This document shows, piece after piece, positions 1-63,760 of a stretch of 63,760 nucleotides of DNA; the stretch's first letter is position 1, and every line of letters begins with the position of its first letter. The stretch is from a virus. The notes beneath the pieces are model-generated. The model saw only the letters and a program-made list of their open reading frames with translations. It was not told the DNA's origin and ran no database searches. The stretch spans positions 1 to 63,760 of the IMG/VR virus record IMGVR_UViG_3300036791_001402. The stretch is one strand, 5' to 3'. The position numbers and the translations under genes are program-made.

Positions 1-126
1 CCGCCGGTCATGCCATCGACATCGTGACTCTGGTCAACGAACTGGACCGGCATAACGAGACCAGGGAGATCGGGGGCGCGGCGTATTTGGCCTCCCTGAC
101 CGAAGGTCTTCCCCGCCGGCCGGTGA
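1..126. repeat. Direct terminal repeat, left copy
   Basis: These 126 bases are identical to 63626-63751. The helicase reading frame continues without a break when the two copies are overlapped. This is the signature of a circular or circularly permuted genome assembled with an overlap of about one k-mer. A physical direct terminal repeat of the virion DNA is less likely because it falls inside a coding gene. Confidence 0.93.
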
Positions 127-1145
127 TCGATGAATACATCCGCATCGTTGCCGACAAGTCGCTGCTCCGCCAGTTGATCAAGATCTCGACCGATGCCATT
201 GCGAGGGCTGTCAACGAGGAAGATACCGGCGCGGCCCTGATCGACGCGACAGCGGCGACTCTCGCCAAGGCGGTCGCCGATTGCCGGGTGAGGTGGCATG
301 TGATCCCCGACCGGGATTTCCTGATCGGGGCGAACCGCTTCATGCTGGGGGGATCCGTCGAGGTCGAGTGGCGGGTGGATGGATTGGTTCAGTTAGGCGG
401 GAACGGAGTGGTGGTGGGGGATCCGGGGGCCAGCAAGAGTCTGCTCTGCCTCGACATGCTTTTGCACATGGTTGCTGGATGTTCGTGGCTGGGGAAGACG
501 ATTCCGAAGCGGGTGAAGTGCGCGTTGGTTTCCCGCGAGGACCATCCCAACCTGACCCGGCAGCGGGCGCGACGGTTGATCGAAGGTCTGCCTGAGAACG
601 TCTACGAGGCCTTGCAGGAGATCAACCTCGATGACTGGATGTGGATCAACAGCCGGGCCCAGGCGGAGACCTTCTCGCTCGAGAAGGAAGCCGATGTCGA
701 GGAGATCATCGTCAACTTCAAACGCCGCGGGGTGGAGTTTGCGGTCTTTGACGTTTTCCGGCGCCTGTGGGAAGGGGACGAAAACGACAATACCCAAGTC
801 GCTCATGTGCTCTCGGTGCTGACCCGGATCCAGACCGAGTGCCAGTGCGACCTCGTCCTCCTGCACCACCTTTCCAAGGCAGAGGGCGGAATCTTTAACC
901 GCATCCGGGGCGCGTCCTCGATCTACGGCTGGCGGGAATGGGCCTTCGGGGTCAGCGTGGAGAATTCCGATGCCGCCGCCACGGAGCGGGTTCGCAAGAT
1001 CGTGTTCGACACCAAGGCCGATGCTGCTTCGCTGCCCATCTACTACCAGATCCGCAATTCCCCGCAAAAAGTATCGATTGTCCTTGCCGATCCTCCGGCA
1101 AAGTCTGAAACTTCCAAAACCCGCAGTAGAAGGAGAACTCCATGA
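3..1145 (+). CDS. DnaB-type replicative helicase, C-terminal part (gene continues from 63337)
   Basis: This is the downstream part of a 477-residue protein whose N-terminus lies at 63337-63751; the frame is continuous over the circular join. The N-terminal third is a DnaB N-terminal domain (VNIDAERTILGAILLDNAAL and following). The C-terminal part is a RecA-fold ATPase of the RepA/AAA_25 kind with Walker A GDPGASKS (lysine near residue 242) and a Walker-B-like FAVFDVF. A DnaB-N domain joined to an AAA_25-type motor differs from a standard DnaB C-terminal domain. It follows the O-like initiator, which suggests it is the replication-fork helicase loaded at the iterons. The stop overlaps the next start. 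Confidence 0.85.
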   Translation, partial: AGHAIDIVTLVNELDRHNETREIGGAAYLASLTEGLPRRPVIDEYIRIVADKSLLRQLIKISTDAIARAVNEEDTGAALIDATAATLAKAVADCRVRWHVIPDRDFLIGANRFMLGGSVEVEWRVDGLVQLGGNGVVVGDPGASKSLLCLDMLLHMVAGCSWLGKTIPKRVKCALVSREDHPNLTRQRARRLIEGLPENVYEALQEINLDDWMWINSRAQAETFSLEKEADVEEIIVNFKRRGVEFAVFDVFRRLWEGDENDNTQVAHVLSVLTRIQTECQCDLVLLHHLSKAEGGIFNRIRGASSIYGWREWAFGVSVENSDAAATERVRKIVFDTKADAASLPIYYQIRNSPQKVSIVLADPPAKSETSKTRSRRRTP

Positions 1146-1324
1146 TTGGATTCCTGATAACCCTGTTGGTCGTCATCCTCGTAGTCGGTCTCATTTTCTG
1201 GGGACTGATGCTGTTAGGCGTTCCCCAGCCCTGGCTCAATTTCATCCGGGTGGTGGTGGGACTGATCGTGCTGATCTGGGCGCTCTACCGCTTGCTGCCG
1301 CTGACAGGAGTTCCGTTGAGATAA
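1142..1324 (+). CDS. Small two-helix membrane protein
   Basis: This 60-residue protein has two hydrophobic segments (about residues 3-26 and 35-52) and a short charged tail. Its ATG overlaps the helicase stop as ATGA, so translation is probably coupled. I do not recognise a family. It could be a holin- or antiholin-like peptide, but the lysis genes lie 3.5 kb downstream, so that is speculative. Confidence 0.7.
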   Translation: MIGFLITLLVVILVVGLIFWGLMLLGVPQPWLNFIRVVVGLIVLIWALYRLLPLTGVPLR

Positions 1325-1336
1325 GGAGGATATTGA

Positions 1337-2287
1337 ATGACGAACAAAGGAAAACTCTCCACTCACCTGTGCGAATGCAACTGCGGGAAGGTGACGCCCA
1401 TTGCCACCCGCAATGATGTGCGGCGGCATCAGGTCAAAGGTCAGCCGGTGCGCTTTCTGCCCGGACACAATTGCGGCCCGAAGCGTCTGCGCGAGGAATT
1501 GGTCAGGCAGCAGGACGAGATCACCGTGGAACTGCTGGAAGAGATGCGGAGCTGGGACGACCGCAGGGTTGCCAACCGTCTTGACGGGCGCATGCGAAGC
1601 CTCGAACGCTGGCACAAATCGACCTTTGTTGAGATCGGCCTAATCTGTCTGGAGATGTCTGAGCGAAAGCTCTGGACGAAGCTGGCCGATCCGGCGACCG
1701 GGGTGGTTTACACCAGCTTTGATGGCTGGCTTAAGCTGGCCGCCCCGGTGTCGCAGTCGACCGGCTATGCGGCTATGACCGCCCTCAAAAAGCTGAACGG
1801 GGTGGTATCTACGGCGGACCTGTTGCAGATGCCTCGGGGCAACGTGATGACGGTCTCCAAGCTGTCTAAAAAGACACGGGCATCGACGGTGACCGTCAAC
1901 GGTCATGCGGTGCCGATTGTCGAGGCGGCCAAGTCTCTGACCGAGGGGCAACTGCTGGACCGACTCGATGCCGAGTATCCTAACGAGCACCTGGAACCTG
2001 CCAAGAAAGTGATCGCCCGTCCCACCCGCTCCCAGCGCAGTGTGATCGATCAGGCCATTGAGATCGCCATGGCGCTCGAGGAGTGCCGCACCCGCGAGGA
2101 GGCGCTCGAGGCAATTGCCGTGGCGTATATTCAGGACAATTTAGTGCGCTACGATCAGTTGATGGATCCCCAGAACAGGCTCAGGGAACGCGCCCAGAGG
2201 GCCGAGGACGCGTCCGTAGCCTCCGTGCCATGCCAGGACATGGCGGAATCGCCGGCAGCGTCTGGCGAGGCCGCAGGGGCGAATTAA
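1337..2287 (+). CDS. Hypothetical protein with N-terminal Cys/His DNA-binding-like motif
   Basis: This 316-residue protein has an excellent ribosome site, AAGGAGGA, ahead of its ATG. The N-terminus (CECNCGK about residues 12-18, then RF-PGHN near 41-46) resembles the short zinc or AP2-like motif on many phage DNA-binding proteins. The middle is helical and has a Lys/Arg-rich stretch near 175-185. The C-terminus is acidic. Its place between helicase and HNH nuclease suggests a role in DNA metabolism. I do not recognise the full-length family. Confidence 0.75.
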   Translation: MTNKGKLSTHLCECNCGKVTPIATRNDVRRHQVKGQPVRFLPGHNCGPKRLREELVRQQDEITVELLEEMRSWDDRRVANRLDGRMRSLERWHKSTFVEIGLICLEMSERKLWTKLADPATGVVYTSFDGWLKLAAPVSQSTGYAAMTALKKLNGVVSTADLLQMPRGNVMTVSKLSKKTRASTVTVNGHAVPIVEAAKSLTEGQLLDRLDAEYPNEHLEPAKKVIARPTRSQRSVIDQAIEIAMALEECRTREEALEAIAVAYIQDNLVRYDQLMDPQNRLRERAQRAEDASVASVPCQDMAESPAASGEAAGAN

Positions 2288-2290
2288 CCC

Positions 2291-2605
2291 ATGGCGTATT
2301 TTCCGAAGCCGAAAGACATCGAGCGGGAGCCGGAAGCGGTCCACGTCAAGCCGGATGGGACCGAGCAGTGCAATCTGGCGACCGCTCAGGGGCGGGAAGA
2401 ATACCTGCTGCGGAAATACATCGCGTGGGTTCGGCAGGGCAAGGTCTGCTATCTCTGCCATCAGCCGCTGGCCTGGCGGGATGTGACCGCCGACCACTGG
2501 CAGCCCCGGGGCATGGGCGGGGCGCGGAGGGATGACCGGCAGGGAAACATCCGGGCCGCGCACTGGCTCTGCAACCAGAAAAAGGGGTCGCGGCGCATCG
2601 GTTGA
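2291..2605 (+). CDS. HNH endonuclease
   Basis: This 104-residue protein carries the HNH motif in its C-terminal half. CYLCHQ and a final HWLCNQKKG supply the structural zinc cysteines. ADHWQPRGMGG holds the first DH of the beta-beta-alpha metal site, followed by D..GNI and the last His. Small HNH proteins of this form occur in phage replication or packaging modules. Here it lies between the helicase and RusA, so a role in recombination or host DNA degradation is possible. It starts four bases after the preceding stop. Confidence 0.85.
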   Translation: MAYFPKPKDIEREPEAVHVKPDGTEQCNLATAQGREEYLLRKYIAWVRQGKVCYLCHQPLAWRDVTADHWQPRGMGGARRDDRQGNIRAAHWLCNQKKGSRRIG

Positions 2606-2635
2606 AGGTTTTTTACAGGAATCGGGGATTGCCAG

Positions 2636-2812
2636 TTGCCTAAAGTTATTGAAATACCTGTAGAATTTCGCTGCATCGGGATATTACTTGAGCGATGTGA
2701 ACTGCCGCGACGTTCCTGCACCCAATGTTGGTACGCGGATGGTCACGGTAACCCCACGCTGGTGAAGATCGCGATTTTCGAGGAAATACGCCTGAAGGGC
2801 AAGATTCAATGA
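2636..2812 (+). CDS. Small Cys-containing protein with TTG start
   Basis: An open frame of 58 codons begins at TTG 2636 with GGGGA upstream and ends in TGA, which overlaps the RusA start as ATGA. The product (starts LPKVIEIPVEF, contains RRSCTQCWYADGHG) has a CxxC pair. It fills an otherwise empty gap, and the coupled stop-start supports it as real. The function is unknown. Confidence 0.6.
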   Translation: MPKVIEIPVEFRCIGILLERCELPRRSCTQCWYADGHGNPTLVKIAIFEEIRLKGKIQ

Positions 2813-3231
2813 CGGACATCAGCTTTGTTACCTACACGCGACCGGAGCCGCAGGGATCGATGAAGGGCTTCGTGCGTCAGGGCAAGCCTGTAGTCACGTC
2901 TGACAATCCCAAAATGCGTCCCTATCGCGACGAGGTGACGCGCAACGCTGTCTACGAGCTGGCCAAGGCCAACCTCCCGCGCCCTCTGGCGGGGAAGCAT
3001 GTGCCGGTGAGCGTGGTTTACGATTTTCATTTCTCCCGACCTCCGTCGATTCCGAAGAAGCGGCATCATGTGGTAGTCAAGCCGGATTTTGACAAGCTGG
3101 CGCGCAGCACGACTGATGCTCTGACCGGCGTTCTCTACGTCGATGACGCGCAGATTGTCGAGGCCAGCATTCGCAAACACTACGGAACCCCGGAGCGGGT
3201 GGAGATTTCGGTGACCGTGCTGGAGGAGTAG
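2809..3231 (+). CDS. rusA: RusA-like Holliday junction resolvase
   Basis: This 140-residue protein matches the RusA family in length and motif order. It opens with a beta-strand followed by PQGSMKGF. The central KPDFDKLARSTTDAL and VDDAQIV hold the conserved aspartates that bind metal at the dimeric active site. RusA enzymes cut four-way junctions and help resolve branched phage DNA before packaging. Its start overlaps the stop of the small upstream gene. Its place in the replication block fits. Confidence 0.9.
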   Translation: MTDISFVTYTRPEPQGSMKGFVRQGKPVVTSDNPKMRPYRDEVTRNAVYELAKANLPRPLAGKHVPVSVVYDFHFSRPPSIPKKRHHVVVKPDFDKLARSTTDALTGVLYVDDAQIVEASIRKHYGTPERVEISVTVLEE

Positions 3232-3282
3232 CACGTTCGCAATCCGTTAGCGCAGTAGCAACCTCTCAGAAGGAGAAGTCTT

Positions 3283-3900
3283 ATGCCCGAAAAAATTCTT
3301 GCTTGGATCGTTCCGGTAGATACGGAGAACCACCCCGCACACCCCATCGCTCCCGGTGGTCCGCCACCTTACCCGTCGCATCCAATCCCGCCGACGGTCT
3401 GGCCAGAGCCTCCTGGTGGTGGCAGTGAGCCTCCTCTTGGAATCTGGGGACCGAACGATCCTCGACCAACTCCGCCGATCTATATTCCCGGCGCACCAGG
3501 TGGGAAGCCGCCCGGCATTTGGGGGCCAACCGACCCGTTCCCGACAAATCCTATCGTGATCCCGCCAAACCTGATCGGACCTGGCGTACCAGCGCATCCG
3601 ATTGTCATTCCGCCCCCGACTGCGCCCGGACACCCGGCACACCCCATCGTCCTGCCGCCGGAAATCTGGCCACCGGATCACAGGCCGACGCACCCCATCG
3701 TGCTCCCGCCGCCAATCGTGACGTATCCACCGCGTCCGACGCACCCCATTGTTCTCCCCGATCCACCACCCGATGGCCCATTGCCTCCAGTGACGGTTCT
3801 GGAAAACTGGGACGTGGTCGCGTACTGGACCCCTGAATCTGGCTGGGCGATGGCTATCGTCCCGGTTGGGGAGCAGCCCGTCGTTACACCGTCGAAGTAA
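3283..3900 (+). CDS. Proline-rich HPI-repeat protein
   Basis: This 205-residue protein has a strong ribosome site (AGAAGGAGAAG). Residues 15-170 are a proline-rich array in which HPI or HPIVLPP recurs about seven times (THPIVLPPP, AHPIVIPPP, SHPIPP), with two GIWGP motifs. The last 40 residues form an ordinary segment (VLENWDVVAYWTPESGWAM). Similar HPI-rich proteins are common in phage genomes, with unknown role. An extended virion or adhesion spacer is possible. It precedes a terminator-like hairpin. Confidence 0.8.
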   Translation: MPEKILAWIVPVDTENHPAHPIAPGGPPPYPSHPIPPTVWPEPPGGGSEPPLGIWGPNDPRPTPPIYIPGAPGGKPPGIWGPTDPFPTNPIVIPPNLIGPGVPAHPIVIPPPTAPGHPAHPIVLPPEIWPPDHRPTHPIVLPPPIVTYPPRPTHPIVLPDPPPDGPLPPVTVLENWDVVAYWTPESGWAMAIVPVGEQPVVTPSK

Positions 3901-3910
3901 ACGGGGGAAA

Positions 3911-3956
3911 GGGGCCGGTGCCGGGGGAAGTCCGGTCCCTGATTTTCTTGGTTAAA
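3911..3956 (+). terminator. Terminator-like hairpin
   Basis: GGGGCCGG (3911-3918) pairs with CCGGTCCC (3932-3939) and is followed by the T-rich tract TGATTTTCTT. It sits just after the proline-rich gene and would limit readthrough into the next gene, which must then have its own promoter in 3945-3985. Confidence 0.5.
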
Positions 3957-3989
3957 ATTCTCACATCATTTTCACGAGAGAGGAATCAC

Positions 3990-4778
3990 ATGTCATCGAC
4001 CATCACCGTGCCTTTCACCGGCACCATCACTGGCGGAACCATGACCTACACTCCTCCTCCAGGCAGCGGCACTCCGCCGCCCGGAGGAGGTACACCCCCA
4101 CCCACAGGATCGGATGGCATTCCCGATGCCATGCCCGTGATCCCGTTTGGCGCCCTGACCACCGGGATCCTGGACGCCTACGACGATCAGCCCTGGAAGT
4201 CGACCCATGACGCCGATAGCGAGGGAGGCACGAAGAGCGAAGGAACCACGACGTACATCAATGCTGTCGAGGGACGTAATTTCAAGGTTACCTACGAGGG
4301 CAAATACAGCGGCCACCGCTTCTCTCTGTGGTGCGCCGACGACGCCGACAGCCTTAACTGGTGCTACGACCTCGAGGTGCGCTTCGCCAAGCCGGACGAA
4401 ATTCGCAACATGGAGCTGGACATCAACCAGGTTCTCGATGACGGGCGCACCGTCATCTACGACTGCCAGTGTGTTCCCAACGGCTGGGAAGTCGATTGCT
4501 GGAAAGAGACCCGCGCCAAAGGGAATCCGCAGCAATGGGGCACCGGCTGGCACCACGTCCGCATCTTCTGCAGCCGCTCGGCGGACGGCAACGTGACCAA
4601 CTGGATCGGGGTCGAATTCGATGGCGCGTGGAGAAACTTCAACTACCCGCCCGGCAACAGAGCTTTGGAATTGGGGTGGGATGAAAAAAGGATTGTCATC
4701 AATTTCCAGCTCGGTTCGGCCAAGGACTCCGGCGTGATGGAGGCCTGGGCGCGCAACATCCAGGTCTGGCGTTGGTAA
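3990..4778 (+). CDS. Hypothetical secreted or lectin-like beta-rich protein
   Basis: The ATG at 3990 is chosen over an upstream one because GAGAGAGGA precedes it and because the upstream extension would cover the terminator hairpin. The 262-residue product has a Gly/Pro-rich linker (about residues 20-45). A Trp- and Cys-rich domain of roughly 190 residues with alternating strands follows (SLWCADDADSLNWCYDLEV, WHHVRIFCSR). This pattern suggests a jelly-roll or lectin-like fold. It lies directly upstream of the lysozyme. I do not recognise the family. Confidence 0.65.
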   Translation: MSSTITVPFTGTITGGTMTYTPPPGSGTPPPGGGTPPPTGSDGIPDAMPVIPFGALTTGILDAYDDQPWKSTHDADSEGGTKSEGTTTYINAVEGRNFKVTYEGKYSGHRFSLWCADDADSLNWCYDLEVRFAKPDEIRNMELDINQVLDDGRTVIYDCQCVPNGWEVDCWKETRAKGNPQQWGTGWHHVRIFCSRSADGNVTNWIGVEFDGAWRNFNYPPGNRALELGWDEKRIVINFQLGSAKDSGVMEAWARNIQVWRW

Positions 4779-4779
4779 T

Positions 4780-5256
4780 ATGAACCGGGAACAGACGCGC
4801 AAACACATCGAAGGGCATGAAGGCCGGCGTCATGCGGTCTATCTCGATACGGTCGGAGTTATGACCGTGGGCGTGGGCATGAACCTCGAAGAGACCTCAG
4901 CGCGGCAGCGCATCGAAGCCCTCAAGGTAAACTACGAGGATTTGTGCGCCCAGCGTGCGGAGCTTACCGACGAACACATCAACCTTCTGCTCGAGGAAGA
5001 CATCAGTAATGCCATCATCACCGTGTCCCGGGTGGTTCCCAGTTTCTGGGACCATCCCGACGAGGTGCAGATGGCCCTGGTGGACATGACGTTCAACATG
5101 GGCAGCCCTCGCGTGGCGAAGTTCGTGAACATGATCGCGGCGCTCAACAGAAAAGATTACCTGGCGGCGGCTGACGCCATGGCAGACTCTCTGTGGGCTA
5201 AGCAAGTACCCAACCGGGCTGCTGCGGACATAGCCCTGGTACGTAGCGCGGCATGA
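4780..5256 (+). CDS. Endolysin, T4-type lysozyme (GH24)
   Basis: This 158-residue muramidase has the T4 lysozyme triad: Glu14 in IEGHEG, Asp23 in VYLDTVG and Thr29 in MTVGVGMN. The spacings of 9 and 6 are exactly those of T4 E11-D20-T26. The C-terminal lobe has the family's MALVDMTFNMG and a late SLWAKQVPNRA segment. It degrades peptidoglycan at lysis. It has no signal peptide, so it needs a holin, and the next gene encodes a candidate. It starts one base after the preceding stop. Confidence 0.93.
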   Translation: MNREQTRKHIEGHEGRRHAVYLDTVGVMTVGVGMNLEETSARQRIEALKVNYEDLCAQRAELTDEHINLLLEEDISNAIITVSRVVPSFWDHPDEVQMALVDMTFNMGSPRVAKFVNMIAALNRKDYLAAADAMADSLWAKQVPNRAAADIALVRSAA

Positions 5257-5266
5257 GGAGAGCGAA

Positions 5267-5608
5267 ATGAATATCGAGCCCAACGTGAAGAAGTGGTTCA
5301 GAACATCGGTGCTGGCGGGACTGGGAGGCGGGATCGCTGGGGCGTTCGCGGCGGCCACTGACGCCACCAAGTACAACTTCCCGCACGATCTCGGATCGGG
5401 CAAGCTCTGGAAGTTCTTCTTCATGGGCGCGGCCATCACTTTCGGCGGATTGCTGATCAAATCGCCGTTCGGCCAGCAGATGATGGGAGCCTACAAGCAG
5501 AGTCAGGAGGATCTGGCCGCTAGTCAGGCGGCACTCGAGGAAACCAAGGCCGCGCTGAAAGCTCCAATGGCTGAAGTCAAGTCCCCGTCCCCTCCCAAGA
5601 AACCCTGA
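5267..5608 (+). CDS. Probable holin, two transmembrane segments
   Basis: This 113-residue protein has two hydrophobic stretches (about 14-31, glycine-rich, and 48-64) and a long hydrophilic C-terminal tail with a short coiled coil and PSPPKKP end. Ribosome site GAGGAGAGCGAA. Its place directly behind the lysozyme and ahead of a strong terminator, and its topology, are typical of holins or of spanin-like lysis accessory proteins. The assignment is contextual. Confidence 0.6.
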   Translation: MNIEPNVKKWFRTSVLAGLGGGIAGAFAAATDATKYNFPHDLGSGKLWKFFFMGAAITFGGLLIKSPFGQQMMGAYKQSQEDLAASQAALEETKAALKAPMAEVKSPSPPKKP

Positions 5609-5647
5609 AACGCTGGCGTAAAGGAATGATATCCGGGGACCAAAAGA

Positions 5648-5682
5648 AAAAGGCCGAACCCGGAAAAGCGGTTCGGCCTTTT
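5648..5682. terminator. Bidirectional intrinsic terminator
   Basis: AAAAGGCCGAACC (5648-5660) pairs perfectly with GGTTCGGCCTTTT (5670-5682) around a nine-base loop. U-runs follow in both directions. It separates the convergent plus-strand lysis block and the minus-strand ribozyme operon and would end both transcripts. Confidence 0.93.
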
Positions 5683-5710
5683 CGTAAGGCTTGGGGTGTA
5701 GACGGGGACG

Positions 5711-5938
5711 TCAGCCTTTCTCGTCGTCCTCGTCTTCCTCTTCTTCCAGTTTAGATAAACGCATTTCGTGATCCAGTGCGATCTGCAGCGCGTAACGCCG
5801 CATGCGGTTCAAGCCCCGTTCCATCCGGGTGAGGCTTTTTTCAGTTTCGACCTGAGCTTTAAGCAGATCCTTATGCATACCGGCTAGCAGTTCAACTGAG
5901 TGGGTTAGTGCTTCCAGACGTTGATCAATGGTTGCCAT
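5711..5938 (-). CDS. Small coiled-coil protein
   Basis: This 75-residue, almost entirely helical protein has heptad spacing (about residues 5-60) and an acidic tail (EEEEDEDDEKG). It is the last gene of the long minus-strand operon before the terminator. Small acidic coiled coils like this occur in many phages. Function unknown. Confidence 0.7.
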   Translation of the reverse strand: MATIDQRLEALTHSVELLAGMHKDLLKAQVETEKSLTRMERGLNRMRRYALQIALDHEMRLSKLEEEEDEDDEKG

Positions 5939-5959
5939 TTTATCTTTCTCCTTTTTGGG

Positions 5960-6166
5960 TTACCAGTCTTTGGCGTATTCGACCAATTCCTTTTTGCTTT
6001 TACGCTTCTTCTTGGCCTTCCCGCGAGGACGCCCACGGGGCTTAGCGCCGTTCCACATCCGGCTGGTGCAGCGGGGACATTTCTGCGGGTCGGTGAGCGA
6101 TTCCCACTCCCACGCGCAGACCTCGCACCGGCAGTGCTGCACCTCGCGCACAACGGTGGTGATCAT
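5960..6166 (-). CDS. Zinc-ribbon small basic protein
   Basis: The start at 6166 overlaps the stop of the serine recombinase as ATGA. The 68-residue product has a two-knuckle zinc ribbon (CRCEVC near 12-17 and CPRC near 30) and a very basic tail with an AT-hook-like PRGRPRGKAKKKRKSKK. This points to nucleic-acid binding. Being coupled to the recombinase, it may be its accessory factor; this is inference. Confidence 0.75.
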   Translation of the reverse strand: MITTVVREVQHCRCEVCAWEWESLTDPQKCPRCTSRMWNGAKPRGRPRGKAKKKRKSKKELVEYAKDW

Positions 6167-6822
6167 GTGACCTCCTTCTGGCTGGCGAGGATCTTGCGGA
6201 TGGTGCCGCCCGACCACGGAAGCCCGGAGCGGCTGAAGTGCTGTCCGTTATTCAACTGTCCGGCGATGGCTTCGCTCTTGAAACCGGTCTCCGCGAGGGT
6301 GAGCATCGTGGCAAGGATCATGCCTTCGCCGGGATAGGTGCCGTAGGGCTTGCGCCCCTCGCAGCGACCCTCCTTGGCCTTCTTGCGCTGCCGTGCGCCC
6401 CGGAGCTTGAGGACGATCATGGCCTTCTCGTATTCGGCGATAGCGCCGAAGATCTGCCGCACCAGCTTGCGCGAGGGATCCTCAGAGCAGAGGTCCGGCT
6501 CACAGGTGGAGATGAGCGTATAGCCGCTCTTCTTCATGTCGGAGATGATGGTTTCCGACACCATCAGGTCACGGGCAAGCCGGTCGAGCTTCTCAACGAT
6601 GATCGACTTGACTCCGTTTTCGGCGAGTGCGGCGAAGAGTTCGGCGAGGGCCGGACGGTCGTCCAATTCCTTGGTGCCGGAGACGCCTTCCTCGCGGAAG
6701 ACTTCCACGATCTCGATGCCGTTGGCTGCGGCGTATGCCTGGCAAGCCAGCAACTGACGGTCGAACCCGTCGCCTTCCACCTGGCCTTTGCCTGAGACCC
6801 TCAGGTATGCGTAAGCTTTCAT
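6163..6822 (-). CDS. Serine recombinase (resolvase/invertase family)
   Basis: This 219-residue protein has the resolvase N-terminal catalytic domain. YLRVSGKGQ holds nucleophile Ser10, and EGVSGTKELDDRPAL, KLDRLARD and GAIAEYEKAMI follow at the usual spacing. A C-terminal helix-turn-helix reads SGLPWSGGTIRKILAS. The length is that of small resolvases rather than large integrases. The phage also encodes a tyrosine integrase, so this enzyme may invert or resolve DNA, or act at another site. It lies in the ribozyme operon. Confidence 0.93.
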   Translation of the reverse strand: MKAYAYLRVSGKGQVEGDGFDRQLLACQAYAAANGIEIVEVFREEGVSGTKELDDRPALAELFAALAENGVKSIIVEKLDRLARDLMVSETIISDMKKSGYTLISTCEPDLCSEDPSRKLVRQIFGAIAEYEKAMIVLKLRGARQRKKAKEGRCEGRKPYGTYPGEGMILATMLTLAETGFKSEAIAGQLNNGQHFSRSGLPWSGGTIRKILASQKEVT

Positions 6823-6867
6823 GTTCCTATTCCTCAGTCCTTCTGGGGGTACAGGTCTTATTATCGT

Positions 6868-7056
6868 CTACTCTACCCGATTAATCAACTTTCTAAGGAT
6901 AAAGAGGGAAAGGACCAGCCAGATCAGTGCGCCCCAGACTCCTCCCCAGAGCAAAAAAAGAGGCAAAATCACGAAACTGGCGAAAAACCACAAGATTACC
7001 GAGGCCAGGCCGCGAGGCATCGGTGGCGGCGAGAAAGGCGGATCGTGTCTGCTCAT
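6868..7056 (-). CDS. Small membrane protein
   Basis: This 62-residue protein has two adjacent hydrophobic segments (about 18-38 and 39-56) and a basic end. Its ATG overlaps the upstream stop (7053-7055). I do not recognise a family. Confidence 0.65.
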   Translation of the reverse strand: MSRHDPPFSPPPMPRGLASVILWFFASFVILPLFLLWGGVWGALIWLVLSLFILRKLINRVE

Positions 7057-7403
7057 CGTGCTTTCCTTTTCGTCCGGGTTACAGGAGCTGTAATTTTCGA
7101 GGCTTTGGAGGCCTGTGGCGGGGTTGGTTTTACTTCGGGAGGCGTGGGAGCCTCCCGGGGCGCGGGAGCCTCCGGGGCCGGTTTAGCCGCGGCGGGTGCC
7201 GCCACCACATTGAGTACTTCGTCCCTCATGTCTGGATGATCAGGATCAAAAATTCCTAATTCCTTTGTCTCAGCGGGCATGAGGTTGTAGGCAATCGCGT
7301 GGCTGAAGCTGTCGAGCATCTCGATCACCTGATCGTGGTTCTCGGTCTTGAGCAGCCGTCTGAGCAGGGTATTTAATTCCTGCCGGTCTTGGTCTGAGAT
7401 CAT
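7053..7403 (-). CDS. Hypothetical protein with Pro/Ala-rich tail
   Basis: The start at 7403 overlaps the previous stop and follows GGAGGAAATC. The 116-residue product has a helical N-terminal half (MISDQDRQELNTLLRRLLKT) and a disordered Ala/Pro/Lys tail (residues 65-116). Function unknown. Confidence 0.7.
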   Translation of the reverse strand: MISDQDRQELNTLLRRLLKTENHDQVIEMLDSFSHAIAYNLMPAETKELGIFDPDHPDMRDEVLNVVAAPAAAKPAPEAPAPREAPTPPEVKPTPPQASKASKITAPVTRTKRKAR

Positions 7404-7936
7404 TTGTGATTTCCTCCATTGCGTTCTTTGAGCAATAGGCGCATCGGTTTGCTGGTGCGCCAGTGCAGGTTGAAGTTCTCGCCGGTCCATGGTTGCCGGT
7501 AGATCTTGTGATGGTCGCGTGGGTTGTCGAGTACGGTCGCATCGTCAAACCACGTCGCGTTGTCGGCGCGGCCCACGCTGAACTGGACGCCGATGTATGC
7601 CAGGCCTTCGTTCATCCACGTCGTGTCCGCCAGCTTGCCATCGACGTCCAGATTCCAGGCGTGGTGGACCGGCACCGGCAGACGAGGAGCTAGCGCCATG
7701 CCTTCGATATACGGCACCCCGTGCATGACTGCCGCGAACCACGCATTGCCGAAGCAGGATTTGGGTGCGCCTTGGATGGGTGGCGTTCCCGTGGGCCGAT
7801 ACCAGACCCCGTGCTGGAGCAGGAAGTCTTCCATGCCGTAATAGGGCAGCGACCTGTCGGTCATGGTCTTCCTCAGGTCGCGGAACTGTTCAAGGTACAG
7901 CTTCAGGTCGAGTTCGTGCTGGTTCAGATCCGTCAC
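7400..7936 (-). CDS. Putative papain/transglutaminase-like Cys-His-Asp protein
   Basis: In this 178-residue protein a Cys in KSCFGNAWF (about residue 62), a His in VPVHHAWNLD (about 91) and an Asp in GKLADTTWMN (about 104) follow one another as in papain- and transglutaminase-fold enzymes. The order and spacing C...HAWN...D-TW recur in a group of uncharacterised phage proteins. No signal peptide. Substrate unknown; a peptidase, amidase or inactive relative are all possible. Confidence 0.65.
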   Translation of the reverse strand: MTDLNQHELDLKLYLEQFRDLRKTMTDRSLPYYGMEDFLLQHGVWYRPTGTPPIQGAPKSCFGNAWFAAVMHGVPYIEGMALAPRLPVPVHHAWNLDVDGKLADTTWMNEGLAYIGVQFSVGRADNATWFDDATVLDNPRDHHKIYRQPWTGENFNLHWRTSKPMRLLLKERNGGNHK

Positions 7937-7937
7937 T

Positions 7938-8192
7938 TCAGTTCTCCCGGTACAGAAATTCCTGAAGCTCGATTAACTCCCCATATACCGCTAGGAGGCG
8001 CGAGAGGCGGTCCTCATGCTCTTCGATGGCCTGGGTGATAGCAGATGGTCCCTGCGGATAATAGTCGCGCCCGTTGGGGCCGGTCTGCTCAAGGGCGCGG
8101 ATGGCTTGGCGCAGGGTATCGATTCCCCGGTGGTTGTCTGCCTGCAGGTCTTTACGCGAGGTGCCGTTGAGGTGGATGGTGGGATAGATCAC
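7938..8192 (-). CDS. Hypothetical helical protein, GTG start
   Basis: The GTG at 8192 overlaps the upstream stop as GTGA. The longer open frame upstream is read-through over the neighbouring gene. The 84-residue product (starts MIYPTIHLNGTSRKDL) is helical in its second half (EEHEDRLSRLLAVYGELIEL). Function unknown. Confidence 0.7.
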   Translation of the reverse strand: MIYPTIHLNGTSRKDLQADNHRGIDTLRQAIRALEQTGPNGRDYYPQGPSAITQAIEEHEDRLSRLLAVYGELIELQEFLYREN

Positions 8193-8491
8193 AGGTGCGT
8201 CTCCAGTCCGGTGAAAGCGGTGAAGGTGGTCTGGAGGTCGGAAGCGTGGAGATGCTCGAAGGTCTCGATCACCCGCATCGACCAGTCGCCGCCCTTGCCG
8301 ACCTGCCACATGATCATGCGGTAGGTATCGTCGGGCTGGAGGACCACACAGACGTGGGTGACTTTGCTGACCGGTCGCGCCAGCTTCCAGCGCAGGGAAT
8401 GCTGGTCGCCGACTAAATACTTGGCGCCGGTCATGGCGACGAATCGCGACCCGCCCATCTGCTCGAGGATGGTTTTCGCAACGGCTGTCAT
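8189..8491 (-). CDS. Hypothetical protein
   Basis: The start at 8491 (MTAVAKTILEQMGGSRF) overlaps the upstream stop as ATGA. The 100-residue product has an alternating strand pattern (THVCVVLQPDDTYRMIMWQV) suggesting a compact alpha/beta domain. Similar proteins occur in phages as hypotheticals. Confidence 0.7.
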   Translation of the reverse strand: MTAVAKTILEQMGGSRFVAMTGAKYLVGDQHSLRWKLARPVSKVTHVCVVLQPDDTYRMIMWQVGKGGDWSMRVIETFEHLHASDLQTTFTAFTGLETHL

Positions 8492-8841
8492 GGCCTCGCG
8501 CCCCATTTCTGAGCAAGCCTGAAAGCCTTGCACGGGCAGTTACCAGCGCAACCAGATCCGGCCTCGCACTCCGGGGTGTGTTCGGATTTCTCATGTCCGC
8601 AGTAGGAGCACAACGGCTCGGGCGGGGGCATGGCGACGACGGGCATTTTGGTCTCCTTGGCGACTCGCGTGGTGTAGGTCTTGTCGGCATTGACCTCGGT
8701 TGAAAGCACCAGCGGCGGTTCCAGGCGGATCTCCCGGGCACGCACCTTGCGATGCCCGGGGTTGAGGTCGGTCATGATGGCGACGATCTCGCGGATCGCG
8801 GATCTGAGGTCGGCGAGAGTGACAACCCTGTGGGTGGTCAT
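8488..8841 (-). CDS. Hypothetical protein with zinc-binding Cys cluster
   Basis: This 117-residue protein is coupled by ATGA overlaps at both ends. The C-terminal half has CSYCGHEKSEHTPEC and CAGNCPCKAF, a Cys/His cluster of the kind that binds one or two zinc ions. The N-terminus is helical. Function unknown. Confidence 0.7.
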   Translation of the reverse strand: MTTHRVVTLADLRSAIREIVAIMTDLNPGHRKVRAREIRLEPPLVLSTEVNADKTYTTRVAKETKMPVVAMPPPEPLCSYCGHEKSEHTPECEAGSGCAGNCPCKAFRLAQKWGARP

Positions 8842-9038
8842 GAGGTCTCCTTAGTGGTCCTGATCGCGATTACGCGGCCGGCGGGGTCGGTGACGCGATG
8901 AATGACGGTGCGGGTAGGTCTGGGTTCGTTCAGGTGGAAGCGGACGCTGTCGGGCCGGAAGCGGCATTCGATAGCGGGGTCGTGGTCGGCCTCGCACCAC
9001 GGGCAGGAGGGCAGGATGTGCGCCGGTCGGGTTCTCAT
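8838..9038 (-). CDS. Small Cys-containing protein
   Basis: The start at 9038 (MRTRPAHILPSCPWCEADHD) overlaps the stop of the upstream gene. The 66-residue product has CPWC plus a downstream Cys, a minimal zinc site. Function unknown. Confidence 0.65.
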   Translation of the reverse strand: MRTRPAHILPSCPWCEADHDPAIECRFRPDSVRFHLNEPRPTRTVIHRVTDPAGRVIAIRTTKETS

Positions 9039-9532
9039 TTGCTCATCTCCCACAGGAAGGATTTCCCGACGACGACGGGTTGCACTGTGACACCGTTCCA
9101 CTCGCGGAGATCATCGAAGGTGGTGATCTCCGGTTGGAAGCCGGGATAGACCGTCTCCCGCCATTTAGTGAAAACCAACCGCTGGGCTTCCTTGCGGTCA
9201 TGCGAGATCGCCATCACCGTATAGCCCCCGGCATCGCACATGCCCACGAAGACCGTCTCAGGTTCAGGTTGACGGTCGGGGGCGGCGACCTCGCGAGGGA
9301 CGACCGGATGGAGTCGGGCCATAAGGGCTTCGCGTTTGGCACGACCAGCGGCTAAAGCGGTTTCGCGGTCAGGGAAGGGTTTGTTGTCGCCGACGCTGAT
9401 GAAGCGCAGGAATTTGGTGAAGGGTTTGCCGGTGCGCTTGTTTCGCGCTGTCATGTATTCCCGAATCGAGCAGTAGAATCCGCCGATCCCTGATGCGCTG
9501 GTTCCGATCTTGTAACGCTCACTTGCTTTCAT
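9035..9532 (-). CDS. Hypothetical protein behind ribozyme A
   Basis: The start at 9532 (MKASERYKIG) is chosen because the longer frame would run through ribozyme A. GGAAAGAGA precedes this ATG. The 165-residue product has an integrase-arm-like or single-strand-binding-like N-terminus (FYCSIREYMTARNKRTGKPF), a variable middle, and a small alpha/beta C-terminal domain. It is the first gene of an eight-gene coupled run down to 6868. Function unknown. Confidence 0.7.
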   Translation of the reverse strand: MKASERYKIGTSASGIGGFYCSIREYMTARNKRTGKPFTKFLRFISVGDNKPFPDRETALAAGRAKREALMARLHPVVPREVAAPDRQPEPETVFVGMCDAGGYTVMAISHDRKEAQRLVFTKWRETVYPGFQPEITTFDDLREWNGVTVQPVVVGKSFLWEMSK

Positions 9533-9544
9533 AGTTCTCTTTCC

Positions 9545-9597
9545 GTGCCATTGGTTGAAGCTCAGGTGCGCCACGCGAAGGCTGGACACTTGCACCC
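9545..9597 (-). ncRNA. HDV-like self-cleaving ribozyme, copy A
   Basis: Read on the minus strand, P1 is GGGUGC/GCACCU, with a G-U pair at the predicted cut between 9598 and 9597. P2 is GUG(U)CCA/UGGCAC with one bulged U. P3 is GCC/GGC with loop UUCGCGU. The 13-nt joining segment ends ACCAA, placing the catalytic C. P1 and P2 differ from the other copies yet still pair. A CCCGGA/UCCGGG hairpin (9599-9615) lies one base before the cut. The Shine-Dalgarno GGAAAGAGA follows at once. Confidence 0.85.
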
Positions 9598-9622
9598 GCC
9601 CGGATTCGCTCCGGGGCAGCGG

Positions 9623-9862
9623 TTAATCTGCGTCCTGCATCCAGCGTGGATGGTCGTCGCGGATGTCGTCTATCGTGTAGCGCCCCACGCGTTGCATGAG
9701 GATCTCGTTAGCCTGAGACTCAAATCCCGTTGCCACTTCGAGAATGGGCGCATGGAAGCTATTGCCATTGCGACGGTGAGGGATTCCATGCTTGTCGAGT
9801 TGCCGTTCAATCCACGACAGTTTCGGTTCGTTGGTTCGCTTGCAAAACAAGACATAGTCCAT
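9623..9862 (-). CDS. Hypothetical protein
   Basis: This 79-residue alpha/beta protein (MDYVLFCKRTNEPKLSWIER) has a start that overlaps the upstream stop as TAATG, with GGGGGTAAG in front. It is the second cistron behind ribozyme B. Its end lies just before the hairpin of ribozyme A. Function unknown. Confidence 0.7.
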   Translation of the reverse strand: MDYVLFCKRTNEPKLSWIERQLDKHGIPHRRNGNSFHAPILEVATGFESQANEILMQRVGRYTIDDIRDDHPRWMQDAD

Positions 9863-10350
9863 TACTTACCCCCTTTGTAGATTGCCAAGGCGGTTTCCAT
9901 GGGCAGCAGGTTGAGGATCTGGACCGCCTTTAGCTTGGCGGGGGTCTGGGGGTCGCGCAGATAGGTGCCGACCTGCGCGGGAGTCAGTTTGCGGGTCTCG
10001 AAGATGCCCTCGCTGCCGACCTTGGTGAAGAGGATCTTGTTAGTCATGGCGCGTTTCAGGTCTTTGGCTAGAAGGTGATCTTCGAGCAGGTCGCCGATAA
10101 GGATGTCGGCATCCTGCGGGTAGGTTTCAGTCGTGCCGTCGCCCATGTCCATGGCGACCGGCGGGAGCGTGGCGGCATACTCGGCCAGGCGGGTTTCCAG
10201 GGCGAAGGGCTGATAGAAATTCGGGCCGCCGTGCCCGTCGTTGCGGACGTCTCCAGCACGTTTGCCGTCGATGTAGATGGTGGCCTCGAAGCAGTGGGTT
10301 TCCTCAGAGGCGAATGCCGCCCGTTTGATGTTCCTGAGTTCGATCTTCAT
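9862..10350 (-). CDS. Hypothetical protein behind ribozyme B
   Basis: The start at 10350 (MKIELRNIKRAAF) follows ribozyme B and GGAAAAGAG. The longer frame upstream is read-through over two genes. The 162-residue product begins with a beta-rich domain (CFEATIYIDGKRAGDVRNDGHGG) seen in other phage hypotheticals. It continues as an alpha-helical half (NKILFTKVGSEGIFETRKL). Function unknown. Confidence 0.72.
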   Translation of the reverse strand: MKIELRNIKRAAFASEETHCFEATIYIDGKRAGDVRNDGHGGPNFYQPFALETRLAEYAATLPPVAMDMGDGTTETYPQDADILIGDLLEDHLLAKDLKRAMTNKILFTKVGSEGIFETRKLTPAQVGTYLRDPQTPAKLKAVQILNLLPMETALAIYKGGK

Positions 10351-10364
10351 GAGTTCTCTTTTCC

Positions 10365-10417
10365 GCTTGATTGGTTGACGCTCAGTCCCGCCGACGTGAA
10401 GGCTCAAGCTTGGGACC
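10365..10417 (-). ncRNA. HDV-like self-cleaving ribozyme, copy B
   Basis: P1 is GGUCCC/GGGACU, P2 GCUUGA/UCAAGC and P3 GCC/GGC with loop UUCACGUC. The joining segment is 13 nt and ends ACCAA. The predicted cut is U-G at 10418/10417. A short CCGG/CCGG hairpin (10423-10433) lies upstream. The element overlaps the last codons and stop of the preceding gene (stop at 10382-10384), so cleavage would leave that message without a stop codon. Confidence 0.87.
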
Positions 10418-10708
10418 ATCCCCCGGAATCCGGTACTCGCGTTCAAGGCGTTCGTTCGATGCCTTGACCATTTCGACCGTGAGCGGGGGTTGCGGCTTGA
10501 ATCCCTCCAGCTTGCGCTCCACCCAATAGAGGACTGCGGTACGGGTTCCGGTGTAGCCCTGAAAGACTCCATCGAACGTGTAGATGACTCCGGGGTCGGG
10601 TTCGGGATAGTCGGCATATACGGCATCAGCGACCGTGACCTTGTGACCTTTGACCGTGGTTTGCATCCATTCGCCGACGACGCGGAAATCGGATAAGCGG
10701 CATCCCAT
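10382..10708 (-). CDS. Hypothetical protein overlapping ribozyme B
   Basis: This 108-residue protein (MGCRLSDFRVVGEWMQTTV) has an ATG that directly follows the upstream TAG. A small beta domain (GVIYTFDGVFQGYTGTRTAV) is followed by a helical end. The last dozen codons and the stop are embedded in ribozyme B. Function unknown. Confidence 0.65.
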   Translation of the reverse strand: MGCRLSDFRVVGEWMQTTVKGHKVTVADAVYADYPEPDPGVIYTFDGVFQGYTGTRTAVLYWVERKLEGFKPQPPLTVEMVKASNERLEREYRIPGDGPKLEPSRRRD

Positions 10709-11023
10709 CTATTTGCCCTCCGTGAGTGCAGCCAAGGCTGAAGCGATGTTGTCGCCCTCATAGAGGGTCTGGCAGAGTTCAGGTGGGTAATCCTCAAATC
10801 CGCCGACCGCCTGATAGACGCGATAGCGGGGCAATGCCATCTCCCGCTGATCCGGGTCGGGATGGTCCGACCAGATCTCGCGGGAGTCGATGGGGTCGGG
10901 GGTAACGAAGCGGGGGCAGACGTCGTTGTGCCACGATTCGTCGCTGAGCTTACCTGATTGAACGAGGGAGAGGATCTCCGGGGGAACGTTGTAGTCGGAT
11001 GCGAATTCTTTACGCCATGACAT
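10709..11023 (-). CDS. Hypothetical protein behind ribozyme C
   Basis: This 104-residue protein (MSWRKEFASDYNVPPEILSL) starts 16 nt after the last strand of ribozyme C, with GGAAAGAGA as ribosome site. It resembles a phage hypothetical group with NDVCPRF and short alpha/beta content. Its TAG abuts the next ATG. Function unknown. Confidence 0.7.
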   Translation of the reverse strand: MSWRKEFASDYNVPPEILSLVQSGKLSDESWHNDVCPRFVTPDPIDSREIWSDHPDPDQREMALPRYRVYQAVGGFEDYPPELCQTLYEGDNIASALAALTEGK

Positions 11024-11039
11024 GCTGTTTTCTCTTTCC

Positions 11040-11091
11040 GCTGATTCGGTAAACGCTCAGTCCCGCCCCGTGAAGGCATCAGCATGGGACC
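11040..11091 (-). ncRNA. HDV-like self-cleaving ribozyme, copy C
   Basis: P1 is GGUCCC/GGGACU, P2 GCUGAU/AUCAGC and P3 GCC/GGC with loop UUCACGG. The joining segment is 13 nt and ends ACCGA, matching the CGA of HDV J4/2. The predicted cut is U-G at 11092/11091. The upstream hairpin is seven pairs, CCCCGGA/UCCGGGG (11095-11113). GGAAAGAGA follows. Confidence 0.88.
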
Positions 11092-11120
11092 ATGCCCCGG
11101 AATGACTCCGGGGGTTAGTG

Positions 11121-11603
11121 CTACGCCCTCACGGTCGCACCGTGGGCCACAGACGCGTTATAGATGGCATCTACGACCGCTGCCAGATCAATGCAGTCGG
11201 TTCCGACCTCGACCCATACCCCGTTGCCGTCGCCGACCAGACCGCCGTCGGCATCGCTGTCGTCCGCGCCCCATTTGTCGCCTGAGGTTCCCCACACCAG
11301 TTCGCCCTTGTCGGTCTTGAGAACGGAGACGCACCAGATGCCCCCGCCCGTGTGCATCAGACCAGCGGTCAGTCTTTTTGCGGTCAAGGCCGAAGCGATG
11401 GCCTCCATCCATTCGGTGCCGTAGTCTTCGCGGACGGATTCGCCCAGACCTTCCTCGACTTCGTTGAGCATGTCGGTGAGCCATCCGGCGACGGTCTCGC
11501 GGACAGGGTCGTTTTCTTCAGCGGGGATCTCCGCCTGATTGTCGAGCCAATTGCCGACGAGGTCATAGAACTTCTGGGCGCGAATCCTGTTCAGTGTGTC
11601 CAT
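11121..11603 (-). CDS. Hypothetical protein behind ribozyme D
   Basis: The start at 11603 (MDTLNRIRAQKFYDLVGNWL) follows ribozyme D with GGAAAAGAGA. The 160-residue product is helical and acidic in its first half. Its second half is glycine- and aspartate-rich (GDKWGADDSDADGGLVGDG), with beta strands and a possible calcium-binding look. Function unknown. Confidence 0.7.
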   Translation of the reverse strand: MDTLNRIRAQKFYDLVGNWLDNQAEIPAEENDPVRETVAGWLTDMLNEVEEGLGESVREDYGTEWMEAIASALTAKRLTAGLMHTGGGIWCVSVLKTDKGELVWGTSGDKWGADDSDADGGLVGDGNGVWVEVGTDCIDLAAVVDAIYNASVAHGATVRA

Positions 11604-11620
11604 CGTGTTTTCTCTTTTCC

Positions 11621-11672
11621 GCTGATTTGGTTGTCGCTCAGTCCCGCCACGAGAAGGCATCAGCTTGGGACC
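11621..11672 (-). ncRNA. HDV-like self-cleaving ribozyme, copy D
   Basis: P1 is GGUCCC/GGGACU, P2 GCUGAU/AUCAGC and P3 GCC/GGC with loop UUCUCGU. The joining segment is 13 nt and ends ACCAA. The predicted cut is C-G at 11673/11672. The upstream hairpin is eight perfect pairs, AUCCCGGC/GCCGGGAU (11675-11693). GGAAAAGAGA follows the last strand. Confidence 0.9.
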
Positions 11673-11699
11673 GTATCCCGGCATGGCCGGGATGGTTGC

Positions 11700-12026
11700 T
11701 CAGGCGAAGGTCTTGAGCCACGCTGCTACGATCTCTTCATGGATATCGACGTCGCTCGACAGCGTGGTTGATTTCGACTCATGCGTCTCGCCTTCGTCGT
11801 AGGCTTTGCGGGAAGCGTAGACGTCGCCATCCCACGTCTCATTGGCGTCTCCGAATGCGACCACGGTCCCGTCGGGCATGTCGGTAATGATGACCGTCAC
11901 GTTGCTGTCGGCGAGGGATTCGCTGGGGAATCCGTGAGCGGTGAGTTGCTTGGCGACCCAGTCCATTTCGGCGAGGTGGGTCGAGAAGGCGTTGTCGTCC
12001 ATTGCTTCATATTTCGCGATGCTCAT
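11700..12026 (-). CDS. Hypothetical acidic protein behind ribozyme E
   Basis: The start at 12026 (MSIAKYEAMDDNAFSTHLAE) lies behind ribozyme E and AGAAAAGAGA. The 108-residue acidic protein has a central beta segment (NVTVIITDMPDGTVVAFGD). A DNA-mimic or regulator role is conceivable, but no family is recognised. Confidence 0.7.
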   Translation of the reverse strand: MSIAKYEAMDDNAFSTHLAEMDWVAKQLTAHGFPSESLADSNVTVIITDMPDGTVVAFGDANETWDGDVYASRKAYDEGETHESKSTTLSSDVDIHEEIVAAWLKTFA

Positions 12027-12040
12027 TGGTTCTCTTTTCT

Positions 12041-12093
12041 GCCTGATTGGTAGTTGCTCAGTCCCGCGAACGTGAACGCTCAGGCGTGGGACC
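12041..12093 (-). ncRNA. HDV-like self-cleaving ribozyme, copy E
   Basis: P1 is GGUCCC/GGGACU and P2 GCCUGA/UCAGGC. P3 is GCG/CGC, a compensatory change from the GCC/GGC of other copies, with loop UUCACGUU. The joining segment is 13 nt and ends ACCAA. The predicted cut is U-G at 12094/12093. A CCCC/GGGG hairpin lies at 12096-12107. AGAAAAGAGA follows. Confidence 0.89.
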
Positions 12094-12109
12094 ATCCCCG
12101 TGAGGGGAG

Positions 12110-12262
12110 TTACTGCAACTCGTCCGCTGGACGGTCCCAGTTGATGCTGTTGACGAAGGTGTCCTGAAAGTCGTGCCCACAAGTGTGTTGGGCGTATTGG
12201 TGCGCGTAGTTGTGTGTTTTGCAGGAATGTGTACCTGTGATGCAGTTGGTAGGCAGGTTCAT
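12110..12262 (-). CDS. Small His/Cys-rich protein behind ribozyme F
   Basis: This 50-residue frame begins at 12262 behind ribozyme F and GGAAAAGAGA. It is rich in His and Cys (CKTHNYAHQYAQHTCGHDF), which suggests metal binding. It ends just before the ribozyme E hairpin. The ribozyme-coupled start is the main support. Confidence 0.65.
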   Translation of the reverse strand: MNLPTNCITGTHSCKTHNYAHQYAQHTCGHDFQDTFVNSINWDRPADELQ

Positions 12263-12276
12263 CGATTCTCTTTTCC

Positions 12277-12328
12277 GCACATTCGGTAGTTGCTCAGTCT
12301 CGCCACGTGAAGGCATGTGCTTGAGACC
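12277..12328 (-). ncRNA. HDV-like self-cleaving ribozyme, copy F
   Basis: P1 is GGUCUC/GAGACU, a compensatory change against the common GGUCCC/GGGACU. P2 is GCACAU/AUGUGC and P3 GCC/GGC with loop UUCACGU. The joining segment is 13 nt and ends ACCGA. The predicted cut is U-G at 12329/12328. A CCCC/GGGG hairpin lies at 12331-12343. GGAAAAGAGA follows. Confidence 0.9.
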
Positions 12329-12349
12329 ATCCCCGCAAAGGGGAAAAGG

Positions 12350-12562
12350 TTAGTCGATTAGCGCGTCAATGGTTTGGCGTGCATAGTTCCACGATTGAGT
12401 GGACGGAACGCGATGAATCATCTGCCCGTCTTTTTCAATCCACATGTCGCCCGTGAGTGCATTGCGACGAACGAGGTATCCGCGATAGGCCATGCGGGAA
12501 AAGTCGACAGTCTGCAATGCTGCCAACGCTGCCATACTGCGATAGGTACGCTTAGTGGTCAT
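12350..12562 (-). CDS. Hypothetical protein
   Basis: The start at 12562 (MTTKRTYRSMAALAALQTVD) has GAAGGATT upstream and lies after a hairpin. The 70-residue product is basic with a short beta pair (YLVRRNALTGDMWIEKDG). It is the only downstream cistron here preceded by a plain hairpin instead of a ribozyme or a coupled start. Function unknown. Confidence 0.65.
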   Translation of the reverse strand: MTTKRTYRSMAALAALQTVDFSRMAYRGYLVRRNALTGDMWIEKDGQMIHRVPSTQSWNYARQTIDALID

Positions 12563-12577
12563 GAGTGGTAATCCTTC

Positions 12578-12601
12578 TACCCATGATATCCCGCATGGGT
12601 A
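12578..12601 (-). promoter_or_regulatory. Intercistronic hairpin beside a ribosome site
   Basis: TACCCATG (12578-12585) and CATGGGTA (12594-12601) form eight pairs around an eight-base loop, ending just before the Shine-Dalgarno of the next gene. There is no U-run, so processing or translational control is more likely than termination. Confidence 0.5.
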
Positions 12602-12614
12602 CGGCATTCAAGAG

Positions 12615-13343
12615 TTATGCTGCGATGGAGATCTGAACCAATTGGGCGACAGGGACCACGAATCCGCTCGTGTCTTTCTTTGCTGGACCTTTAGCGCGTA
12701 GTCCAATGACCGAACCCTTGTATCCGTCCAGAAAACGAAGGTCGTGCAAGTCGCCGTCAATGACCGGACGTCCAAGGAAAGTCGAAGGCAGGGGGGAACC
12801 TTTCTTTGTGTCGAAAACGACTGCCACATTCAACCCATGGTCCAATGCACGCATGGTCTCGGCTTCGTTGGTCTCAGAATGAGAAAACGTCAAGTGATAG
12901 TTCGGAGTAACGCGTTCCCATGCGCGTGCATGCTTCGTATAGTCGTAGAAAACCACGTTCGGGAATTCGCTTGCCATCATCAAAGCTAACCATGGAAGGT
13001 CGGACGTCCCATTGACCCGTACCGCAGGGATAAGCTTTTCCCGTTTAGCCTTGCGAATTAAAGCTTCAATCGACCAACGCATCGAAGCAAGGAATCCTTC
13101 CCTGTCATCGAACAGAAAGTGAGTCTTCGCAATGCGCTGCCGCACTATCGTGGGGAATGCTCCCCGTCCAGCTTTGAACAAACAAACGTTGCGGCATCCT
13201 TCGCTCGAATCAGTGCAGAGGTTCCCGCGTCCACCCTCAGAAGCGGGGGCAAGGTAAAGAATCCCGGTTAAATATCCCAAAGACTCGCCCTTGCTAGTCT
13301 TCGCATTTTCGGTGGTCAATAGTGCGCGATACTTCGTTGTCAT
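12615..13343 (-). CDS. Phage protein of a conserved uncharacterised family (LYLAP/GTSD/YDYTK motifs)
   Basis: This 242-residue protein follows ribozyme G. It has motifs I recognise from a widespread phage family of unknown function: LYLAPASEGGRGNLC, GCRNVCLFKAGRG, VRVNGTSDLPW, VVFYDYTKHARA, LTFSHSETNE, AVVFD and VIDGDLHDLRFLDG. The conserved Cys, Asp and His residues look catalytic, but no activity is known to me. The length is typical and the frame intact. Confidence 0.82.
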   Translation of the reverse strand: MTTKYRALLTTENAKTSKGESLGYLTGILYLAPASEGGRGNLCTDSSEGCRNVCLFKAGRGAFPTIVRQRIAKTHFLFDDREGFLASMRWSIEALIRKAKREKLIPAVRVNGTSDLPWLALMMASEFPNVVFYDYTKHARAWERVTPNYHLTFSHSETNEAETMRALDHGLNVAVVFDTKKGSPLPSTFLGRPVIDGDLHDLRFLDGYKGSVIGLRAKGPAKKDTSGFVVPVAQLVQISIAA

Positions 13344-13357
13344 TCCGTCTCTTTTCC

Positions 13358-13409
13358 GTCGATTCAGTAGTTGCTCAGTTCCACCACGTGAAGGTATCGA
13401 CTTGGAACC
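13358..13409 (-). ncRNA. HDV-like ribozyme, copy G, with C-to-U at the presumed catalytic base
   Basis: P1 is GGUUCC/GGAACU, P2 GUCGAU/AUCGAC, and P3 ACC/GGU with loop UUCACGU. All three helices carry compensatory changes against the other copies. The 13-nt joining segment ends ACUGA instead of ACCRA, so the presumed catalytic C is U and cleavage may be weak or lost. The predicted cut is U-G at 13410/13409. A CCCC/GGGG hairpin lies at 13413-13424. GGAAAAGAGA follows. Confidence 0.85.
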
Positions 13410-13427
13410 ATTCCCCCGCAGGGGAGG

Positions 13428-13646
13428 TTAGAAAACACACCAACGGACTATGTCATTCCACGACCATCCCGAACGACCTAACGCGTCCAATATCCGCTGG
13501 GTTTGAAACAACTTGTCTTCCCCAGCCATTTCGACATAGACATGTGCCGTACCTTCGCAAGTGACATCCAACCCACTCGCCCTCAAACGTTGTGCGGCAG
13601 ACTCAACTACAGTCGGACCACAGTAAACCCTGTATCGCGATGTCAT
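13428..13646 (-). CDS. Hypothetical protein, first gene of the ribozyme operon
   Basis: This 72-residue protein (MTSRYRVYCGPTVVESAAQR) has an alpha/beta pattern like small nucleotide- or RNA-binding folds. It is preceded by GAAAGGAAAGGG and by a TATAAT box. It is the promoter-proximal gene of the minus-strand operon, so it may be the most strongly expressed. Function unknown. Confidence 0.7.
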   Translation of the reverse strand: MTSRYRVYCGPTVVESAAQRLRASGLDVTCEGTAHVYVEMAGEDKLFQTQRILDALGRSGWSWNDIVRWCVF

Positions 13647-13693
13647 TTTTCCCTTTCCTTTCTGTCTCTTGCACCGTCTTTGCTGCCCTAACC

Positions 13694-13699
13694 ATTATA
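13694..13699 (-). promoter_or_regulatory. Probable -10 box of the ribozyme operon promoter
   Basis: The minus strand reads CGTATAATGG here, a perfect TATAAT about 48 nt upstream of the first gene of the operon. The -35 region is poor (GATAAA at 17-nt spacing), so an activator or phage factor may be needed. Confidence 0.55.
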
Positions 13700-14319
13700 C
13701 GGGTAAATCGGACGAATTTATCATCTCTCTACACATTTATTCCAACTATTTTCGACCATCCTAGTGTTGATTCGATTGCATTTATCCATAGCACGTGCGC
13801 CTGGTAAACGCGTTTTCAAAAATGCGACAGCTCTGTCGCTTTTTCAAACGTGGGAACCACTTCGTTTTTCGTTTTTCGGAATGCCATAGACGGCGAAAAT
13901 CTAGACCGCTAATTATGCTCAATCCGACCGGTCGCCCGGTCGCAGATCTGAGGGCGATCTGAGGTCTCAAAATTCGGTTTAGCAGCCTTTTGGATTGTCG
14001 CCCGGAAGGTCGATTGTCGAGTCGTTTGCGCCTAATCCGTAGAATTGGCGCGGACACTGTAAATACGGGGGAATCTGAGGGCGACGACAGGTCGGGGAAT
14101 ACTTGGAAAGAGGTTCCCATGGGGGCGACCTGTCGTTTTCGGGGGCTTGGGTTTGGTTTGGCGCGGGATTCTTTGTCCGCGACCCGCCGGCCGCTCGTCG
14201 ACGGCGACGCCTTCAGCCTTTCGATCCGCGAAAAACAAAAAAATAAAAAATGGGAAAGGTTAAAAAGCGGGAGTATAGTTTGTTTCCATGAATTGGGAAC
14301 CATAAAAGGGAAGCAATAA
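13700..14319. other. Divergent noncoding control region
   Basis: No convincing gene is seen in these 620 bases between the minus-strand operon and the plus-strand block. The stretch holds a dyad GCGACAG-CT-CTGTCGC (13824-13839) with T5 runs on both sides. It has a tandem CCGGTCGC pair (around 13928-13943), two 12-bp copies of ATCTGAGGGCGA (13946-13957, 14073-14084), a long stem-loop at 14084-14136, an A-rich tract at 14231-14250, and a TATAGT at 14274-14279. It probably holds promoters, operators and terminators. Confidence 0.6.
14084..14136. repeat. Long stem-loop in the control region
   Basis: ACGACAGGTCG (14084-14094) pairs with CGACCTGTCGT (14126-14136). Inside the loop GGGAA pairs with TTCCC. 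TTTTC follows on the plus strand. It may be a terminator, an attenuator or a protein-binding cruciform. Confidence 0.6.
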
Positions 14320-14763
14320 ATGGGAAACCTGAAAATGGACACCATGAAGATTTTGCGTTGCAAGCGATGTGGACGGGAGTGGTGTTCGCGGCGGGAGCAT
14401 CCGGTTCGGTGCGGGGTATGCCGGTCGCCTTACTGGGATCGGGAGAGGAGGGGGAATGGAAGTGGATCTGAAGTTATTGAGCGCGGGGTTGGTGGAGTGG
14501 CGGGAGCAGTTGCGGACGGAGGTGGGGACGGAGTTGCGGTGTCCGTTTTGCAAGAGGCCGAGGGTGCGAAGGAGCGATTACATTCGGTGCAATCCGTGTG
14601 CGACGAACTGGCTGGACGAGGAGCGGGGGTTGCGGGATTATCTAAATCGCGACCCGGGGGCGGCAAGGGCGGAGGGGCGGCGAGGTGCGATAAGCCTGGT
14701 CACAGCGGATTCCAGCGGACGGACGGGTGGTGGTGCAACCAGTGCGGGGTGATGTACCGGTGA
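14320..14763 (+). CDS. Zinc-ribbon protein with a second ribbon at its C-terminus
   Basis: The 147-codon frame starts at ATG 14320 behind AAGGGAAG. Residues 12-40 form a clear zinc ribbon (CKRCGREWC, CGVCRSPYW) of a type usually seen as a 50-60 residue phage protein. Residues 50-118 are Gly/Ala-rich and overlap another gene in a second frame. The last residues (TDGWWCNQCGVMYR) look like another zinc ribbon. It may be one long protein, or two short ones joined by a chance open frame; the terminal parts are the best supported. Confidence 0.6.
   Translation: MGNLKMDTMKILRCKRCGREWCSRREHPVRCGVCRSPYWDRERRGNGSGSEVIERGVGGVAGAVADGGGDGVAVSVLQEAEGAKERLHSVQSVCDELAGRGAGVAGLSKSRPGGGKGGGAARCDKPGHSGFQRTDGWWCNQCGVMYR
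14456..14752 (+). CDS. Zinc-ribbon protein nested in another frame
   Basis: ATG 14456 has GAGAGGAGGGGGA in front. The 98-residue product has RCPFCKRPRVRRSDYIRCNPC, a four-cysteine zinc ribbon (about residues 25-46), then a helical acidic segment. It lies wholly within the previous frame, so both cannot be under normal constraint over their full lengths. The central part of this frame looks more protein-like than the overlapping one. Confidence 0.65.
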   Translation: MEVDLKLLSAGLVEWREQLRTEVGTELRCPFCKRPRVRRSDYIRCNPCATNWLDEERGLRDYLNRDPGAARAEGRRGAISLVTADSSGRTGGGATSAG

Positions 14764-14843
14764 GGGTGGTTTATCAAAATGAGAAAGGTTGACATGCTGG
14801 GAGGCGGGGCGTGGGATAGTGGGCAGGAAATGGAGGTGGAGTT

Positions 14844-15203
14844 ATGAAGTTGACGGAGGATGAGTGCCGGTATGTGTATCGGGCGGGGTTGGGGCGGGTA
14901 CGGACGGAGGGAGAGGACTACGACGTGGTGGTGGGTAGGTGTTATGTGGAAGCGGCGGCGCGGTTGGTGTTGAGTCCGGCGGGGGTGGAGGAGTTATCGG
15001 GGGCGGACGGGGCGATGTGTGCGTTGGAGTTGGTGAACTGGTTTTTGTTACGGAGGCTGGAGGGGGTGTTGAGGAGGGACGATCCGAGGGAAGCGGTAGT
15101 GGCGAGGTTGTTGGACGAGATGGGGGTGGAGAAGGAATCGGAGTTGCGGGACGCGGTGGTGGTGAAGGGGTTTCTGGCGGAGTTGGATGCGGTGACGAAG
15201 TGA
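14844..15203 (+). CDS. Hypothetical helical protein
   Basis: This 119-residue, mostly helical protein has an acidic N-terminus (MKLTEDECRYVYRAGLGRVR). A 22-codon frame at 14779-14847 ends in an ATGA overlap with its start and may couple translation. The coding strand here is very G-rich, like the whole 14.3-18.4 kb stretch. Function unknown. Confidence 0.7.
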   Translation: MKLTEDECRYVYRAGLGRVRTEGEDYDVVVGRCYVEAAARLVLSPAGVEELSGADGAMCALELVNWFLLRRLEGVLRRDDPREAVVARLLDEMGVEKESELRDAVVVKGFLAELDAVTK

Positions 15204-15514
15204 ATTGCGGAAACCAGAGTTGCGGGGCGGAGCTGGACGCGGATCACACGGTGCTGGTCACGACGACGCATGCGCGGCATTTCTGTTCAGTGGAATGCCT
15301 GACAGCAAGCCACGACGGCCATGTGGCGGGATTGGTGGATCCGGGTTTCAAGGAGTTGGTACAGAGGGCTATTTGCAAGCTGAACCGGGAGCAGGACCGG
15401 GATCCGAACTGCATGTGGCATGAGATTGAAGTGGCGCTGCGTGAATGTGGGGAGCAGTACGGGTGCGATCAGGAAGCACGCTGGGAACGGGATGCGGTGC
15501 CGGGGGCGGGGTGA
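15200..15514 (+). CDS. Zinc-binding small protein, GTG start
   Basis: The GTG at 15200 overlaps the preceding TGA. The 104-residue product opens with CGNQSC and has CSVEC near residue 30, a probable zinc site. A helical half (FKELVQRAICKLNREQDRD) follows. Function unknown. Confidence 0.7.
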   Translation: MNCGNQSCGAELDADHTVLVTTTHARHFCSVECLTASHDGHVAGLVDPGFKELVQRAICKLNREQDRDPNCMWHEIEVALRECGEQYGCDQEARWERDAVPGAG

Positions 15515-15518
15515 AGCG

Positions 15519-15854
15519 ATGCGGTGTTTAACACAGGCGGCGAAGGCATTGTTTGACGGGGCGGGTTACGAGCCGGAGCGGGACAATGTGCGCTTGCTGT
15601 CGCAGCACGAGCGGGTGCGGGATCTGATGCTGGACGGGGAGTGGCGGGGCTTGGAGGAGATCGCGGGATTGACGGGAGACCCGGCGGCCAGCGTGAGCGC
15701 ACAGCTCAGGCATCTGCGGAAGGCGAGGTTTGGGGGGTACGTGGTGACGCGGAGGTACAGGGGCGAGGGGTTGTACGAGTACCAGGTGAGGAAGCCCGAT
15801 CCGGTGGACTCGGGGATGGGGTGGTTGTTTGCGGACATGGAGAAGGAGGGGTGA
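15519..15854 (+). CDS. Winged-helix DNA-binding protein
   Basis: The start at 15519 (MRCLTQAAKALFDGAGYEP) follows GGGGCGGGGTGA. Residues 30-95 read as a winged helix: RVRDLMLDGEWRGLEEIAGL, then a recognition helix PAASVSAQLRHLRKARFG and a wing YVVTRRYRGEGLYEYQV. Phage proteins of this form resemble MarR/ArsR-type domains and may regulate transcription or recombination. It is coupled to the next gene by TGATG. Confidence 0.75.
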   Translation: MRCLTQAAKALFDGAGYEPERDNVRLLSQHERVRDLMLDGEWRGLEEIAGLTGDPAASVSAQLRHLRKARFGGYVVTRRYRGEGLYEYQVRKPDPVDSGMGWLFADMEKEG

Positions 15855-16030
15855 TGGCGAACTGGATTGGCAAGGCGACGGCGGAGATGAGGCGCAAGGG
15901 GACGGAGGGAAGTTTCGGGAAGGCGACGGCGAAGAAGATCAAGCGGGGGTTGAAGGAAGGCGGGAAGCGGGCCAAGAAGGCGGGGTTCGCGAAGGCCATG
16001 AAGACCATCGCGGCTAACCGGAAGGGGTGA
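15854..16030 (+). CDS. Small highly basic protein
   Basis: This 58-residue protein is about one-third Lys/Arg (KKIKRGLKEGGKRAKKAGFA). It begins in an overlap with the previous stop. It may bind DNA or RNA. No family recognised. Confidence 0.65.
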   Translation: MANWIGKATAEMRRKGTEGSFGKATAKKIKRGLKEGGKRAKKAGFAKAMKTIAANRKG

Positions 16031-16031
16031 G

Positions 16032-16220
16032 TTGAACGAATCAACAAAAACTGTAGTAGTAAATCGGGGTCTGCGTCCGGGGGTGGATGCATGCCGGTTT
16101 TGTGGCGGTTTACATTTCGGCAGCGGGTTGGTGTGTCCATACATTTGCGGCAAATGTTTCAAAGATATCAGGCAAGAATCTGAGGATCCCTGCCTATGCG
16201 GACAGGAAGGATTGAAGTGA
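16032..16220 (+). CDS. Zinc-finger small protein, TTG start
   Basis: The 62-codon frame from TTG 16032 has CRFCGGLHFGSG, CPYICGKC and a late CLC, a cysteine arrangement for two zinc knuckles. It ends in an overlap with the next GTG. Function unknown. Confidence 0.65.
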   Translation: MNESTKTVVVNRGLRPGVDACRFCGGLHFGSGLVCPYICGKCFKDIRQESEDPCLCGQEGLK

Positions 16221-16681
16221 TCGAGATTGAGAAGAGCATTACGGCGGACACTCGGTCCTGCGATTACAGCAAGGTGACCAAGGACCAGCTACACCAGAGC
16301 AGCGTCCAGCACATTAACGATGTCAGGAAGGCTCTGGGCTTTTTTTGCGAACAACTCCACCTCGCCAGTCTGCGGCACGACTACGACAAGCTGACGGAGA
16401 TTGACTGGTTCCACGCCGACTTTGTGACCGGGTTCAAGGAGACGGGGTGGTGGGACAACCACCGCAAGGTGAACCGCCACCACTTGCTCGAGGCGGACGG
16501 AGTGCCGGAGGACGTGAACCTCGTGGACGTGCTGGACATGATCGCCGACTGCGTGATGGCGGGGATGGGGCGCACGGGGACGGTGTACGCGCTGAACATC
16601 GAGCCGGAAGTGCTGATGAGGGCGTTCAGGAACACGGTGGAGTTGCTGAAGGCGCAGGTTCGGGTGAAGGACGAGGCGTGA
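16217..16681 (+). CDS. DUF5662-like protein, HD-like
   Basis: The GTG at 16217 overlaps the upstream stop. The 154-residue product has HINDVRKALGFFCEQL, RHDYDKLTE and VNRHHLLE followed by DVLDMIADCVMAG. This His-Asp pattern is typical of the DUF5662 group of phage proteins. The arrangement resembles an HD phosphohydrolase site, but the activity is not established. Confidence 0.75.
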   Translation: MIEIEKSITADTRSCDYSKVTKDQLHQSSVQHINDVRKALGFFCEQLHLASLRHDYDKLTEIDWFHADFVTGFKETGWWDNHRKVNRHHLLEADGVPEDVNLVDVLDMIADCVMAGMGRTGTVYALNIEPEVLMRAFRNTVELLKAQVRVKDEA

Positions 16682-16800
16682 TGACCTGGCTGGTCGCATT
16701 GGCGGGATGGCTGGCGCTGGGCGGAGTGGAGGCGTGGGTCATCTGCTGGTGGGAAGAGCGGAGGCGGAGATGGACCGGGAATGGTTCAGGCAGAGGATAA
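16681..16800 (+). CDS. Tiny membrane protein
   Basis: A 39-residue frame starts in an overlap with the previous stop. It has one hydrophobic segment (LVALAGWLALGGVEAWVICW) and an Arg-rich end. It is small but the coupling supports it. Confidence 0.5.
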   Translation: MTWLVALAGWLALGGVEAWVICWWEERRRRWTGNGSGRG

Positions 16801-16976
16801 GGCGGGAGCTGGCGCTGCGGCATCTGGTGGACCACAACCTGCGGGTGCTGAGGCGGGGCTACACGGCAAGGGACTGCACGGATGCGGTGGCGGAGGCCAT
16901 CTGGCGGCTGGTTGAAGAACAGGCCAGGGAGCGCGGGGCGGGGACGGAGAACGAGGGTGTACCGCTGCAGCACTGA
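16770..16976 (+). CDS. Small helical basic protein
   Basis: This 68-residue frame (MDREWFRQRIRRELALRHLV) has GGAGGCGG upstream and overlaps the previous gene by 31 nt. Largely helical and basic. Function unknown. Confidence 0.6.
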   Translation: MDREWFRQRIRRELALRHLVDHNLRVLRRGYTARDCTDAVAEAIWRLVEEQARERGAGTENEGVPLQH

Positions 16977-17040
16977 AGATATCGGGGTGCCGGACGGTGT
17001 GCGTTGGAACGGCGCCGTCCGGGTTTTTTCGGGGAGCGGG

Positions 17041-18459
17041 ATGGCGGCTTACTACAACGAGAACGATGGGGCCAAGGCGGCGTGGCTCAGGGAACTGGTG
17101 AAGGCGGGACTGATCGCGGCGGGAGACGTGGACGAGAGAGGGATCGAGGATGTCCGAGCAGATGAGCTTGTGGGATACCGGCAGTGCCACTTCTTCGCCG
17201 GGGTCGGAGTCTGGAGCTACGCTCTCCGGTGTGCGGGGTGGGAAGACGAAAGGGAAGTCTGGACGGGATCGTGTCCCTGCCCGAGCTTCAGTGCCGCCGG
17301 AAAAGGCCGAGGGTTTGGAGACCCTCGTCACCTCTGGCCTCATTGGGCGCGACTCATCGGGGAGCGTAAGCCTCCAGTGCTCTTTGGAGAGATGGTTAAT
17401 GCCGCGATTGGACATGGCTGGTTCGACCTTGTTCAAACTGACCTGGAAGCACAGGAATACGCCGTTGGGAAGGCGGTATTTGGCGCATGTGGCGTCGGCG
17501 CACCGCACATCAGGATGCGGCTCTACTTCGTGGGCGAGTGCATGGCCCAGTCCCAATCGTGGGGACGACAACAACAGTCGCATCCCGCTGGAGAATATTC
17601 AGGCCTATTCGGAGCGCAGATTGTCGCGGGAGAACGCCTGCAGCCAACTGGCGGACACCGCCCAGGCGCTGGCGGCGTGGCCCACATGCGCGGCCTCAGA
17701 CGGCAACGGGGGGAAGGGGCCGCGTCACGGGATGAGTCCGACGGGACAGATGCCGGACGGCACGAAAGCGACGGTAGACCTGTCGGCGGCAGCGAAGATG
17801 CTGGCCGCATGGCCCACGCCCAACGCGATGGAGGGAGGGCAGACCTCGCGGAGCGGGGAGAGGAAGGACGAAGTGCTGATGGGCGGCATGGCGAGACTGG
17901 CGTCGTGGCGCACCCCGGACAGAACGGATTCCGACCGCGGCGTTCATCCTCACCCCGACGCTCAGGCGGGAAGCCATTCGCTGGTAACGGAGTCGGGGCT
18001 GGCGTCGTGGTCCAGCCCCAGCGCGAGGGACTGGAAAGATACTCCGGGGATGGCGACCACGGGGACCGATCCCGACGGGACGGAGCGGGAGAGGCTGGAC
18101 CAGTTGCCGCGTCAGGCGCATCTGAGCGGGTGGCCCACGCCCATGGCGGGGAGTCCGGCGACGGAGGAATACAACGAAGCGGGGAACAACGATTCCAGCC
18201 GCAGAACGCAAGCGTTGGTAATGGAAGTGGACGGCCCGGTGCGGTTAACGGCTTCTGGCGAGATGCTGACTGGCTCCGCTGCCGGGATGGACGGTGGCGG
18301 CCAGCTCGACCCGGCACATTCCCGCTGGTTGCAGGGACTGCCGCCCGAGTGGTGCGACTGCGGGGTTACGGCGATGCGCTCTGCGCGCCGGCCGCGCAAG
18401 CCTTCATCGAAAGCTACATCGACGCCTGTCAGGAAAGGGAAGTGAACGATGGCGTATGA
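17041..18459 (+). CDS. DNA cytosine-5 methyltransferase
   Basis: The start [19 protein letters not shown] is the usual opening of this phage group. Motif I is [14 protein letters not shown] (residues 49-62). Motif IV is GSCPCPSFS with catalytic Cys80. A motif-VI-like FGEMVN lies at 115-120 and motif [17 protein letters not shown] at 153-165. The conserved end [18 protein letters not shown] gives motif X. Residues 170-410 are low-complexity Gly/Arg/Asp/His and correspond to the target-recognition position. A second long gene occupies that same DNA in the +1 frame. It probably protects phage DNA from restriction. No partner nuclease is seen next to it. Confidence 0.9.
17150..18445 (+). CDS. Nested overlapping gene in the +1 frame: WPTP-repeat phage protein
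   Basis: A 431-codon frame lies wholly inside the methyltransferase gene. Its product starts [20 protein letters not shown]. It has [18 protein letters not shown] near residue 90 and then repeated units of the form [11 protein letters not shown] ([43 protein letters not shown]). It closes with [20 protein letters not shown] recognise this as a recurring phage family, and other members also lie across cytosine methyltransferase genes. The repeats and unbroken length argue for real dual coding. Function unknown. Confidence 0.75.
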
Positions 18460-18886
18460 ACGCACTGAGGTGCCGGTCACCAAGTCCCAGGAAGGCATTC
18501 GCAGACTGATCATGAGCCACAAGGGGCAGAAGATCGCTTTCATCACCGAGCCTTCCAGCGAGGGCTTCGCGGCCATGGTGGAGATTGACGGGGTGCCTTA
18601 CCAGATCAAGATCTCCGGCCTCTGCCGCTCTCCGGGGAGAAACATGAGCCGGACTCGGGCGGAGAACTTCAAAGTGGCGGAGGAGCGAAGGATATGGCGG
18701 GTGCTTTTCTACCATCTCAAGAGCGTTTTTGAGGCGTCGGATTCGGGAGTGCTGGAGTTCCGCGAGATCATGCTGCCCTACATCGTGACCTCGAGCGGGA
18801 AAATGATCGCCCAGGAGATCCTGCCCCGCATTCAGGAAGCCATTGAGCAAAATCCGGCGCGATTGCTGACAGGGGTTGGAGGATGA
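18449..18886 (+). CDS. Hypothetical protein
   Basis: This 145-residue alpha/beta protein ([20 protein letters not shown]) overlaps the end of the methyltransferase. A beta-rich N-terminal half (KIAFITEPSSEGFAAMVEID) and helical C-terminal half are visible. Its length and context are those of a common phage hypothetical. Function unknown. Confidence 0.72.
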   Translation: MAYERTEVPVTKSQEGIRRLIMSHKGQKIAFITEPSSEGFAAMVEIDGVPYQIKISGLCRSPGRNMSRTRAENFKVAEERRIWRVLFYHLKSVFEASDSGVLEFREIMLPYIVTSSGKMIAQEILPRIQEAIEQNPARLLTGVGG

Positions 18887-19101
18887 GGAAGAAGGTTAAG
18901 AAAGTCGATCATGGTGCCCACTGGCGCAGTTTCAGGGAGCGCCACAACCTGAGCCAGCAGAGCCTGGCCCTGGCCGCCGGACTGACGGAGAAGACGGTGT
19001 GGAACGTGGAGACCGGAAAACACGCCCCGTCGTACATCACGAAGGCGCGATTCGCCGCTCTCGAAGAACGCTATCGAAAGGAAAAACGGCATGGAGTCTG
19101 A
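18883..19101 (+). CDS. Cro/C1-type helix-turn-helix regulator
   Basis: This 72-residue protein has an XRE-type HTH (WRSFRERHNLSQQSLALAAG then TEKTVWNVETGKHAPS). It overlaps both neighbours, so it is co-transcribed with the early part of the structural block. It may be a Cro-like or late-gene regulator. No dimerisation domain is present. Confidence 0.85.
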   Translation: MRKKVKKVDHGAHWRSFRERHNLSQQSLALAAGLTEKTVWNVETGKHAPSYITKARFAALEERYRKEKRHGV

Positions 19102-19477
19102 ACGCGAGTCGGTACGCTTCCTCGAGGATGGGGAAATCAAGGAAGGCATCTGCCAGAAGGTCGCTGAGGCATTGATGGCGGAGTTGAACAAGACCTGCAA
19201 CCTGCACGGGCGGTCCTACGCCAAGTTCCGCGGTCGTGTGAAGGTCGAGTTGGAACTGGATGATCTGCAGACGGTGACGGTGGAGCGGCGGACGGTGGAG
19301 ATCAATCCCGGGGAGGCGTTTGACGGGCAGCCGGTAGCGGTCGCGGCGGAGGTGGTGATCGAGGAAATGCCACCCAACCAGTTCCGCATGGAGACCGACC
19401 AGCCGATCCTGATGAAGACCGTCGAGGACGGCAGGACGGTGGAGAAAAAGGTAAAGTATAAGGCGGCGAAGCGATGA
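19091..19477 (+). CDS. Hypothetical protein
   Basis: This 128-residue protein (MESERESVRFLEDGEIKEGI) has a helical start and a beta-rich remainder (GRVKVELELDDLQTVTVERR). It overlaps the HTH gene and the next gene. Such proteins are common in phages near the terminase. Function unknown. Confidence 0.7.
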   Translation: MESERESVRFLEDGEIKEGICQKVAEALMAELNKTCNLHGRSYAKFRGRVKVELELDDLQTVTVERRTVEINPGEAFDGQPVAVAAEVVIEEMPPNQFRMETDQPILMKTVEDGRTVEKKVKYKAAKR

Positions 19478-19788
19478 AGGTCAGGAAAAAGCCGTTGATC
19501 GTGGATGCGGTGCAGTTGACGTGGAGCAACTGGGACGAGATCTGTCGCTTCGTGCCGAAGCCTTGGTTTGTGCGCGGGGTGTGGCTGGACAAGGATGGCA
19601 ACCCGCTGCCTGAGGATCAATGGCATTTTGGCGAGAACAACGACGATCTGGGTCTGATCATCCAGACGCTGGAGACTAACGAGTTTCTGGCGCGGGGGAA
19701 CGACTGGATCATCCGCGGCGTGAAGGGCGAGTTCTATCCGTGCAAGCCGGATGTGTTCGCGGAGAGTTACGAGGTGCTGGCTAACTGA
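19474..19788 (+). CDS. Conserved phage protein, PGDYG-like
   Basis: This 104-residue protein shows the pattern of a very widespread phage family: KVRKKPLIVDAVQLTW at the start, then LGLIIQTLETNEFLARGNDW, IIRGVKGEFYPCKPDVF and YEVL. It is a small beta-rich domain of unknown role, often encoded near DNA-metabolism or packaging genes as here. Confidence 0.8.
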   Translation: MKVRKKPLIVDAVQLTWSNWDEICRFVPKPWFVRGVWLDKDGNPLPEDQWHFGENNDDLGLIIQTLETNEFLARGNDWIIRGVKGEFYPCKPDVFAESYEVLAN

Positions 19789-19976
19789 TGCCGGAACATT
19801 ATCCAAAAGCCACGGTGGAGGTGAAGGTATGGTGCAACGTGTGCCACAGGGAGACCATGCATCGGGTGAACAACGGGCGCCGGGGTTCCTGCCTGGAGTG
19901 TATCGGGAAGCGGGAGCGGGAGATCAAGGAACGCAGGGCGAAGCCGCCCTTGCCGGTGCAGCAGAAGCTGTTTTGA
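19788..19976 (+). CDS. Small zinc-ribbon protein
   Basis: This 62-residue protein has WCNVCHRETMHRVNNGRRGS and CLEC, a compact zinc ribbon typical of phage small proteins. A basic helical tail follows. Its start follows the previous stop by an overlap. Function unknown. Confidence 0.72.
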   Translation: MPEHYPKATVEVKVWCNVCHRETMHRVNNGRRGSCLECIGKREREIKERRAKPPLPVQQKLF

Positions 19977-20137
19977 TACGCACGTTTTGTTATAACCCGG
20001 ACAGGACGGTGACCTGTCTGCGCTGCGGAAGCACCTCCCGTTTCTCTTTCGCGGTCTACTACTGTCCGCACTGCCATTGCTCCCATGACAAGAAGCTGAT
20101 CGAGGTGTTTCGGGTGCGTGTGCGAGGCGCGGCATGA
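19973..20137 (+). CDS. Small zinc-ribbon protein, TTG start
   Basis: A 54-codon frame from TTG 19973 overlaps the previous TGA and the next ATG. The product has CLRCGSTSRFSFAVYYCPHC, a four-cysteine zinc ribbon. It fills the gap between two coupled genes. Function unknown. Confidence 0.65.
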   Translation: MIRTFCYNPDRTVTCLRCGSTSRFSFAVYYCPHCHCSHDKKLIEVFRVRVRGAA

Positions 20138-20355
20138 AGGGCGAGGACGAGCGCAAGGTGATCGCGGCGGTCCAGTCAATCGCTTACTCGCTCAAACAAC
20201 TGGTCAAGATTACCCAGAAGCAGTTCGATCTGGAACATCCGCCGGAACAGGAACAAAAAGATGCCGAAGTCTACAAAGCCGGAGAAGGCGAAACGGAAGC
20301 TGGCGATAGTGCCCAGGGGCGATTCGAGCGCCTCTACCGCGAAACCCAGGAATAA
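20134..20355 (+). CDS. Small helical protein upstream of terminase
   Basis: This 73-residue protein (MKGEDERKVIAAVQSIAYSL) is helical with an acidic end. It overlaps the next gene by 95 nt in a different frame. Function unknown. Confidence 0.6.
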   Translation: MKGEDERKVIAAVQSIAYSLKQLVKITQKQFDLEHPPEQEQKDAEVYKAGEGETEAGDSAQGRFERLYRETQE

Positions 20356-21004
20356 GCTGCCAGGCAAGCTCGACCTTTCTCGGCGGGGCGCGGCCCTGCG
20401 CCGGTTATGGCCTTCAAGGCCTCTAGACGTAACGGAGAAGGAGCTGGAACTGGTGCCGGTGGTCACCGACATCATCCGCGGCGCGATGGGCAGCATGCGG
20501 AAGGCGATTCAGGTGCTGCGCTTCTCTGCCGATCCGGCGGTTGTCTCGTTTTTCGAGACCTACGACACCATTCCTCAGGGAGATCGCGAATACCTGCCCA
20601 TCGAGGCCATAGCGTTTAAGGCCTCTGTAAGCCCCGTGGCGCTCCTCGGAGCCATCCTGCTGGCCTCGAAGACCGTCCGGGGGCAGCAGAGCGCCCTGAT
20701 GGCCATTAACGCCCATCCGGCGCTGCTTAAAAAGACCATCAAATACGCCGGAATGCCGGAAGGGAGCAAAGACCGGCAAATGCTCCACCAGGCGGTCGGC
20801 TTCCTGCCCTCGCCTCATCAGGGCGGGGTGAACATGAATGTGAACCTGCTGGGGCCGCCGCAATATCCGCAGGGCATAGCAGCCCCGGAGGCCGCGCCGG
20901 TCACGGAAGAGGAAATCAGCTTCGAGTCTCTGTTCCCCAGCGTGAAGCTGAACCTCGAGGAGTGGTCGGAGGACCGGCAGCGACTGCTAGCGGACAAGAC
21001 CTGA
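20261..21004 (+). CDS. Putative terminase small subunit
   Basis: This 247-residue protein ends in an overlap with the large terminase start. It has a basic N-terminus (KSTKPEKAKRKLAIVPRG), a helical core with a possible helix-turn-helix (LPIEAIAFKASVSPVALLGA), and an acidic C-terminal segment (TEEEISFESLFPSV) that could contact the large subunit. The assignment rests mainly on position. Confidence 0.6.
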   Translation: MPKSTKPEKAKRKLAIVPRGDSSASTAKPRNKLPGKLDLSRRGAALRRLWPSRPLDVTEKELELVPVVTDIIRGAMGSMRKAIQVLRFSADPAVVSFFETYDTIPQGDREYLPIEAIAFKASVSPVALLGAILLASKTVRGQQSALMAINAHPALLKKTIKYAGMPEGSKDRQMLHQAVGFLPSPHQGGVNMNVNLLGPPQYPQGIAAPEAAPVTEEEISFESLFPSVKLNLEEWSEDRQRLLADKT

Positions 21005-23136
21005 TGTACCATCCCCGGATCATCGAGCGGACTCTGGATGGATTCGCCAACAAGTATGGCTGGCGTCCCCACCCCCACACCATCGGCGAGGTGGAGGAAT
21101 TCGTTTCCCTGGTGGGTTCCATCCTGACCACCCGGACCAACACCCGGGACACGTTCTATTCCTTCCGTGACGGGTTGCGCCTGAACCAGAATAAGCGCGA
21201 CTACATCCGGCGCTGGGTCATCAATGAGCAATTCTATTGTTTTGCCGACGCATCGTACTTTCAGACCCGCTATGCCTATATCTGCGGGGTGGGCGACGAC
21301 ATCTTCCGCTATACGCCGCGGGACTCGCAGACCATCTTTCATCGCATCGTCGCGGAATTCGACCTGCAACAGGTCGCCATCGAGTTGTTCGTTCTCAAGG
21401 CGCGGCAACTGGGCGTGTCGACGGAGGTGGCGCTCAAATTCCTGCACCGCATCCTGTTCCGGTCCAACACCCGGGCGGTGATGGCCAGTGTGCAGCAGAA
21501 GCAGTCCGACCTGCTGAACCGGATCCTCGATACCTGCTGGAACCGGTTGCCGTTCTGGCTGGTGCCGCCCAAGACGGTGGTCAAGACCTCGACCCCGGAG
21601 TGGGCCAACGGGTCGATCATGTCGATACAGTCGGGGTCGCAGTCGATGGGCATCGCTCAGGGCTGGAGTCCCAGTTGCATTCACATTTCCGAGATCGGAG
21701 ACATTCCCCGACCGCAGAAGGTGCTGGAAGAAGGCTTGTTCCGGGCCGCCCACTCGACGCGGAATTTGTTTTTCGTTCTGGAAGGCACGGGGGCTGGCGA
21801 CACCGGCTGGCAAGCGGAGAAGTGGAAAGACTACAAGGCCAACTGGGGCAAGGGAGGCCGGTTCTGCCCGGTGTTTATTCCGCCGGCCTGTGCCCGGGAT
21901 CTCTATCCCCTGCCCGACTGGCTGAAGAAGAATCCCATCCCTGAAAGCTGGCACCCGTCGGAAGAGACTCGCCGCATGCAGAGGAAGGCGGAGTTGTATA
22001 TCCGGTCGACGGAGTATCTCTACCGGGTGATGGGTGAGAACTGGCGCATGAGCCGCGAGTTTCAGTGGTACTGGGAAGCCAATTATCGCGAGGCGGTCGC
22101 CTCTCACACGGAGAAAGTCTGGCTGGCGCAGATGCCGTGTACCGACGAGGAGGCGCTGCAAAACAAGTTTGACAAGGCGGTTTCCGACGAGACCATCGAG
22201 ATCGCTACCCGGGACAGCGAGAAGAAGTACATCGCTTATGCCATCACCGGCAAGACCATTCTGTTCGGATCGAGCAACAAGCCCTACGAGCCGCCCAAGG
22301 ATGAGATCGACTACGCGGAGCCGAGGATCAACATCCATTGGGCAGCGCCGGACGGGAATTTCTACGACTGGGAACTGGTGCCGCTCAAGCCGTTCAACGA
22401 TGCCGACGATCTGAAGTGCTTTGACAAACTCATGGTCTACCAGTTCCCTAAGCAGAATGTGGATTACTCGGTTGGCGTGGATACGGCGGACGGGCTGGGA
22501 ATGCCCAACGAAGACCGGTCGTGTTTGTCGGTATGGATCAATCGCACCGGCAGGGAACGCGACGAACAGGCGGCGGAGTTTGTGTCCAATCAGGTCAACG
22601 CGCCGCAGATGGCGAGGATCGCCGCCTGCGTGGGGGCATGGTACGGGGAACATGCCAAGAATCCCATGGGCTGCAAGTTCGCCATTGAGCAGAGACGCAA
22701 GCCGGGGGACGAATGCCAGCACCAGTTGAAGATCATGGGGTTCTATCACCACCACCAGATGATCATGTACGACGGCAAGGGCGTGCCCGATCCTTCCAGC
22801 GCCTCCAAGGAAGGGTTTTTCACCAACGTCTGGTCCCGGCCCATGATGCTGAACAAATTTCTGGACGCTTTGAACACCGGCTGGGCGAAACCCAACTCAT
22901 CCATGCTGATTCGTCAGTTGGCGGAGTTGATTCGCAAGGAAAGAGACGGAATTTCGCGAATTGATCACGATTCAGGGAAGCACGACGACAATGTATTTGC
23001 CGCCGGAATGGCCTGGTTCACAGCCCATGACATGGAAAACACTGCGCTTAGGCAGGAAAGGAGATATCGGAGGGAAGAAGAGAGATTTTCTCAAATTGAT
23101 TTACGTTGGGCAACAAATGAAGTTGTTTTAGAGTAA
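21004..23136 (+). CDS. Terminase large subunit
   Basis: The start at 21004 (MYHPRIIERTLDGFANKYG) overlaps the preceding stop. The 710-residue protein has a Walker A-like KARQLGVST (from about residue 132) and strands with ASVQQKQSDLL. CIHISEIGDI is the probable Walker B with coupling acid. The second half is an RNase-H-fold nuclease beginning VGVDTADGLGMP and ending near DHDSGKHDDNVFAAGMAWF. It packages DNA into the prohead and cuts it. Confidence 0.88.
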   Translation: MYHPRIIERTLDGFANKYGWRPHPHTIGEVEEFVSLVGSILTTRTNTRDTFYSFRDGLRLNQNKRDYIRRWVINEQFYCFADASYFQTRYAYICGVGDDIFRYTPRDSQTIFHRIVAEFDLQQVAIELFVLKARQLGVSTEVALKFLHRILFRSNTRAVMASVQQKQSDLLNRILDTCWNRLPFWLVPPKTVVKTSTPEWANGSIMSIQSGSQSMGIAQGWSPSCIHISEIGDIPRPQKVLEEGLFRAAHSTRNLFFVLEGTGAGDTGWQAEKWKDYKANWGKGGRFCPVFIPPACARDLYPLPDWLKKNPIPESWHPSEETRRMQRKAELYIRSTEYLYRVMGENWRMSREFQWYWEANYREAVASHTEKVWLAQMPCTDEEALQNKFDKAVSDETIEIATRDSEKKYIAYAITGKTILFGSSNKPYEPPKDEIDYAEPRINIHWAAPDGNFYDWELVPLKPFNDADDLKCFDKLMVYQFPKQNVDYSVGVDTADGLGMPNEDRSCLSVWINRTGRERDEQAAEFVSNQVNAPQMARIAACVGAWYGEHAKNPMGCKFAIEQRRKPGDECQHQLKIMGFYHHHQMIMYDGKGVPDPSSASKEGFFTNVWSRPMMLNKFLDALNTGWAKPNSSMLIRQLAELIRKERDGISRIDHDSGKHDDNVFAAGMAWFTAHDMENTALRQERRYRREEERFSQIDLRWATNEVVLE

Positions 23137-23165
23137 ATTACGTAGGTCGGCAATTAAACATTCTC

Positions 23166-23648
23166 ATGGGACGGATCATCATTCCACCTTCGGCACGCAA
23201 CGTGCAGCTTACCGAAAAGGAACAGACCTGTGTTTACATTTCGACCTCGACGGGAAGGATTCTCGGCTTCGGTCACGAGTCCATGCGGCCACTCTTCCGC
23301 GAGGGCTGGAAGCGGGAGGTCTTGAAGCACGCCGCAGACATTGATCGTTGGGCCAACCAGTATGCCAAGCAGGAAGAGGAAGACCGTCAGGCCGAGGACT
23401 ATCTGCGGACGGAGCGCGAACGGTCGGCGAGAAACGCGATCCGCCAGGCGCTGATCGATCGGCGTTCTCATGTTGATGCCATGGGGCGCGCCTATATCGA
23501 CGCCAACCTGAAGCTCATGGACATGCGCGAAGAGCGTGCGCGGCATCGGAAACAACAGGCCTGTCTGCTGACCCAGATGTACGAAGCCGACAAGCTTCCC
23601 GAAGACATTGCGCTCGACTGCCCTGCCTTTAAGGCAGCGGGAAAGTAA
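23166..23648 (+). CDS. Hypothetical protein between terminase and portal
   Basis: This 160-residue protein starts MGRIIIPPSARNVQLTEKEQ. A short beta segment is followed by a long coiled-coil-like helix (about 60-125, EEEDRQAEDYLRTERERSAR). Its position suggests a head or packaging accessory protein. Function unknown. Confidence 0.7.
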   Translation: MGRIIIPPSARNVQLTEKEQTCVYISTSTGRILGFGHESMRPLFREGWKREVLKHAADIDRWANQYAKQEEEDRQAEDYLRTERERSARNAIRQALIDRRSHVDAMGRAYIDANLKLMDMREERARHRKQQACLLTQMYEADKLPEDIALDCPAFKAAGK

Positions 23649-23655
23649 GGCGGAG

Positions 23656-25755
23656 ATGGCTACAAGGGGCTTTCCATGGGCGGACGGGCGATACGTCGAA
23701 TGGCAAGTGCCACCCTTCGAGACCGACGCTGTCCGGCGCAAGGCCTGGGTTGACGAACTGATCCAGAACGGCGATCGCTGGCTCAAAGGTCTGAAATCCA
23801 TTTCCCACATCAACGACGACGTGAAGCTGTTGATGGGCGGGAGCCAAAACCTCACGGTTGAATCGAACACTCTGCAGTCGGATGTACGGACTTTTGTCGA
23901 GACCATCTCCGATTTGCGCCAGATCGCCACCTATGGCAGCAAGGCGCAGCAATTTAAAAAGTTCGTGGAAACCTACAACGGGTGCATTCAGCACATCTTC
24001 ATCGATTCCAAGTTTGCTCACAAATCAAGAAAGGCGTTGCAGTATGCAGTGCTGGGGCGCGGCTACCTGTGGGTGAAGTATTCCAAGGATCATTACGGCT
24101 GGGGCAAGGGGCGCATCGTTTTCGATCCGCTGGGTCCGCTCGAGGTGATACCGGAACAGCTCCCCGCCGACAATGACCTGCAGGGAGCCTATTGCAACAC
24201 CGTCATCCGGCCCATGCCGATCGCCGAATGCCACGCCCGGTTCCCCGCCTTTCAGGACCAGTTGCTGCCCATCTCGCGTTTTGACTGGAAGAGTTATGGC
24301 ACGCTCTCCATGGCCAACCGCCTCGACTTCTACGATCGCTGGCGATTTGGGGCCGAAACCACGGACTGGGATAATCGCTACGGAGAGAACCGTTACACCT
24401 ACATCCGCGATCTGAGAATCAACAACACCGGCAGGAAGCTGCAGATGGGAGCGCCGGGAGCGACGTGGGGCTACGAAGTGCCTTCGCTGGGCGACCAGAT
24501 TGTTTCTATCAATCCGTTCAATGGATTGCCGCAGTCCAGAGAAGCTGGCGAAGAAGATTGCCGCCTGTATCCCAACCTGCGTCTCATCATCACCAATCCC
24601 ACCGTGAAAACGCCGATGTACGATGGTCCCGCATTCGATATGCATGGAGAGATGCCGCTGGTTGAATACGACGTCAACGACTGGCCCTGGTCGCCGCTGG
24701 GCTATTCGCTGATCCATGGCGTGTCAGGTCTCGAGAAGGCCAGGCGGCGACTGCTGAGCCGGATGCACGAGGTAACAGAGATCAATCTCGATCCGCCTCT
24801 GGGCTACGATCTCCATTCGGGGGTGAGCCGGGTGCAGATGGAGAAGATCGATCTGCTCCGGTCGCAGGGCTATCGGGTGGGGACCAACGGCGACCCGCGC
24901 AAGGCATTGCAGTCGGTCCTGCCCGACACCATCCGGGTCAACGAGGCGGATTTCAAGCAGAAAGAACTGCTGGACGCCGAAGTCAAGAACACGCTGGGGC
25001 TGAACGATCTGGTCAGTATGCGCGATCTGAAGATGAATGTGTCGGCGGAATCGTTTGACAAGATCATCGAGGGACTGGGACCGATCGCCAAAGGCATTGC
25101 CGAGAACATGGGTGTGGCGCACAACAAGATCGCGCACATGCTGAAATACATGATCCCGCAATATTTCACCGTGGCGGAGATCATGGCGGTCGTGGGCGCG
25201 GACGGGATCTCCATGCAGACCTTCGATTACGATCCCAACAACCTGATCCCTTCCCATCTTCCCGGCGAACTGGAGACGGAGGAGAGCAAGTACGCGTTGC
25301 GGGACCGCGCCAAATGGTTTGCGGATCAGTTGGCGATCGTCTCCATTCCGACGCAACTGCTCAACGTGACGCAACAGCAGGAGCAGATGAAGTACATGAT
25401 GTTCCTGCAGCGGGGTGCGCCAATTCCCATGGCTACGATCATGGAAAAGCTGGGAGTGCAGAATTACGGCACTCCGACCGGCGACACCGAGTACGAGAAG
25501 TGGAAGACCGAGCAGGTCGACAAGCTGGTCTTCGAGTTCAAGGCCAAGCTTCTGATGGCAGCGGAAATGCAAGCGGCGGGGATCCAGCAACCCGGGCAGC
25601 CGGGACAACCTGGGGCAGCACCTCCGCAACCGGCCCTCGGGGCACCCCCGCCGCAACCTCAGGGAAGGCAGCCCACCGATCAGGCACCGCCGCGGCAGGA
25701 GATGCGCGGCACCACCACCGGCAATCCCCGCGTGGTGCTGAGCACGTCAAAGTGA
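23656..25755 (+). CDS. Portal protein
   Basis: The 699-residue product starts at ATG 23656. It follows terminase and precedes scaffold and capsid, and its length and Pro/Gln-rich C-terminal tail (about 620-699) fit podoviral-type portals. Recognisable features are the wing-like start (FVETYNGCIQHIF), a central GVSGLEKARRRLLSRMHEV, and the helical ESFDKIIEGLGPIAKGIAEN. It would form the dodecameric DNA channel. Confidence 0.82.
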   Translation: MATRGFPWADGRYVEWQVPPFETDAVRRKAWVDELIQNGDRWLKGLKSISHINDDVKLLMGGSQNLTVESNTLQSDVRTFVETISDLRQIATYGSKAQQFKKFVETYNGCIQHIFIDSKFAHKSRKALQYAVLGRGYLWVKYSKDHYGWGKGRIVFDPLGPLEVIPEQLPADNDLQGAYCNTVIRPMPIAECHARFPAFQDQLLPISRFDWKSYGTLSMANRLDFYDRWRFGAETTDWDNRYGENRYTYIRDLRINNTGRKLQMGAPGATWGYEVPSLGDQIVSINPFNGLPQSREAGEEDCRLYPNLRLIITNPTVKTPMYDGPAFDMHGEMPLVEYDVNDWPWSPLGYSLIHGVSGLEKARRRLLSRMHEVTEINLDPPLGYDLHSGVSRVQMEKIDLLRSQGYRVGTNGDPRKALQSVLPDTIRVNEADFKQKELLDAEVKNTLGLNDLVSMRDLKMNVSAESFDKIIEGLGPIAKGIAENMGVAHNKIAHMLKYMIPQYFTVAEIMAVVGADGISMQTFDYDPNNLIPSHLPGELETEESKYALRDRAKWFADQLAIVSIPTQLLNVTQQQEQMKYMMFLQRGAPIPMATIMEKLGVQNYGTPTGDTEYEKWKTEQVDKLVFEFKAKLLMAAEMQAAGIQQPGQPGQPGAAPPQPALGAPPPQPQGRQPTDQAPPRQEMRGTTTGNPRVVLSTSK

Positions 25756-25761
25756 GGCAGC

Positions 25762-26055
25762 ATGGATGAGTTGTACAAAGTTGTTCTGGCGGAGCAGACC
25801 GCCATCTACAGGCAGGTCATCCAATGCCGCGACAAGAGGGCGATTCCGGTTATTCTTCAAGGCCTGCACGAGTTACTCGCGGAAGAAAAATTTCATGGGA
25901 CTATGCATGTGAATTACCAGCAGGGCGGCATCACCAACATCGTGACTGAGCAAGTCGTGAGGATCAGGGAAGGCAGTGATGCGGACCAGATCCTGGAGAG
26001 GGAATTTGCCAGAGCGGGGAATAATGGTTTGACAAAAAATGGGAACGGGTTTTAA
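25762..26055 (+). CDS. Hypothetical protein
   Basis: This 97-residue protein (MDELYKVVLAEQTAIYRQVI) has a helical start and a short beta segment. It is followed by a terminator-like hairpin. A structural accessory role is possible from position only. Confidence 0.65.
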   Translation: MDELYKVVLAEQTAIYRQVIQCRDKRAIPVILQGLHELLAEEKFHGTMHVNYQQGGITNIVTEQVVRIREGSDADQILEREFARAGNNGLTKNGNGF

Positions 26056-26134
26056 CTGGAAGGCGAAATAGCAGACCTTACACGAGATTCGCAATCAACT
26101 CCTAGTGAGATGTGAAAGCGGCTCGAGGGCAATC

Positions 26135-26156
26135 GGCCTTCGGGCCTTTTTTATTT
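26135..26156 (+). terminator. Short intrinsic terminator
   Basis: GGCC-TTCG-GGCC (26135-26146) with a stable tetraloop is followed by TTTTTTATTT. The stem is only four pairs, so it may be partial. It separates the portal region from the head genes. Confidence 0.6.
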
Positions 26157-26172
26157 CAGCATAGGAGGTTGT

Positions 26173-26295
26173 ATGGCGAAGGGTGCAAGTTCAGGCGGAT
26201 TCAAAGTTAAGGGAGCGGTTGCTCCACCGTTTCCCAAGGGAATTCAGGGCAAGGAAAGCAAAACCCCGAAGATGAAATCGGGCGGGAAGAAGTAG
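26173..26295 (+). CDS. Small basic Gly/Lys-rich protein
   Basis: The ATG at 26173 has a consensus AGGAGG. The 40-residue product (MAKGASSGGFKVKGAVAPPF) is basic and Gly/Lys-rich, ending SGGKK. Tiny proteins of this kind occur in phage head blocks. Too short for family assignment, but the ribosome site is strong. Confidence 0.65.
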   Translation: MAKGASSGGFKVKGAVAPPFPKGIQGKESKTPKMKSGGKK

Positions 26296-26299
26296 GGAC

Positions 26300-26602
26300 A
26301 TGGCAGCCGCTCCTCCCCCCATGCCGCCGCCTTCAGCTCCTCCACCCGGAGGGGGCGCACCCGATTCCGGTGCCCCGCCCGGAGGAGCAGCGCCTCCTAC
26401 TCAGGATGCGTCCACAACGCAGGCCAATTCACTGCAAGCGGTGCTGGGCAAATTCATGAACCTCGTGCAGACTCTCGGTCAGCAGAACATCCTCATCCAG
26501 CCGGAAATGGAGCAGATCGCTCAGATCGTGCGCCAGGCCTTCGTTAAAACTCTTCAGGCGGCCCAGCCGCAAGCCCAACAGGCGCCCCCGCCGGGGCAGT
26601 AA
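26300..26602 (+). CDS. Pro/Gly-rich head-block protein
   Basis: This 100-residue protein has a Pro/Gly/Ala-rich first 45 residues, then a helical stretch (LQAVLGKFMNLVQTLGQQNI) and a Gln/Ala/Pro tail. A scaffold accessory role is plausible from its place between portal and scaffold genes. Confidence 0.65.
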   Translation: MAAAPPPMPPPSAPPPGGGAPDSGAPPGGAAPPTQDASTTQANSLQAVLGKFMNLVQTLGQQNILIQPEMEQIAQIVRQAFVKTLQAAQPQAQQAPPPGQ

Positions 26603-26614
26603 CAGGAGTGTTTC

Positions 26615-27418
26615 ATGCCATCCGTAGCCGACCTCGCCAAGGAAATGGGAATTGATCTTGCCACTGTCGATCACAGGTTCGTAGTCAAGCTCGATGAGCA
26701 CTATCAGGGATCGCAGAATGCGTATTCCGCCGCTGAGAGGCTGAAGAAGGATGCGGAAGCGAATCTGGTCAAGGTGCAGCAGGAGCAGCAGGAGATCAAT
26801 GGGTACATCGAGAGATACGGCGCGACCGAAGCCGCGATGGCCGCCCTCAAAGCCAACAACGCGGCCATGGAGGCCAGCCTGAAGACTTTGAAAAGCCAGG
26901 GATTCAATGTCGATATTCCAGCCGCTCCGGTGGTCCCGGGCAGTCCCGCGATTGGCGGTAACGCTCCCGGTTTCGACCCCGACAAGTTTAGCAGCCGGGT
27001 GGGCAACATCATGGCCGAAAGTTTCAACGCCAACAATCGCTACATGGCATTATTCGGCAAGCCGATTCCCGATGACATGGACAATCTGGCCGGAGAGGCC
27101 GCGAGGGCCCGCATGTCGCTGAGCCAGTTTGTCGCGCAGAAGTATGACTTCGCGGGAGAAGAGCGGAAGCGGTCGGAAGCGACAGCCAAGGCTCACGACG
27201 AGGAAGTGGCTGCCAAAGCGGTGAAAAAGTTTCAGGAAGAACACCCTGTCACGGCTGGCAATCCTGAGTTGACCAATGGCGTCCCGTCGCGGAATTTCAC
27301 CATGTACAAGCCTCGCGACAACGCTGAGATGAAAAGTTTTGCGGGGCTTTCGGCCCGGGACAAGATCGCGCAGTCGGTATCGCGCACACGGCAGTTACTG
27401 ACTGCCAATCAAGAGTAG
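26615..27418 (+). CDS. Putative scaffolding protein
   Basis: The 267-residue product lies directly before the capsid gene. It has a long coiled-coil region (about 32-95, SAAERLKKDAEANLVKVQQE), a Pro/Gly hinge, and a charged helical C-terminus (AGEERKRSEATAKAHDEEVA). This composition is typical of head scaffolds. The assignment is from position and composition. Confidence 0.7.
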   Translation: MPSVADLAKEMGIDLATVDHRFVVKLDEHYQGSQNAYSAAERLKKDAEANLVKVQQEQQEINGYIERYGATEAAMAALKANNAAMEASLKTLKSQGFNVDIPAAPVVPGSPAIGGNAPGFDPDKFSSRVGNIMAESFNANNRYMALFGKPIPDDMDNLAGEAARARMSLSQFVAQKYDFAGEERKRSEATAKAHDEEVAAKAVKKFQEEHPVTAGNPELTNGVPSRNFTMYKPRDNAEMKSFAGLSARDKIAQSVSRTRQLLTANQE

Positions 27419-27430
27419 GGAAGGTAAACC

Positions 27431-28699
27431 ATGCCTCAAGACCCACTGTATAACGCACGAGATGCGGCAAGCAGGGAAGCTGTCACCCTCGGTCTGATCT
27501 TTGACTGCTTCGGCACCAACTTTCCGCTCCTCTCCCTGCTGAGAGCTGCCGGCGTGACCGACACGGTCTTCCAAGGCACGGGGATCCTGCGCCCGTTCAT
27601 CTACGACTACGCGAATGGCGCGTCGACGGTGCCGGGTGCGACCATCACCCCCACCCGGAAGCAGATGGCGACGGACGCCAAGTTCGACATCCGCTTCTAC
27701 CAGAGCAATCTGCCGGTGGAGCAGACGGTCAACAAGCTTTTCAATGCGCCCGGGTCAACGCAGATTTTCTCTCAGGAAGACCTCGACACCTATGCGCTGA
27801 CCAAGAAGCTGGAGTCGATGATCAACATGGATGGCTATCGGCATGGCCAGCCATCGGCCGGCAATCCCGGCGGCAGTGCAGGCGTGGCGGACGACCGCCA
27901 TACCTGCTCCAATGGCTTCGATGAAGGTCTCAACAACGGCATCGATCCCAGCCCTTTCGGCAACTCGTACCTCTACTACGGAAGCATTCTCCGCAATGGC
28001 GTTGTGGGGCAGTCGTACAACTCGACTCCGTACTGGTGCGGAACTCCGAACGGGGCGGCGGGGTCGATCACGTTTCCCATTCTCCAGGGCGCACTGGCGC
28101 AGTTGAGTGTTATCGGGGCCAAGGCCAAGGTGGGCATGACGTCACCCTTCGGATGGGGCGCGATGGCGGTGATGTTCCGCACCTCTTCCTGGATCAAGCA
28201 GAGCGAGGTCACCGAAGGCACAGACTTCGGCTGGCGGTCGGTCGACTTCGGCGGGTTCAAGGTTCACGAAGATCCGCTGGCTCCCAGTTCGATTTCGTAC
28301 CGCTACCTTCCCGGCGGCAATCCCGGCGCCTATGGAACGGTGAGTGCGGCCAAGTTCCTCGACGGAGCCGGATCGAATACCAAGCTGACTCCTTTCCTCG
28401 CGCCGACCTATCAAGTGAACGGAGCCAACGTTGCGGTTGGAACCCTGTCTCCAACCGGTTCCAACATACCTTCGGCGACCACCATTGATCCCGCCGAAGC
28501 TCTCTACATCTTCGATCCCGAAGCCATGGAACTGCTTCCTCCGAAGCCGGGGAGCGGCTGGAATTTCGACACCCGCCTGGTCCAGATTCCCGACAACGTG
28601 AGCACCGACAACCGGTTCCTGAAACTGGCGACGAACGTGGTCATCAATCAGCCGGAGCACGGGATCATCATCTACGGGTTCAAGGGGGTAAGAGGATAA
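27431..28699 (+). CDS. Major capsid protein
   Basis: The 422-residue protein lies after the scaffold and before head-completion genes. It starts MPQDPLYNARDAASREAVTL and shows a mixed alpha/beta core with a long N-arm and a hydrophobic end (NQPEHGIIIYGFKGVRG), as in HK97-fold capsid proteins of podovirus-like phages. Ribosome site AGGGAAGG. I do not see a protease gene, so processing is uncertain. Confidence 0.8.
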   Translation: MPQDPLYNARDAASREAVTLGLIFDCFGTNFPLLSLLRAAGVTDTVFQGTGILRPFIYDYANGASTVPGATITPTRKQMATDAKFDIRFYQSNLPVEQTVNKLFNAPGSTQIFSQEDLDTYALTKKLESMINMDGYRHGQPSAGNPGGSAGVADDRHTCSNGFDEGLNNGIDPSPFGNSYLYYGSILRNGVVGQSYNSTPYWCGTPNGAAGSITFPILQGALAQLSVIGAKAKVGMTSPFGWGAMAVMFRTSSWIKQSEVTEGTDFGWRSVDFGGFKVHEDPLAPSSISYRYLPGGNPGAYGTVSAAKFLDGAGSNTKLTPFLAPTYQVNGANVAVGTLSPTGSNIPSATTIDPAEALYIFDPEAMELLPPKPGSGWNFDTRLVQIPDNVSTDNRFLKLATNVVINQPEHGIIIYGFKGVRG

Positions 28700-28701
28700 C
28701 A

Positions 28702-29532
28702 ATGCCTTACGTCAGGTACAACGTTTCTTACCAAGGATTGACTGCCGTCTATCCATCGTCCACAGGACTGGTGGATGTGCGTACCGGACTGCCGGAACTG
28801 GGTGGCGGGATGAATCTCGGTGACACCACCGACTTCACCGAAGCCGAGGCCCAGGCTCTTTCTCCCAACCTCCACGAAGGACGCTATCGCTTTGTGCAAG
28901 TCCTGGCGGCGGCGACAGCGGCGAACATCAAGCGGGGATCGCCTGTTGGCTGGGGCGTGGGGACAACCGTGCAGCAGATCGCTCTTGCTGCGGCAGGTTC
29001 CGGCTACACGCCGGACGGCACCTATAGCTGCGTTTCGACGGTCAGCGGCGGCACTGTCAAAGCGGTGGCTCAGGTGGTGGTGTCGGGCGGAGCTATCATC
29101 TCCGCGACCCTCAGCAATCCGGGGGCCGGCTTCACTTCCGTGCCTACCTTCTCGTTGTCTGAGCTATCAGGCGGCAGCGGTGGATCGATTCTCGCGCAGA
29201 TGGCGACAAGTCCCAACTCTGTTACCAGTTTTGACGCTTCAGCCCTTTCATTGTCCAGCGTGCGCGGAGTCTTTCTGGCTCCGATTACGGCGGCTCAGAT
29301 TGCTGCGGGAGCGTTTGTCTGGATTCAGGAAACAGGGATGTGTACTGCGCTGGTTACGACCGCCACGAATACGGCGCCGGGATGCGCGGCGGCGGCAACG
29401 ACAGGCGGGGTCGTGACCACGACCACAGTGGCGACCTCGACACCGATCGGATTCTTCGGGTACACGCTGGATCTCGCGGCAGCCAACACGCTGGTGCGCG
29501 TGGAAATGCGCGTCACGCCGCAGCAGGGCTAA
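28702..29532 (+). CDS. Head decoration or head-accessory protein
   Basis: The 276-residue, Gly/Thr/Ala-rich protein holds a central beta domain (about 95-160). The pattern AGSGYTPDGTY, VSGGAIISATLSNPGAGFTS recurs in the next gene. N- and C-terminal beta regions flank it. Position after the capsid gene suggests a decoration protein; function not proven. Confidence 0.7.
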   Translation: MPYVRYNVSYQGLTAVYPSSTGLVDVRTGLPELGGGMNLGDTTDFTEAEAQALSPNLHEGRYRFVQVLAAATAANIKRGSPVGWGVGTTVQQIALAAAGSGYTPDGTYSCVSTVSGGTVKAVAQVVVSGGAIISATLSNPGAGFTSVPTFSLSELSGGSGGSILAQMATSPNSVTSFDASALSLSSVRGVFLAPITAAQIAAGAFVWIQETGMCTALVTTATNTAPGCAAAATTGGVVTTTTVATSTPIGFFGYTLDLAAANTLVRVEMRVTPQQG

Positions 29533-29541
29533 GGAGGAATC

Positions 29542-30108
29542 GTGAACGTAAACTTCGTTACCCCTCCCGGCCACACTGGCGGCGGACGGGAGGTTTGGGA
29601 ACTCTGGGGAAACGGTCCTGCGTCCTACAACCAGACGACCGGCGACCCGCTTCTGGTTGCGGGTGGGCAGTTCATCGGAGTCCCCGGTTCCGGGTTTCTA
29701 AGCCAGAGCGGGAGATACATCGTCTACGCGTTTCCTTCAGCGGTCAATGCGCTTCGGGCATTGTGGAGTCTTCGCTGGTGCAATTACGGTGCGGGAAGTG
29801 CGCCGGGCGTGACCTCGGTGACTATTGCCACACCCGGAAGCGCGCAAACCAATGGCACCTACGTGATCAACGCCAGTACTGGCACGGCTCAGGTGCAGAT
29901 CACGATCGCCGGCGGCGTGATTACTCAGGCCAAGGTTATCAACCCGGGGAGTTATACCGGGGCGGCACCCACATTCACGGTGGCACAGGGCGGCACTCCC
30001 GGCACACTGACTGCCAACCTTGGATCGACGGCTGGGATGGAAGTCGGACCAGGGACAAATCTGTCGGCTGAATCAGTGCAGTTCAGTGCGATAGGCGGAC
30101 AGCTTTAG
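29542..30108 (+). CDS. Structural protein with repeated beta domain, GTG start
   Basis: The 188-residue product begins at GTG 29542 behind AAGGAGG. Residues 90-170 hold the same kind of domain as the previous protein (PGSAQTNGTYVINASTG, AGGVITQAKVINPGSYTGAA). This suggests duplication or a shared surface-binding domain. Followed by a strong terminator. Confidence 0.7.
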   Translation: MNVNFVTPPGHTGGGREVWELWGNGPASYNQTTGDPLLVAGGQFIGVPGSGFLSQSGRYIVYAFPSAVNALRALWSLRWCNYGAGSAPGVTSVTIATPGSAQTNGTYVINASTGTAQVQITIAGGVITQAKVINPGSYTGAAPTFTVAQGGTPGTLTANLGSTAGMEVGPGTNLSAESVQFSAIGGQL

Positions 30109-30137
30109 AAGATCCTCTTTGGCGAGGGGATGGCGGA

Positions 30138-30178
30138 GCGGGTGATGGCTGCGGCGAGTAGCCACACCCGCTTTTCTG
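30138..30178 (+). terminator. Intrinsic terminator after the capsid block
   Basis: GCGGGTG (30138-30144), a bulged A, and TGGCT (30146-30150) pair with AGCCA (30160-30164) and CACCCGC (30165-30171). TTTTCTGTT follows. It separates capsid genes from the head-tail genes and could set their ratio. Confidence 0.85.
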
Positions 30179-30191
30179 TTAAGGAGGCGAG

Positions 30192-31193
30192 ATGTCGTTC
30201 TACACCATGGCCAAGACGCTCACCGGAGAAGTTCCGCAGACCGCTCTGGCTCTGGTGCAGACCAAAATCCAGGAAGGGTTGGGCAAGGTTTTCGATGCCT
30301 ACGACTGGAGCTTCCAGACGGAGCCGGGCGGATGGTATTGTCCCGGCCTGCTGGCAAACACCGGCACATTTACAGTTCAGCCTTTCTCTAATGTGGTCAT
30401 TGCCGACGCTACGGCGACCATGGCGCTGGCCGCGATCACCGGGATGCCTCTTATCACCCAATTGCAGTACCGAGACCCGGCACGGGCCTTGTATTCGATT
30501 GTGGGCTACAATACGACTACCAATTTTCCTTTCGCGACCTTGACTCTGGATCGTCCCTGGATGGAGTCGTCTTCCGGGCCGGGACAGCCGTACATGATTT
30601 ATCAAGCCTATTTTGCCGCTCCATGGCCGGACTTCCGGCGGTTCATCGAGGTCAGAGACACGACCACGAGGAGGGAACTGGACTTCTGGTCGTTTTCACA
30701 GTCTGATCTGGCAAGGGAAGATCCCCAGCGCACCCGTTTCTCCGATCCCCGATTCGTGGTGCCGTTCGGAGTCGACAAACGGGCGGGAAGCTCGACCGCC
30801 GGGTTCATGCTTTTCGAGTTGTGGCCCCAGCAGTTGGCGCGGCTTCCGTACAGCTTTGAGGCCAACCGTCGCGGCCCCATGCTCGTGCTGCCGGACGACA
30901 CGCTCCCTTACCCGCTGACGGAGGATCTGGTGAAGTGGGCGGCCAAGGAAGAGTTGTATCTCTTCAAGGAAGCGCAGAAGACCGCCGAAGAGGAGCGGGG
31001 CGCGGGAGCGAACTGGCAATTCCTGGTCCAGTACGCGAAGGCGCGCTACACGGATTCGCTCAACTTCATCGAGGCCATTGACATCAACCTGCACAACGAT
31101 GCGCTAAACAAGGTCGTGCGCCCCGGATGGGACTCGCAGCAGCCCTACGCCAACCGGCTGGGCGGAGTGAATATCGGCGGTTATCCGCAGTAG
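30192..31193 (+). CDS. Putative head-tail adaptor protein
   Basis: This 333-residue protein starts MSFYTMAKTLTGEVPQTALA, the usual opening of podovirus-type adaptor proteins. Its helical first 40 residues are followed by a beta domain (FTVQPFSNVVIADATATMAL). A C-terminal part rich in charged helices (KWAAKEELYLFKEAQKTAEE) follows. It probably sits under the portal. Family is inferred from context and general pattern. Confidence 0.65.
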   Translation: MSFYTMAKTLTGEVPQTALALVQTKIQEGLGKVFDAYDWSFQTEPGGWYCPGLLANTGTFTVQPFSNVVIADATATMALAAITGMPLITQLQYRDPARALYSIVGYNTTTNFPFATLTLDRPWMESSSGPGQPYMIYQAYFAAPWPDFRRFIEVRDTTTRRELDFWSFSQSDLAREDPQRTRFSDPRFVVPFGVDKRAGSSTAGFMLFELWPQQLARLPYSFEANRRGPMLVLPDDTLPYPLTEDLVKWAAKEELYLFKEAQKTAEEERGAGANWQFLVQYAKARYTDSLNFIEAIDINLHNDALNKVVRPGWDSQQPYANRLGGVNIGGYPQ

Positions 31194-31209
31194 AGGCGGG
31201 AGGAATGAG

Positions 31210-31539
31210 ATGAGCGGTTGGTCGAATGATGGCAGCGGCACCAGCGGAAGCAGCGACAGTATGGGCGGCAGTGGCAGCAACAACGACTATCTGTCGAACA
31301 CCACCGGCAGCAACAGCAGTTTCCGCAAGGTGAGAAGGCAGCACAAGGCGCTGATGCAGCAGAACGACAGCGGCAACAGTGGCGGCAACGGATCGGTGCC
31401 CTCCTCAGGGAACGGCACCATGAAGATGGCGGGAACGATCAACAACACCAAGGCTTCTTCGCCGGAAGTGACGACCGGCATGAAGCAGTTTGGGGCACCG
31501 AAGCTGAATCCGCTCAAGCGGAAAATGTACAAGCGATAG
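31210..31539 (+). CDS. Gly/Ser/Asn-rich protein
   Basis: The first half of this 109-residue protein is a Gly/Ser/Asn-rich, low-complexity stretch (SGSNNDYLSNTTGSNSSF). A short basic helix and a Lys-rich end follow. It lies between adaptor and tail-spike genes. Function unknown. Confidence 0.65.
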   Translation: MSGWSNDGSGTSGSSDSMGGSGSNNDYLSNTTGSNSSFRKVRRQHKALMQQNDSGNSGGNGSVPSSGNGTMKMAGTINNTKASSPEVTTGMKQFGAPKLNPLKRKMYKR

Positions 31540-31548
31540 GGAGGGACG

Positions 31549-31824
31549 ATGCAGCTTTTGCAAGCAACATTGACCGGCGCGGCGGTTCCGATCGTAGCGA
31601 GTCGTGATACCTCGATGGGGCCGAGTTGGCAATTCCTCCTGGTTCAGAACAACACTGCTGGTGCGATTACCGTCGGCGATGCCACCGTGTCCGCCTCGAA
31701 GGGCATCAAGATCGCGGCCGGCGCAGCGCAACCGTTCTGGAACCCGCTCGAATACGCGAACGATCTTTCCGAGTGGTACGTGTTCGGAGCGTCGGGAGTG
31801 GTCGACATCATGCTTCTGCGATGA
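31549..31824 (+). CDS. Small beta-rich structural protein
   Basis: This 91-residue, beta-rich protein (MQLLQATLTGAAVPIVASRD) resembles the small decoration-type proteins beside many phage tail genes. A compact beta-sandwich is likely from the strand pattern (WQFLLVQNNTAGAITVGDAT). Function not certain. Confidence 0.65.
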   Translation: MQLLQATLTGAAVPIVASRDTSMGPSWQFLLVQNNTAGAITVGDATVSASKGIKIAAGAAQPFWNPLEYANDLSEWYVFGASGVVDIMLLR

Positions 31825-31833
31825 GGGTGTGGC

Positions 31834-34707
31834 ATGCGTAGGCTGATTGGAATTCTGTTTTTGATGCTCCTGCTGTTCACTTCACGCGAACTCCGGGCGA
31901 ACCAGCGGGTCAATGTGTTGTGCGCGCAAAGCGGGAACGTGATGGTGCAGGGACTGCCTTCCACCAACCTTGCCTCCATCGTTTACCCGCGCTGCTTGAT
32001 CAATGTGTATTTTGCGGGAACGACTAACCGGGCAACGATCTATGCCGACAACATCAACACTCCGCTTTCCAATCCCTTTCAAGCCGACAGTAAGGGTAAC
32101 GGGTTTTTCTATCCAAACTCAGGTCGCTACGACATCGTTCTTGTCGGCGGCGGACTGCCTAACCCGGTAACGATCGGCGACGTGCTGGTGCAAGATGTGG
32201 GTGGGGGTGGTGGCGGCGGTGCTGGCTATCCTGGTGTAGCCAGTGACGGGGCCAACGGTCTCACGGTAACCGGTGCCGTAGCCGCAACTGATTTCAAGCC
32301 GGGGGTGACACCGTGGGTCGATTGCCGTGCCTACGGATGCGTGGGTGATGACGCGACGGATAACTCCACGCAGATTCAGAACGCCATCAATGCGGCCTGT
32401 ACAAGCAACGTTCTGGCAGTCTATTTCCCGCCAGGTTTTTACCGCTTCAGCGCCACGCTCTTGCCGTGCAAGGCTCTGAAGTTGATGGGTACGAGCAACC
32501 TCGTCAACGCCAATTCTGTACGTCTGCATTACACCGGCAACACGACCGGCATCCAACTCGGTTCCACCACAACTCCGTTCCTCAACAACATCGTGAGCGT
32601 GCAGCGGCTGGGCGGGGTTTCAACCTTTACAGTTTCCGCGCCGTTGTCGAATATCCTTGGCGGTTCAGGCTTCGCGCAAATCTCCGGGGTAACAGACGCA
32701 TCTTTCAATTCCCCTTCGGCTTTCATAACCATTACCGGCACGACCACTTTCACCCAGAGTCAGATCGGTTCGCCGGATACGGCCCTGTTGCCACAGACGA
32801 CGGCCACCGTCGATGCCTCCTGGGAAGCGAACTACTACGACTACACCCACGATGCGTTTGCGATCTCAAACATCATGCTCAAATGCACCAGCACGATTAC
32901 GACGCCTTTGCTGAACGGTTCTGGGACGTATGCCACGGGCGCTACCATGATCGCCGCTTATCGTGTGGGCCGAATCGAGTTTGATGATGTGACTATTGCC
33001 GGTTGTCAGACCGGCTTGTGGGGCATCGCTTCCGACCTGAACGTCTGGAATAGATCGTATTTCTGGGGCAACAGCCTAGGGTTCTATCTTGGTCCACGTT
33101 CCGACCAGCTCCATGCCACCCGGTTGATAACTTCAGGCAACGATACAGCGGGATGGATCGCCGCTATGGGAGCAACGCTGGATCAGTGGGTTACGGACTC
33201 TGACGGGTCTCCAACCACCAATCCAATGGTGATTGGCGATTCCCGATTCCAGAGGGCTGCCAGCCAGATTTTCTTCGATTCGCCATGGCTGGAGAACTAC
33301 AGTAGTAAATCGGCCACTGCCATTGATTCGTTTATCGAGGCGGGGGTCAGAGGCTTCACTCAGGGCGTGACCGTCCTCGACCCTCTCATTTTAAGTAATG
33401 CGATCCTCGGCGGGAGCACGTTGCCGGCGACCAACAACATTCTTACCCTGGGCAACGTGGCAGACATCAAAATCGTGCGACCTCACGGGCCAATGACCTC
33501 GGCATCGAATCGCTGGCTACCGTTGCAGTCGCTCATCAACTTTGTGGGCACAACATCGCCACGTGTGTCGGTTGATCTGGGGGACGCGACCATCTTGAAC
33601 AATGGTCCGCTCTATGTAAACAACGGCACCGGCGCTCCTGTCTTGATTCGCACTCAGACGAGTGGATATGCCTTATACAACGCTTTCAATGCCTATCCGT
33701 TCAGAGTTGACTCGCAACTCGACGCCACGAACGACGTGGTGTTCAACAGTGGACTGACAACCGATCAGCAGGTTCGACTTATCACTTCCAGTCTGGGCGT
33801 CAATAAGTGGAACTTCCAATGGACAGCCGCTCAGTTCGCTGCCTTCGACTATGCCGGGAATCTCAACTGGCTGCAACACGCGGCCAGTGGCAACACTGAG
33901 CTGCACTTGAATCTAGGGAAGCTGCTGCGGATCGGAGACGCGGCTGGTATTCCCCACTCAACGATCAGCGATCAAGGCGTATTTGGCGGTGCGGGTATCA
34001 GCGTGGGCGCGGCCAAAGTCACGGCACTGGTTCCTCCCGGGACTCACTCCGTGGGTCCAACATGCACCGGGACATGTACGACCACGTATGGCTACCGGGT
34101 GACGGGTGTGGATATCAATGGTGGGGAAACCCTCCCCAATCCTGAAATCACCACTCTTGTCCAGGCGGCTACTCTCGACGCTACGCACTTCAACACCATC
34201 ATCCTCCCCTCCGCTTTTATGACTGCGGCGGTGTCGTGCAACGTCTATCGGACCACGGGCGGGACGTTGGGACTGATTGCCAATGTGCCCTGCTCAAGCT
34301 CCGTGGTGATCGACAACGGACTTACGGCTACGACCGCACCGCCAACCATCAACACTACCGGGAGCATGAAGGTGGGAGCGGGGACGATGGACACCACCGG
34401 AATCTACGGGCCATCTCCCGTCAACATCCAGAGCGGCGGCACTTATACGCTGGTGGCTTCGGACAACGGCAAGGTCATTCAGTTCACGTCGGCAGCGAAC
34501 GTGAGCGTGAACGTGACTTCGGCGGCGGCGACAGCGGGGTTCAACTGTTTACTCGTCCAGCGAGGGGCCGGGAATGTGGCTCCCATTGGGACCGGTGTTG
34601 TTATACGGCAGCGCCAGGCCTTAACCAAGACGGCGGGGGTGTATGCCGTCGCCACGCTGGTATGTGATTTAGCCAACGACTGCATTCTCGGAGGCGACTT
34701 GCAGTGA
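31834..34707 (+). CDS. Tail-spike protein with pectate-lyase-like beta-helix and signal-like N-terminus
   Basis: The 957-residue protein starts with a signal-peptide-like segment (MRRLIGILFLMLLLFTSREL, possible cut after RA). That is unusual for a virion protein. An N-terminal beta domain and a Gly-rich hinge follow. From about residue 160 comes the classic entry of a right-handed parallel beta-helix (CRAYGCVGDDATDNSTQIQN). The C-terminal 200 residues are a further beta region. It probably binds or degrades host surface polysaccharide. Confidence 0.8.
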   Translation: MRRLIGILFLMLLLFTSRELRANQRVNVLCAQSGNVMVQGLPSTNLASIVYPRCLINVYFAGTTNRATIYADNINTPLSNPFQADSKGNGFFYPNSGRYDIVLVGGGLPNPVTIGDVLVQDVGGGGGGGAGYPGVASDGANGLTVTGAVAATDFKPGVTPWVDCRAYGCVGDDATDNSTQIQNAINAACTSNVLAVYFPPGFYRFSATLLPCKALKLMGTSNLVNANSVRLHYTGNTTGIQLGSTTTPFLNNIVSVQRLGGVSTFTVSAPLSNILGGSGFAQISGVTDASFNSPSAFITITGTTTFTQSQIGSPDTALLPQTTATVDASWEANYYDYTHDAFAISNIMLKCTSTITTPLLNGSGTYATGATMIAAYRVGRIEFDDVTIAGCQTGLWGIASDLNVWNRSYFWGNSLGFYLGPRSDQLHATRLITSGNDTAGWIAAMGATLDQWVTDSDGSPTTNPMVIGDSRFQRAASQIFFDSPWLENYSSKSATAIDSFIEAGVRGFTQGVTVLDPLILSNAILGGSTLPATNNILTLGNVADIKIVRPHGPMTSASNRWLPLQSLINFVGTTSPRVSVDLGDATILNNGPLYVNNGTGAPVLIRTQTSGYALYNAFNAYPFRVDSQLDATNDVVFNSGLTTDQQVRLITSSLGVNKWNFQWTAAQFAAFDYAGNLNWLQHAASGNTELHLNLGKLLRIGDAAGIPHSTISDQGVFGGAGISVGAAKVTALVPPGTHSVGPTCTGTCTTTYGYRVTGVDINGGETLPNPEITTLVQAATLDATHFNTIILPSAFMTAAVSCNVYRTTGGTLGLIANVPCSSSVVIDNGLTATTAPPTINTTGSMKVGAGTMDTTGIYGPSPVNIQSGGTYTLVASDNGKVIQFTSAANVSVNVTSAAATAGFNCLLVQRGAGNVAPIGTGVVIRQRQALTKTAGVYAVATLVCDLANDCILGGDLQ

Positions 34708-36884
34708 AGCTATGGTCGCTTTTCCTGCTGGGATCGATCATGTGTGAGGCGCAGATAACACGGGCGCCCTATCAGGGAGTGTTTGCCACGAGCAACAGCG
34801 GTGCGCCTCCCAGCGGATACACCTATTACGTGAGTCAGGCGTCAGGTCTGGATACCAATCCAGGCACAGCAACCTTCCCGTGGGCGACCACAGCTCGAGC
34901 CGATATCGTTCCGTGGAGCACTGGCGTAAGCATTGGGGTGCAGGTAGGGGCATCGTGGAAACCCTATGGGCCTCGCGGCATCATTCTGGCTGGTGATTCG
35001 ATTACTGCGCGACAGGATGACGCCAGCAATTTCCAAAGCGAAGCCGGTTACTACACCTTCGGCAATTTGATGAGCTTTCAACGCTTCAATCAATTGCACA
35101 ACGCTGGTGTGACCGGTGATCGCACCGACAATCTACAGGCGCGGTTGAGTCTCGACGTGTTGGCTTACCCCGCCCAGTATGTGTCGCTGTTGATCGGCGT
35201 GAATGACTTGCTGCAAGGAATTCCGGCATCCACGATCATCACCAACTGGACGGCCATCGCTAACGCCATTACAGCTTCGGGCCGCACCCTCATTATCTCC
35301 AGCGTTCCTCCAGCCAGTGCCTACACCACGACCGCGAAGACCGACTATGGCACCGTGGACACGGCCATCAAGTCCTATGCTTCCGCTCATCCCGCCGTGA
35401 TCTTCGCTGACATGGGATCAGCCTATCGGACTTCGCTGGCCAACCCCATCCCGCTGGCAAGCTATACGACTGATGGGACGCATCCCAACGCGGCCGGCGC
35501 GGAATTGATGGGCCAGATCTGGGCGGCGGCGGTCAATGCAGCGGGATCCGCTGTTCCTCTGCCTTACACGTTCGGGTTGGCGGGAACCAACCTGCTCACC
35601 AATGGCGCGATGTCGGGCACGGGAGGATTCCCGGCCACTTCCGCCACCGGCTGGTCGGGTCAATCCAGTCTTGCCACCTACACCAAAGTGGCGCGCACGG
35701 ATGGGGTTCCGGGCGACTGGCAGCAGATCGCCTTTACCAGTGCCACCAGCAAAAACACCTTCTCGCAAAGCGTTACCGTTCCAGCGTCAACTTCGCTGGA
35801 GTTCGCGTGGGAAGTCCAGTCCGACAACAACTGGGGCACGGTTTCCTGGGAGCCTCGCATCCAGGCCATTGTCAACAGCGTCTTTTATCCATCGCATAGC
35901 AGTGGTGGCACAAGTTTGGACCTGAACTTCAACCCGTTGTCGGGCATCCATCGCGGCAAACCCTTCCCCGTTCCGGTCGGGATCACGACCGCCACTGCGC
36001 GCTGGGAAGGTCAGATGACCGCAGGGACGAATCGTCTGGGACGTGCGGAGATGTTTGCCGTGCAAGCTCCAGCCATGCCGCAGACGACCGGGCTGACTGC
36101 GACGGCAGGGGACACAACCAACGCTCTCTCCTGGACACCGGTTACCGGGGCAACGAACTATGCGGTGCGGCGGAGCACTGTGACAGGCGGTCCGTACACT
36201 CCGATCGCAACACCCACTACCGCAAGTTATACCGATACCGGGCTGACCGATGGGACGACTTACTACTACGTCATATCCGCGTGGGACATTCTAGGCGACG
36301 GGCTTCCCTCTGCGGAGGCCAGTGCCACGCCCATCAGCACAAGGAATTATCTGGTGGACGACAGCGAAAACATCGCCTTATGGGGAGGATCGACCAGCCA
36401 TCTGACGTTTGCTTCCGCGACGGTCCCGACTGGTGGAACTTATGGATACGCGACGAAGCTGCAGGAAGACAATGTCAATAACTACCACTACAAGCAGTCG
36501 GTCGCCATCTCCAGTCTTCCGGCGGGAAGTTATACCGTCTCCGCGATGGTTAAGGCGGCGGAACGCACGGTGGTAAGTCTGGCTGTCCATCCCAACTCCA
36601 ACTTCCCCGCTGCGGACTTCACGCTTACGGGTGCAGGATCGTTCGTCAATGGAACGGGTGGAAGTGCCTGCGCTGGTCCGTACATCACAGACCGCTCCGC
36701 CACTCTGGGTGCCGGATGGTATGAAATTGGCTGCACGGTCACCGTGACCTCGCTGATCAACTATGTGCAGTTCTTTACCCAACAGCAGACACAGTATCAA
36801 GGCGTGACCGGCTCTGGAATGATCGTCACGGGTGTGGCGGTGAACGCCGGGACTGTGCGGCAGACCTATCACAAGACTCCATGA
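34704..36884 (+). CDS. SGNH hydrolase with fibronectin type III domain
   Basis: The 726-residue protein overlaps the previous stop. A hydrophobic start (MKLWSLFLLGSIMCEAQ) resembles a signal peptide. Block I GDSIT (Ser near residue 98), block III GVNDL (near 170) and block V DGTHPNAAG (near 255) define an SGNH/GDSL esterase domain. A beta domain (about 300-455) and a fibronectin type III repeat (about 455-550, DTGLTDGTTYYYVISAWD) follow, then a C-terminal carbohydrate-binding-like beta domain. It may deacetylate surface polysaccharide together with the spike. Confidence 0.85.
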   Translation: MKLWSLFLLGSIMCEAQITRAPYQGVFATSNSGAPPSGYTYYVSQASGLDTNPGTATFPWATTARADIVPWSTGVSIGVQVGASWKPYGPRGIILAGDSITARQDDASNFQSEAGYYTFGNLMSFQRFNQLHNAGVTGDRTDNLQARLSLDVLAYPAQYVSLLIGVNDLLQGIPASTIITNWTAIANAITASGRTLIISSVPPASAYTTTAKTDYGTVDTAIKSYASAHPAVIFADMGSAYRTSLANPIPLASYTTDGTHPNAAGAELMGQIWAAAVNAAGSAVPLPYTFGLAGTNLLTNGAMSGTGGFPATSATGWSGQSSLATYTKVARTDGVPGDWQQIAFTSATSKNTFSQSVTVPASTSLEFAWEVQSDNNWGTVSWEPRIQAIVNSVFYPSHSSGGTSLDLNFNPLSGIHRGKPFPVPVGITTATARWEGQMTAGTNRLGRAEMFAVQAPAMPQTTGLTATAGDTTNALSWTPVTGATNYAVRRSTVTGGPYTPIATPTTASYTDTGLTDGTTYYYVISAWDILGDGLPSAEASATPISTRNYLVDDSENIALWGGSTSHLTFASATVPTGGTYGYATKLQEDNVNNYHYKQSVAISSLPAGSYTVSAMVKAAERTVVSLAVHPNSNFPAADFTLTGAGSFVNGTGGSACAGPYITDRSATLGAGWYEIGCTVTVTSLINYVQFFTQQQTQYQGVTGSGMIVTGVAVNAGTVRQTYHKTP

Positions 36885-36894
36885 GGATTGAGAC

Positions 36895-37083
36895 ATGCCG
36901 CTAATCCCAGGAAAATCGGACAAGGTTGTCAGCGAGAACATCGGCGAACTCCACCAGGGCCAGACCTACGCAAGCACCCGGGAGAAGGAAGGGGCGAAGA
37001 TGGCGAACAAGCAGGCTATTGCCATTGCGCTCCGCAAGGCGGGAAAAGCGAAAGATCAGAAGAAGAGAAGCTTCAAGCGGTGA
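36895..37083 (+). CDS. Small basic protein, DUF6496-like
   Basis: This 62-residue protein (MPLIPGKSDKVVSENIGELH) has the form of a small phage family that ends in basic ALRKAGKAKDQKK sequences. It has a helix followed by a Lys-rich tail. Function unknown. Confidence 0.7.
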   Translation: MPLIPGKSDKVVSENIGELHQGQTYASTREKEGAKMANKQAIAIALRKAGKAKDQKKRSFKR

Positions 37084-37086
37084 TGA

Positions 37087-38397
37087 ATGCCCTACGCATG
37101 GATCCAATTCGCGGCGGCAAAACAGGCGCTGTTGAACCGTCTAGCGAACTCGACGTTCTGGACCAACGCCGAGGCGGGACTCTACATCAATGAAGCTCTG
37201 CGGACCTGGAATTCGCTGACGGAAACATGGCAGATCGACTTTACCTTTGTTTCCACTTCAGCCCAAACCTGGTTTGATTTTTCCACCTCGTCGTTTGTTC
37301 TTCCCAACCCGCCGACTAATCCTCGTCAGCGGACTCTGAAGGATACTGATCTCTACACCATGATGGAATACCACCTCATGGAGCCGCCGACAGGCGGGAC
37401 ATGGACCGGCACTTCGCAGTTCTCGATTACCGATCTTCAGGATGCCTTGCAACGGCGCCGGGATGAAGTGATTCAACTCACCGGCTGCAATCTCGTGCAA
37501 CTGTCGATTCCGTCGAGCATGACCCAGACCCGGCTGACGATCCCAGACACTGTTCTTGAGCCGCGACGGTTGCGTTTTGTTCCTGACGCTTTCTTTGGTC
37601 TGCCGGTCACACTGTTGCGCGAGGATACACAGGCCTGGCAGGTATTCGAGCCACTGGTGCTGGGAGAGAGCGCCATCCCGACAGCATGGAGCGTGGCGAC
37701 CAGTCCGGCGCTGGCGATCGATGTGAATACGGCCCCCAATGTTCCCGGCACCTTCGACATGATCGCATTGCAGTCTGGAAGCCCATTTGCCGTCCCGGCA
37801 AGCACCCTTCTCGGCGTTCCTGACGACTTTGCGTGGGTAGTCAAGTTCGGAGCATTGGCGGACCTCCTCAGCCGGGATTCCGAGGCTACGGACAGGCAAC
37901 GGGCTGCTTACTGCGCCTCGCGATATACCGAGGGAATAAAGATCATGCAGAAGAGTAACTGGATGCTGCAGGGTGCGGTGGATGGTCGACTGGCTGAAAT
38001 CGTCGCACTCGATAGCCTGGACCGCTACGAGCCGGAATGGGAGCGGCAAGTGCTCTGGTCCACGCTGGTAGTGGCAGGGACGGATTTTATGGCCCCCTGC
38101 ACAGTGCTGGCCACTCATGGAATCACGGCAACCCTGATCGGGAATCAGCCGGTGCCGTCAGCGGATACCGAGTATCTTCAGATCCCCCGCGACGTCTACG
38201 ACGCTGTTCTTGGCTATGCGCTGCATCTCGCTGCATTCAAGCTGGGTGGCACGGAGTTCTCCGACACGGTGCCGCTGGCTAAAAACTTCTTCGACCTCGC
38301 GCAGAAGGAAAACAAGAGGCTGCAGAACATGGCGTTGTTTGCAGACGTGCTTGAGGAAGAGGGACGTCAGGAAAGCCTGGTTGTGGAGAGGTACTGA
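37087..38397 (+). CDS. Putative head-tail connector protein
   Basis: The 436-residue protein starts MPYAWIQFAAAKQALLNRLA and has a helical opening of the adaptor type (WTNAEAGLYINEALRTWNSL). Beta domains follow, and an end (VPLAKNFFDLAQKENKRLQN) resembles phage adaptor proteins. It is coupled by TGATGG overlap to the next gene. Function inferred. Confidence 0.65.
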   Translation: MPYAWIQFAAAKQALLNRLANSTFWTNAEAGLYINEALRTWNSLTETWQIDFTFVSTSAQTWFDFSTSSFVLPNPPTNPRQRTLKDTDLYTMMEYHLMEPPTGGTWTGTSQFSITDLQDALQRRRDEVIQLTGCNLVQLSIPSSMTQTRLTIPDTVLEPRRLRFVPDAFFGLPVTLLREDTQAWQVFEPLVLGESAIPTAWSVATSPALAIDVNTAPNVPGTFDMIALQSGSPFAVPASTLLGVPDDFAWVVKFGALADLLSRDSEATDRQRAAYCASRYTEGIKIMQKSNWMLQGAVDGRLAEIVALDSLDRYEPEWERQVLWSTLVVAGTDFMAPCTVLATHGITATLIGNQPVPSADTEYLQIPRDVYDAVLGYALHLAAFKLGGTEFSDTVPLAKNFFDLAQKENKRLQNMALFADVLEEEGRQESLVVERY

Positions 38398-41300
38398 TGG
38401 CGACGACGACCAAGGAATTTGTGCGTGACAAGGCGGGAGAGAAACTCGATTTTCATGGAATCGATACCGTGCATCCGCCCGATGCTCTGGTCCCCGGAAA
38501 GTTCCCCTACGCGAAGAATATCCGGCGCTATTTGAAGGGCGCAGTGATCGGGCGCATGCTTTTGACGGCTCCAGTTGAAACGCTTCCTGCGGCAGTTCAC
38601 TCCATCCGTCGCCTGAATGACCTGACTCCGGCTGGGCCGGTCGGCGGTTACCAACTCATCGAGGGAGCGGCAGACAAACTGTATGCGGGAGCCACGCAGG
38701 TAGCCACAGGGCTGAGTGGCAAGAGCCTGTCGCTGATTCCGTTCCGGCCCAATACCAGCGTTCAGCCATGGATGTATGTAGGCGATTCGGTCAAGATGCT
38801 GAAGGTGCGTTCCGACGGACTCTGCTACAAGATGGGCATCATGGAACCACAGACGGCGCCAGACATCACCACCAACAATTCAGTCACCTCAGAATCGGGG
38901 CTTTATTTTTCTGCACAATCCATTCCCTGGACAAACGCAGGCGGTGTTAATCCTGATCACAATTACGGTCATACCAACAAGAACGATGGAAGACCGCCGG
39001 TAATTATTGCCTGTTCCGTACCAGGAGCTTCGCTGGTCGTCACGGTGACCGGATCGGCGACCGTGAATGGAGCCACTCATGCTCCGGGGGATGCGGGATC
39101 TGTAACTAGCGCGTATCCGGGCCAATTCGTTCTCGGAGGGTCAGCCTCAATAATTGTGGCGGCATTTACGGATGGCGCTGGCAACGTGTTGCCGGCAGGC
39201 GGGAAATACCCCAGCGTAGTCTCGATTGGCGCATCGGCTACTTTGACCGTGCCTCCGGGAGCACTGCAATTGCAGGTTGGCATCAACAGTTCCGGCAACA
39301 CCTTCAATGCCAATGGGGGCAACTTTACGCTGGGTTGGACGATGACCGTGAGCGCGGTCGCGCCGGTCACCAGCTTGGTGGGGTCAGTGATGGCCTACTA
39401 CTGGGGAGATTCCCCACACAGCGGTCCGGTGGCGACCTATATCTGGGGCAATCCTAGTGATACAGGCGGGAGTTCCAGCTATTACCGCACCATCTCAGAC
39501 GCTGCGGGAAGCCTGGCAGGAACGTCCCTTCTGTTCGATACGCTGCCCGGGGGCGGAAGTCCCTCGGCGCCGTTTATGTGGTCAACAGTAAACGCCAGCG
39601 GGATAGAGTCAGGAACCATTCCGCTATTTTCGCCGGCACTGGAACCGGAGGGTTATCAGGACTTCAACTGCTGCATCGTCGGAAACCTGTTCATTCCTCA
39701 GGCGGGAACTTATCACTTTCAGATGACCTACAAAGATGCCGTGATGTGGGGTGTGGGCAACGGAGCTACCTGGTCGGGAATCCACACCATCACCGGATAC
39801 TACGGACAGACGATGACAGTTGTCAGTGAACTGCCTCTGGCTGGCAATGCTGTTGGGGGCACGGGAACGCGAGCGACCATGACCGTCGACATCACTTTTC
39901 CTGGGCCGGGAACCTATCCCATCGAGATTGATTACGACTACTGGTATCACTCCGACCGCACCTTGCAACTGATGATTTCGCCCACGCCCGGAGCGACTCC
40001 CGGCATCCCGCCGCCGCTGACTAAAAACGTACGCGAACAGGTGCAATATCGCTATGTGTATCGCAGCACCGCAACCGGTGCCCAGTCCAATCCCTCACCC
40101 GCATCGACAGCTCTGGAGCTGGCGGTTGTCGCCAACCAGGTCGTTTCTTATTTCTCTTCCGATCCTCAGGTAGATGTGGTGGATTATTACCGCATCGATT
40201 TGTTCACGGCGGACTATACCTATATCGGCACGGGACCAAACGACAATGCAGGGGCGGGTGGAACTAACACCCCCATTGTGGACGAGTTGCTGGATACGGA
40301 ATTGGGAAACAAGTTGCTCGAATACGATAATTTTGAGCCTTTCCCATCTATCGACCTACCCCGCAAAGGAACGGTGAGCATCAATTCCGGGTTCGTTAGT
40401 TGGAATAGCGGAGACGGGTTTAATACCCGCTGGTTGCCGGGGACAGTGATGCTGATCGGTTCGCCAAATTCTGTGCCTTACATACTCAGCACCAGACCCT
40501 TAAATGCAACTCAGTTGCTTTTGACCGGGGTGCCGGACGGAGATAATTTGCGTTACGAGATCGCTGAGCCGCTTCTGGCAGCCCAGCCGCTTCCGTATCT
40601 GTTTGGTCCCACCGACAACATCAACTTCATTTTTGGGGTGGGGGATCCACTGCGCCCGGGAACGCTTTACTGGTCGAAGGGCAGCAATCTTGATTCGGCC
40701 CCGGACACCAATCAGATGGACGTCACCCATCCCAGCGAACCTCTCCAGAACGGGTGCATGGCGGCTGGCCGCGGCGTGTTGTTTTCGACGGAGAGAGGCT
40801 GGGTGATCCTGCCCAACTTCTTTAATGCTCAAGCGACGGCGGAGGGAACGATTGGCAGTACCTGGACGCTTCAGGAGACGGGCATCACGCGAGGACTCTA
40901 TATGCCTCGCTGTCTGGCTATGGATGGGGGCGGCAACGTGTTCTTCCGGGCCAAGGATGGCATCGAGATATCGCCCGGAGGGATGGGATCGAAGTCTATT
41001 ACCGACGAGGACGTCTACAACCTCTTCTCGCACGAAGGATCGACTCCTGGACCGGTGATGCTGGCAGGTCATGTGATGTTTTATCCGCCCGACGATACCA
41101 AACCGGACGCGCAACGCTTGTCCTGCGCCCGAGGCTACCTGTACTACGACTATCAGGACATCAACGGAAACTCGAGTACTCTGGTTTTTGATATCGCTGC
41201 CATGGGATGGGTTGTGGATCAGTACCAATGGCCTGTGGCGGTCCATGCTCTCGAAGAGGGTCCGAATATCAATACAACTCTGGCTGGATGCACGGACGGC

Positions 41301-41429
41301 AGTGTTCGTCGCTTCGCTACAACTGGCGCGGAGACCACCAGCGGATGCACGCTTCTGATGCCTTGCGATAACGCCGGAGACGTTCGGGCACCTAAGAAGT
41401 GGGGCGATCTCTACGTGGAGGTTCAGTAA
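38397..41429 (+). CDS. Large tail-tube/stabilisation protein with PA14-like insert
   Basis: The 1010-residue protein begins with DFHGIDTVHPPDALVPGKFP, the opening of phage tail-stabilisation proteins that organise the short tail. Between about 410 and 530 sits a PA14/GLEYA-like beta domain (GNLFIPQAGTYHFQMTYKDA and TYPIEIDYDYWYHSDRTLQL), which usually binds carbohydrate. The C-terminal 350 residues read as a beta-propeller-like repeat with FSTERGW and DGIEISPGG. It is probably a tail-gate or nozzle protein. Confidence 0.7.
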   Translation: MATTTKEFVRDKAGEKLDFHGIDTVHPPDALVPGKFPYAKNIRRYLKGAVIGRMLLTAPVETLPAAVHSIRRLNDLTPAGPVGGYQLIEGAADKLYAGATQVATGLSGKSLSLIPFRPNTSVQPWMYVGDSVKMLKVRSDGLCYKMGIMEPQTAPDITTNNSVTSESGLYFSAQSIPWTNAGGVNPDHNYGHTNKNDGRPPVIIACSVPGASLVVTVTGSATVNGATHAPGDAGSVTSAYPGQFVLGGSASIIVAAFTDGAGNVLPAGGKYPSVVSIGASATLTVPPGALQLQVGINSSGNTFNANGGNFTLGWTMTVSAVAPVTSLVGSVMAYYWGDSPHSGPVATYIWGNPSDTGGSSSYYRTISDAAGSLAGTSLLFDTLPGGGSPSAPFMWSTVNASGIESGTIPLFSPALEPEGYQDFNCCIVGNLFIPQAGTYHFQMTYKDAVMWGVGNGATWSGIHTITGYYGQTMTVVSELPLAGNAVGGTGTRATMTVDITFPGPGTYPIEIDYDYWYHSDRTLQLMISPTPGATPGIPPPLTKNVREQVQYRYVYRSTATGAQSNPSPASTALELAVVANQVVSYFSSDPQVDVVDYYRIDLFTADYTYIGTGPNDNAGAGGTNTPIVDELLDTELGNKLLEYDNFEPFPSIDLPRKGTVSINSGFVSWNSGDGFNTRWLPGTVMLIGSPNSVPYILSTRPLNATQLLLTGVPDGDNLRYEIAEPLLAAQPLPYLFGPTDNINFIFGVGDPLRPGTLYWSKGSNLDSAPDTNQMDVTHPSEPLQNGCMAAGRGVLFSTERGWVILPNFFNAQATAEGTIGSTWTLQETGITRGLYMPRCLAMDGGGNVFFRAKDGIEISPGGMGSKSITDEDVYNLFSHEGSTPGPVMLAGHVMFYPPDDTKPDAQRLSCARGYLYYDYQDINGNSSTLVFDIAAMGWVVDQYQWPVAVHALEEGPNINTTLAGCTDGSVRRFATTGAETTSGCTLLMPCDNAGDVRAPKKWGDLYVEVQ

Positions 41430-42316
41430 TGCCGATCGTCGGTCCCCTCGACATCAACGTCCTGACCGGGCTTTATAACAACAATGTCGCCGAAACCGAC
41501 ATGTCTACCACTGTTTCCACAACGGAAGGGCGAACTGCGATCGTGATCGATTTCAAGCAGGGCGCCGGGTTGATTTCCCGCGATCTGGAGACGACCTTCA
41601 CCTGGCCTCTGACAGCCGGGACCATCCTGTACATCTGGCAACCCTCAGTTTTTCCCTTGCCGGAAACGACGACTAACAGGGCATCGGACTGGACGGATGG
41701 CGGATCGCCGACGGAGAAGTTTATTCAGGGCTATTCGATCGAGGCGGATTCTTTCAATGTGCCGAAGACTCTGCAACTCCAGTCGGCGGACGATCTCAGC
41801 ATCCACACCTTCAACGAAACGCCGGTAGCCTTCAATGGCCAGAGCCGGAAGGTGTTCTCATGTTCGCCGCCCTTCATTGCTCATTCGGTGCGCCGGTTGA
41901 GCGACGACGGGGTGCCATGGCAAGTGTTCAGTGAAAACCTGATCTTCGAGCCTTTCCCTGAGGCGGCCATGGCGTGGCAGACGGAACTAAGTACGCTGGG
42001 GATGGTGGGCTGGGCGCATTTGAGGGAAATGAATCTGGCCCACATCTCGACAGCGGACCTGACGCTGATCCTGACGTTTGATTCCTGGCCCACGATCGTT
42101 CTGAGCATTCCGAACTCCGGTGGATCGCAGCAGAAGGTGAAGGTGATGCCGCCCATCAACAAGTGGAAGCTGATCGCCTTCGGGGCGACCTCGGCGCAAC
42201 CGTTCCGTATCTTTGTGGAAGACATCGAATGCAAGGTTGGATTCTGGGGCCGGACGGTGCAGTACGAAGTCCTGCATCCATTCGGCGGTCAATCGAGTGC
42301 CGGAGCGGTGGTGTAA
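41429..42316 (+). CDS. Hypothetical tail protein
   Basis: The ATG at 41429 overlaps the previous TAA. The 295-residue beta-rich product (MPIVGPLDINVLTGLYNNNV) has no recognised domain, but its place between tail proteins suggests a virion role. Ribosome site GTGGAGGT. Confidence 0.65.
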   Translation: MPIVGPLDINVLTGLYNNNVAETDMSTTVSTTEGRTAIVIDFKQGAGLISRDLETTFTWPLTAGTILYIWQPSVFPLPETTTNRASDWTDGGSPTEKFIQGYSIEADSFNVPKTLQLQSADDLSIHTFNETPVAFNGQSRKVFSCSPPFIAHSVRRLSDDGVPWQVFSENLIFEPFPEAAMAWQTELSTLGMVGWAHLREMNLAHISTADLTLILTFDSWPTIVLSIPNSGGSQQKVKVMPPINKWKLIAFGATSAQPFRIFVEDIECKVGFWGRTVQYEVLHPFGGQSSAGAVV

Positions 42317-42838
42317 ATGCCTAGCCAGACGCCAGTCTCATTCCGGTTTCCCTTCGATCTTGATGGCAAGGTCGATCCCGAAGTGGTACAGGCGCACCGC
42401 TACGCCTTTCAGGGCATCCTGGACCTGAACAATGCGGTGACCTCGCTGAAGTCGCAAGTCGAAGGATTGAAGACCCCGACGACGGCACCGCAAAACAATC
42501 TGGCTGGCGTGCTGGCGGAGGTAGCCGGGACCAAAAGATTCGTGTCGGGTTTCGGGTATGTGAACAACCAGAGCGCCGCGCACGAATACATGACCACCGT
42601 GCGGGATCTGGGAAAGCTGATCGTGTTCAAACCCGCAGCGCCGATGGTCGTGACTCTCGATACGGGGATCAGTCCTCCCTGGTTTTCTCTGATCACCAAT
42701 CTAGGGACTGGCGATGTGATGCTGGTTCCACTCTCGGGAACGATTAACGGAAATCTATCGGCGATCATAAGCACCGGGGGATTTGCGCTGGTGTTCTTCG
42801 ATGGCGCCAACTTCTGGGGAGTGGGAACGCTGACTTAA
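42317..42838 (+). CDS. Hypothetical tail protein with short coiled coil
   Basis: This 173-residue protein has a helix near residues 25-50 (AFQGILDLNNAVTSLKSQVE) and a C-terminal beta domain (APMVVTLDTGISPPWFSLIT) resembling a tail-fibre tip. It starts right after the previous stop. Function unknown. Confidence 0.65.
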   Translation: MPSQTPVSFRFPFDLDGKVDPEVVQAHRYAFQGILDLNNAVTSLKSQVEGLKTPTTAPQNNLAGVLAEVAGTKRFVSGFGYVNNQSAAHEYMTTVRDLGKLIVFKPAAPMVVTLDTGISPPWFSLITNLGTGDVMLVPLSGTINGNLSAIISTGGFALVFFDGANFWGVGTLT

Positions 42839-42874
42839 TTTAGGGGTAGAATCGGGCGTAACCGGAGGTACTGA

Positions 42875-43468
42875 ATGTTCGGCATCGGAATGGGTCCAGA
42901 CAGCAACGAACAAAATGCCTTCGGGGCGCTCAAATCCGGGGCCGGATTCGCGACCGGCCTGGGCGAAAAGAATTTGACGACTGCGTCCAACTTCATGGGC
43001 GATATTGCCAGTGGCGATGCTTCGAGAATCACGCAGGCGTTGGCCCCGCAGATCAGCGCGGCCAAGCAATCGGCCCAGCAGAACACTGCGACGGCGGCCC
43101 AGTTCGGCACCCGCGGCGGGGGCACCGGAGCGTTCACGGCCAGCACTAATGACCGGATCCATGCGGGAATCACCAACCTGATCGGAAGCCTGACTGGTGG
43201 AGCGGTTTCAGGACTGGGAACCATGGGCGGAAATCTGATGGGTCAAGGCCTGACTGGAACGCAAGCCGAGTTCGGAGAAGCTAACACTCTGCACCAGCAG
43301 AGAATGGCTCAGATCAACGACATCTTCAGCAGTGCCGCAAAATTGGCTGGTCCGGTGGCGGGAGCTGTGGGAGCGGGATTCGATGCGTTGTCGCAAGTCC
43401 CGGGAGACTTCTTCGACAAGGCGGGTAACTTCATGGGACAGTTCAGCGGCAGTCCCGGGGCGAACTAA
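42875..43468 (+). CDS. Gly-rich putative internal virion protein
   Basis: This 197-residue protein is Gly/Ala/Thr-rich (TASNFMGDIASGDASRITQA), with amphipathic helices and glycine-zipper-like segments (LAGPVAGAVGAGFDALSQV). Such proteins are ejected with the genome in podoviruses. Ribosome site GGAGGT. The assignment is by composition and position. Confidence 0.6.
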   Translation: MFGIGMGPDSNEQNAFGALKSGAGFATGLGEKNLTTASNFMGDIASGDASRITQALAPQISAAKQSAQQNTATAAQFGTRGGGTGAFTASTNDRIHAGITNLIGSLTGGAVSGLGTMGGNLMGQGLTGTQAEFGEANTLHQQRMAQINDIFSSAAKLAGPVAGAVGAGFDALSQVPGDFFDKAGNFMGQFSGSPGAN

Positions 43469-43480
43469 GGAGTACCGGCT

Positions 43481-45172
43481 ATGAGTTCGTGGGGCCAAAA
43501 TTTGATGGAAGGATTTGCCGACGCTGCCGGTGCCAACGATGTTGTGCAGCGCATGGAAGATCAGAAAACCAGGGCGCGTTTCTGGTCGGACATGCAGCGC
43601 AACAATGAGTTGCAGCAGAACCAACAAGCCTCGCTCAATCTTACTGGCGCATTGCGAACCGGTCTTCACCCAGAGACTGGAGAACCGCTCACGCCTGAAG
43701 AAAAGCAACAGTTCACTCAACAACTAGGCTTGCTTGATGCCCGGAACAAGGATCTTTTTAATAACAGTATTCCGGTGAATGCGGTGGGGCCGAATGTTGG
43801 TGCCGCCCTGAAGACTATGCCGCCGGAGACACCCTCCACGACGGTTTCTACGGGTGGGATCACGACTCCCACGGGAACCGTTCCCGGGACGCCTACGACG
43901 GTGACTCGGCCGCCTGTGGTGAAAACTCAGGATCAGCAACTGGGGGATCTTCGCAGCATGGCGCGGACTCAGGCTACGCCTCTCCCTCCCAACGAGTTTG
44001 TAGACTTACGGCGAAAAATGATGCTGGCAGGTAAGTCTCCCCAGGAGATCAACGAAGCCGTTAACGATTTGATCACCAGAACGACGACCTATAGAGGCTT
44101 TGCTCAGATGAATAAGCCGGTTTCGCTCACCTTGGATGATGGAACAGTGGTGGCGGGATTTGCCGATGAGCGTAACGCGAGATATCTTGATGCAAACCAA
44201 AATGAATTTCCGCCCGGGGTTCATCCAATGCTCACCGGCACCACGACAAAGGCTACTGCGACTCCGCAGTCGTGGATTGACAAAGATGGCAACTCGTTTA
44301 CAGCGATCTACAATCCGACCACGAAGCAATTTGAAGATCTAGCCACTAATAAACCCATCCCGGCAGAGAAGTGGCAGGGAGCCAAAATGGACCTCACCCA
44401 GAAGATGCCGTTCAAAAAGGGTTGGGGCCGGGACGAAAATGGGAAGCTGTATTCCTATCGTCTCGATGCGAACAATCAGGAAGTAAAGGATTCGCGGAAT
44501 TTCAACGACCTTCCTCCGGGGTTTGCGGGTGCAGGTATGGTTACCACCACTCAGCATCTGACTTTCGATCAGGACAACAATCCGGTCTTCTACAACACCA
44601 CCAGCACTAGGACGCCCACAGGCAGAGGCGGGGGCGAGGGGCCGGCTCCCACGACGGCACCGGGAGCGGGGACTCCAACCGGAGGTGCTGCCGCTCCGTC
44701 TCTGCCCAGCGGGACTCTGCCGGTCGGATTTAAGAAAGCGAATCCGGTATACAACAAGGCTTTGAATGATTACAACGAAGCTTTTGCGACCGACAACTTT
44801 GCGCAAAGAGCGTTGGTCTCGCAAAATCCTGTGGAGCAACGCTCTCTGGCCATAACCCTGGCCCGGACAATGGGTAAACGTTTCAGTCTGGCAGAGCTGT
44901 CGCAGTTCACCACCAAGATGGGAGTGGAGAATAGCGTTGAAGGATTCATCAAGGGACTCGAGAGTGGACAGATGCCTACAGGGGTTCTTCAGTATCTCGT
45001 GCAAACGGCTCATGACTATATGCTCACGAAGAAAGCTGAACTAGATGTGGCTCGAGGATCTCCCGCACCGTCTGCTGTACCATCTCCAACTGGCGGCACA
45101 AACGCACCTCCGCCGCCGACCGGTGGTGCTATCGTCTATCCACCCGGCTACACGCCTAAGGCAAAGAAATAG
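43481..45172 (+). CDS. Putative internal virion protein
   Basis: The 563-residue protein has helical N-terminal segments with Gln/Asn-rich coiled coil (NNELQQNQQASLNLTGALRT), a Pro/Thr-rich linker (about 105-150), an internal domain, a second Gly/Pro linker (about 380-420), and a helical C-terminus. This mosaic is typical of podoviral ejection proteins, but no domain is recognised. Confidence 0.6.
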   Translation: MSSWGQNLMEGFADAAGANDVVQRMEDQKTRARFWSDMQRNNELQQNQQASLNLTGALRTGLHPETGEPLTPEEKQQFTQQLGLLDARNKDLFNNSIPVNAVGPNVGAALKTMPPETPSTTVSTGGITTPTGTVPGTPTTVTRPPVVKTQDQQLGDLRSMARTQATPLPPNEFVDLRRKMMLAGKSPQEINEAVNDLITRTTTYRGFAQMNKPVSLTLDDGTVVAGFADERNARYLDANQNEFPPGVHPMLTGTTTKATATPQSWIDKDGNSFTAIYNPTTKQFEDLATNKPIPAEKWQGAKMDLTQKMPFKKGWGRDENGKLYSYRLDANNQEVKDSRNFNDLPPGFAGAGMVTTTQHLTFDQDNNPVFYNTTSTRTPTGRGGGEGPAPTTAPGAGTPTGGAAAPSLPSGTLPVGFKKANPVYNKALNDYNEAFATDNFAQRALVSQNPVEQRSLAITLARTMGKRFSLAELSQFTTKMGVENSVEGFIKGLESGQMPTGVLQYLVQTAHDYMLTKKAELDVARGSPAPSAVPSPTGGTNAPPPPTGGAIVYPPGYTPKAKK

Positions 45173-45174
45173 TC

Positions 45175-48165
45175 ATGGCTGATCCACAGACTGCAACCGC
45201 TCCCGCACAACCGCAAGCTACCGGAGCCACGTTCGATCCGTTAGGGACTGTTCGGACTCAATATCCGGCCATGAAGGATGAACCTGACGAGGACGTTCTC
45301 AACTATCTCGGTCAGCCATCGAACTTCCGTGCCGCGTTTCCGAAGTATGCCCAGATGCCGGATGAAGACATCAGGGACTACGTCGACACCCAGCGCCATC
45401 AGATGTATGCCGCCAACCCGGGCTTGCTTGCCGCCAATCCCAACCAAGAACCCACCTATCCAATGACCGGCCCCGACAAGAAAACTGTTTACCAAATCCC
45501 CTACAACAAGGTGGGCTACGCTCTCGGGAATGACTACGCGGCATCCGCAGACACGCTGCAAAAGTTCGCTGCCTATCAAGCGGCAGATCTCGCCAATCCA
45601 AACGTGCCTCACGGACAACCGCAGTTAACGTCCTGGGCTACGCCGGAAGGCAAGCAGTTCATCGGCCAGCCGCAGACTCCGTATCAGGACATCCCCGCTT
45701 TCCAGAACCTCGGCACGAGGATCAACAACTGGTTCATGAACGTGACCCAACCGACTCCCGACAATCCCAACACCACAGCTCCCGCCAACGCCACGCCTCA
45801 ACAGGCTATCGATGCGGCCTGGAATGCGGGGGCGAATGCGTTGAACGTCGGGGGCAACATTGTCAAAAGTTTTGCGCGTGGGATGTACGGACTGGCCGGA
45901 ATGCCAGCGCAGGTCTACGACATAGCCACAGGGTTGATGTCGAGCGATCCGAAGGTCTCCGAGGAGGCGGAAACGCAACTGCTGGCCATGCATCCCGGGG
46001 CACAGGCCTATGACCTCATCAAGGAAATCGACGATGCATTGAGGACCGGCACCCAGCGCAAGGAGATGGTTGAAGACATCATCGGCAAAATCTTGAGCAT
46101 GGGGGCGAGTGGGAAAGTTATCGAAGGGGTCGGCAACGTTGGCGACACCGCACTGAACACCGCCGGAAAACTTGTTGGCAAGGTGCCGGGAGTTCGGTCG
46201 GCACTTCAAAACGTCTCCGGTATCGGCACTTTTGTTGTGAGAGAGGGAGTGGAGGCGGAAGCCGCCAAGGCAGCCGCTGCCGCTGCTGCCGTGGATCAGG
46301 CCAATGTTGATGCCGTCACTGCGACGAACAAGTACAACCAGGCACAGATTGACGAAGCCAACGCTAGGAACGACACGGAACGTCAGGCGGCGGCACAGAA
46401 GACTGCGGACGCCAAAGTTGAGGTCGATAAGGCCAACCAGGCAAAAGTGGATAAGATCAGCGCGAAGAACCTGTTAGATGAAGAGCGATACAAAGTCAAC
46501 GTGCAACGTGCTCAGGAAGCCGCCGACCGGAGGAATCTGCAGGCAGGTCTTGATGCCCAGAACACGCATCAGCAGACGGTAGCCAAAGTCGAGGCCGGGA
46601 ATCAAACCGCCCAGCAGAAGTATGAAACCGATCTTGGTGTAGCCCAGGAAATAAACGCACAAGCGGAGAGTGTTGCCGCCGAACGGCAACGACTGGAGGC
46701 GGATCATGCTGCCAGTTCGCGGGAATACAACCAGAGGATCGATCAGGCGGAAGTAAACGCCAAGGCGGCCAACGATGCGGCATGGGATGCGTTTCGCCGG
46801 AAGACTGCCGGGGCGGAAACATCTCCCGGCCCCATCGTGGATGCCATCCATAACACCATTAGCTCTATGGATCCTCCCGATGTGGTGCAGTTCAAGAAAA
46901 TTCTCAAGGAGACTCCGCCGCCACCTACCGAAGTGGAGAGACTCAAAGATGAAGTCGCACAAGGGGCAGGGGCCAAGGACTACGCCAGTGCGGATAAGAA
47001 AGTTCAGAAGATGGCCGATGAAGCTGTCACGCAGATGCAACTCGATCCTGACGCAACCAACGACTATGCCCCTGTCAACGGGAACCGGTTGCATGTGTGG
47101 AAGACGCAACTTGAGTATGCTATCCGCAAAACGCAGGGCAATGTGCAGTACGGCATCGGCAAGGTATTAGATACGGTGCGAGATACCCAGAATCAGCTTG
47201 CCGCACAGGCGGGGGCCAGTCCAGAACTAACAACCGCCCGGTCCTTGCATGGTCCCTACAAGGACACCTTTGTCAATTCGCCCAACGAGCCGCCCACTGT
47301 CGCGAGTTCCCTCAAGAGGGACGTCACCCCCGAAATGGTTAAGGCAGACAGTCTTGAAAAACGATTGGGCATGGCTGGTAACTATGATCCGCAGATTCCT
47401 GTGCTGGCTTCGCATATCCAGACTGTTGAAGCAAATCTGAAGGCGTTGAAGGATATCAAGCCTGTCGCTCTGCCGACTCCGCCGACCCCGAATGTGGCGC
47501 CCGATTATGTGGCTCCCCAGCCCAAACCGCCCAACGTCGTTAACCCTCCGAATTACCAGACGACCTATCAGCCCAAACCGTATAAGCCGGACGTACAACC
47601 CAAGCTGGTCGAACCCAAGGTGACTACGCCGGAGGAGCAGGGCGGAGGCCAGCCGCCGTATCCCGTTCAGGATGTGGACATTACCGCCATTGAGAACGGG
47701 CTTTTCAGAAAGACGCAGGTAGCTTTCAACAAATTCAATAAGTTCACGCTGCAGAGGTTAGTGAGCAGTCCCATCGGTGGTCTGCTTGGGGCCGCCGCCG
47801 GATATTCGGTCGGACATCCGATTTTAGGTGGACTGGTGGGAACGGCGGCAACGGAATACGCAATGAATAGGTTCCCGCACCTTCTTGAAACCCCAGGATT
47901 CAGGGATTACCTGCATCGTATGCCGGGCGAGGACGTTGCCATTCTGCAAAGGGTCGATAACGCTCCGCGAATCCAAATCATCAATAGTCTGAATCAGGCC
48001 ATAAGCCAGGCCGCCGCTCAGGGCAACCCCATCAAGGTCTCGCCAGACCTGGCTCTGTTTCTTGCTCAGGGAGCTGGAGTCGGAGCCGGGAACGTGACAC
48101 GCAACCTGCAAGCCATCCGCGACAAGCATGTGCGGGAGATGAGGACGCCTCCTCCGGTGCATTGA
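45175..48165 (+). CDS. Large coiled-coil internal virion or ejection protein
   Basis: The 996-residue protein is the largest helical protein of the block. Residues 365-560 form a long Ala/Gln/Asp-rich coiled coil (AAAVDQANVDAVTATNKYNQ and following). A Pro-rich linker (about 760-830) precedes a glycine-zipper membrane-active segment (about 860-900, LLGAAAGYSVGHPILGGLVG). Long helices plus a membrane-inserting segment fit an ejection protein. A tape measure is less likely because no tail-tube block is present. Confidence 0.62.
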   Translation: MADPQTATAPAQPQATGATFDPLGTVRTQYPAMKDEPDEDVLNYLGQPSNFRAAFPKYAQMPDEDIRDYVDTQRHQMYAANPGLLAANPNQEPTYPMTGPDKKTVYQIPYNKVGYALGNDYAASADTLQKFAAYQAADLANPNVPHGQPQLTSWATPEGKQFIGQPQTPYQDIPAFQNLGTRINNWFMNVTQPTPDNPNTTAPANATPQQAIDAAWNAGANALNVGGNIVKSFARGMYGLAGMPAQVYDIATGLMSSDPKVSEEAETQLLAMHPGAQAYDLIKEIDDALRTGTQRKEMVEDIIGKILSMGASGKVIEGVGNVGDTALNTAGKLVGKVPGVRSALQNVSGIGTFVVREGVEAEAAKAAAAAAAVDQANVDAVTATNKYNQAQIDEANARNDTERQAAAQKTADAKVEVDKANQAKVDKISAKNLLDEERYKVNVQRAQEAADRRNLQAGLDAQNTHQQTVAKVEAGNQTAQQKYETDLGVAQEINAQAESVAAERQRLEADHAASSREYNQRIDQAEVNAKAANDAAWDAFRRKTAGAETSPGPIVDAIHNTISSMDPPDVVQFKKILKETPPPPTEVERLKDEVAQGAGAKDYASADKKVQKMADEAVTQMQLDPDATNDYAPVNGNRLHVWKTQLEYAIRKTQGNVQYGIGKVLDTVRDTQNQLAAQAGASPELTTARSLHGPYKDTFVNSPNEPPTVASSLKRDVTPEMVKADSLEKRLGMAGNYDPQIPVLASHIQTVEANLKALKDIKPVALPTPPTPNVAPDYVAPQPKPPNVVNPPNYQTTYQPKPYKPDVQPKLVEPKVTTPEEQGGGQPPYPVQDVDITAIENGLFRKTQVAFNKFNKFTLQRLVSSPIGGLLGAAAGYSVGHPILGGLVGTAATEYAMNRFPHLLETPGFRDYLHRMPGEDVAILQRVDNAPRIQIINSLNQAISQAAAQGNPIKVSPDLALFLAQGAGVGAGNVTRNLQAIRDKHVREMRTPPPVH

Positions 48166-48167
48166 CC

Positions 48168-49130
48168 ATGCAACCCAGCGCCGACAGTCTCCAGTCCCAC
48201 GACCGTTGCCCCCGCAAGGCCTTCTACGAAAAAACCTGGGTGCGGCAGACGGTGTCTCCGCTCCACGCCCTCTACGCCGCGGTCGAACATGGGCTGACCT
48301 GTGAGGAAAAGGATCCCGGGATCGCGGCCGGCGACCGGATCATGACTCTGGCCGCCGAACGGGGACTGGCCGTTCCTGCCAACGACCAGTACACGGTCGC
48401 CGAACACTATGCCGCCCTGGCCGACTTAATTACCTTCACAATTCGCACTGGCGCCCCGTGGAGGCGTCCAGAGCCAGTCAGGGTGGGTAAGGCCGTCTGG
48501 GAGCCTTCCTGCTTTCTGGCGGCCTCAGGAGCGCGATTAAAGCGCATTGTATTAGTGGATCGCTGGAGCGATGAGCGGACCCTCTCCGAAAGCCATTCCT
48601 GGAAATCGGTGGGCGAGGCCGAAGCCTACTGTCTGCCCATGACCCAGACGGTGGTGGTGATCGGCCAGCACCGCGAAGGCCGGCGGCATTCACCCTGGTC
48701 CAAGGCTTGGATCCATCCGGTTGTAACTTCCCAAATCAGAATGAGAAAAAGGTCGGGAGAACCCTTCAGCGGGAAGTGGCGGCAGATCTGGCGCGAGGAT
48801 GAGGACTACAACCGGGAGACGTGGCTCGAGGCCATGACCTCGGACGGCATTCTGGGCGACGTGCTTTTCGAGACCGAGGTGCCGGTGCCGGAAGGCGCGG
48901 GAGCGGGGAAGATCCGGCGCCTGATGGAGCGCAAGCTGATGGATGTCGAAATCACGAAGGTGCTGCCCGATCCGCGTCCTTCGGTCTGCGACTGGCCGGT
49001 TCCCTGTCCCTTCAACTGCTGGAGCTTCGAGCAGCCGTCGGAGCGCAACGGGTTCGTGCGCCTTAGTGAATTGTCGGAGAATCGCCTTCGAGTTCCCCAA
49101 ACAGATCTCGCAACTCCAGAACAAGTTTAG
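48168..49130 (+). CDS. RecB/Cas4-like protein with N- and C-terminal cysteines
   Basis: The ATG at 48168 is preferred over TTG 48162. The 320-residue protein opens LQSHDRCPRKAFYEKTW, the first motif of RecB/Cas4-like PD-(D/E)XK nucleases. It ends with CDWPVPCPFNCWSF, a place where these enzymes bind an iron-sulfur cluster. A usual ExK is not obvious (SESHSWK lies at its place), so it may be inactive or noncatalytic. Similar proteins occur in other phages. It is the last gene of the plus-strand block. Confidence 0.62.
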   Translation: MQPSADSLQSHDRCPRKAFYEKTWVRQTVSPLHALYAAVEHGLTCEEKDPGIAAGDRIMTLAAERGLAVPANDQYTVAEHYAALADLITFTIRTGAPWRRPEPVRVGKAVWEPSCFLAASGARLKRIVLVDRWSDERTLSESHSWKSVGEAEAYCLPMTQTVVVIGQHREGRRHSPWSKAWIHPVVTSQIRMRKRSGEPFSGKWRQIWREDEDYNRETWLEAMTSDGILGDVLFETEVPVPEGAGAGKIRRLMERKLMDVEITKVLPDPRPSVCDWPVPCPFNCWSFEQPSERNGFVRLSELSENRLRVPQTDLATPEQV

Positions 49131-49485
49131 TTACGGCACGTTTTGCCTCGGTTGAGTGTTTATCGGCGCGTGCGGCAATTGCGTCTATCCGTTTTGCGTT
49201 GTTTCTGCGGATCAGGTTCAGGCGTCGGGTGGTGTCTTCATAGAGGATTTCCATCTCCTCGCTATGTTTTCGCGCCTGATTTTTCTGGCTTCGTTTGCAG
49301 GATTCGATCTTCCTGGCCAGTTCTGTCAGTTCAGCAAAAACGGTTTTAAAATTTGTTGCACATACTGCATCCACTCGGTTGAGCTTGTTCTCAACATCCT
49401 CCAGTCGCGTGTTGCCGAAATGATGTGAAATGGGCCAGTTCCAATCCAGACGGCGGATGAGCTTTGTGTCGTTGTAGCGAGGCAT
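49063..49485 (-). CDS. Coiled-coil protein
   Basis: The start at 49485 (MPRYNDTKLIRRLDWNWPIS) follows TTGGAGGAATTC. The 140-residue protein is a long coiled coil (about 35-130, ELARKIESCKRSQKNQARKH). Its end overlaps the convergent upstream gene by 68 nt. Function unknown. Confidence 0.68.
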   Translation of the reverse strand: MPRYNDTKLIRRLDWNWPISHHFGNTRLEDVENKLNRVDAVCATNFKTVFAELTELARKIESCKRSQKNQARKHSEEMEILYEDTTRRLNLIRRNNAKRIDAIAARADKHSTEAKRAVTKLVLELRDLFGELEGDSPTIH

Positions 49486-49513
49486 AAAGAATTCCTCCAA
49501 GGTATAAATTACC

Positions 49514-49870
49514 TCAGATGGTGGTGGGATTACCACTGGCCGGATCGCTTACCCGGATTCGATGGGCGAAAAATAATTTATAGGTGTGTTCACAATGGCG
49601 GATGAAGAAGTGCCGTTTTCCCATATCGGGCCACTTTGCCACGCCCAGAGCATCGATTACATGAACCAGCAATCCATCAAGATCCTCAGCGTCCACGTAT
49701 CGCTTGCAGGTCGCGCAAGCCGCCCAGTAGTCGTAGCTGGCCAGCGCCGCATTCGTTAGCCCCTCCGGGGTCACAAACATTATCCCGACGTCTTTAGACG
49801 CGGAATCGAAGTCGCAGCACTGGTAGCGATGGACCACGTTGGGACTGCTGCAGAAATCACACTCGTCCAT
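49514..49870 (-). CDS. Conserved phage zinc-binding protein
   Basis: The start at 49870 (MDECDFCSSPNVVHRYQCCD) is chosen over a longer one. The 118-residue product has CDFC and CATCKRYVDAEDLDGL, four cysteines in a pattern I know from phage hypotheticals. A helical and a beta segment lie between. Function unknown. Confidence 0.7.
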   Translation of the reverse strand: MDECDFCSSPNVVHRYQCCDFDSASKDVGIMFVTPEGLTNAALASYDYWAACATCKRYVDAEDLDGLLVHVIDALGVAKWPDMGKRHFFIRHCEHTYKLFFAHRIRVSDPASGNPTTI

Positions 49871-49880
49871 TGGAACCCTA

Positions 49881-50177
49881 TCAACTTTCCTCGCCCTGCA
49901 CCTTGCCATCCTTGATCACTTCGATCATTGGATGGTGGGCGCGACCACGCTTCTCGGGTCGTTGTTGAGACTTCTTGATCATGTAATCGAGTAGCTCTGG
50001 AGTGAGATCGTTTGCATGGGCGATAAGCTGATCCTGCAGCCATCCGGCATCGGGCGTGTATGCGAACAGGACTTCCTTGCCGGGACTGTGGGCGAACTGT
50101 CCAGCCTTCACCGCCTCCAGATTCTCCGGTTCCAGAATGATGATGTGCTGCCCGTTAATGGTATTAAAGTAGAGCAT
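49881..50177 (-). CDS. Hypothetical protein
   Basis: This 98-residue protein (MLYFNTINGQHIIILEPENL) has a GGAGAA ribosome site. Beta start and helical end. It overlaps the next upstream gene by 14 nt. Function unknown. Confidence 0.7.
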   Translation of the reverse strand: MLYFNTINGQHIIILEPENLEAVKAGQFAHSPGKEVLFAYTPDAGWLQDQLIAHANDLTPELLDYMIKKSQQRPEKRGRAHHPMIEVIKDGKVQGEES

Positions 50178-50385
50178 CCCGTTCTCCTTGCCTTAACGAT
50201 GAGGGACAGTGGGTCACCATCCCGCCCTTGCGCTCCACCCACACCTTGAAGCGGTCTAGTCGCGCCCCGATGAATTTCTGGAATACCGGGGCAGCGTTGG
50301 TGATCACATTGCCGGTGACCACCACCCCGGCGCAGATCGATCCCAGAGTGACTCGATAGGTTGACTCACTGTAGGGACCGTTCAT
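50164..50385 (-). CDS. Hypothetical protein
   Basis: This 73-residue protein (MNGPYSESTYRVTLGSICAG) has a start that shares one base with the upstream stop (TGATG). A hydrophobic stretch (VTLGSICAGVVVTGNVIT) is followed by a basic segment, giving a small beta protein or weak membrane segment. Function unknown. Confidence 0.6.
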   Translation of the reverse strand: MNGPYSESTYRVTLGSICAGVVVTGNVITNAAPVFQKFIGARLDRFKVWVERKGGMVTHCPSSLRQGERDALL

Positions 50386-50699
50386 CAGTTCTTCGCGCCC
50401 CTTCGTGTAGCTATGATTAGTTCCCGTGACAAAGCTTGTTCAACCTCGATTTGCTGCGCTACCAGTTTCGCCTTGTCCCAATCCTGTTCTTTGGTGGGAT
50501 GATCTTTGTACCAGAATTCAGCCACAGGCTTGTCGCAAATTTCGCAGCGGCGACCGATAATCTGTTGTTCGATCTGGAACTCGATCAATGCTTTTATCCC
50601 AGCCAGCGCCTCAGTGGGTGAAATGATCTGGTCGTCGTAGAGGATTCCGTAGATGGCGTGACGGGGTGGACCGCACAGGCATTGCAGCATGTGGATCAT
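50385..50699 (-). CDS. Hypothetical protein with Cys pairs
   Basis: This 104-residue protein (MIHMLQCLCGPPRHAIYGIL) has CLC and CEICDKPVAEFWYKDHP, a zinc-site-like arrangement, and a helical end. The ribosome site for the first ATG is weak; the third-codon-downstream Met is an alternative. Function unknown. Confidence 0.6.
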   Translation of the reverse strand: MIHMLQCLCGPPRHAIYGILYDDQIISPTEALAGIKALIEFQIEQQIIGRRCEICDKPVAEFWYKDHPTKEQDWDKAKLVAQQIEVEQALSRELIIATRRGAKN

Positions 50700-50703
50700 C
50701 TGG

Positions 50704-51168
50704 CTACAACGCCCTTCTCATGTCCTCAGCGGATTCGGAGTTGATCTCGCCGGTCTGCCTTGCTCTCTCGCGAAAGGGAGCGACAGAGGTAATCGAAGTC
50801 ACAGCTTGAGCAGGGGCCAGCCCCCCAGTCAACGGCAGGAATGAAGTCGTGATCTGGGGTTGGGGTTTGCCTTCGATCTGGGCGATGAGAACCAGGCGGT
50901 ACTGGACCTCGGACTCCACCCGCTGGAGACGTTCCTGCGCCTCGGCAACAGCTCCCTGTGCGCTCCGCTGCATCGAGGTAGCTCGAAGCAGTTCCTCCTG
51001 TGCCTGAGACCGGTGAGAGACCCATTCAAGGATCTGGGACTGGAGCGCCAGTACCGTCTCGCTGGGCGGCTGGTGACGGGTGTAGGAGCGCCGCGGCTTC
51101 GGGGCCGGGACCGGGTTGGGCTGGACTTCGGCGGGAGTCGGTTTCGGTGCGGGAGAGCGTTTGGTCAT
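50704..51168 (-). CDS. Coiled-coil protein with Pro-rich N-terminus
   Basis: This 154-residue protein has a Pro/Lys-rich, possibly DNA-binding first 35 residues (KPTPAEVQPNPVPAPKPRRS). A coiled coil follows (about 40-100, LQSQILEWVSHRSQAQEELL). It begins the minus-strand set that faces away from the integrase. Function unknown. Confidence 0.65.
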   Translation of the reverse strand: MTKRSPAPKPTPAEVQPNPVPAPKPRRSYTRHQPPSETVLALQSQILEWVSHRSQAQEELLRATSMQRSAQGAVAEAQERLQRVESEVQYRLVLIAQIEGKPQPQITTSFLPLTGGLAPAQAVTSITSVAPFRERARQTGEINSESAEDMRRAL

Positions 51169-51587
51169 GATGTCCTCACTTTCGGAATAGTAGTCTGAAG
51201 TGGCTAAAAGTGTAAGGGGTCGCTTGACGAATCGGCGGCTTTTCAGGTCTGCGCTTGATATGCCAGCCGTGTCAAGTGACGGTGTCGCGGGAAGCCTTAA
51301 AATCCATTGTCCGGTGGAAACGATTTTGTCCGGTAAAACACCCCGTAGAGGGCGAAATGGGGCACTTTAGCCGCACTAGGCGCACAGGCTGCATTCGATG
51401 TAAGCTATTGATTTTTAAGCTATCTTATTGATAAATAAATCACTTTGATTAAGTTAGAGAGGAGAGGGCGAGACTTTATTTTGGCGTTTCTAAGTTGCTG
51501 AAAAGGAACATCTTAAAAATCGCGTTTTCCCGTTGTCCCGTCATTGTCCCGTAAGGGATGATAAAATGGCCCTGAAAGGACCAAACA
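51169..51587. other. Noncoding region upstream of the integrase, candidate attP
   Basis: No gene is seen in these 419 bases. Four copies of TTGTCCSGT (S = C or G) lie at 51307-51315, 51326-51334, 51533-51541 and 51544-51552. AAGCTAT and TATTGAT pairs lie in an AT-rich stretch around 51400-51440. ACTAGGCGCAC at 51375-51385 resembles repeats near 58.5 kb. Spaced short repeats around an AT-rich core beside a tyrosine integrase are what arm and core sites look like. Confidence 0.5.
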
Positions 51588-52832
51588 GTGGCCAACCTGA
51601 AAGTGAAACTGATGTGGATGTGCAAGACCGAAACCGGCTGGCGCCGCTTCCCGGTGATCATGGGCAAGAACGGCAGCGTCAAGCCCCATGCCGTGGTGGC
51701 CGGTGGCCAGACCCGCCTCTACCCCGAAGGGCATTTCGAGATCCGCTGGTACGAAGGCAGCAACAAGAAGTACGACAATGCCGGGTTGAGCGCCCCCGAC
51801 GCCCTCCTCAAACGCGCCCAGAAAGAACAGGAGCTGAGGGTCCGCAGTCAGGCCCGGGAAGCCGGACTGATGATCGTCGAACCGGTGTCGGTCGGCAGCG
51901 ACGGGAGAGTGCGGAAACCCATCCAGAGCGAATTCGACGCCTTCATCCTCCACGTCGAGTCCAAAGGATCCCCGGTCGCGGCCCGGGCCTATACCCTCGC
52001 CATCGATGAGTTTCTGACCGTGCCTTCGGTCGCCGCCAAGCAGTTCATGGATCAACTCTCGCGCTCCGACATGGATGCCTACATGACCCTGCTCCGCAAG
52101 CGGGGCTGCAGCGACCGCACGGTGAAGAACCGCTTTGTGAACGTCAAGGCGTTCTTCATCTTCGCCGGTCTCAACCCGCGCCTGACCGGCTCCCAGGCAC
52201 TGGCGCTCGAAGCCCCCAAATTCGAGAAGCGCACCGTGTCGGTCTACGACCCGGAAGATCTGGCCCTCTTCTTCGCGGCCATCCTGAACCCGCGTTTCTT
52301 TGCCGCCTGTCAGATCATGCTCAACTGTGGTCTGCGCGACAAGGAGATGCGCTACCTCGAATGGCGCAACGTGCATCTGCACGGCCAGCATCCCCGCATC
52401 CACATCGAGGGAGATGAGAAATACCTGTTCAAGGTAAAGAAGAGTGAACAGCGGGACATTCCTCTGCGCGAAGACTTGCTTGAGTTTCTGATTGACTACC
52501 GCAAGCAGCACCCCAGCGACAGTCCTCTGGTTTGTCCCACGTCGAACGGTTGTCCGAATACCCGCCTGTGGTTTCATGTGAAGGCCGCGGCGCGACGGGC
52601 GGGATTGAATTGCGGCTCATGCGCGGCTTGCCGGGAACGGGACGAATGCGAGGCGTGGTATCCGCACAAATTCCGCGCCACCTTCATCACCGGCTGCCAC
52701 GAGGTGATGGGGCTTCGCAGCGTGATGAAGCTGTCCGGGCATTCCACGCTGGGATCGGTGGAACGCTACCTGTCTCCGGCCAGAGACTCGATCATCCGCG
52801 AAAAGCTCAACAAGGTGAAGTTCATCGCCTGA
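51588..52832 (+). CDS. int: Tyrosine site-specific recombinase (integrase)
   Basis: GTG start with AAGGA upstream. The 414-residue protein has the tyrosine-recombinase residues Arg250 in CGLRDKEM, His360 and Arg363 in HKFRATF, His385 in LSGHSTLGSVERY, and nucleophile Tyr394. A four-cysteine insert (CGSCAACRERDEC) before the HxxR motif is unusual and may bind zinc. An N-terminal SAM-like core-binding domain spans about 105-215. It would integrate the phage and, with the excisionase-like protein, excise it. Confidence 0.93.
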   Translation: MANLKVKLMWMCKTETGWRRFPVIMGKNGSVKPHAVVAGGQTRLYPEGHFEIRWYEGSNKKYDNAGLSAPDALLKRAQKEQELRVRSQAREAGLMIVEPVSVGSDGRVRKPIQSEFDAFILHVESKGSPVAARAYTLAIDEFLTVPSVAAKQFMDQLSRSDMDAYMTLLRKRGCSDRTVKNRFVNVKAFFIFAGLNPRLTGSQALALEAPKFEKRTVSVYDPEDLALFFAAILNPRFFAACQIMLNCGLRDKEMRYLEWRNVHLHGQHPRIHIEGDEKYLFKVKKSEQRDIPLREDLLEFLIDYRKQHPSDSPLVCPTSNGCPNTRLWFHVKAAARRAGLNCGSCAACRERDECEAWYPHKFRATFITGCHEVMGLRSVMKLSGHSTLGSVERYLSPARDSIIREKLNKVKFIA

Positions 52833-52839
52833 AAAGAAC

Positions 52840-52864
52840 GAGGGTCCGATCAATTCGGACCCTC
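52840..52864 (+). terminator. Intrinsic terminator after integrase
   Basis: GAGGGTCCGA (52840-52849) pairs perfectly with TCGGACCCTC (52855-52864) over a five-base loop, seven bases after the integrase stop. The U-run is weak (TCTAC), so termination may be partial. Confidence 0.8.
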
Positions 52865-52934
52865 TCTACAACCCCTCCCCGCGCTTGCTAGCGGTCAGAG
52901 CACTCAGGCCTCCTTCTGCGGTGGGCTGTATTCC

Positions 52935-53114
52935 TCACTCCCTGTCATCGATAAACACAAAAGTTTTTCTGTTCGATACCTGGAAGGCCTCAAATTCTTC
53001 GTTTCTCATTATCAATTCCCCGCACAAGGCGGGGGTGACATCCCGCCATCTCACGAAGACCCGGATGTGGGTGTGTGCGCCTCGAATGTCCCAGCGGAAA
53101 ATAAATCTCGGCAT
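52935..53114 (-). CDS. Small conserved phage protein
   Basis: This 59-codon frame starts at ATG 53114 behind GGGAAG. The product (MPRFIFRWDIRGAHTHIRVF) matches a small phage family with HTH(I/V)RVF and LCGELIMRNEEF. It lies in an otherwise empty gap next to the integrase terminator. Function unknown. Confidence 0.68.
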   Translation of the reverse strand: MPRFIFRWDIRGAHTHIRVFVRWRDVTPALCGELIMRNEEFEAFQVSNRKTFVFIDDRE

Positions 53115-53161
53115 GGCTTCCCATCCAATTCCGGCAAAACTGAATTCAAACTGCGCGGGGC

Positions 53162-53229
53162 GGGACTTCCCCCATTTTGAAAAGTCCCACCCTGCCTCGC
53201 TCCGTGGATCACAGTGGCTCGACCCACGG
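53162..53229. repeat. Two adjacent hairpins
   Basis: GGGACTT (53162-53168) pairs with AAGTCCC (53182-53188), and CCGTGG (53202-53207) with CCACGG (53224-53229). They lie between two minus-strand genes. No U-run is attached, so processing or stability elements are more likely than terminators. Confidence 0.45.
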
Positions 53230-53235
53230 AACTCT

Positions 53236-53568
53236 CTATTGGTGTTGCCGTTTGATCTCCGCGAACACTTCGTTGACTGCCTTGGTCAATCGTTCCTTGC
53301 TGACTTCGCTCATGAGGTTGCCATCGATCTTGACAATGCGGGTGGCGATCCGGCGCAACAGGGGAGGGATCTCGCTCCCGTCGACAGCGATGACGATCAG
53401 TGGCTTGCCCAACAGCACCGCCGCGCCCACCTCCAGACACATCTTGGGATCCACTTTGCCGTGGCAGAACGCGATCACCACCGCTGATTGTTCTATTCCC
53501 GGGAGGACCGTTACCCGCCATTCTTCGAGGAACTCTTCTACTTCCCGGTCGTCATCGTGGATTGCCAT
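53236..53568 (-). CDS. TIR / nucleoside-deoxyribosyltransferase-like small protein
   Basis: The start at 53568 (MAIHDDDREVEEFLEEWRVT) lies after AAACA and is preferred to the longer frame. The 110-residue product has VVIAFCHGKVD, then CLEVGAAVLLGKPLIVIAVD and IPPLLRRIATRIVKIDG. This matches the Rossmann-like group that includes nucleoside 2-deoxyribosyltransferases and TIR-like proteins. The Glu in LEVGAA is where their catalytic Glu lies. It could act on nucleotides or NAD, or bind a defence signal. Confidence 0.6.
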   Translation of the reverse strand: MAIHDDDREVEEFLEEWRVTVLPGIEQSAVVIAFCHGKVDPKMCLEVGAAVLLGKPLIVIAVDGSEIPPLLRRIATRIVKIDGNLMSEVSKERLTKAVNEVFAEIKRQHQ

Positions 53569-53776
53569 GTTGTTTCTCCGATTCTGGCCAGCTAAAGCAA
53601 TTCGGGCATACGGTGTGTAGGTGCAGACTGTAAACCGCACCGCATCCGGCGCAGACCCGCTGCAGGGGCTCGTGCTCATGGTTCTTGGTCGGTGCCGGAT
53701 CCAGCAGTCCGCACCCGTCACAACGGTAGAGAGCTTTGCCGCTGTTGGTGGTCTGGTTGGTCAGGTGCCAGGTCAT
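53552..53776 (-). CDS. Zinc-ribbon protein
   Basis: The start at 53776 (MTWHLTNQTTNSGKALYRCD) overlaps the upstream stop. The 74-residue protein has CDGCG, CAGCG and CPNC, enough for two zinc knuckles. Function unknown. Confidence 0.7.
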   Translation of the reverse strand: MTWHLTNQTTNSGKALYRCDGCGLLDPAPTKNHEHEPLQRVCAGCGAVYSLHLHTVCPNCFSWPESEKQHGNPR

Positions 53777-54453
53777 GATGCCTTCTCCCGGCGGATCGCC
53801 GGCAGCCACTTCTTGAATTTTTCCTGCTTGCGGCGGAGATCCTCGATCCCTCCCGGCTCCAGACGCGCTATCGCTTCGAGGGCACCGATGCCGCCGTCAA
53901 TTGACTCCTCGACCTCGTCCCGGGTCGCTGGCCGTCCCTGGCAGAACCATTCCACTCCCGCCGGCCGTCCCATGAGGATCAGCGGTCGCCCCTTGTCGTC
54001 GGGGAAGACTTCGTACTCCCGCGTAAACCAGAGCATGGTGACGCCGGGGTTGCGGGTAATCGCCATGCCGGGGGCGAGGTCGCGACTCTTCTGGTTGTTC
54101 ACAAGGTCGTCTTCCCGGCGCACCATGTCGGGCCGAGAAAGGAATGGGCAGTTACGCGCCGACCAGCGGGCGCAATCCGGGTTTGAGGGTGGTTCTGAGG
54201 AGGTTCGATTTATGCCGCACATGGGGCCGGCGACGAAACAATAGACCCCCTTGAGCGGGTTGCCGCACACCCAGCACAGTTTTTCCTTGATGGCGCGGAC
54301 ATACTTGCGCCCATCCATGGCTCGAAACTCGGGCCGGCCATCGATCCAGTCCACAAACCAGGGAACGCAAAATCCTCGCTCATCGACAGGCAGGTTCTCC
54401 ATCAGTTTGGGCAGCGGTTCCAGTTCCGGCCTGAGTTTGGTCTCGGTCGTCAT
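53773..54453 (-). CDS. Conserved phage protein of the CWVCG / GPMC family
   Basis: The start at 54453 (MTTETKLRPELEPLPKLMEN) is chosen because the longer frame lacks a ribosome site. The 226-residue product has CWVCGNPLKG, FVAGPMCGINRTSSEPP and CARWSARNCPFLSRP. This Cys-rich pattern is widespread in phages and suggests an iron-sulfur or zinc site. Function unknown. Confidence 0.75.
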   Translation of the reverse strand: MTTETKLRPELEPLPKLMENLPVDERGFCVPWFVDWIDGRPEFRAMDGRKYVRAIKEKLCWVCGNPLKGVYCFVAGPMCGINRTSSEPPSNPDCARWSARNCPFLSRPDMVRREDDLVNNQKSRDLAPGMAITRNPGVTMLWFTREYEVFPDDKGRPLILMGRPAGVEWFCQGRPATRDEVEESIDGGIGALEAIARLEPGGIEDLRRKQEKFKKWLPAIRREKAS

Positions 54454-54604
54454 TGAGTGTCTCCTGTCGTGGATCGATGTGGAATTGACCGCACAAGCCA
54501 CAAAAGTGTTGGCGGATGTCTTCAGGATGATACGAACGTGCGCCACAGCGCAAACACAGGATCGACTGGCCATCAGGCGCGATCAGGTAGGTCTTCATTT
54601 TCAT
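54380..54604 (-). CDS. Zinc-finger protein of the CLRCG / CGLCG family
   Basis: The start at 54604 lies behind GAAAGGAGC. The 74-residue product opens KTYLIAPDGQSILCLRCGAR and has YHPEDIRQHFCGLCGQFH. This is the pattern of a widespread phage zinc-binding protein. Its end overlaps the next start by 74 nt in another frame. Function unknown. Confidence 0.75.
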   Translation of the reverse strand: MKMKTYLIAPDGQSILCLRCGARSYHPEDIRQHFCGLCGQFHIDPRQETLNDDRDQTQAGTGTAAQTDGEPACR

Positions 54605-54612
54605 CGCTCCTT

Positions 54613-54852
54613 TCACATCCATGATTCCACGATTTCAGGCCGGTCCTGCTGGTCGCGGGGCATGTGAACTGCGTAGGGCGGAATTACTTTTCGGGCTTCC
54701 TTCAGGGTGGGGAACTGGCCCAGATGCCGTCGCGGACCAGCGTCCTGATGCGAATGCTGGGTGACTGTGTATTCCTCAACTTCGTAAAGATAATTGCCGT
54801 CCCGACTGATAATCCACAAGCTCACCAGGGGTTCCAGATGTTCTTGCGTCAT
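54613..54852 (-). CDS. Hypothetical protein
   Basis: The start at 54852 (MTQEHLEPLVSLWIISRDGN) has GGAGC upstream. The 79-residue protein resembles a common phage family (YEVEEYTVTQ). Function unknown. Confidence 0.7.
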   Translation of the reverse strand: MTQEHLEPLVSLWIISRDGNYLYEVEEYTVTQHSHQDAGPRRHLGQFPTLKEARKVIPPYAVHMPRDQQDRPEIVESWM

Positions 54853-54865
54853 GCTGCAGCTCCAG

Positions 54866-54888
54866 AAAAACGCTGGTTCTAACCCAGC
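54866..54888 (-). terminator. Intrinsic terminator, minus strand
   Basis: On the minus strand GCTGG and CCAGC form a stem around GTTAGAA, followed by GTTTTT. It lies between the gene ending at 55048 and the gene starting at 54852. The stem-loop superficially resembles a tRNA T-arm but has no acceptor or anticodon arms. Confidence 0.6.
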
Positions 54889-55047
54889 CACAAGGAACGC
54901 CCAACTGGCGCTCGAAAGTTGAGGGGATCGAGCGTGAATCCGGCGAGTAAAATCCTTCTATCGCACAACGCAGTCTAGGGAAACGAAATAATTTCTCAAA
55001 CCGATAACTTTGCCTCTTGTTTGCCGGGGCTTTTGATCCGTATCAAT

Positions 55048-55437
55048 TTACTGCCTGTTTTCTGGATTCGTCAAGTTGATTGTTTCTTTTCGTAAATCCG
55101 CCACTATTTCCGCATGGCCGGTGAGGGCGTCCTCGCGGGAGTGGTAACGCTGCATCCTGACCACGCGATCATCCTTGTTGAAGACCGCTGTCTCCCAGAG
55201 GATAGGTTTGTACCTCAGCGGATCGGTCATGGGAACGTAGCTATGGTCGAGGGCCAGAAAGACGGTCGAGACCTGGCAAGAGCCTAAGTCATCGAATGCC
55301 ACGCGGCGTTGCTCTAAACTGGTCCCTAACCATTCTCCCCATTCAAGCAGGTCGGGGGCCGGAACGGGCTGGCCGTCCTTGTCGAGGACGTACCGGCCCA
55401 GCCAGGAGAAGGTGTCATTGAAGGGTAGCTTCCTCAT
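55048..55437 (-). CDS. Conserved phage hypothetical protein (RYVLD / LLEWGEW family)
   Basis: This 129-residue protein matches a very common phage family: RYVLDKDGQPVPAPDLLEWG, then VSTVFLALDHSYV, ILWETAVF and MQRYHSREDALTGHAEI. Small alpha/beta domain. It is the first gene of its minus-strand unit. Its role is unknown despite wide spread. Confidence 0.8.
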   Translation of the reverse strand: MRKLPFNDTFSWLGRYVLDKDGQPVPAPDLLEWGEWLGTSLEQRRVAFDDLGSCQVSTVFLALDHSYVPMTDPLRYKPILWETAVFNKDDRVVRMQRYHSREDALTGHAEIVADLRKETINLTNPENRQ

Positions 55438-55459
55438 AACCTTAAAGTGTATTCCCGGG

Positions 55460-55489
55460 TTGACGCGGGAGCGTGGTCGCGATTACAAC
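55460..55489 (+). promoter_or_regulatory. Probable promoter of the C2H2-finger gene cluster
   Basis: TTGACG (55460-55465) and TACAAC (55484-55489) are spaced by 18 bp. A TATACT lies a little downstream (55494-55499). The next gene starts 28 bp after TACAAC with GAGAGG as ribosome site. Confidence 0.5.
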
Positions 55490-55517
55490 ACAATATACTC
55501 CGTAGTGAGAGGTAAAA

Positions 55518-56111
55518 ATGTTACCAAAACTATTAAAGTGCGACCTGTGTGGTAAGGAGTACAAAGCGGCTACCGGGCTGGGAATTCATAAGCTCAGGGC
55601 GCACGGCATCCCGGGAGTTTCCAGATCCTCCGGGGACTACCATAAGCAGAAGGCTAAAAAGCAGACGGCCAAGGCCCAGTTCGCGTGCGATCTGTGTGAT
55701 CGGACGTTTCCCCGCAACAGCGAGTTAGGAAGACATAAACTGGCCAAGCACGGCATTCCCGGTATGACTTATTCGTCCCAATGGCAACGCCGAAAGAACG
55801 AAAAGCTGAAGCAGGAAGCGGCTCTGGCCGCCCAATCTCACTCCACCCCAACCCCCAAGGAGAACATCCATGCCCTCACCGTCCCCCCGGCGAAACTCGG
55901 ACGTCCACGCAAGCAGAAAAACATCACCGTCAACCACCACCAAACCATCATTGCAGTTGGTCCACTCGAATCAAGTTATGAAGGGCCCGCCGCCATTGCC
56001 GTCGGTCGATTCCAAGAAGTATGCCGAAGCCTTGCGTATCAATACGAGCTTCCTGAGAAGCTGTTTGCCGCCCGGGTCACGGAGCTTCTATACGCCACGC
56101 AAGTACGGTAA
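55518..56111 (+). CDS. Double C2H2 zinc-finger protein
   Basis: The 197-residue product has two fingers of the eukaryotic C2H2 form. Both fit C-x2-C-x12-H-x4-H: CDLCGKEYKAATGLG then HKLRAH, and CDLCDRTFPRNSELG then HKLAKH. A basic linker region follows (PAKLGRPRKQKN, AT-hook-like), and then a helical C-terminus. It is the first gene of a plus-strand cluster and probably a transcription factor. C2H2 fingers are uncommon in bacteria but known in some phages and Ros-type regulators. Confidence 0.85.
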   Translation: MLPKLLKCDLCGKEYKAATGLGIHKLRAHGIPGVSRSSGDYHKQKAKKQTAKAQFACDLCDRTFPRNSELGRHKLAKHGIPGMTYSSQWQRRKNEKLKQEAALAAQSHSTPTPKENIHALTVPPAKLGRPRKQKNITVNHHQTIIAVGPLESSYEGPAAIAVGRFQEVCRSLAYQYELPEKLFAARVTELLYATQVR

Positions 56112-56115
56112 CCAC

Positions 56116-56256
56116 ATGGGCGTTCCCTGCGTCTGCCCGGACTGCGGGGCGCGGCCCCCGAAGCACATTGCCGCGTGGAATCGCTGGAGATGGCAGACCT
56201 TTCATGCCACCCTCGTCCATGCCCACAAGCGCATCGAGCAGGTCGGCGAGGAATGA
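56116..56256 (+). CDS. Small Cys-containing protein
   Basis: ATG 56116 begins a 46-residue frame (MGVPCVCPDCGARPPKHIAA) with a CxCxxC cluster and a helical end, overlapping the next start. A longer version of the same frame would start upstream inside the zinc-finger gene, which is less likely. Confidence 0.55.
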   Translation: MGVPCVCPDCGARPPKHIAAWNRWRWQTFHATLVHAHKRIEQVGEE

Positions 56257-56480
56257 ACCTCAGGCGCGGCATCTACAAGCTGCAGCGCCCTCTGTCGTCC
56301 AACCAACCCAATCCCCAGATCCTGGGTTACGACAGAGGGAGAACGAGAGAATTTTTCATCGATTGCGAAGAGGCCATGATGCGCCTGTTTGGCGAACGAC
56401 TGAAAATCTATGTCGAGGGAAGCTTCGATGAAAAAGGGTTCCTCTACATCACGAGAATCGTCAGAGATCAGGACTGGTGA
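56253..56480 (+). CDS. Hypothetical protein
   Basis: The 75-residue product (MNLRRGIYKLQRPLSSNQPN) has a start that overlaps the previous stop. Alternating strands (RLKIYVEGSFDEKGFLYITR) suggest a small beta domain. It overlaps the next gene. Function unknown. Confidence 0.65.
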   Translation: MNLRRGIYKLQRPLSSNQPNPQILGYDRGRTREFFIDCEEAMMRLFGERLKIYVEGSFDEKGFLYITRIVRDQDW

Positions 56481-56655
56481 GAGGAAACTGAAAGAGGGAG
56501 TCTACTACTTCACCCCTCCTAATCGGCATGGTCAATGGATCTGGGTTGAAACTAGTCCCGGTGCAACGTGGGAAACCGATGATGAAGCGGAGCGGTACTT
56601 CCAGCAACGGGGATATCCGACGATGAGGGTCACGATCAGGGAGGGTGGGACATGA
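56428..56655 (+). CDS. Hypothetical protein
   Basis: The start at 56428 (MKKGSSTSRESSEIRTGERK) is tentative because it overlaps the previous gene by 53 nt. The second half (WIWVETSPGATWETDDEAER) is a small alpha/beta domain. Its stop overlaps the next ATG. Function unknown. Confidence 0.6.
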   Translation: MKKGSSTSRESSEIRTGERKLKEGVYYFTPPNRHGQWIWVETSPGATWETDDEAERYFQQRGYPTMRVTIREGGT

Positions 56656-56975
56656 AGTCTGAACACTTTTTCGTCACCGGCATTGTCGCCCAGCGTGACA
56701 AAAAACCGTACATCCAACTAGCCACCGAACATGGCATGGTTGCACAGTTCACCATGAGCGAGGCTCGTCAGATCGCCATGGACATGCTGGTGCAGGCCTC
56801 GCGGACAGAGATGGACGCCATGTTCTGCGCTTTCATGATCGATAAACTCGAAGCCCCGGAACAGGCGGTGAACGAGGCCATGATGTTGTTCCGTGACTAC
56901 CGCGCCTCACTCGATGACGAGACTGTTGAACACGATCACCGCATACCACCGAAGAACGAGGAGAGCGATGGGTAA
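56652..56975 (+). CDS. Hypothetical protein
   Basis: This 107-residue protein (MKSEHFFVTGIVAQRDKKPY) has beta strands then helices. It is the last gene of the plus-strand cluster and meets the convergent dpdA-like gene at its end. The pattern resembles other phage hypotheticals. Function unknown. Confidence 0.7.
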   Translation: MKSEHFFVTGIVAQRDKKPYIQLATEHGMVAQFTMSEARQIAMDMLVQASRTEMDAMFCAFMIDKLEAPEQAVNEAMMLFRDYRASLDDETVEHDHRIPPKNEESDG

Positions 56976-56985
56976 ATTACACGCA

Positions 56986-57102
56986 TCAGTCGATCCACTG
57001 GATGGGTAGCTCGATGAAGTGCCGCTGGTCGAGCGGCTCTACTTCGATGGCCTCTTTGAATGAACGGGCGTTCCTCCAGTCGTTGCCGTTGAGCTTGGCC
57101 CT
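56986..57102 (-). pseudogene. Distal part of the DpdA-like gene beyond an in-frame amber codon
   Basis: Beyond the amber codon the same frame continues open for 38 codons to TGA (56986-56988). The product (RAKLNGNDWRNARSFKEAIE and on to FIELPIQWID) continues the expected C-terminus of DpdA-like proteins. The single TAG therefore interrupts an otherwise intact gene, by mutation, sequencing error or programmed readthrough. Confidence 0.7.
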
Positions 57103-57732
57103 CTAGGCGGTATAACACCAGGCCATCGAGTCGGCACTATAGAGCAGGGAACGGATGACCCCGGACTCGAGCGAGGTCCGCTTCAATCCGAAACCGTGCA
57201 ACCGCAGATCCGGCCTCCTGAGCCGGATGGCGACCAGAACATCGCGGACCTTGAGCGGCGTTCCATTCCTCTTGCACACCGAACCGACGCCCACCCACAT
57301 GTTCTGCCTGAGCCGCTCCCCGTACATCTCGATGTGGCGCTGATACTCTGCGGGGTCGTATCCCTGCAGCACCGGCATGATGTACACGCCCGTGTCCTCG
57401 CGCAGCAAAGCGTCGTAGCGTTCGATGGTCAGGCGCTGGTGGTCCTCGACCGTCATCCCGGTGCGCTCGAGCATGTGGGGTTCGCACATAAAGTCCTGAG
57501 TGACAGCCGCCAGTAGCGTTCCGCAGTGCTTCCACTTCCTGATCTGAGCCGCGTACTCGCTCACCGGGAAGGGATAGCCGCCGTGCTTCTCGATAGTCGA
57601 GAACGCCCCGGAATCGAGGATCCACCGGTTGACCTTCATCGACCTGCGGCACCGCAGACGGTGGATGGAGATGAAGGCATGGTCGATGTGCCGTGCATCA
57701 GAAGGCTGGTGAAGTCCGGTGAAGAAGATCAT
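57103..57732 (-). CDS. DpdA-like DNA transglycosylase, ending at an amber codon
   Basis: The start at 57732 (MIFFTGLHQPSDARHIDHAF) overlaps the upstream stop. The 209-residue product has tRNA-guanine-transglycosylase-type motifs: WILDSGAFSTI (as in the DSGGFQ aspartate loop), LLAAVTQDFMCEP, VYIMPVLQGYDPAEY and MWVGVGSVCKRNG. Phage DpdA proteins put 7-deazaguanine bases into DNA and thereby resist restriction. The gene stops at TAG (57103-57105), but its frame continues for another 38 matching codons. No queuosine-precursor genes are present, so the base would have to come from the host. Confidence 0.78.
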   Translation of the reverse strand: MIFFTGLHQPSDARHIDHAFISIHRLRCRRSMKVNRWILDSGAFSTIEKHGGYPFPVSEYAAQIRKWKHCGTLLAAVTQDFMCEPHMLERTGMTVEDHQRLTIERYDALLREDTGVYIMPVLQGYDPAEYQRHIEMYGERLRQNMWVGVGSVCKRNGTPLKVRDVLVAIRLRRPDLRLHGFGLKRTSLESGVIRSLLYSADSMAWCYTA

Positions 57733-58241
57733 GTGAACAAGGACTCCATGGTGCCGCACGACTGCTCCGCCGCCGGCATCGCCGTCACAGGAAGGTGCAG
57801 GGTCAGAAAGCCTTTTTTGGTGCGATAGGGGCAGCGGACAAACCCCGCCCTCAGGTAGCAGCGCCCCGGATCCCGTTTGGGACGAATCTTGGCGGCATCG
57901 ATAAAAGTCACCATCGCAATTACGTTGTTGCAATGAGGACACTGAATGTAGGGCGTAAACCCCCACCACCACGAGGTCGCGGCCAGAGCTTCGCGGATCA
58001 ATTGGCTGGCCAGCGGTCCCGACTCGCGCCGGAAGAGGACGTTGATCCACGCCCCCCGCCACGCATGGCTGGCGAAGACCGGCCAGGAACTAACCCAGAG
58101 GGCGGAGCCGGTGATCGAGGTCAGGACGAGGCATCGGCCCGGGGGAACGAACTGGGGACTGTCCGGCGTCTGGCGGTTGTAGTGGCGGTTGGCGATCGAG
58201 AGAGCATGCGGCTCGAAGCGACTGGAGATCTGCCACTGCAT
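57729..58241 (-). CDS. Mom-like GNAT-fold protein, possible DNA modification partner
   Basis: The start at 58241 (MQWQISSRFEPHALSIANRH) is preferred to the longer frame. The 170-residue product has NRHYNRQTPDSPQFVPPGRC, then WRGAWINVLFRRESGPLASQ and LIREALAATSWWWG, and ends with YLRAGFVRCPYRTKKG. This order resembles Mom-type DNA-modifying acetyltransferases. A CPHC pair inserted near residue 120 is unusual. Coupling to the DpdA-like gene suggests joint function. The family assignment is tentative. Confidence 0.55.
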   Translation of the reverse strand: MQWQISSRFEPHALSIANRHYNRQTPDSPQFVPPGRCLVLTSITGSALWVSSWPVFASHAWRGAWINVLFRRESGPLASQLIREALAATSWWWGFTPYIQCPHCNNVIAMVTFIDAAKIRPKRDPGRCYLRAGFVRCPYRTKKGFLTLHLPVTAMPAAEQSCGTMESLFT

Positions 58242-58246
58242 CGGCG

Positions 58247-58486
58247 TCACTTCCGCCGCGATGGTTTGGGAGTCAGCGTGGCGCGTCTGGTGAGCCATTC
58301 GGCCAGCGCCTTGGGATCGACGCGGACGCATTCGCCCACGTACATGCAGGGCAGACGGCGCTCTTTGGCCATGTCGTAGAGTGCGCGTTTGGAGATGCTG
58401 AGCAAGTCTGAAATCTCCGCGATCGAGTACGCGCCCCGCTTGGCCGCGATCTGCTCGATAATTGAGTTACTATATTCTTCCCCCAT
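58247..58486 (-). CDS. Excisionase-like helix-turn-helix protein
   Basis: This 79-residue protein has the AlpA/excisionase-type winged helix (YSIAEISDLLSISKRALYDM then LPCMYVGECVRVDPKALAEW). It could act as recombination directionality factor for the integrase or as a repressor of the adjacent divergent promoter at 58542. Basic tail TPKPSRRK. Confidence 0.78.
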   Translation of the reverse strand: MGEEYSNSIIEQIAAKRGAYSIAEISDLLSISKRALYDMAKERRLPCMYVGECVRVDPKALAEWLTRRATLTPKPSRRK

Positions 58487-58524
58487 GGGCAGACTCCAGA
58501 CCTAGAAAAATAGCACACATTTCT

Positions 58525-58592
58525 ACTGGGCGCACAAATCGTTGACAATTTCTCAGAATGAGAATAAGTTCCTCTGTGTTCACTGGGCGCAC
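58525..58592 (+). repeat. Direct repeats flanking the recombination-module promoter
   Basis: ACTGGGCGCAC occurs at 58525-58535 and 58582-58592, 57 bp apart, on either side of the promoter at 58542-58570. A one-mismatch copy (ACTAGGCGCAC, 51375-51385) lies beside the integrase. These look like binding sites for one regulator. Confidence 0.55.
58542..58570 (+). promoter_or_regulatory. Promoter with internal dyad operator
   Basis: A consensus TTGACA (58542-58547) and TAAGTT (58565-58570) are 17 bp apart. Between them lies the dyad TTCTC-AGAAT-GAGAA (58550-58564), placed where a bound protein would block RNA polymerase. The arms and five-base spacing are those of the iterons inside the initiator gene. 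It drives the nuclease, recombinase and SSB genes. Confidence 0.75.
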
Positions 58593-58604
58593 GGGGGTGG
58601 TTAT

Positions 58605-59681
58605 ATGGCTACTATTTCCGACTTTCCGTTGCAGGCGGCTCTTGAAGTCATGGCCCCGTCGCTGCGGAATCCCGATGCCGGCCAGCGCCTGATCGCCGCC
58701 AAATGCCTCGGCCTGATGCTGGGCTACGACCATCGCTGGCGCAACGCCCCTTACCAGATCATGGACGTGGAGTGCGTCCTCACCAGCGATCTCTACAATC
58801 CTGAGACGGGAAGAAAAAGCCGGTCCTTCATTCTGGGCGGAAAGCTCGATGTCCGCGCCCTGGAGAAAGCCACCCTCGCCAAGGTGCTCTTCGATCACAA
58901 GACCTGCTCTCAGGACATCGCCGATCCCAACGCGCCCTACTGGCGGCAACTGGTGATCGAGGGCCAGGTCGATCACTACATGAGCCTGGAGTGGCTGAAC
59001 GGCAACAAGGTCGACGCCGCGGTCTGGGACGTGCTTCGCAAACCGGGGATATCGCCCCGCATCCTTTCCAAGGCCGACGCTAAGGAAGTTCTCGCGACCG
59101 GCAAATATTTTGACTACGAGCTGGACAAGGACGACAAGGACATGTTCGCCGAAGAGTCGCGGGAGACGGCGCCGATGTACGCGGCCCGGTTAGCGCGGGA
59201 CTCAAGCGAAGAGCGCCCGGAGTGGTATTTTCAACGCCGGCAGGTGCCGCGCCTCGATGCCGAAGTTCGCGATTACATGCAGGAAGTCTGGGGACACGGG
59301 CAGGACATTCTGGTGGCGCGGAGCAACAATCGCTGGCCGAGGAATTCCGGGGCTTGTATGCTCTACGGAACTCCGTGCAAATTTCTCAACGTATGTTCCG
59401 GCTACGACACCATCGATTCACCCAACTGGTCGACCAAGGCGTGGGTGCATCCTGAACTGCCGGTGCTTCCCGATTGCGACCGGGGCACCGACATCCTGAC
59501 CAACAGCCGCATCCGCTGCTTCCAGACCTGCAGAAAAAAGCACTACTTCACCTACGAACTGGGCGTCGAAAAACTGGACGAGGAGGAACGCGAGGCCTTG
59601 TTTTTCGGCAACCTGTTCCACGCCGGACTGGAGCAATACTTTCTCCAACTGAAAGACCTCCAAGGAAAGGGGCAGTTATGA
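58605..59681 (+). CDS. RecB-family PD-(D/E)XK nuclease with C-terminal cysteine cluster
   Basis: The start at 58605 (MATISDFPLQAALEVMAPSL) is chosen over the TTG at 58542, which is the -35 box. The 358-residue protein has GGKLDVRALEKATL and KVLFDHKTC, the D...(D/E)xK motif. CMLYGTPCKFLNVC, an iron-sulfur-type cluster as in AddB/Cas4, follows. A later TNSRIRCFQTCRKKHYFTYE resembles the start motif of a RecB domain. It probably resects DNA ends for the next two genes. Confidence 0.8.
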   Translation: MATISDFPLQAALEVMAPSLRNPDAGQRLIAAKCLGLMLGYDHRWRNAPYQIMDVECVLTSDLYNPETGRKSRSFILGGKLDVRALEKATLAKVLFDHKTCSQDIADPNAPYWRQLVIEGQVDHYMSLEWLNGNKVDAAVWDVLRKPGISPRILSKADAKEVLATGKYFDYELDKDDKDMFAEESRETAPMYAARLARDSSEERPEWYFQRRQVPRLDAEVRDYMQEVWGHGQDILVARSNNRWPRNSGACMLYGTPCKFLNVCSGYDTIDSPNWSTKAWVHPELPVLPDCDRGTDILTNSRIRCFQTCRKKHYFTYELGVEKLDEEEREALFFGNLFHAGLEQYFLQLKDLQGKGQL

Positions 59682-60571
59682 CCGCCGTCGCATCCGCAGT
59701 GCGTGCTCCCCGGATACCGAATTCGGGACCAGCCGCATCGGCAGCGCGCACCTTTGCGCTCACAGACATTACCACCGATGCCCGACCTACACCCAAACGC
59801 TATGGCCTCCACGCCAAACCGGGATGGGGCAAGACGTCCTTCGCCGCCCAGGCACCCAAACCCATCTTCATCCAGACCAAGGGCGAGACCGGCCTTGAGA
59901 CCCTGATCGAAGCCAGGCAGTTACCGCCCACGCCCCACTTCCCGGAGATCCTCACCTGGGGCGACCTGCTCTCGGCGCTGAAGTTTCTCCGCACCGAACC
60001 GCACGAATTCAAGACCGTGGTTGTCGACACCATGCCGGGGGCCGAAAGGCTCTGCTACGAGTACGTCTGCGAACGCGACTTCGACGGGGACTGGGGGGAG
60101 CGGGGCTTCGCCGGGTATCAGCGGGGCAGGGAAGTGGCCATGGCGGACTGGCGGCAGTTCCTGAACGATCTGGACCGGCTTCGCGAAGAGCGGGGCATGA
60201 CCGTCTTCGCTCTTTTTCACACCAAGATCAAAACCTTCAAGAACCCGCTGGGGTCGGACTACGACCGCTGGGCGCCGGACATGGAGGACAAGTGCTGGGG
60301 ACTGACCCTGAAGTGGCTGGACTGTGTGCTGTTCGGCAACTTCGATACCTTCGTCCACCAGAGCGGGAAAAAGGGCGAGGATCCCAACAAGAAGGGCAAA
60401 GCGGCAGACACCTCGGTCAGGATGATGTACACCGAAGAGCGTCCCGCCTATGACGCCAAGAACCGCATGGGGTTGCCGGAAGAAATCGAGATGGGAGCGA
60501 ACGCCGCGGAGGCCTGGGGGAACTTCGTGCAAGCCCTGAAGGACGGCAGAAAGCAGGAAGCCCATGGCTAA
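59678..60571 (+). CDS. RecA-like ATPase, Sak4-type recombination protein
   Basis: The start at 59678 overlaps the upstream stop as ATGA. The 297-residue protein has Walker A GLHAKPGWGKTSFAAQ (about residue 47) and Walker B KTVVVDTMPGAERL, with a RecA-fold core and FALFHTKIKTFKNPLG in place of a loop segment. Phage Sak4-like proteins perform strand annealing or exchange, often next to an SSB, as here. Confidence 0.8.
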   Translation: MTAVASAVRAPRIPNSGPAASAARTFALTDITTDARPTPKRYGLHAKPGWGKTSFAAQAPKPIFIQTKGETGLETLIEARQLPPTPHFPEILTWGDLLSALKFLRTEPHEFKTVVVDTMPGAERLCYEYVCERDFDGDWGERGFAGYQRGREVAMADWRQFLNDLDRLREERGMTVFALFHTKIKTFKNPLGSDYDRWAPDMEDKCWGLTLKWLDCVLFGNFDTFVHQSGKKGEDPNKKGKAADTSVRMMYTEERPAYDAKNRMGLPEEIEMGANAAEAWGNFVQALKDGRKQEAHG

Positions 60572-61151
60572 AGGCGCGTTTTACGACGAGGGCAACTATG
60601 TCGCCGAGGTCACAGGGCAGGGGCTGGGCAAGGCCAAAACCGGAACCCTGAACTTCGTGCTAGGCGTCAAGATCCTTGGAACCCCCAGCCAGGATGGGGG
60701 AATCGATGGGGTGAAGCAGCGGTATAACCGCACCATTTACATGTACTTCACCGACGCGACCATCCCGTTCGTGGTCGAAACACTCCGTGCGCTGGGCTAC
60801 ACGCAGGGCAGTTTCGGACCTCTCGATCCCGGCCATCCCCAGCACCAGTCCTTCGTGGGCCAGCAGATCGATGTCTACTGCAAGCACGAGATCGGGCAGG
60901 ACGGGGAGGTGCGGGAAAAATGGAGCGTCTCGCGAGGACTGCCAGCGGTCGTTACAGAGCCGTTGAACGCGAAAGAGGTGCGAGAGCTGGACGCCCTCTT
61001 CGGAAAGGCACTGAAGGCCTCTGCCGCCCCGGGAAAGGGCAATTCTAAAAAGCAGGTCAAAGCGGAAAAGCCGGATCGGGACCAGCCGCCTGTCGAGGCA
61101 TATGTGGACGCGGACGGGACGGAGATTTCAGACGAGGACATTCCGTTCTGA
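60564..61151 (+). CDS. SSB-like single-stranded DNA-binding protein
   Basis: The 195-residue protein overlaps the RecA-like gene. Its N-terminal beta region (GNYVAEVTGQGLGKAKTGTL and RTIYMYFTDATIPFVVETLR) fits an OB-like fold. It has a Lys-rich linker and then an acidic end, SDEDIPF, the tail by which SSB proteins bind partners. The tail plus position supports an SSB role. Confidence 0.75.
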   Translation: MAKGAFYDEGNYVAEVTGQGLGKAKTGTLNFVLGVKILGTPSQDGGIDGVKQRYNRTIYMYFTDATIPFVVETLRALGYTQGSFGPLDPGHPQHQSFVGQQIDVYCKHEIGQDGEVREKWSVSRGLPAVVTEPLNAKEVRELDALFGKALKASAAPGKGNSKKQVKAEKPDRDQPPVEAYVDADGTEISDEDIPF

Positions 61152-61157
61152 AAACTG

Positions 61158-61185
61158 AAGGCCAGCCGGGAGGTTGGCTGGCCTT
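61158..61185 (+). terminator. Intrinsic terminator after the recombination genes
   Basis: AAGGCCAGCC (61158-61167) pairs perfectly with GGCTGGCCTT (61176-61185). It stands at a convergent junction and would also work, less well, for the minus-strand gene that ends at 61190. Confidence 0.85.
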
Positions 61186-61189
61186 TACT

Positions 61190-61870
61190 CTAGCTGGCTT
61201 TTTCTTCCGCCTGAATGGTGCGCGGTCGTCCCCGGGGGACGATGTACTTTTCAGGGACAGCTTCAGTCTTTCCTTCCGCATAGGAGGTCAAGATAGTGAT
61301 CAGCGATTCCAGCCATGCCTTCCTTTGCCGCGCCGGGAGGCGTTCCATCCGCGTCCGTACCCAGTTGAAGCTTTCCTTTTTGAGAACTTCGTTGTCAGAT
61401 TCGACTGAAGCGGTGCGACCGGCTTTCTGTTTTTGGTTCAGATCCCTAAGGTATTCCACCAGCTTAGGTTCGCTCGAGGTGTCGGGCGGGGGGTTCTTTT
61501 TAACCAGCTTGGGATCGATGGTGTCCATGCCCATGGCCAGAGCGAGGCGCATAACCGGGCCGGGAAAGAGTTCCTTGGCGCGGTCATAGATGTCGATGTA
61601 GCGGTAGGCTGTAGCGACACTGATGTTGAACGGTGTGGATTTGAGGTAGTTGGTGAACATGCGTTTCGGTTCCAGTACGTCCCTGATCTTGGCGAGGTGT
61701 TCCCCGATAGCTACCCGCGCCCTGCCGAAGGCGGCGATGCCGTCGTTCAGTTCGCGGGTTTCGTTTACGATGATTTGCCTTTCGCGTTCCGAGAGATCGT
61801 CCCATCCCCCAATGGTTGCCAAGACCGCCTTAGGCGATCTTGCCAACGATGTTGATTCTTTTCCTGTCAT
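61190..61870 (-). CDS. Helix-rich DNA-binding-like protein, possible regulator
   Basis: The 226-residue product (MTGKESTSLARSPKAVLATI) has a helical region (ERERQIIVNETRELNDGIAA), a possible helix-turn-helix (PFNISVATAYRYIDIYDRAK), and a Pro/Arg end VPRGRPRTIQ like an AT-hook. The order resembles DUF3102-type phage proteins. It is divergent from the initiator module, so it may regulate replication. Ribosome site GAGGGGA. Confidence 0.68.
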   Translation of the reverse strand: MTGKESTSLARSPKAVLATIGGWDDLSERERQIIVNETRELNDGIAAFGRARVAIGEHLAKIRDVLEPKRMFTNYLKSTPFNISVATAYRYIDIYDRAKELFPGPVMRLALAMGMDTIDPKLVKKNPPPDTSSEPKLVEYLRDLNQKQKAGRTASVESDNEVLKKESFNWVRTRMERLPARQRKAWLESLITILTSYAEGKTEAVPEKYIVPRGRPRTIQAEEKAS

Positions 61871-61970
61871 GACTGTCCCCTCGTTTCAATCACTTACCCT
61901 TTAACCGTACTACTGTTTACCACAATAGACCACTGAATCCACGTCAAAAGAAGTGAAAAGTAATCAAAAG

Positions 61971-61999
61971 TTCACTATATTGGTACCGGATTGTATGAT
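61971..61999 (+). promoter_or_regulatory. Promoter of the replication initiator module
   Basis: TTCACT (61971-61976) and TATGAT (61994-61999) are separated by 17 bp. The first gene downstream starts at 62073 with GGAGGGCAG. The 200-bp gap 61871-62072 also carries the start region of the divergent gene. Confidence 0.6.
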
Positions 62000-62072
62000 T
62001 ACGCCTGATTCAACACAGTAAGACCGCGCCGAAAGCGTATCGCAAACATTCAATGACGGAGGGCAGATTCCT

Positions 62073-62309
62073 ATGCCGCATGTAGAGACGGAGTCAGTGA
62101 AGATCGACAAGGAGAAGCTGGGCAAGCTCCGCCAGTATTCGCGTTTGTTTGGAGTTTCCATCCAATTTTCCACAGACCGCGCCCTGGCCGAGTATCTGGC
62201 CCGGGAGATCGAACCCAAGCTTGCCGCCAGCGATGGATATCAAAATGAGAAAAACGGCAGGAAAAAGCCGGTAAGAAAAAATTCTACCAAGATTAAAAAA
62301 GTGGCGTAG
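62073..62309 (+). CDS. Small basic DNA-binding-like protein
   Basis: The 78-residue protein (MPHVETESVKIDKEKLGKLR) has a ribbon-helix-helix look (VKIDKEKLGKLRQYSRLFGV). It has a Lys-rich end (GRKKPVRKNSTKIKKVA). It is the first gene of the initiator module and may be a regulator. Function inferred from pattern. Confidence 0.7.
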   Translation: MPHVETESVKIDKEKLGKLRQYSRLFGVSIQFSTDRALAEYLAREIEPKLAASDGYQNEKNGRKKPVRKNSTKIKKVA

Positions 62310-62323
62310 GATTATCGACGTCC

Positions 62324-62356
62324 CAGGCGACGGTCTGGGCGCCTGTCCTCCCAGAC
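62324..62356 (+). promoter_or_regulatory. Candidate H-type pseudoknot in the initiator leader
   Basis: CAGGCG (62324-62329) can pair with CGCCTG (62340-62345). GTCTGGG (62333-62339), which lies in that loop, pairs with CCCAGAC (62350-62356). The two stems interlock as an H-type pseudoknot, or act as alternative hairpins. Single copy, so no covariation test is available. Confidence 0.5.
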
Positions 62357-62368
62357 GGGGAAGTAAAC

Positions 62369-62394
62369 GGGGCCGGTTATTTCCTCCCGGCCCC
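62369..62394 (+). promoter_or_regulatory. Strong GC hairpin in the initiator leader
   Basis: GGGGCCGG (62369-62376) pairs with CCGGCCCC (62387-62394) over a ten-base loop. No U-run follows, so simple termination is unlikely. It lies between the pseudoknot and the initiator ribosome site GAGGA. Confidence 0.6.
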
Positions 62395-62465
62395 GCCTCG
62401 ATCATCTGGACACAGGGCAAAAGGGAAGAGGAATCCATCACATTTCGATTGATGAGGATACTTCC

Positions 62466-63344
62466 ATGAGTATTCGTTTGATGTCCCGTGTCTGGGACGA
62501 TGCCCCATTCGACGGCGCAACTCTGTTAACCCTCCTGGCTCTGACTGATTCTGCCAACGACGAGGGGTGGTGCTGGCCAAGTATTACCACCCTGATGCAC
62601 AAGACCCGACAAGGTAACTCCACGGTCTATCGTTCCATCGCTGAACTCATCGAAAGCGGCTGGCTGGAGAAGTACAAGGAGGACCAGGATGGGGTTATTC
62701 AATATCGGGTTTTGTATCCTGAGGATCGGGTACAAGAGGCGCAAATAGCTGACGATGTGGATTCTCCCACAGAGAATAACTCTCTCCCAGAGAGAAAAAT
62801 CAGTCTCCCACAGAGAAAACGGATTCTCTCACAGAGAAAACCCCCACACCCCCTTAATGGAAGAACCGTAATAAAAGCAACCGTAAGAGAACCATCAGTG
62901 ACCCCTTCTCCTGCTCCGCCGGAGGTAAAGCTTCCGGCTACGCTGGGTTCTTCCCCAGACCCTTCCCCAGAAGAACTACAAAAAATGCCTCCAAGACAAC
63001 GAGCTATCAGGGCCATGAAGATCTGTTTTTTCCCGTACTACTGCGAGGTATGCGAACAGAACCCGAAGGTCTATACGCTGACCCAATTGCGGATTGAGAA
63101 GGGGGTGGCTCGATACCTGGAGTGCCTGAAGAAGTGCGATGGCGACTGGGCTAAAGCGGGGGACATGTTCTATGCCGCCATGGATGCTCTGTCCCAGTCG
63201 GACTTCCACATGGGGCGGAACGAGCGGGGTAAAAACGGGAACGGCAAAAAGTACGTCGACTGGGTTTCCAATCTCTGCAATTCCCAGGAAAAGTTTGAAA
63301 AATGGCTGGTAGCTGCGCCACTAGAGGAAGCGGCATATGCCTGA
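62466..63344 (+). CDS. Replication initiator, O-like, with HTH domain
   Basis: The 292-residue protein starts MSIRLMSRVWDDAPFDGATL and has an N-terminal winged helix (LLTLLALTDSANDEGWCWPS then NSTVYRSIAELIESGWLEKY) like phage O/DnaD-type initiators. Four iterons lie inside the gene near codons 99-125 (SLPERK and SLPQRK in protein). This recalls the lambda O gene, which contains ori. The C-terminal part has a Cys pair CEVCEQ and a helical segment. It precedes the DnaB-type helicase with an overlap. Confidence 0.82.
   Translation: MSIRLMSRVWDDAPFDGATLLTLLALTDSANDEGWCWPSITTLMHKTRQGNSTVYRSIAELIESGWLEKYKEDQDGVIQYRVLYPEDRVQEAQIADDVDSPTENNSLPERKISLPQRKRILSQRKPPHPLNGRTVIKATVREPSVTPSPAPPEVKLPATLGSSPDPSPEELQKMPPRQRAIRAMKICFFPYYCEVCEQNPKVYTLTQLRIEKGVARYLECLKKCDGDWAKAGDMFYAAMDALSQSDFHMGRNERGKNGNGKKYVDWVSNLCNSQEKFEKWLVAAPLEEAAYA
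62762..62838 (+). repeat. Four iterons: predicted replication origin inside the initiator gene
   Basis: Imperfect copies of TCTCCCACAGAGAA start at 62763, 62783, 62804 and 62825, 20-21 bp apart, that is two helical turns. Each is a partial dyad of the form TTCTC-N5-GAGAA. An AT-richer stretch (CCGTAATAAAAGCAACCG) follows at about 62867. This is the layout of a lambda-type ori. Confidence 0.8.
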
Positions 63345-63760
63345 TTTGGAAGACTATCTCATGCCGGAAACAGCACCCGACTACCCAGAAGAATCCCCAA
63401 TTCTGGAGGTAACCCCGCGCAAGCTGACCGTCGCGGAGCAGACCGCAGACCTGCTGTCCGAGGTCAAGAGCGGGGCGCCCGTAAACATCGACGCGGAACG
63501 AACCATTTTGGGGGCCATATTGCTCGACAATGCGGCCCTCCTTGAGGTTCAGAAGGGGCTGACACCATCCGACTTCTCCCTTTCGTCTCATCGAGTTATC
63601 TGGGCGCGTATGGTGAGCCTCGAAGCCGCCGGTCATGCCATCGACATCGTGACTCTGGTCAACGAACTGGACCGGCATAACGAGACCAGGGAGATCGGGG
63701 GCGCGGCGTATTTGGCCTCCCTGACCGAAGGTCTTCCCCGCCGGCCGGTGAAGACCTTCG
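63337..63760 (+). CDS. DnaB-type replicative helicase, N-terminal part (continues at 3)
   Basis: The start at 63337 (MPDLEDYLMPETAPDYPEES) overlaps the initiator stop by eight bases and follows AGAGGAAG. The coding region runs through 63751, and then position 127 continues the frame, giving 477 residues in all. This part holds the disordered N-arm and the DnaB N-terminal domain (DAERTILGAILLDNAALLEV to about residue 160). The bases after 63751 do not continue the gene and are probably an assembly artefact. Confidence 0.85.
   Translation, partial: MPDLEDYLMPETAPDYPEESPILEVTPRKLTVAEQTADLLSEVKSGAPVNIDAERTILGAILLDNAALLEVQKGLTPSDFSLSSHRVIWARMVSLEAAGHAIDIVTLVNELDRHNETREIGGAAYLASLTEGLPRRPVKTF
63626..63751. 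repeat. Direct terminal repeat, right copy
   Basis: Identical to 1-126; see the left copy. It marks the point where the circle was opened. Confidence 0.93.
63726..63760. repeat. Fold-back inverted repeat at the contig end
   Basis: CGAAGGTCTTC (63726-63736) is followed, after 13 bases, by its exact reverse complement GAAGACCTTCG (63750-63760). The last nine bases do not match the continuation at 127-135. A read or assembly fold-back explains this better than biology. Confidence 0.8.

Follow-up and report, generated by a model that had tools for sequence, protein, structure and literature searches.

Seven putative HDV-like ribozymes, each ahead of a ribosome-binding site, in a single phage operon

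Seven elements of 52–53 nt in one phage operon are probably active P4-less HDV-like ribozymes with a role in processing a single polycistronic mRNA. All seven lie on the minus strand of a 63,760-nt viral sequence (IMG/VR record IMGVR_UViG_3300036791_001402; hereafter the window). Sequence comparison demonstrates their fold, conserved catalytic core, position and orientation. The same comparison places them in a module, new here and shared by several phages, in which a hairpin is followed by the putative ribozyme and then by a Shine-Dalgarno sequence and start codon.

The original prediction had located all seven by eye, and direct reading finds each at its predicted position. Ribozyme 1 (13358–13409), which precedes a GP88-like gene, reads GGUUCC AA GUCGAU ACC UUCACGU GGU GGAACU GAGCAACUACUGA AUCGAC and has its predicted cut between 13410 and 13409. 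This ribozyme and ribozymes 2 (12277–12328), 4 (11621–11672) and 5 (11040–11091) were found both by a structure descriptor (P1, J1/2, P2, P3, L3, P3′, P1′, a junction ending CNRA, P2′) and by a covariance model trained on 19 elements. Ribozymes 3 (12041–12093) and 6 (10365–10417), each with an 8-nt L3, were also returned by the descriptor. Over both strands of the whole window the descriptor gave these six and no other site; the sole reason that it missed ribozyme 7 (9545–9597) is one bulged U in P2 (GUGUCCA/UGGCAC). The covariance model returned exactly seven window sites, including the three left out when it was built (ribozymes 6, 3 and 7; E 1e-12, 1e-10 and 3e-10). Dinucleotide-shuffled windows, 80 in number, gave one descriptor match in total (about 0.01 per window), and setting the catalytic position to T, A or G left no site in the window. 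Rfam at gathering thresholds has no match in the window. Its P4-bearing HDV-F-prausnitzii model (RF02682) sits exactly on two copies at 19.1 and 15.4 bits, against a gathering threshold of 44, with a sub-threshold match at 12265–12329 over ribozyme 2.

The strand order P1-P2-P3-P1′-P2′ is that of the nested double pseudoknot of HDV, and the pairs covary. P1, P2, P3 and the P1.1 mini-helix together hold 81 double-change cells compared with 18.9 in shuffled alignments, and 100% of their cells pair in register compared with at most 46% after sliding; pairing of P1, P2 and P3, though not of P1.1, was a condition for selecting the alignment rows from outside the window. The compensatory changes support the predicted retention of P1 and P3 pairing through sequence change. 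P2 also covaries and pairs in every copy, and its predicted complementarity holds apart from the bulge in ribozyme 7. The predicted L3, UUCACGU or a variant of it, is 7 nt long in most copies, the exceptions being the two 8-nt loops.

Could the elements instead be repeats that work as DNA, whether as operators, as recombination hot spots or as start-associated sequences? Mycobacteriophages have such an arrangement in their SAS/ESAS repeats, and a common core and ribosome-binding segment do recur before several starts. We consider this exceedingly improbable. P2 differs between copies (45% identity, little more than the 25–33% of the flanks) yet always pairs, and there is no DNA-level reason for such covariation. 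Moreover, the flanks are dissimilar, so the copies did not arise by recent duplication.

The residues expected of a working HDV-like ribozyme are also kept. P1.1, which pairs L3 with the strand that follows P1′, was specified neither by the earlier reader nor by our descriptor. It nevertheless covaries across the 19 elements: at alignment columns 19-20/34-35 one pair is U-A in 15, A-U in 3 and G-C in 1, and the other is C-G in 19/19. The G1-U wobble at the cut site is present in 19/19 elements, where the descriptor required it, and in all seven window copies, where it had been spotted by eye before there was a descriptor. Every window copy has the predicted catalytic C at the start of J4/2. 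Position −1 is never G in 34 elements. P4 is absent as predicted, the elements matching the minimal P4-less drz motif as written in our own structure descriptor. Everything testable by sequence agrees with, and supports, a P4-less HDV-like ribozyme.

The same holds beyond the window. As a less biased test we scanned IMG/VR with only P3 and the junction fixed, leaving P1 and P2 free. Both helices were fully paired in 24 of 25 distinct sites, compared with 14% when their mates were shuffled. With A, G or T at the catalytic position the scan gave five sites, none of them paired. These results bear on a further reading, that the elements are catalytically dead pseudoknots serving as structural leaders, for example in protein binding or to hold a ribosome-binding site open. 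Such a leader would also be selected for pairing, but for pairing alone, whereas here the wobble, the catalytic C, P1.1 and the non-G at −1 are all kept, and no fold in the collection carries another base at the catalytic position. Twister ribozymes, which share no fold with these elements, also occupy the same slot (see below). We regard dead pseudoknots as very unlikely.

The surroundings of the elements are as regular as their cores. In all window copies but one, a hairpin ends 1–3 nt short of the cut site; these hairpins lie on the minus strand at 13412–13425, 12330–12344, 12095–12108, 11675–11693, 11095–11113 and 9599–9615 (ribozymes 1–5 and 7, respectively, by folding; the last with loop region GAGCGAAUC). 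The weakest case is ribozyme 6, for which direct reading gives a stem of 4 (CCGG AUU CCGG, 10423–10433), 5 nt before the cut site, that the minimum-free-energy fold does not pick. On the other side, a Shine-Dalgarno sequence and start codon lie 12–17 nt past P2′; the purine-rich ribosome-binding segment GGAAAAGAGA directly follows P2′ of ribozyme 1 (13348–13357, minus strand), and each of the other elements is followed by it or by a close variant. Among 22 gene-preceding elements, 20 have a stem of at least 5 bp ending no more than 4 nt from the cut site (8% of random windows do), and 20 have 11–17 nt between P2′ and the start codon, with a maximum of 23. The hairpin, the Shine-Dalgarno sequence with its start codon, and P1.1 had all been overlooked by the earlier reader.

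A stable hairpin before most copies of this type might itself be the functional part, as a transcription terminator or an RNase III-like processing site, with the ribozyme secondary. However, the hairpins carry no T tracts and at none of the seven copies do they score as terminators, and their stems of 4–9 bp are short for RNase III. In addition, the array contains one promoter-like match on the minus strand, which is weak and precedes a gene without a ribozyme. This reading is most unlikely. Covariation, the kept catalytic core and the missing T tracts led us to reject terminators, dead pseudoknots and DNA repeats.

Ribozymes 1 to 7 each precede a minus-strand gene. The first encodes a 242-residue GP88 family protein (12615–13343; Pfam PF17338, E 4e-43) and the sixth a 162-residue protein with no assigned function beyond a weak phrog_17767 match (9862–10350). 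The others encode proteins with no assigned function of 50 (12110–12262), 108 (11700–12026), 160 (11121–11603), 104 (10709–11023) and 165 residues (9035–9532), after ribozymes 2, 3, 4, 5 and 7. The gene after ribozyme 5 abuts the next one with zero gap and no ribozyme, and the genes beyond that after ribozyme 7 overlap start-to-stop, again without one. Indeed, across 20 operon junctions ribozymes occupy every gap of more than 80 nt plus one gap of 31 nt, and are missing from overlapping, coupled genes. The prediction that the elements lie between genes is accurate for six copies, which are wholly within untranslated gaps; the exception is ribozyme 6, where the upstream ORF 10382–10708 reads through P1, P2, P3 and P1′ and stops inside the element. 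In another phage, G001, ORF 11084–11707 ends on the cut site, its stop codon split by the cut. Cleavage at either place would make non-stop messages.

These two ORFs count towards an alternative in which the ribozymes do cleave but lower or time expression, acting as switches rather than insulators. The cut might leave the messages open to decay, or ribosomes translating an upstream ORF might unfold the ribozyme and block the cut. Ribozymes in 5′ untranslated regions, such as glmS, destabilize mRNA, which also counts for a switch. Against it are the six copies confined to untranslated gaps, and the hairpin that would close the upstream message on its 3′ side and the ribosome-binding site right past the fold, both of which look protective. 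On balance we think a switch rather unlikely.

The module is found in phages that are otherwise distant. G001, with just weak matches to two window proteins, is nearly unrelated to the window phage and has six modules plus one Twister-P5 ribozyme. Further phages have one to four ribozymes each; as most neighbouring phages have a single copy, an array of seven is no fixed design. In one IMG/VR phage (L041) a nearly identical core lies 5 nt downstream of a tRNA. In bacterial and archaeal genomes 101 stretches matched, none with the fold plus the catalytic C. Two looser patterns, one without a fixed P3 plus AGGAG and the other CGTGGC...CTGAGC, gave no new copies; their extra loci fail the descriptor and were reused as controls. 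In Microbacterium phages ClearAsMud and NoodlelyBoi the consensus had a blastn match, which was set aside as chance (E 5, over annotated coding sequence). A terminase search of IMG/VR confirmed no relatives of the window phage. Its terminase comes closest, at 28% identity, to those of Tunturiibacter (soil) phages, from which the host is perhaps one of the Acidobacteriota; the cultured Tunturiibacter phages Tunturi_1 and Tunturi_5 have no significant element.

Other ribozymes occupy the same slot before the ribosome-binding site. Twister-P5 is found there in five records (G001, G004, G008, G017 and G018), and was above the cut-off in none of 29 control viral records; a search of the window with the same model (RF02684) found none. 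P4-bearing HDV-like ribozymes are found there in G004, G017 and G018, located by Rfam's model; our strict P4-bearing descriptor returned no sites. That such ribozymes fill the same slot suggests that cleavage itself is likely to be the function. The Twister sites have no consistent upstream hairpin, so the slot does not depend on one.

We consider cleavage in vivo very likely, and lean towards a stabilizing or insulating use. Each ribozyme would cut just before G1, between the upstream hairpin and the downstream Shine-Dalgarno sequence and start codon. Cutting would leave the upstream message with a terminal hairpin bearing a 2′,3′-cyclic phosphate, and 3′ exonucleases should be stopped there. 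A 5′-OH and a tightly folded ribozyme right before the ribosome-binding site would open the downstream message, which should resist 5′-end-dependent decay; the folded leader should also shield translation from upstream sequence. One promoter would then yield separate, individually stable messages without any protein, an outcome that we liken to that of the RiboJ insulator and of the cuts that RNase III makes between the early genes of phage T7. The stability argument draws on the decay pathways of model bacteria, which may not be those of the host.

We give roughly even credence to a broader proposal: that some phages run a protein-free mRNA maturation in which interchangeable ribozymes before the ribosome-binding site (HDV-like with or without P4, or twister) produce insulated messages of one gene each, with a hairpin capping the 3′ end and a structured 5′-OH leader. 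If true, this would be a natural counterpart of synthetic ribozyme insulators, and would show that phages had reached a design invented by synthetic biology. Few HDV-like ribozymes have a known natural function, and for many of those in phages no role has been assigned. A module that occurs as many as seven times in one operon and is replaceable by an unrelated ribozyme points to a direct, testable role, mRNA self-processing at gene boundaries. The module would also supply compact, naturally occurring parts in which the spacers are very short.

The closest known relatives are the theta ribozymes of Caudoviricetes phages, with a P4-less HDV fold of about 52 nt. As described in Kienbeck et al. 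2024 (PMC10879173), the core of drz-Mtgn-1 resembles that of the window elements in its 6-bp P1 opened by G-U, 3-bp P3, 7-nt L3 and junction (G A ... A C U A A, with the catalytic C). Theta carriers there are gut phages of Bacteroidota or Bacillota; the terminase of the window phage is nearest, at 28% identity, to that of soil phages. Most theta copies away from tRNAs lie more than 200 nt from the nearest ORF, and the main text reports no arrays (PMC10879173). By contrast, the window copies stand serially in one operon, between hairpin and ribosome-binding site. The predicted label 'theta-type' fits the fold but not the context: in no window copy does the cut lie 5 nt or less from the 3′ end of a tRNA, and a tRNA search of the window found none, so we do not file the elements as tRNA-associated theta ribozymes. 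They are most likely related to theta ribozymes without being tRNA-associated.

That serial copies were undescribed stands for HDV-like ribozymes in the searchable literature (mostly without subscription journals and preprints), where a search on their role in phage mRNA processing gave just the theta report (PMC10879173) and a hammerhead precedent. Clustered hammerheads were known by 2011: in prophages, one phage transcript can have several of them flanking a single gene or a short run of genes, and mRNA processing was proposed for them (Perreault et al. 2011, PMC3088659). HHphage of haloviruses HF1/HF2 is 13 nt upstream of a start codon, and a 5′ end has been mapped no more than 3 nt from its cut (PMC3088659). 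Those systems differ in their hammerhead fold and in the two or three ribozymes of the tested arrays, and the accessible text of that report describes no module of hairpin, ribozyme and ribosome-binding site (PMC3088659). An Rfam hammerhead search of the window gave no match. The Faecalibacterium prausnitzii HDV-like ribozyme (RF02682) has the same nested fold and cut site but has P4, and is named for a single bacterial example. Twister-P5 shares the slot before the ribosome-binding site, in G001 and four other records, with a fold and sequence unrelated to the window elements. RiboJ is a synthetic insulator, a hammerhead-derived ribozyme placed between upstream sequence and ribosome-binding site that leaves a defined, structured 5′ end. 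It is engineered and carries its hairpin after the ribozyme, whereas the window elements are natural and HDV-like, come in series and have the hairpin ahead of the cut.

According to the original prediction, the minus strand has seven HDV-like elements of 52–53 nt in the stretch 9545-13409. A direct reading of the sequence confirms all seven at the claimed places (9545-9597, 10365-10417, 11040-11091, 11621-11672, 12041-12093, 12277-12328 and 13358-13409). A structural descriptor (P1 of 6–7 bp opened by G-U, P2 of 5–7 bp, P3 of 3 bp, L3 of 6–8 nt, and a junction that begins with G and ends with CNRA) was scanned over both strands of the entire 63.8 kb window and returned six sites, every one among the seven; 9545-9597 was missed because of one bulged base in P2. 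With T, A or G in place of the catalytic C, the same scan of both strands of the window returned no site, and 80 dinucleotide-shuffled windows gave one match in total. Identity among the seven copies is 77–79% in P1 and the junction, 45% in P2, and 33% and 25% in the flanks. Since the flanks are alike only at chance level, the copies are not fresh duplications.

The proposed pairing-preserving changes are borne out in a gapless alignment of 19 elements, four from the window, four from phage G001 and 11 from other phages. All cells of P1, P2 and P3 are standard pairs, a figure of 100% that is partly by construction because pairing was among the search conditions for the non-window rows. Across P1, P2, P3 and P1.1, 13 of 17 pairs have changed on both sides, with 81 both-side-change cells observed against 18.9 in shuffles; sliding one strand out of register drops pairing below 46%. 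P1.1, the small helix that L3 forms with the strand after P1', is a hallmark of the HDV double pseudoknot. It was no part of the search conditions, yet it is U-A in 15 elements, A-U in three and G-C in one, next to an invariant C-G. The original prediction had overlooked it. HDV-like ribozymes are also expected to have a base other than G just before the cut site, and G occurs there in 0 of 34 elements.

As a check independent of P1 and P2, we searched IMG/VR with a pattern specifying the junction, P3 and a portion of L3; P2 was free, and so was P1 except for its last base. At 24 of 25 distinct sites P1 and P2 are both fully paired; shuffling the 5' and 3' halves among sites leaves 14%. In a second such check, the same pattern with a non-C at the catalytic position found only five sites in IMG/VR, none of them paired. 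The C pattern matched 101 stretches among 84,980 genomes of bacteria and archaea, none with the fold plus the catalytic C. Within the searched collections, therefore, the element occurs in phages and its catalytic base is kept. Because few sequence patterns were used on IMG/VR, the search undercounts copies whose P3 or junction letters differ, and its tally of array phages is a lower bound.

In the window copies a hairpin ends 1–3 nt 5' of the cut site (weak and slightly farther away in the 10365 copy), GGAAAAGAGA or a near copy lies directly 3' of P2', and a start codon follows 12–17 nt 3' of P2'. This shared anatomy was absent from the original account. Of 22 such elements, drawn from the window, G001 and nine further phage loci, 20 have a stem of at least 5 bp no more than 4 nt from the cut site, compared with 8% of random windows; the hairpins of the seven window copies lack a T tract, and none registers as a terminator. 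In the operon running from 13646 to 5711, ribozymes fill all gaps longer than 80 nt plus one of 31 nt, and overlapping or abutting genes have none. The sole junction of more than 50 nt in the array region that lacks a ribozyme, 12562-12610 (before gene 12350-12562), contains a hairpin formed by a palindrome (CCCATG..CATGGG) as well as a weak promoter-like match. Just upstream of the operon are a bidirectional terminator-like hairpin (13824-13839) and, on the minus strand, a possible -10 box with the sequence TATAAT (13694-13699).

The nearest terminases to that of the window, from Tunturiibacter phages, share 28% identity. Elsewhere the window has a phage gene related to queuine tRNA-ribosyltransferase (57103-57732, minus strand, phrog_1279) and, within a predicted coding region at 62759-62841, a 21-bp unit, GGATTCTCCCACAGAGAAAAC, in four imperfect tandem copies.

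Other phages have the same module. G001 (IMGVR 3300050131_000019, 77.8 kb) carries six copies, all on the same strand and spread from 9182 to 18016, their sequences quite unlike those of the window; its proteins give weak matches to two window proteins and no other similarity. Minimal elements number two in G003, at one end of a contig, and one each in G004, G005, G006, G008, G009, G010, G011, G017 and G018. In L004, two copies of one HDV-like sequence stand 143 nt apart (2144-2195 and 2287-2338), and neither ARAGORN nor Rfam shows a tRNA between them.

Other ribozymes occupy the slot in several of these records. Rfam Twister-P5 scores above gathering 18–24 nt 5' of a start codon in G001, G004, G008, G017 and G018. 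In phages with HDV-like modules it stands directly before the RBS at L044:5468-5525 (in G004), L022:1857-1920 (minus strand), L232:4973-5030 and 15222-15281, L233:8327-8386 and L234:6721-6778; all 29 control viral records lack a Twister-P5 above cut-off. A P4-bearing HDV-like element just below the Rfam cut-off (L044:11591-11661, and again in G017 and in G018) has a hairpin 5' of it and a start codon 11 nt later, and the L044 copy lies between the hairpin and an RBS; these three phages are close relatives and count as one case. At G011:112714-112781 a P4-bearing HDV-like element, also just below cut-off, is a weaker second match about 0.9 kb upstream of that phage's first. The strongest case for selection on cleavage itself comes from this sharing of the slot with an unrelated ribozyme.

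The structure, position and conservation of the elements are direct observations; we infer cleavage in the cell and an effect on message stability. A single transcript probably runs leftward from about 13,690, and every ribozyme would cut it. The upstream message would then have a hairpin 3' end, and the downstream message would start at a 5'-OH borne by a compact fold that directly precedes the RBS. Decay of bacterial mRNA by exonucleases is slowed by 3' hairpins, and attack that depends on a 5'-monophosphate spares 5'-OH ends; the outcome would be separately stable messages, as also arise from RNase III cuts in phage T7 and, comparably, from the synthetic insulator RiboJ. GAGCGNNA-like loops recur in cut-site hairpins of unrelated phages (window 9599-9615; the 13962 and 17538 copies of L021, part of G001; L044, L049 and L053), which points to some function in addition to protecting the 3' end. 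Because two ORFs extend to the cut site (window 10382-10708 and L021:11084-11707, both minus strand), ribosomes might prevent cutting in a regulatory version of the model. The stop codons of these ORFs lie inside the ribozyme or are split by the cut site (TA|G), and cleavage there would yield non-stop mRNAs.

As originally predicted, P4 is missing, and the fold matches the minimal P4-less HDV-like ribozymes. One of these, drz-Mtgn-1 (printed in PMC10879173), parses under the descriptor used for the window. Among phages this fold is represented by the theta ribozymes, many of which adjoin tRNAs of gut phages. The theta-type label holds as to kinship and not as to setting: L041, an IMG/VR phage stretch with nearly the same core, has a tRNA (362-460) 5 nt before its element (466-517), the theta-type arrangement, whereas the window copies lie away from tRNAs. 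L041 also has a sub-threshold Twister-P5 (8436-8539).

For clustered prophage hammerheads, a role in dividing phage transcripts into messages of one gene each was put forward in 2011 (PMC3088659); that paper reports their tandem cleavage in vitro and, in haloviruses HF1 and HF2, a hammerhead 13 nt 5' of a start codon. Relative to open-licence PubMed Central papers, the novelty is that the proposed transcript-cutting role falls to the HDV-like class, that the array is so large, that unrelated phages share the hairpin-ribozyme-RBS module, and that HDV-like and twister ribozymes have a slot in common.
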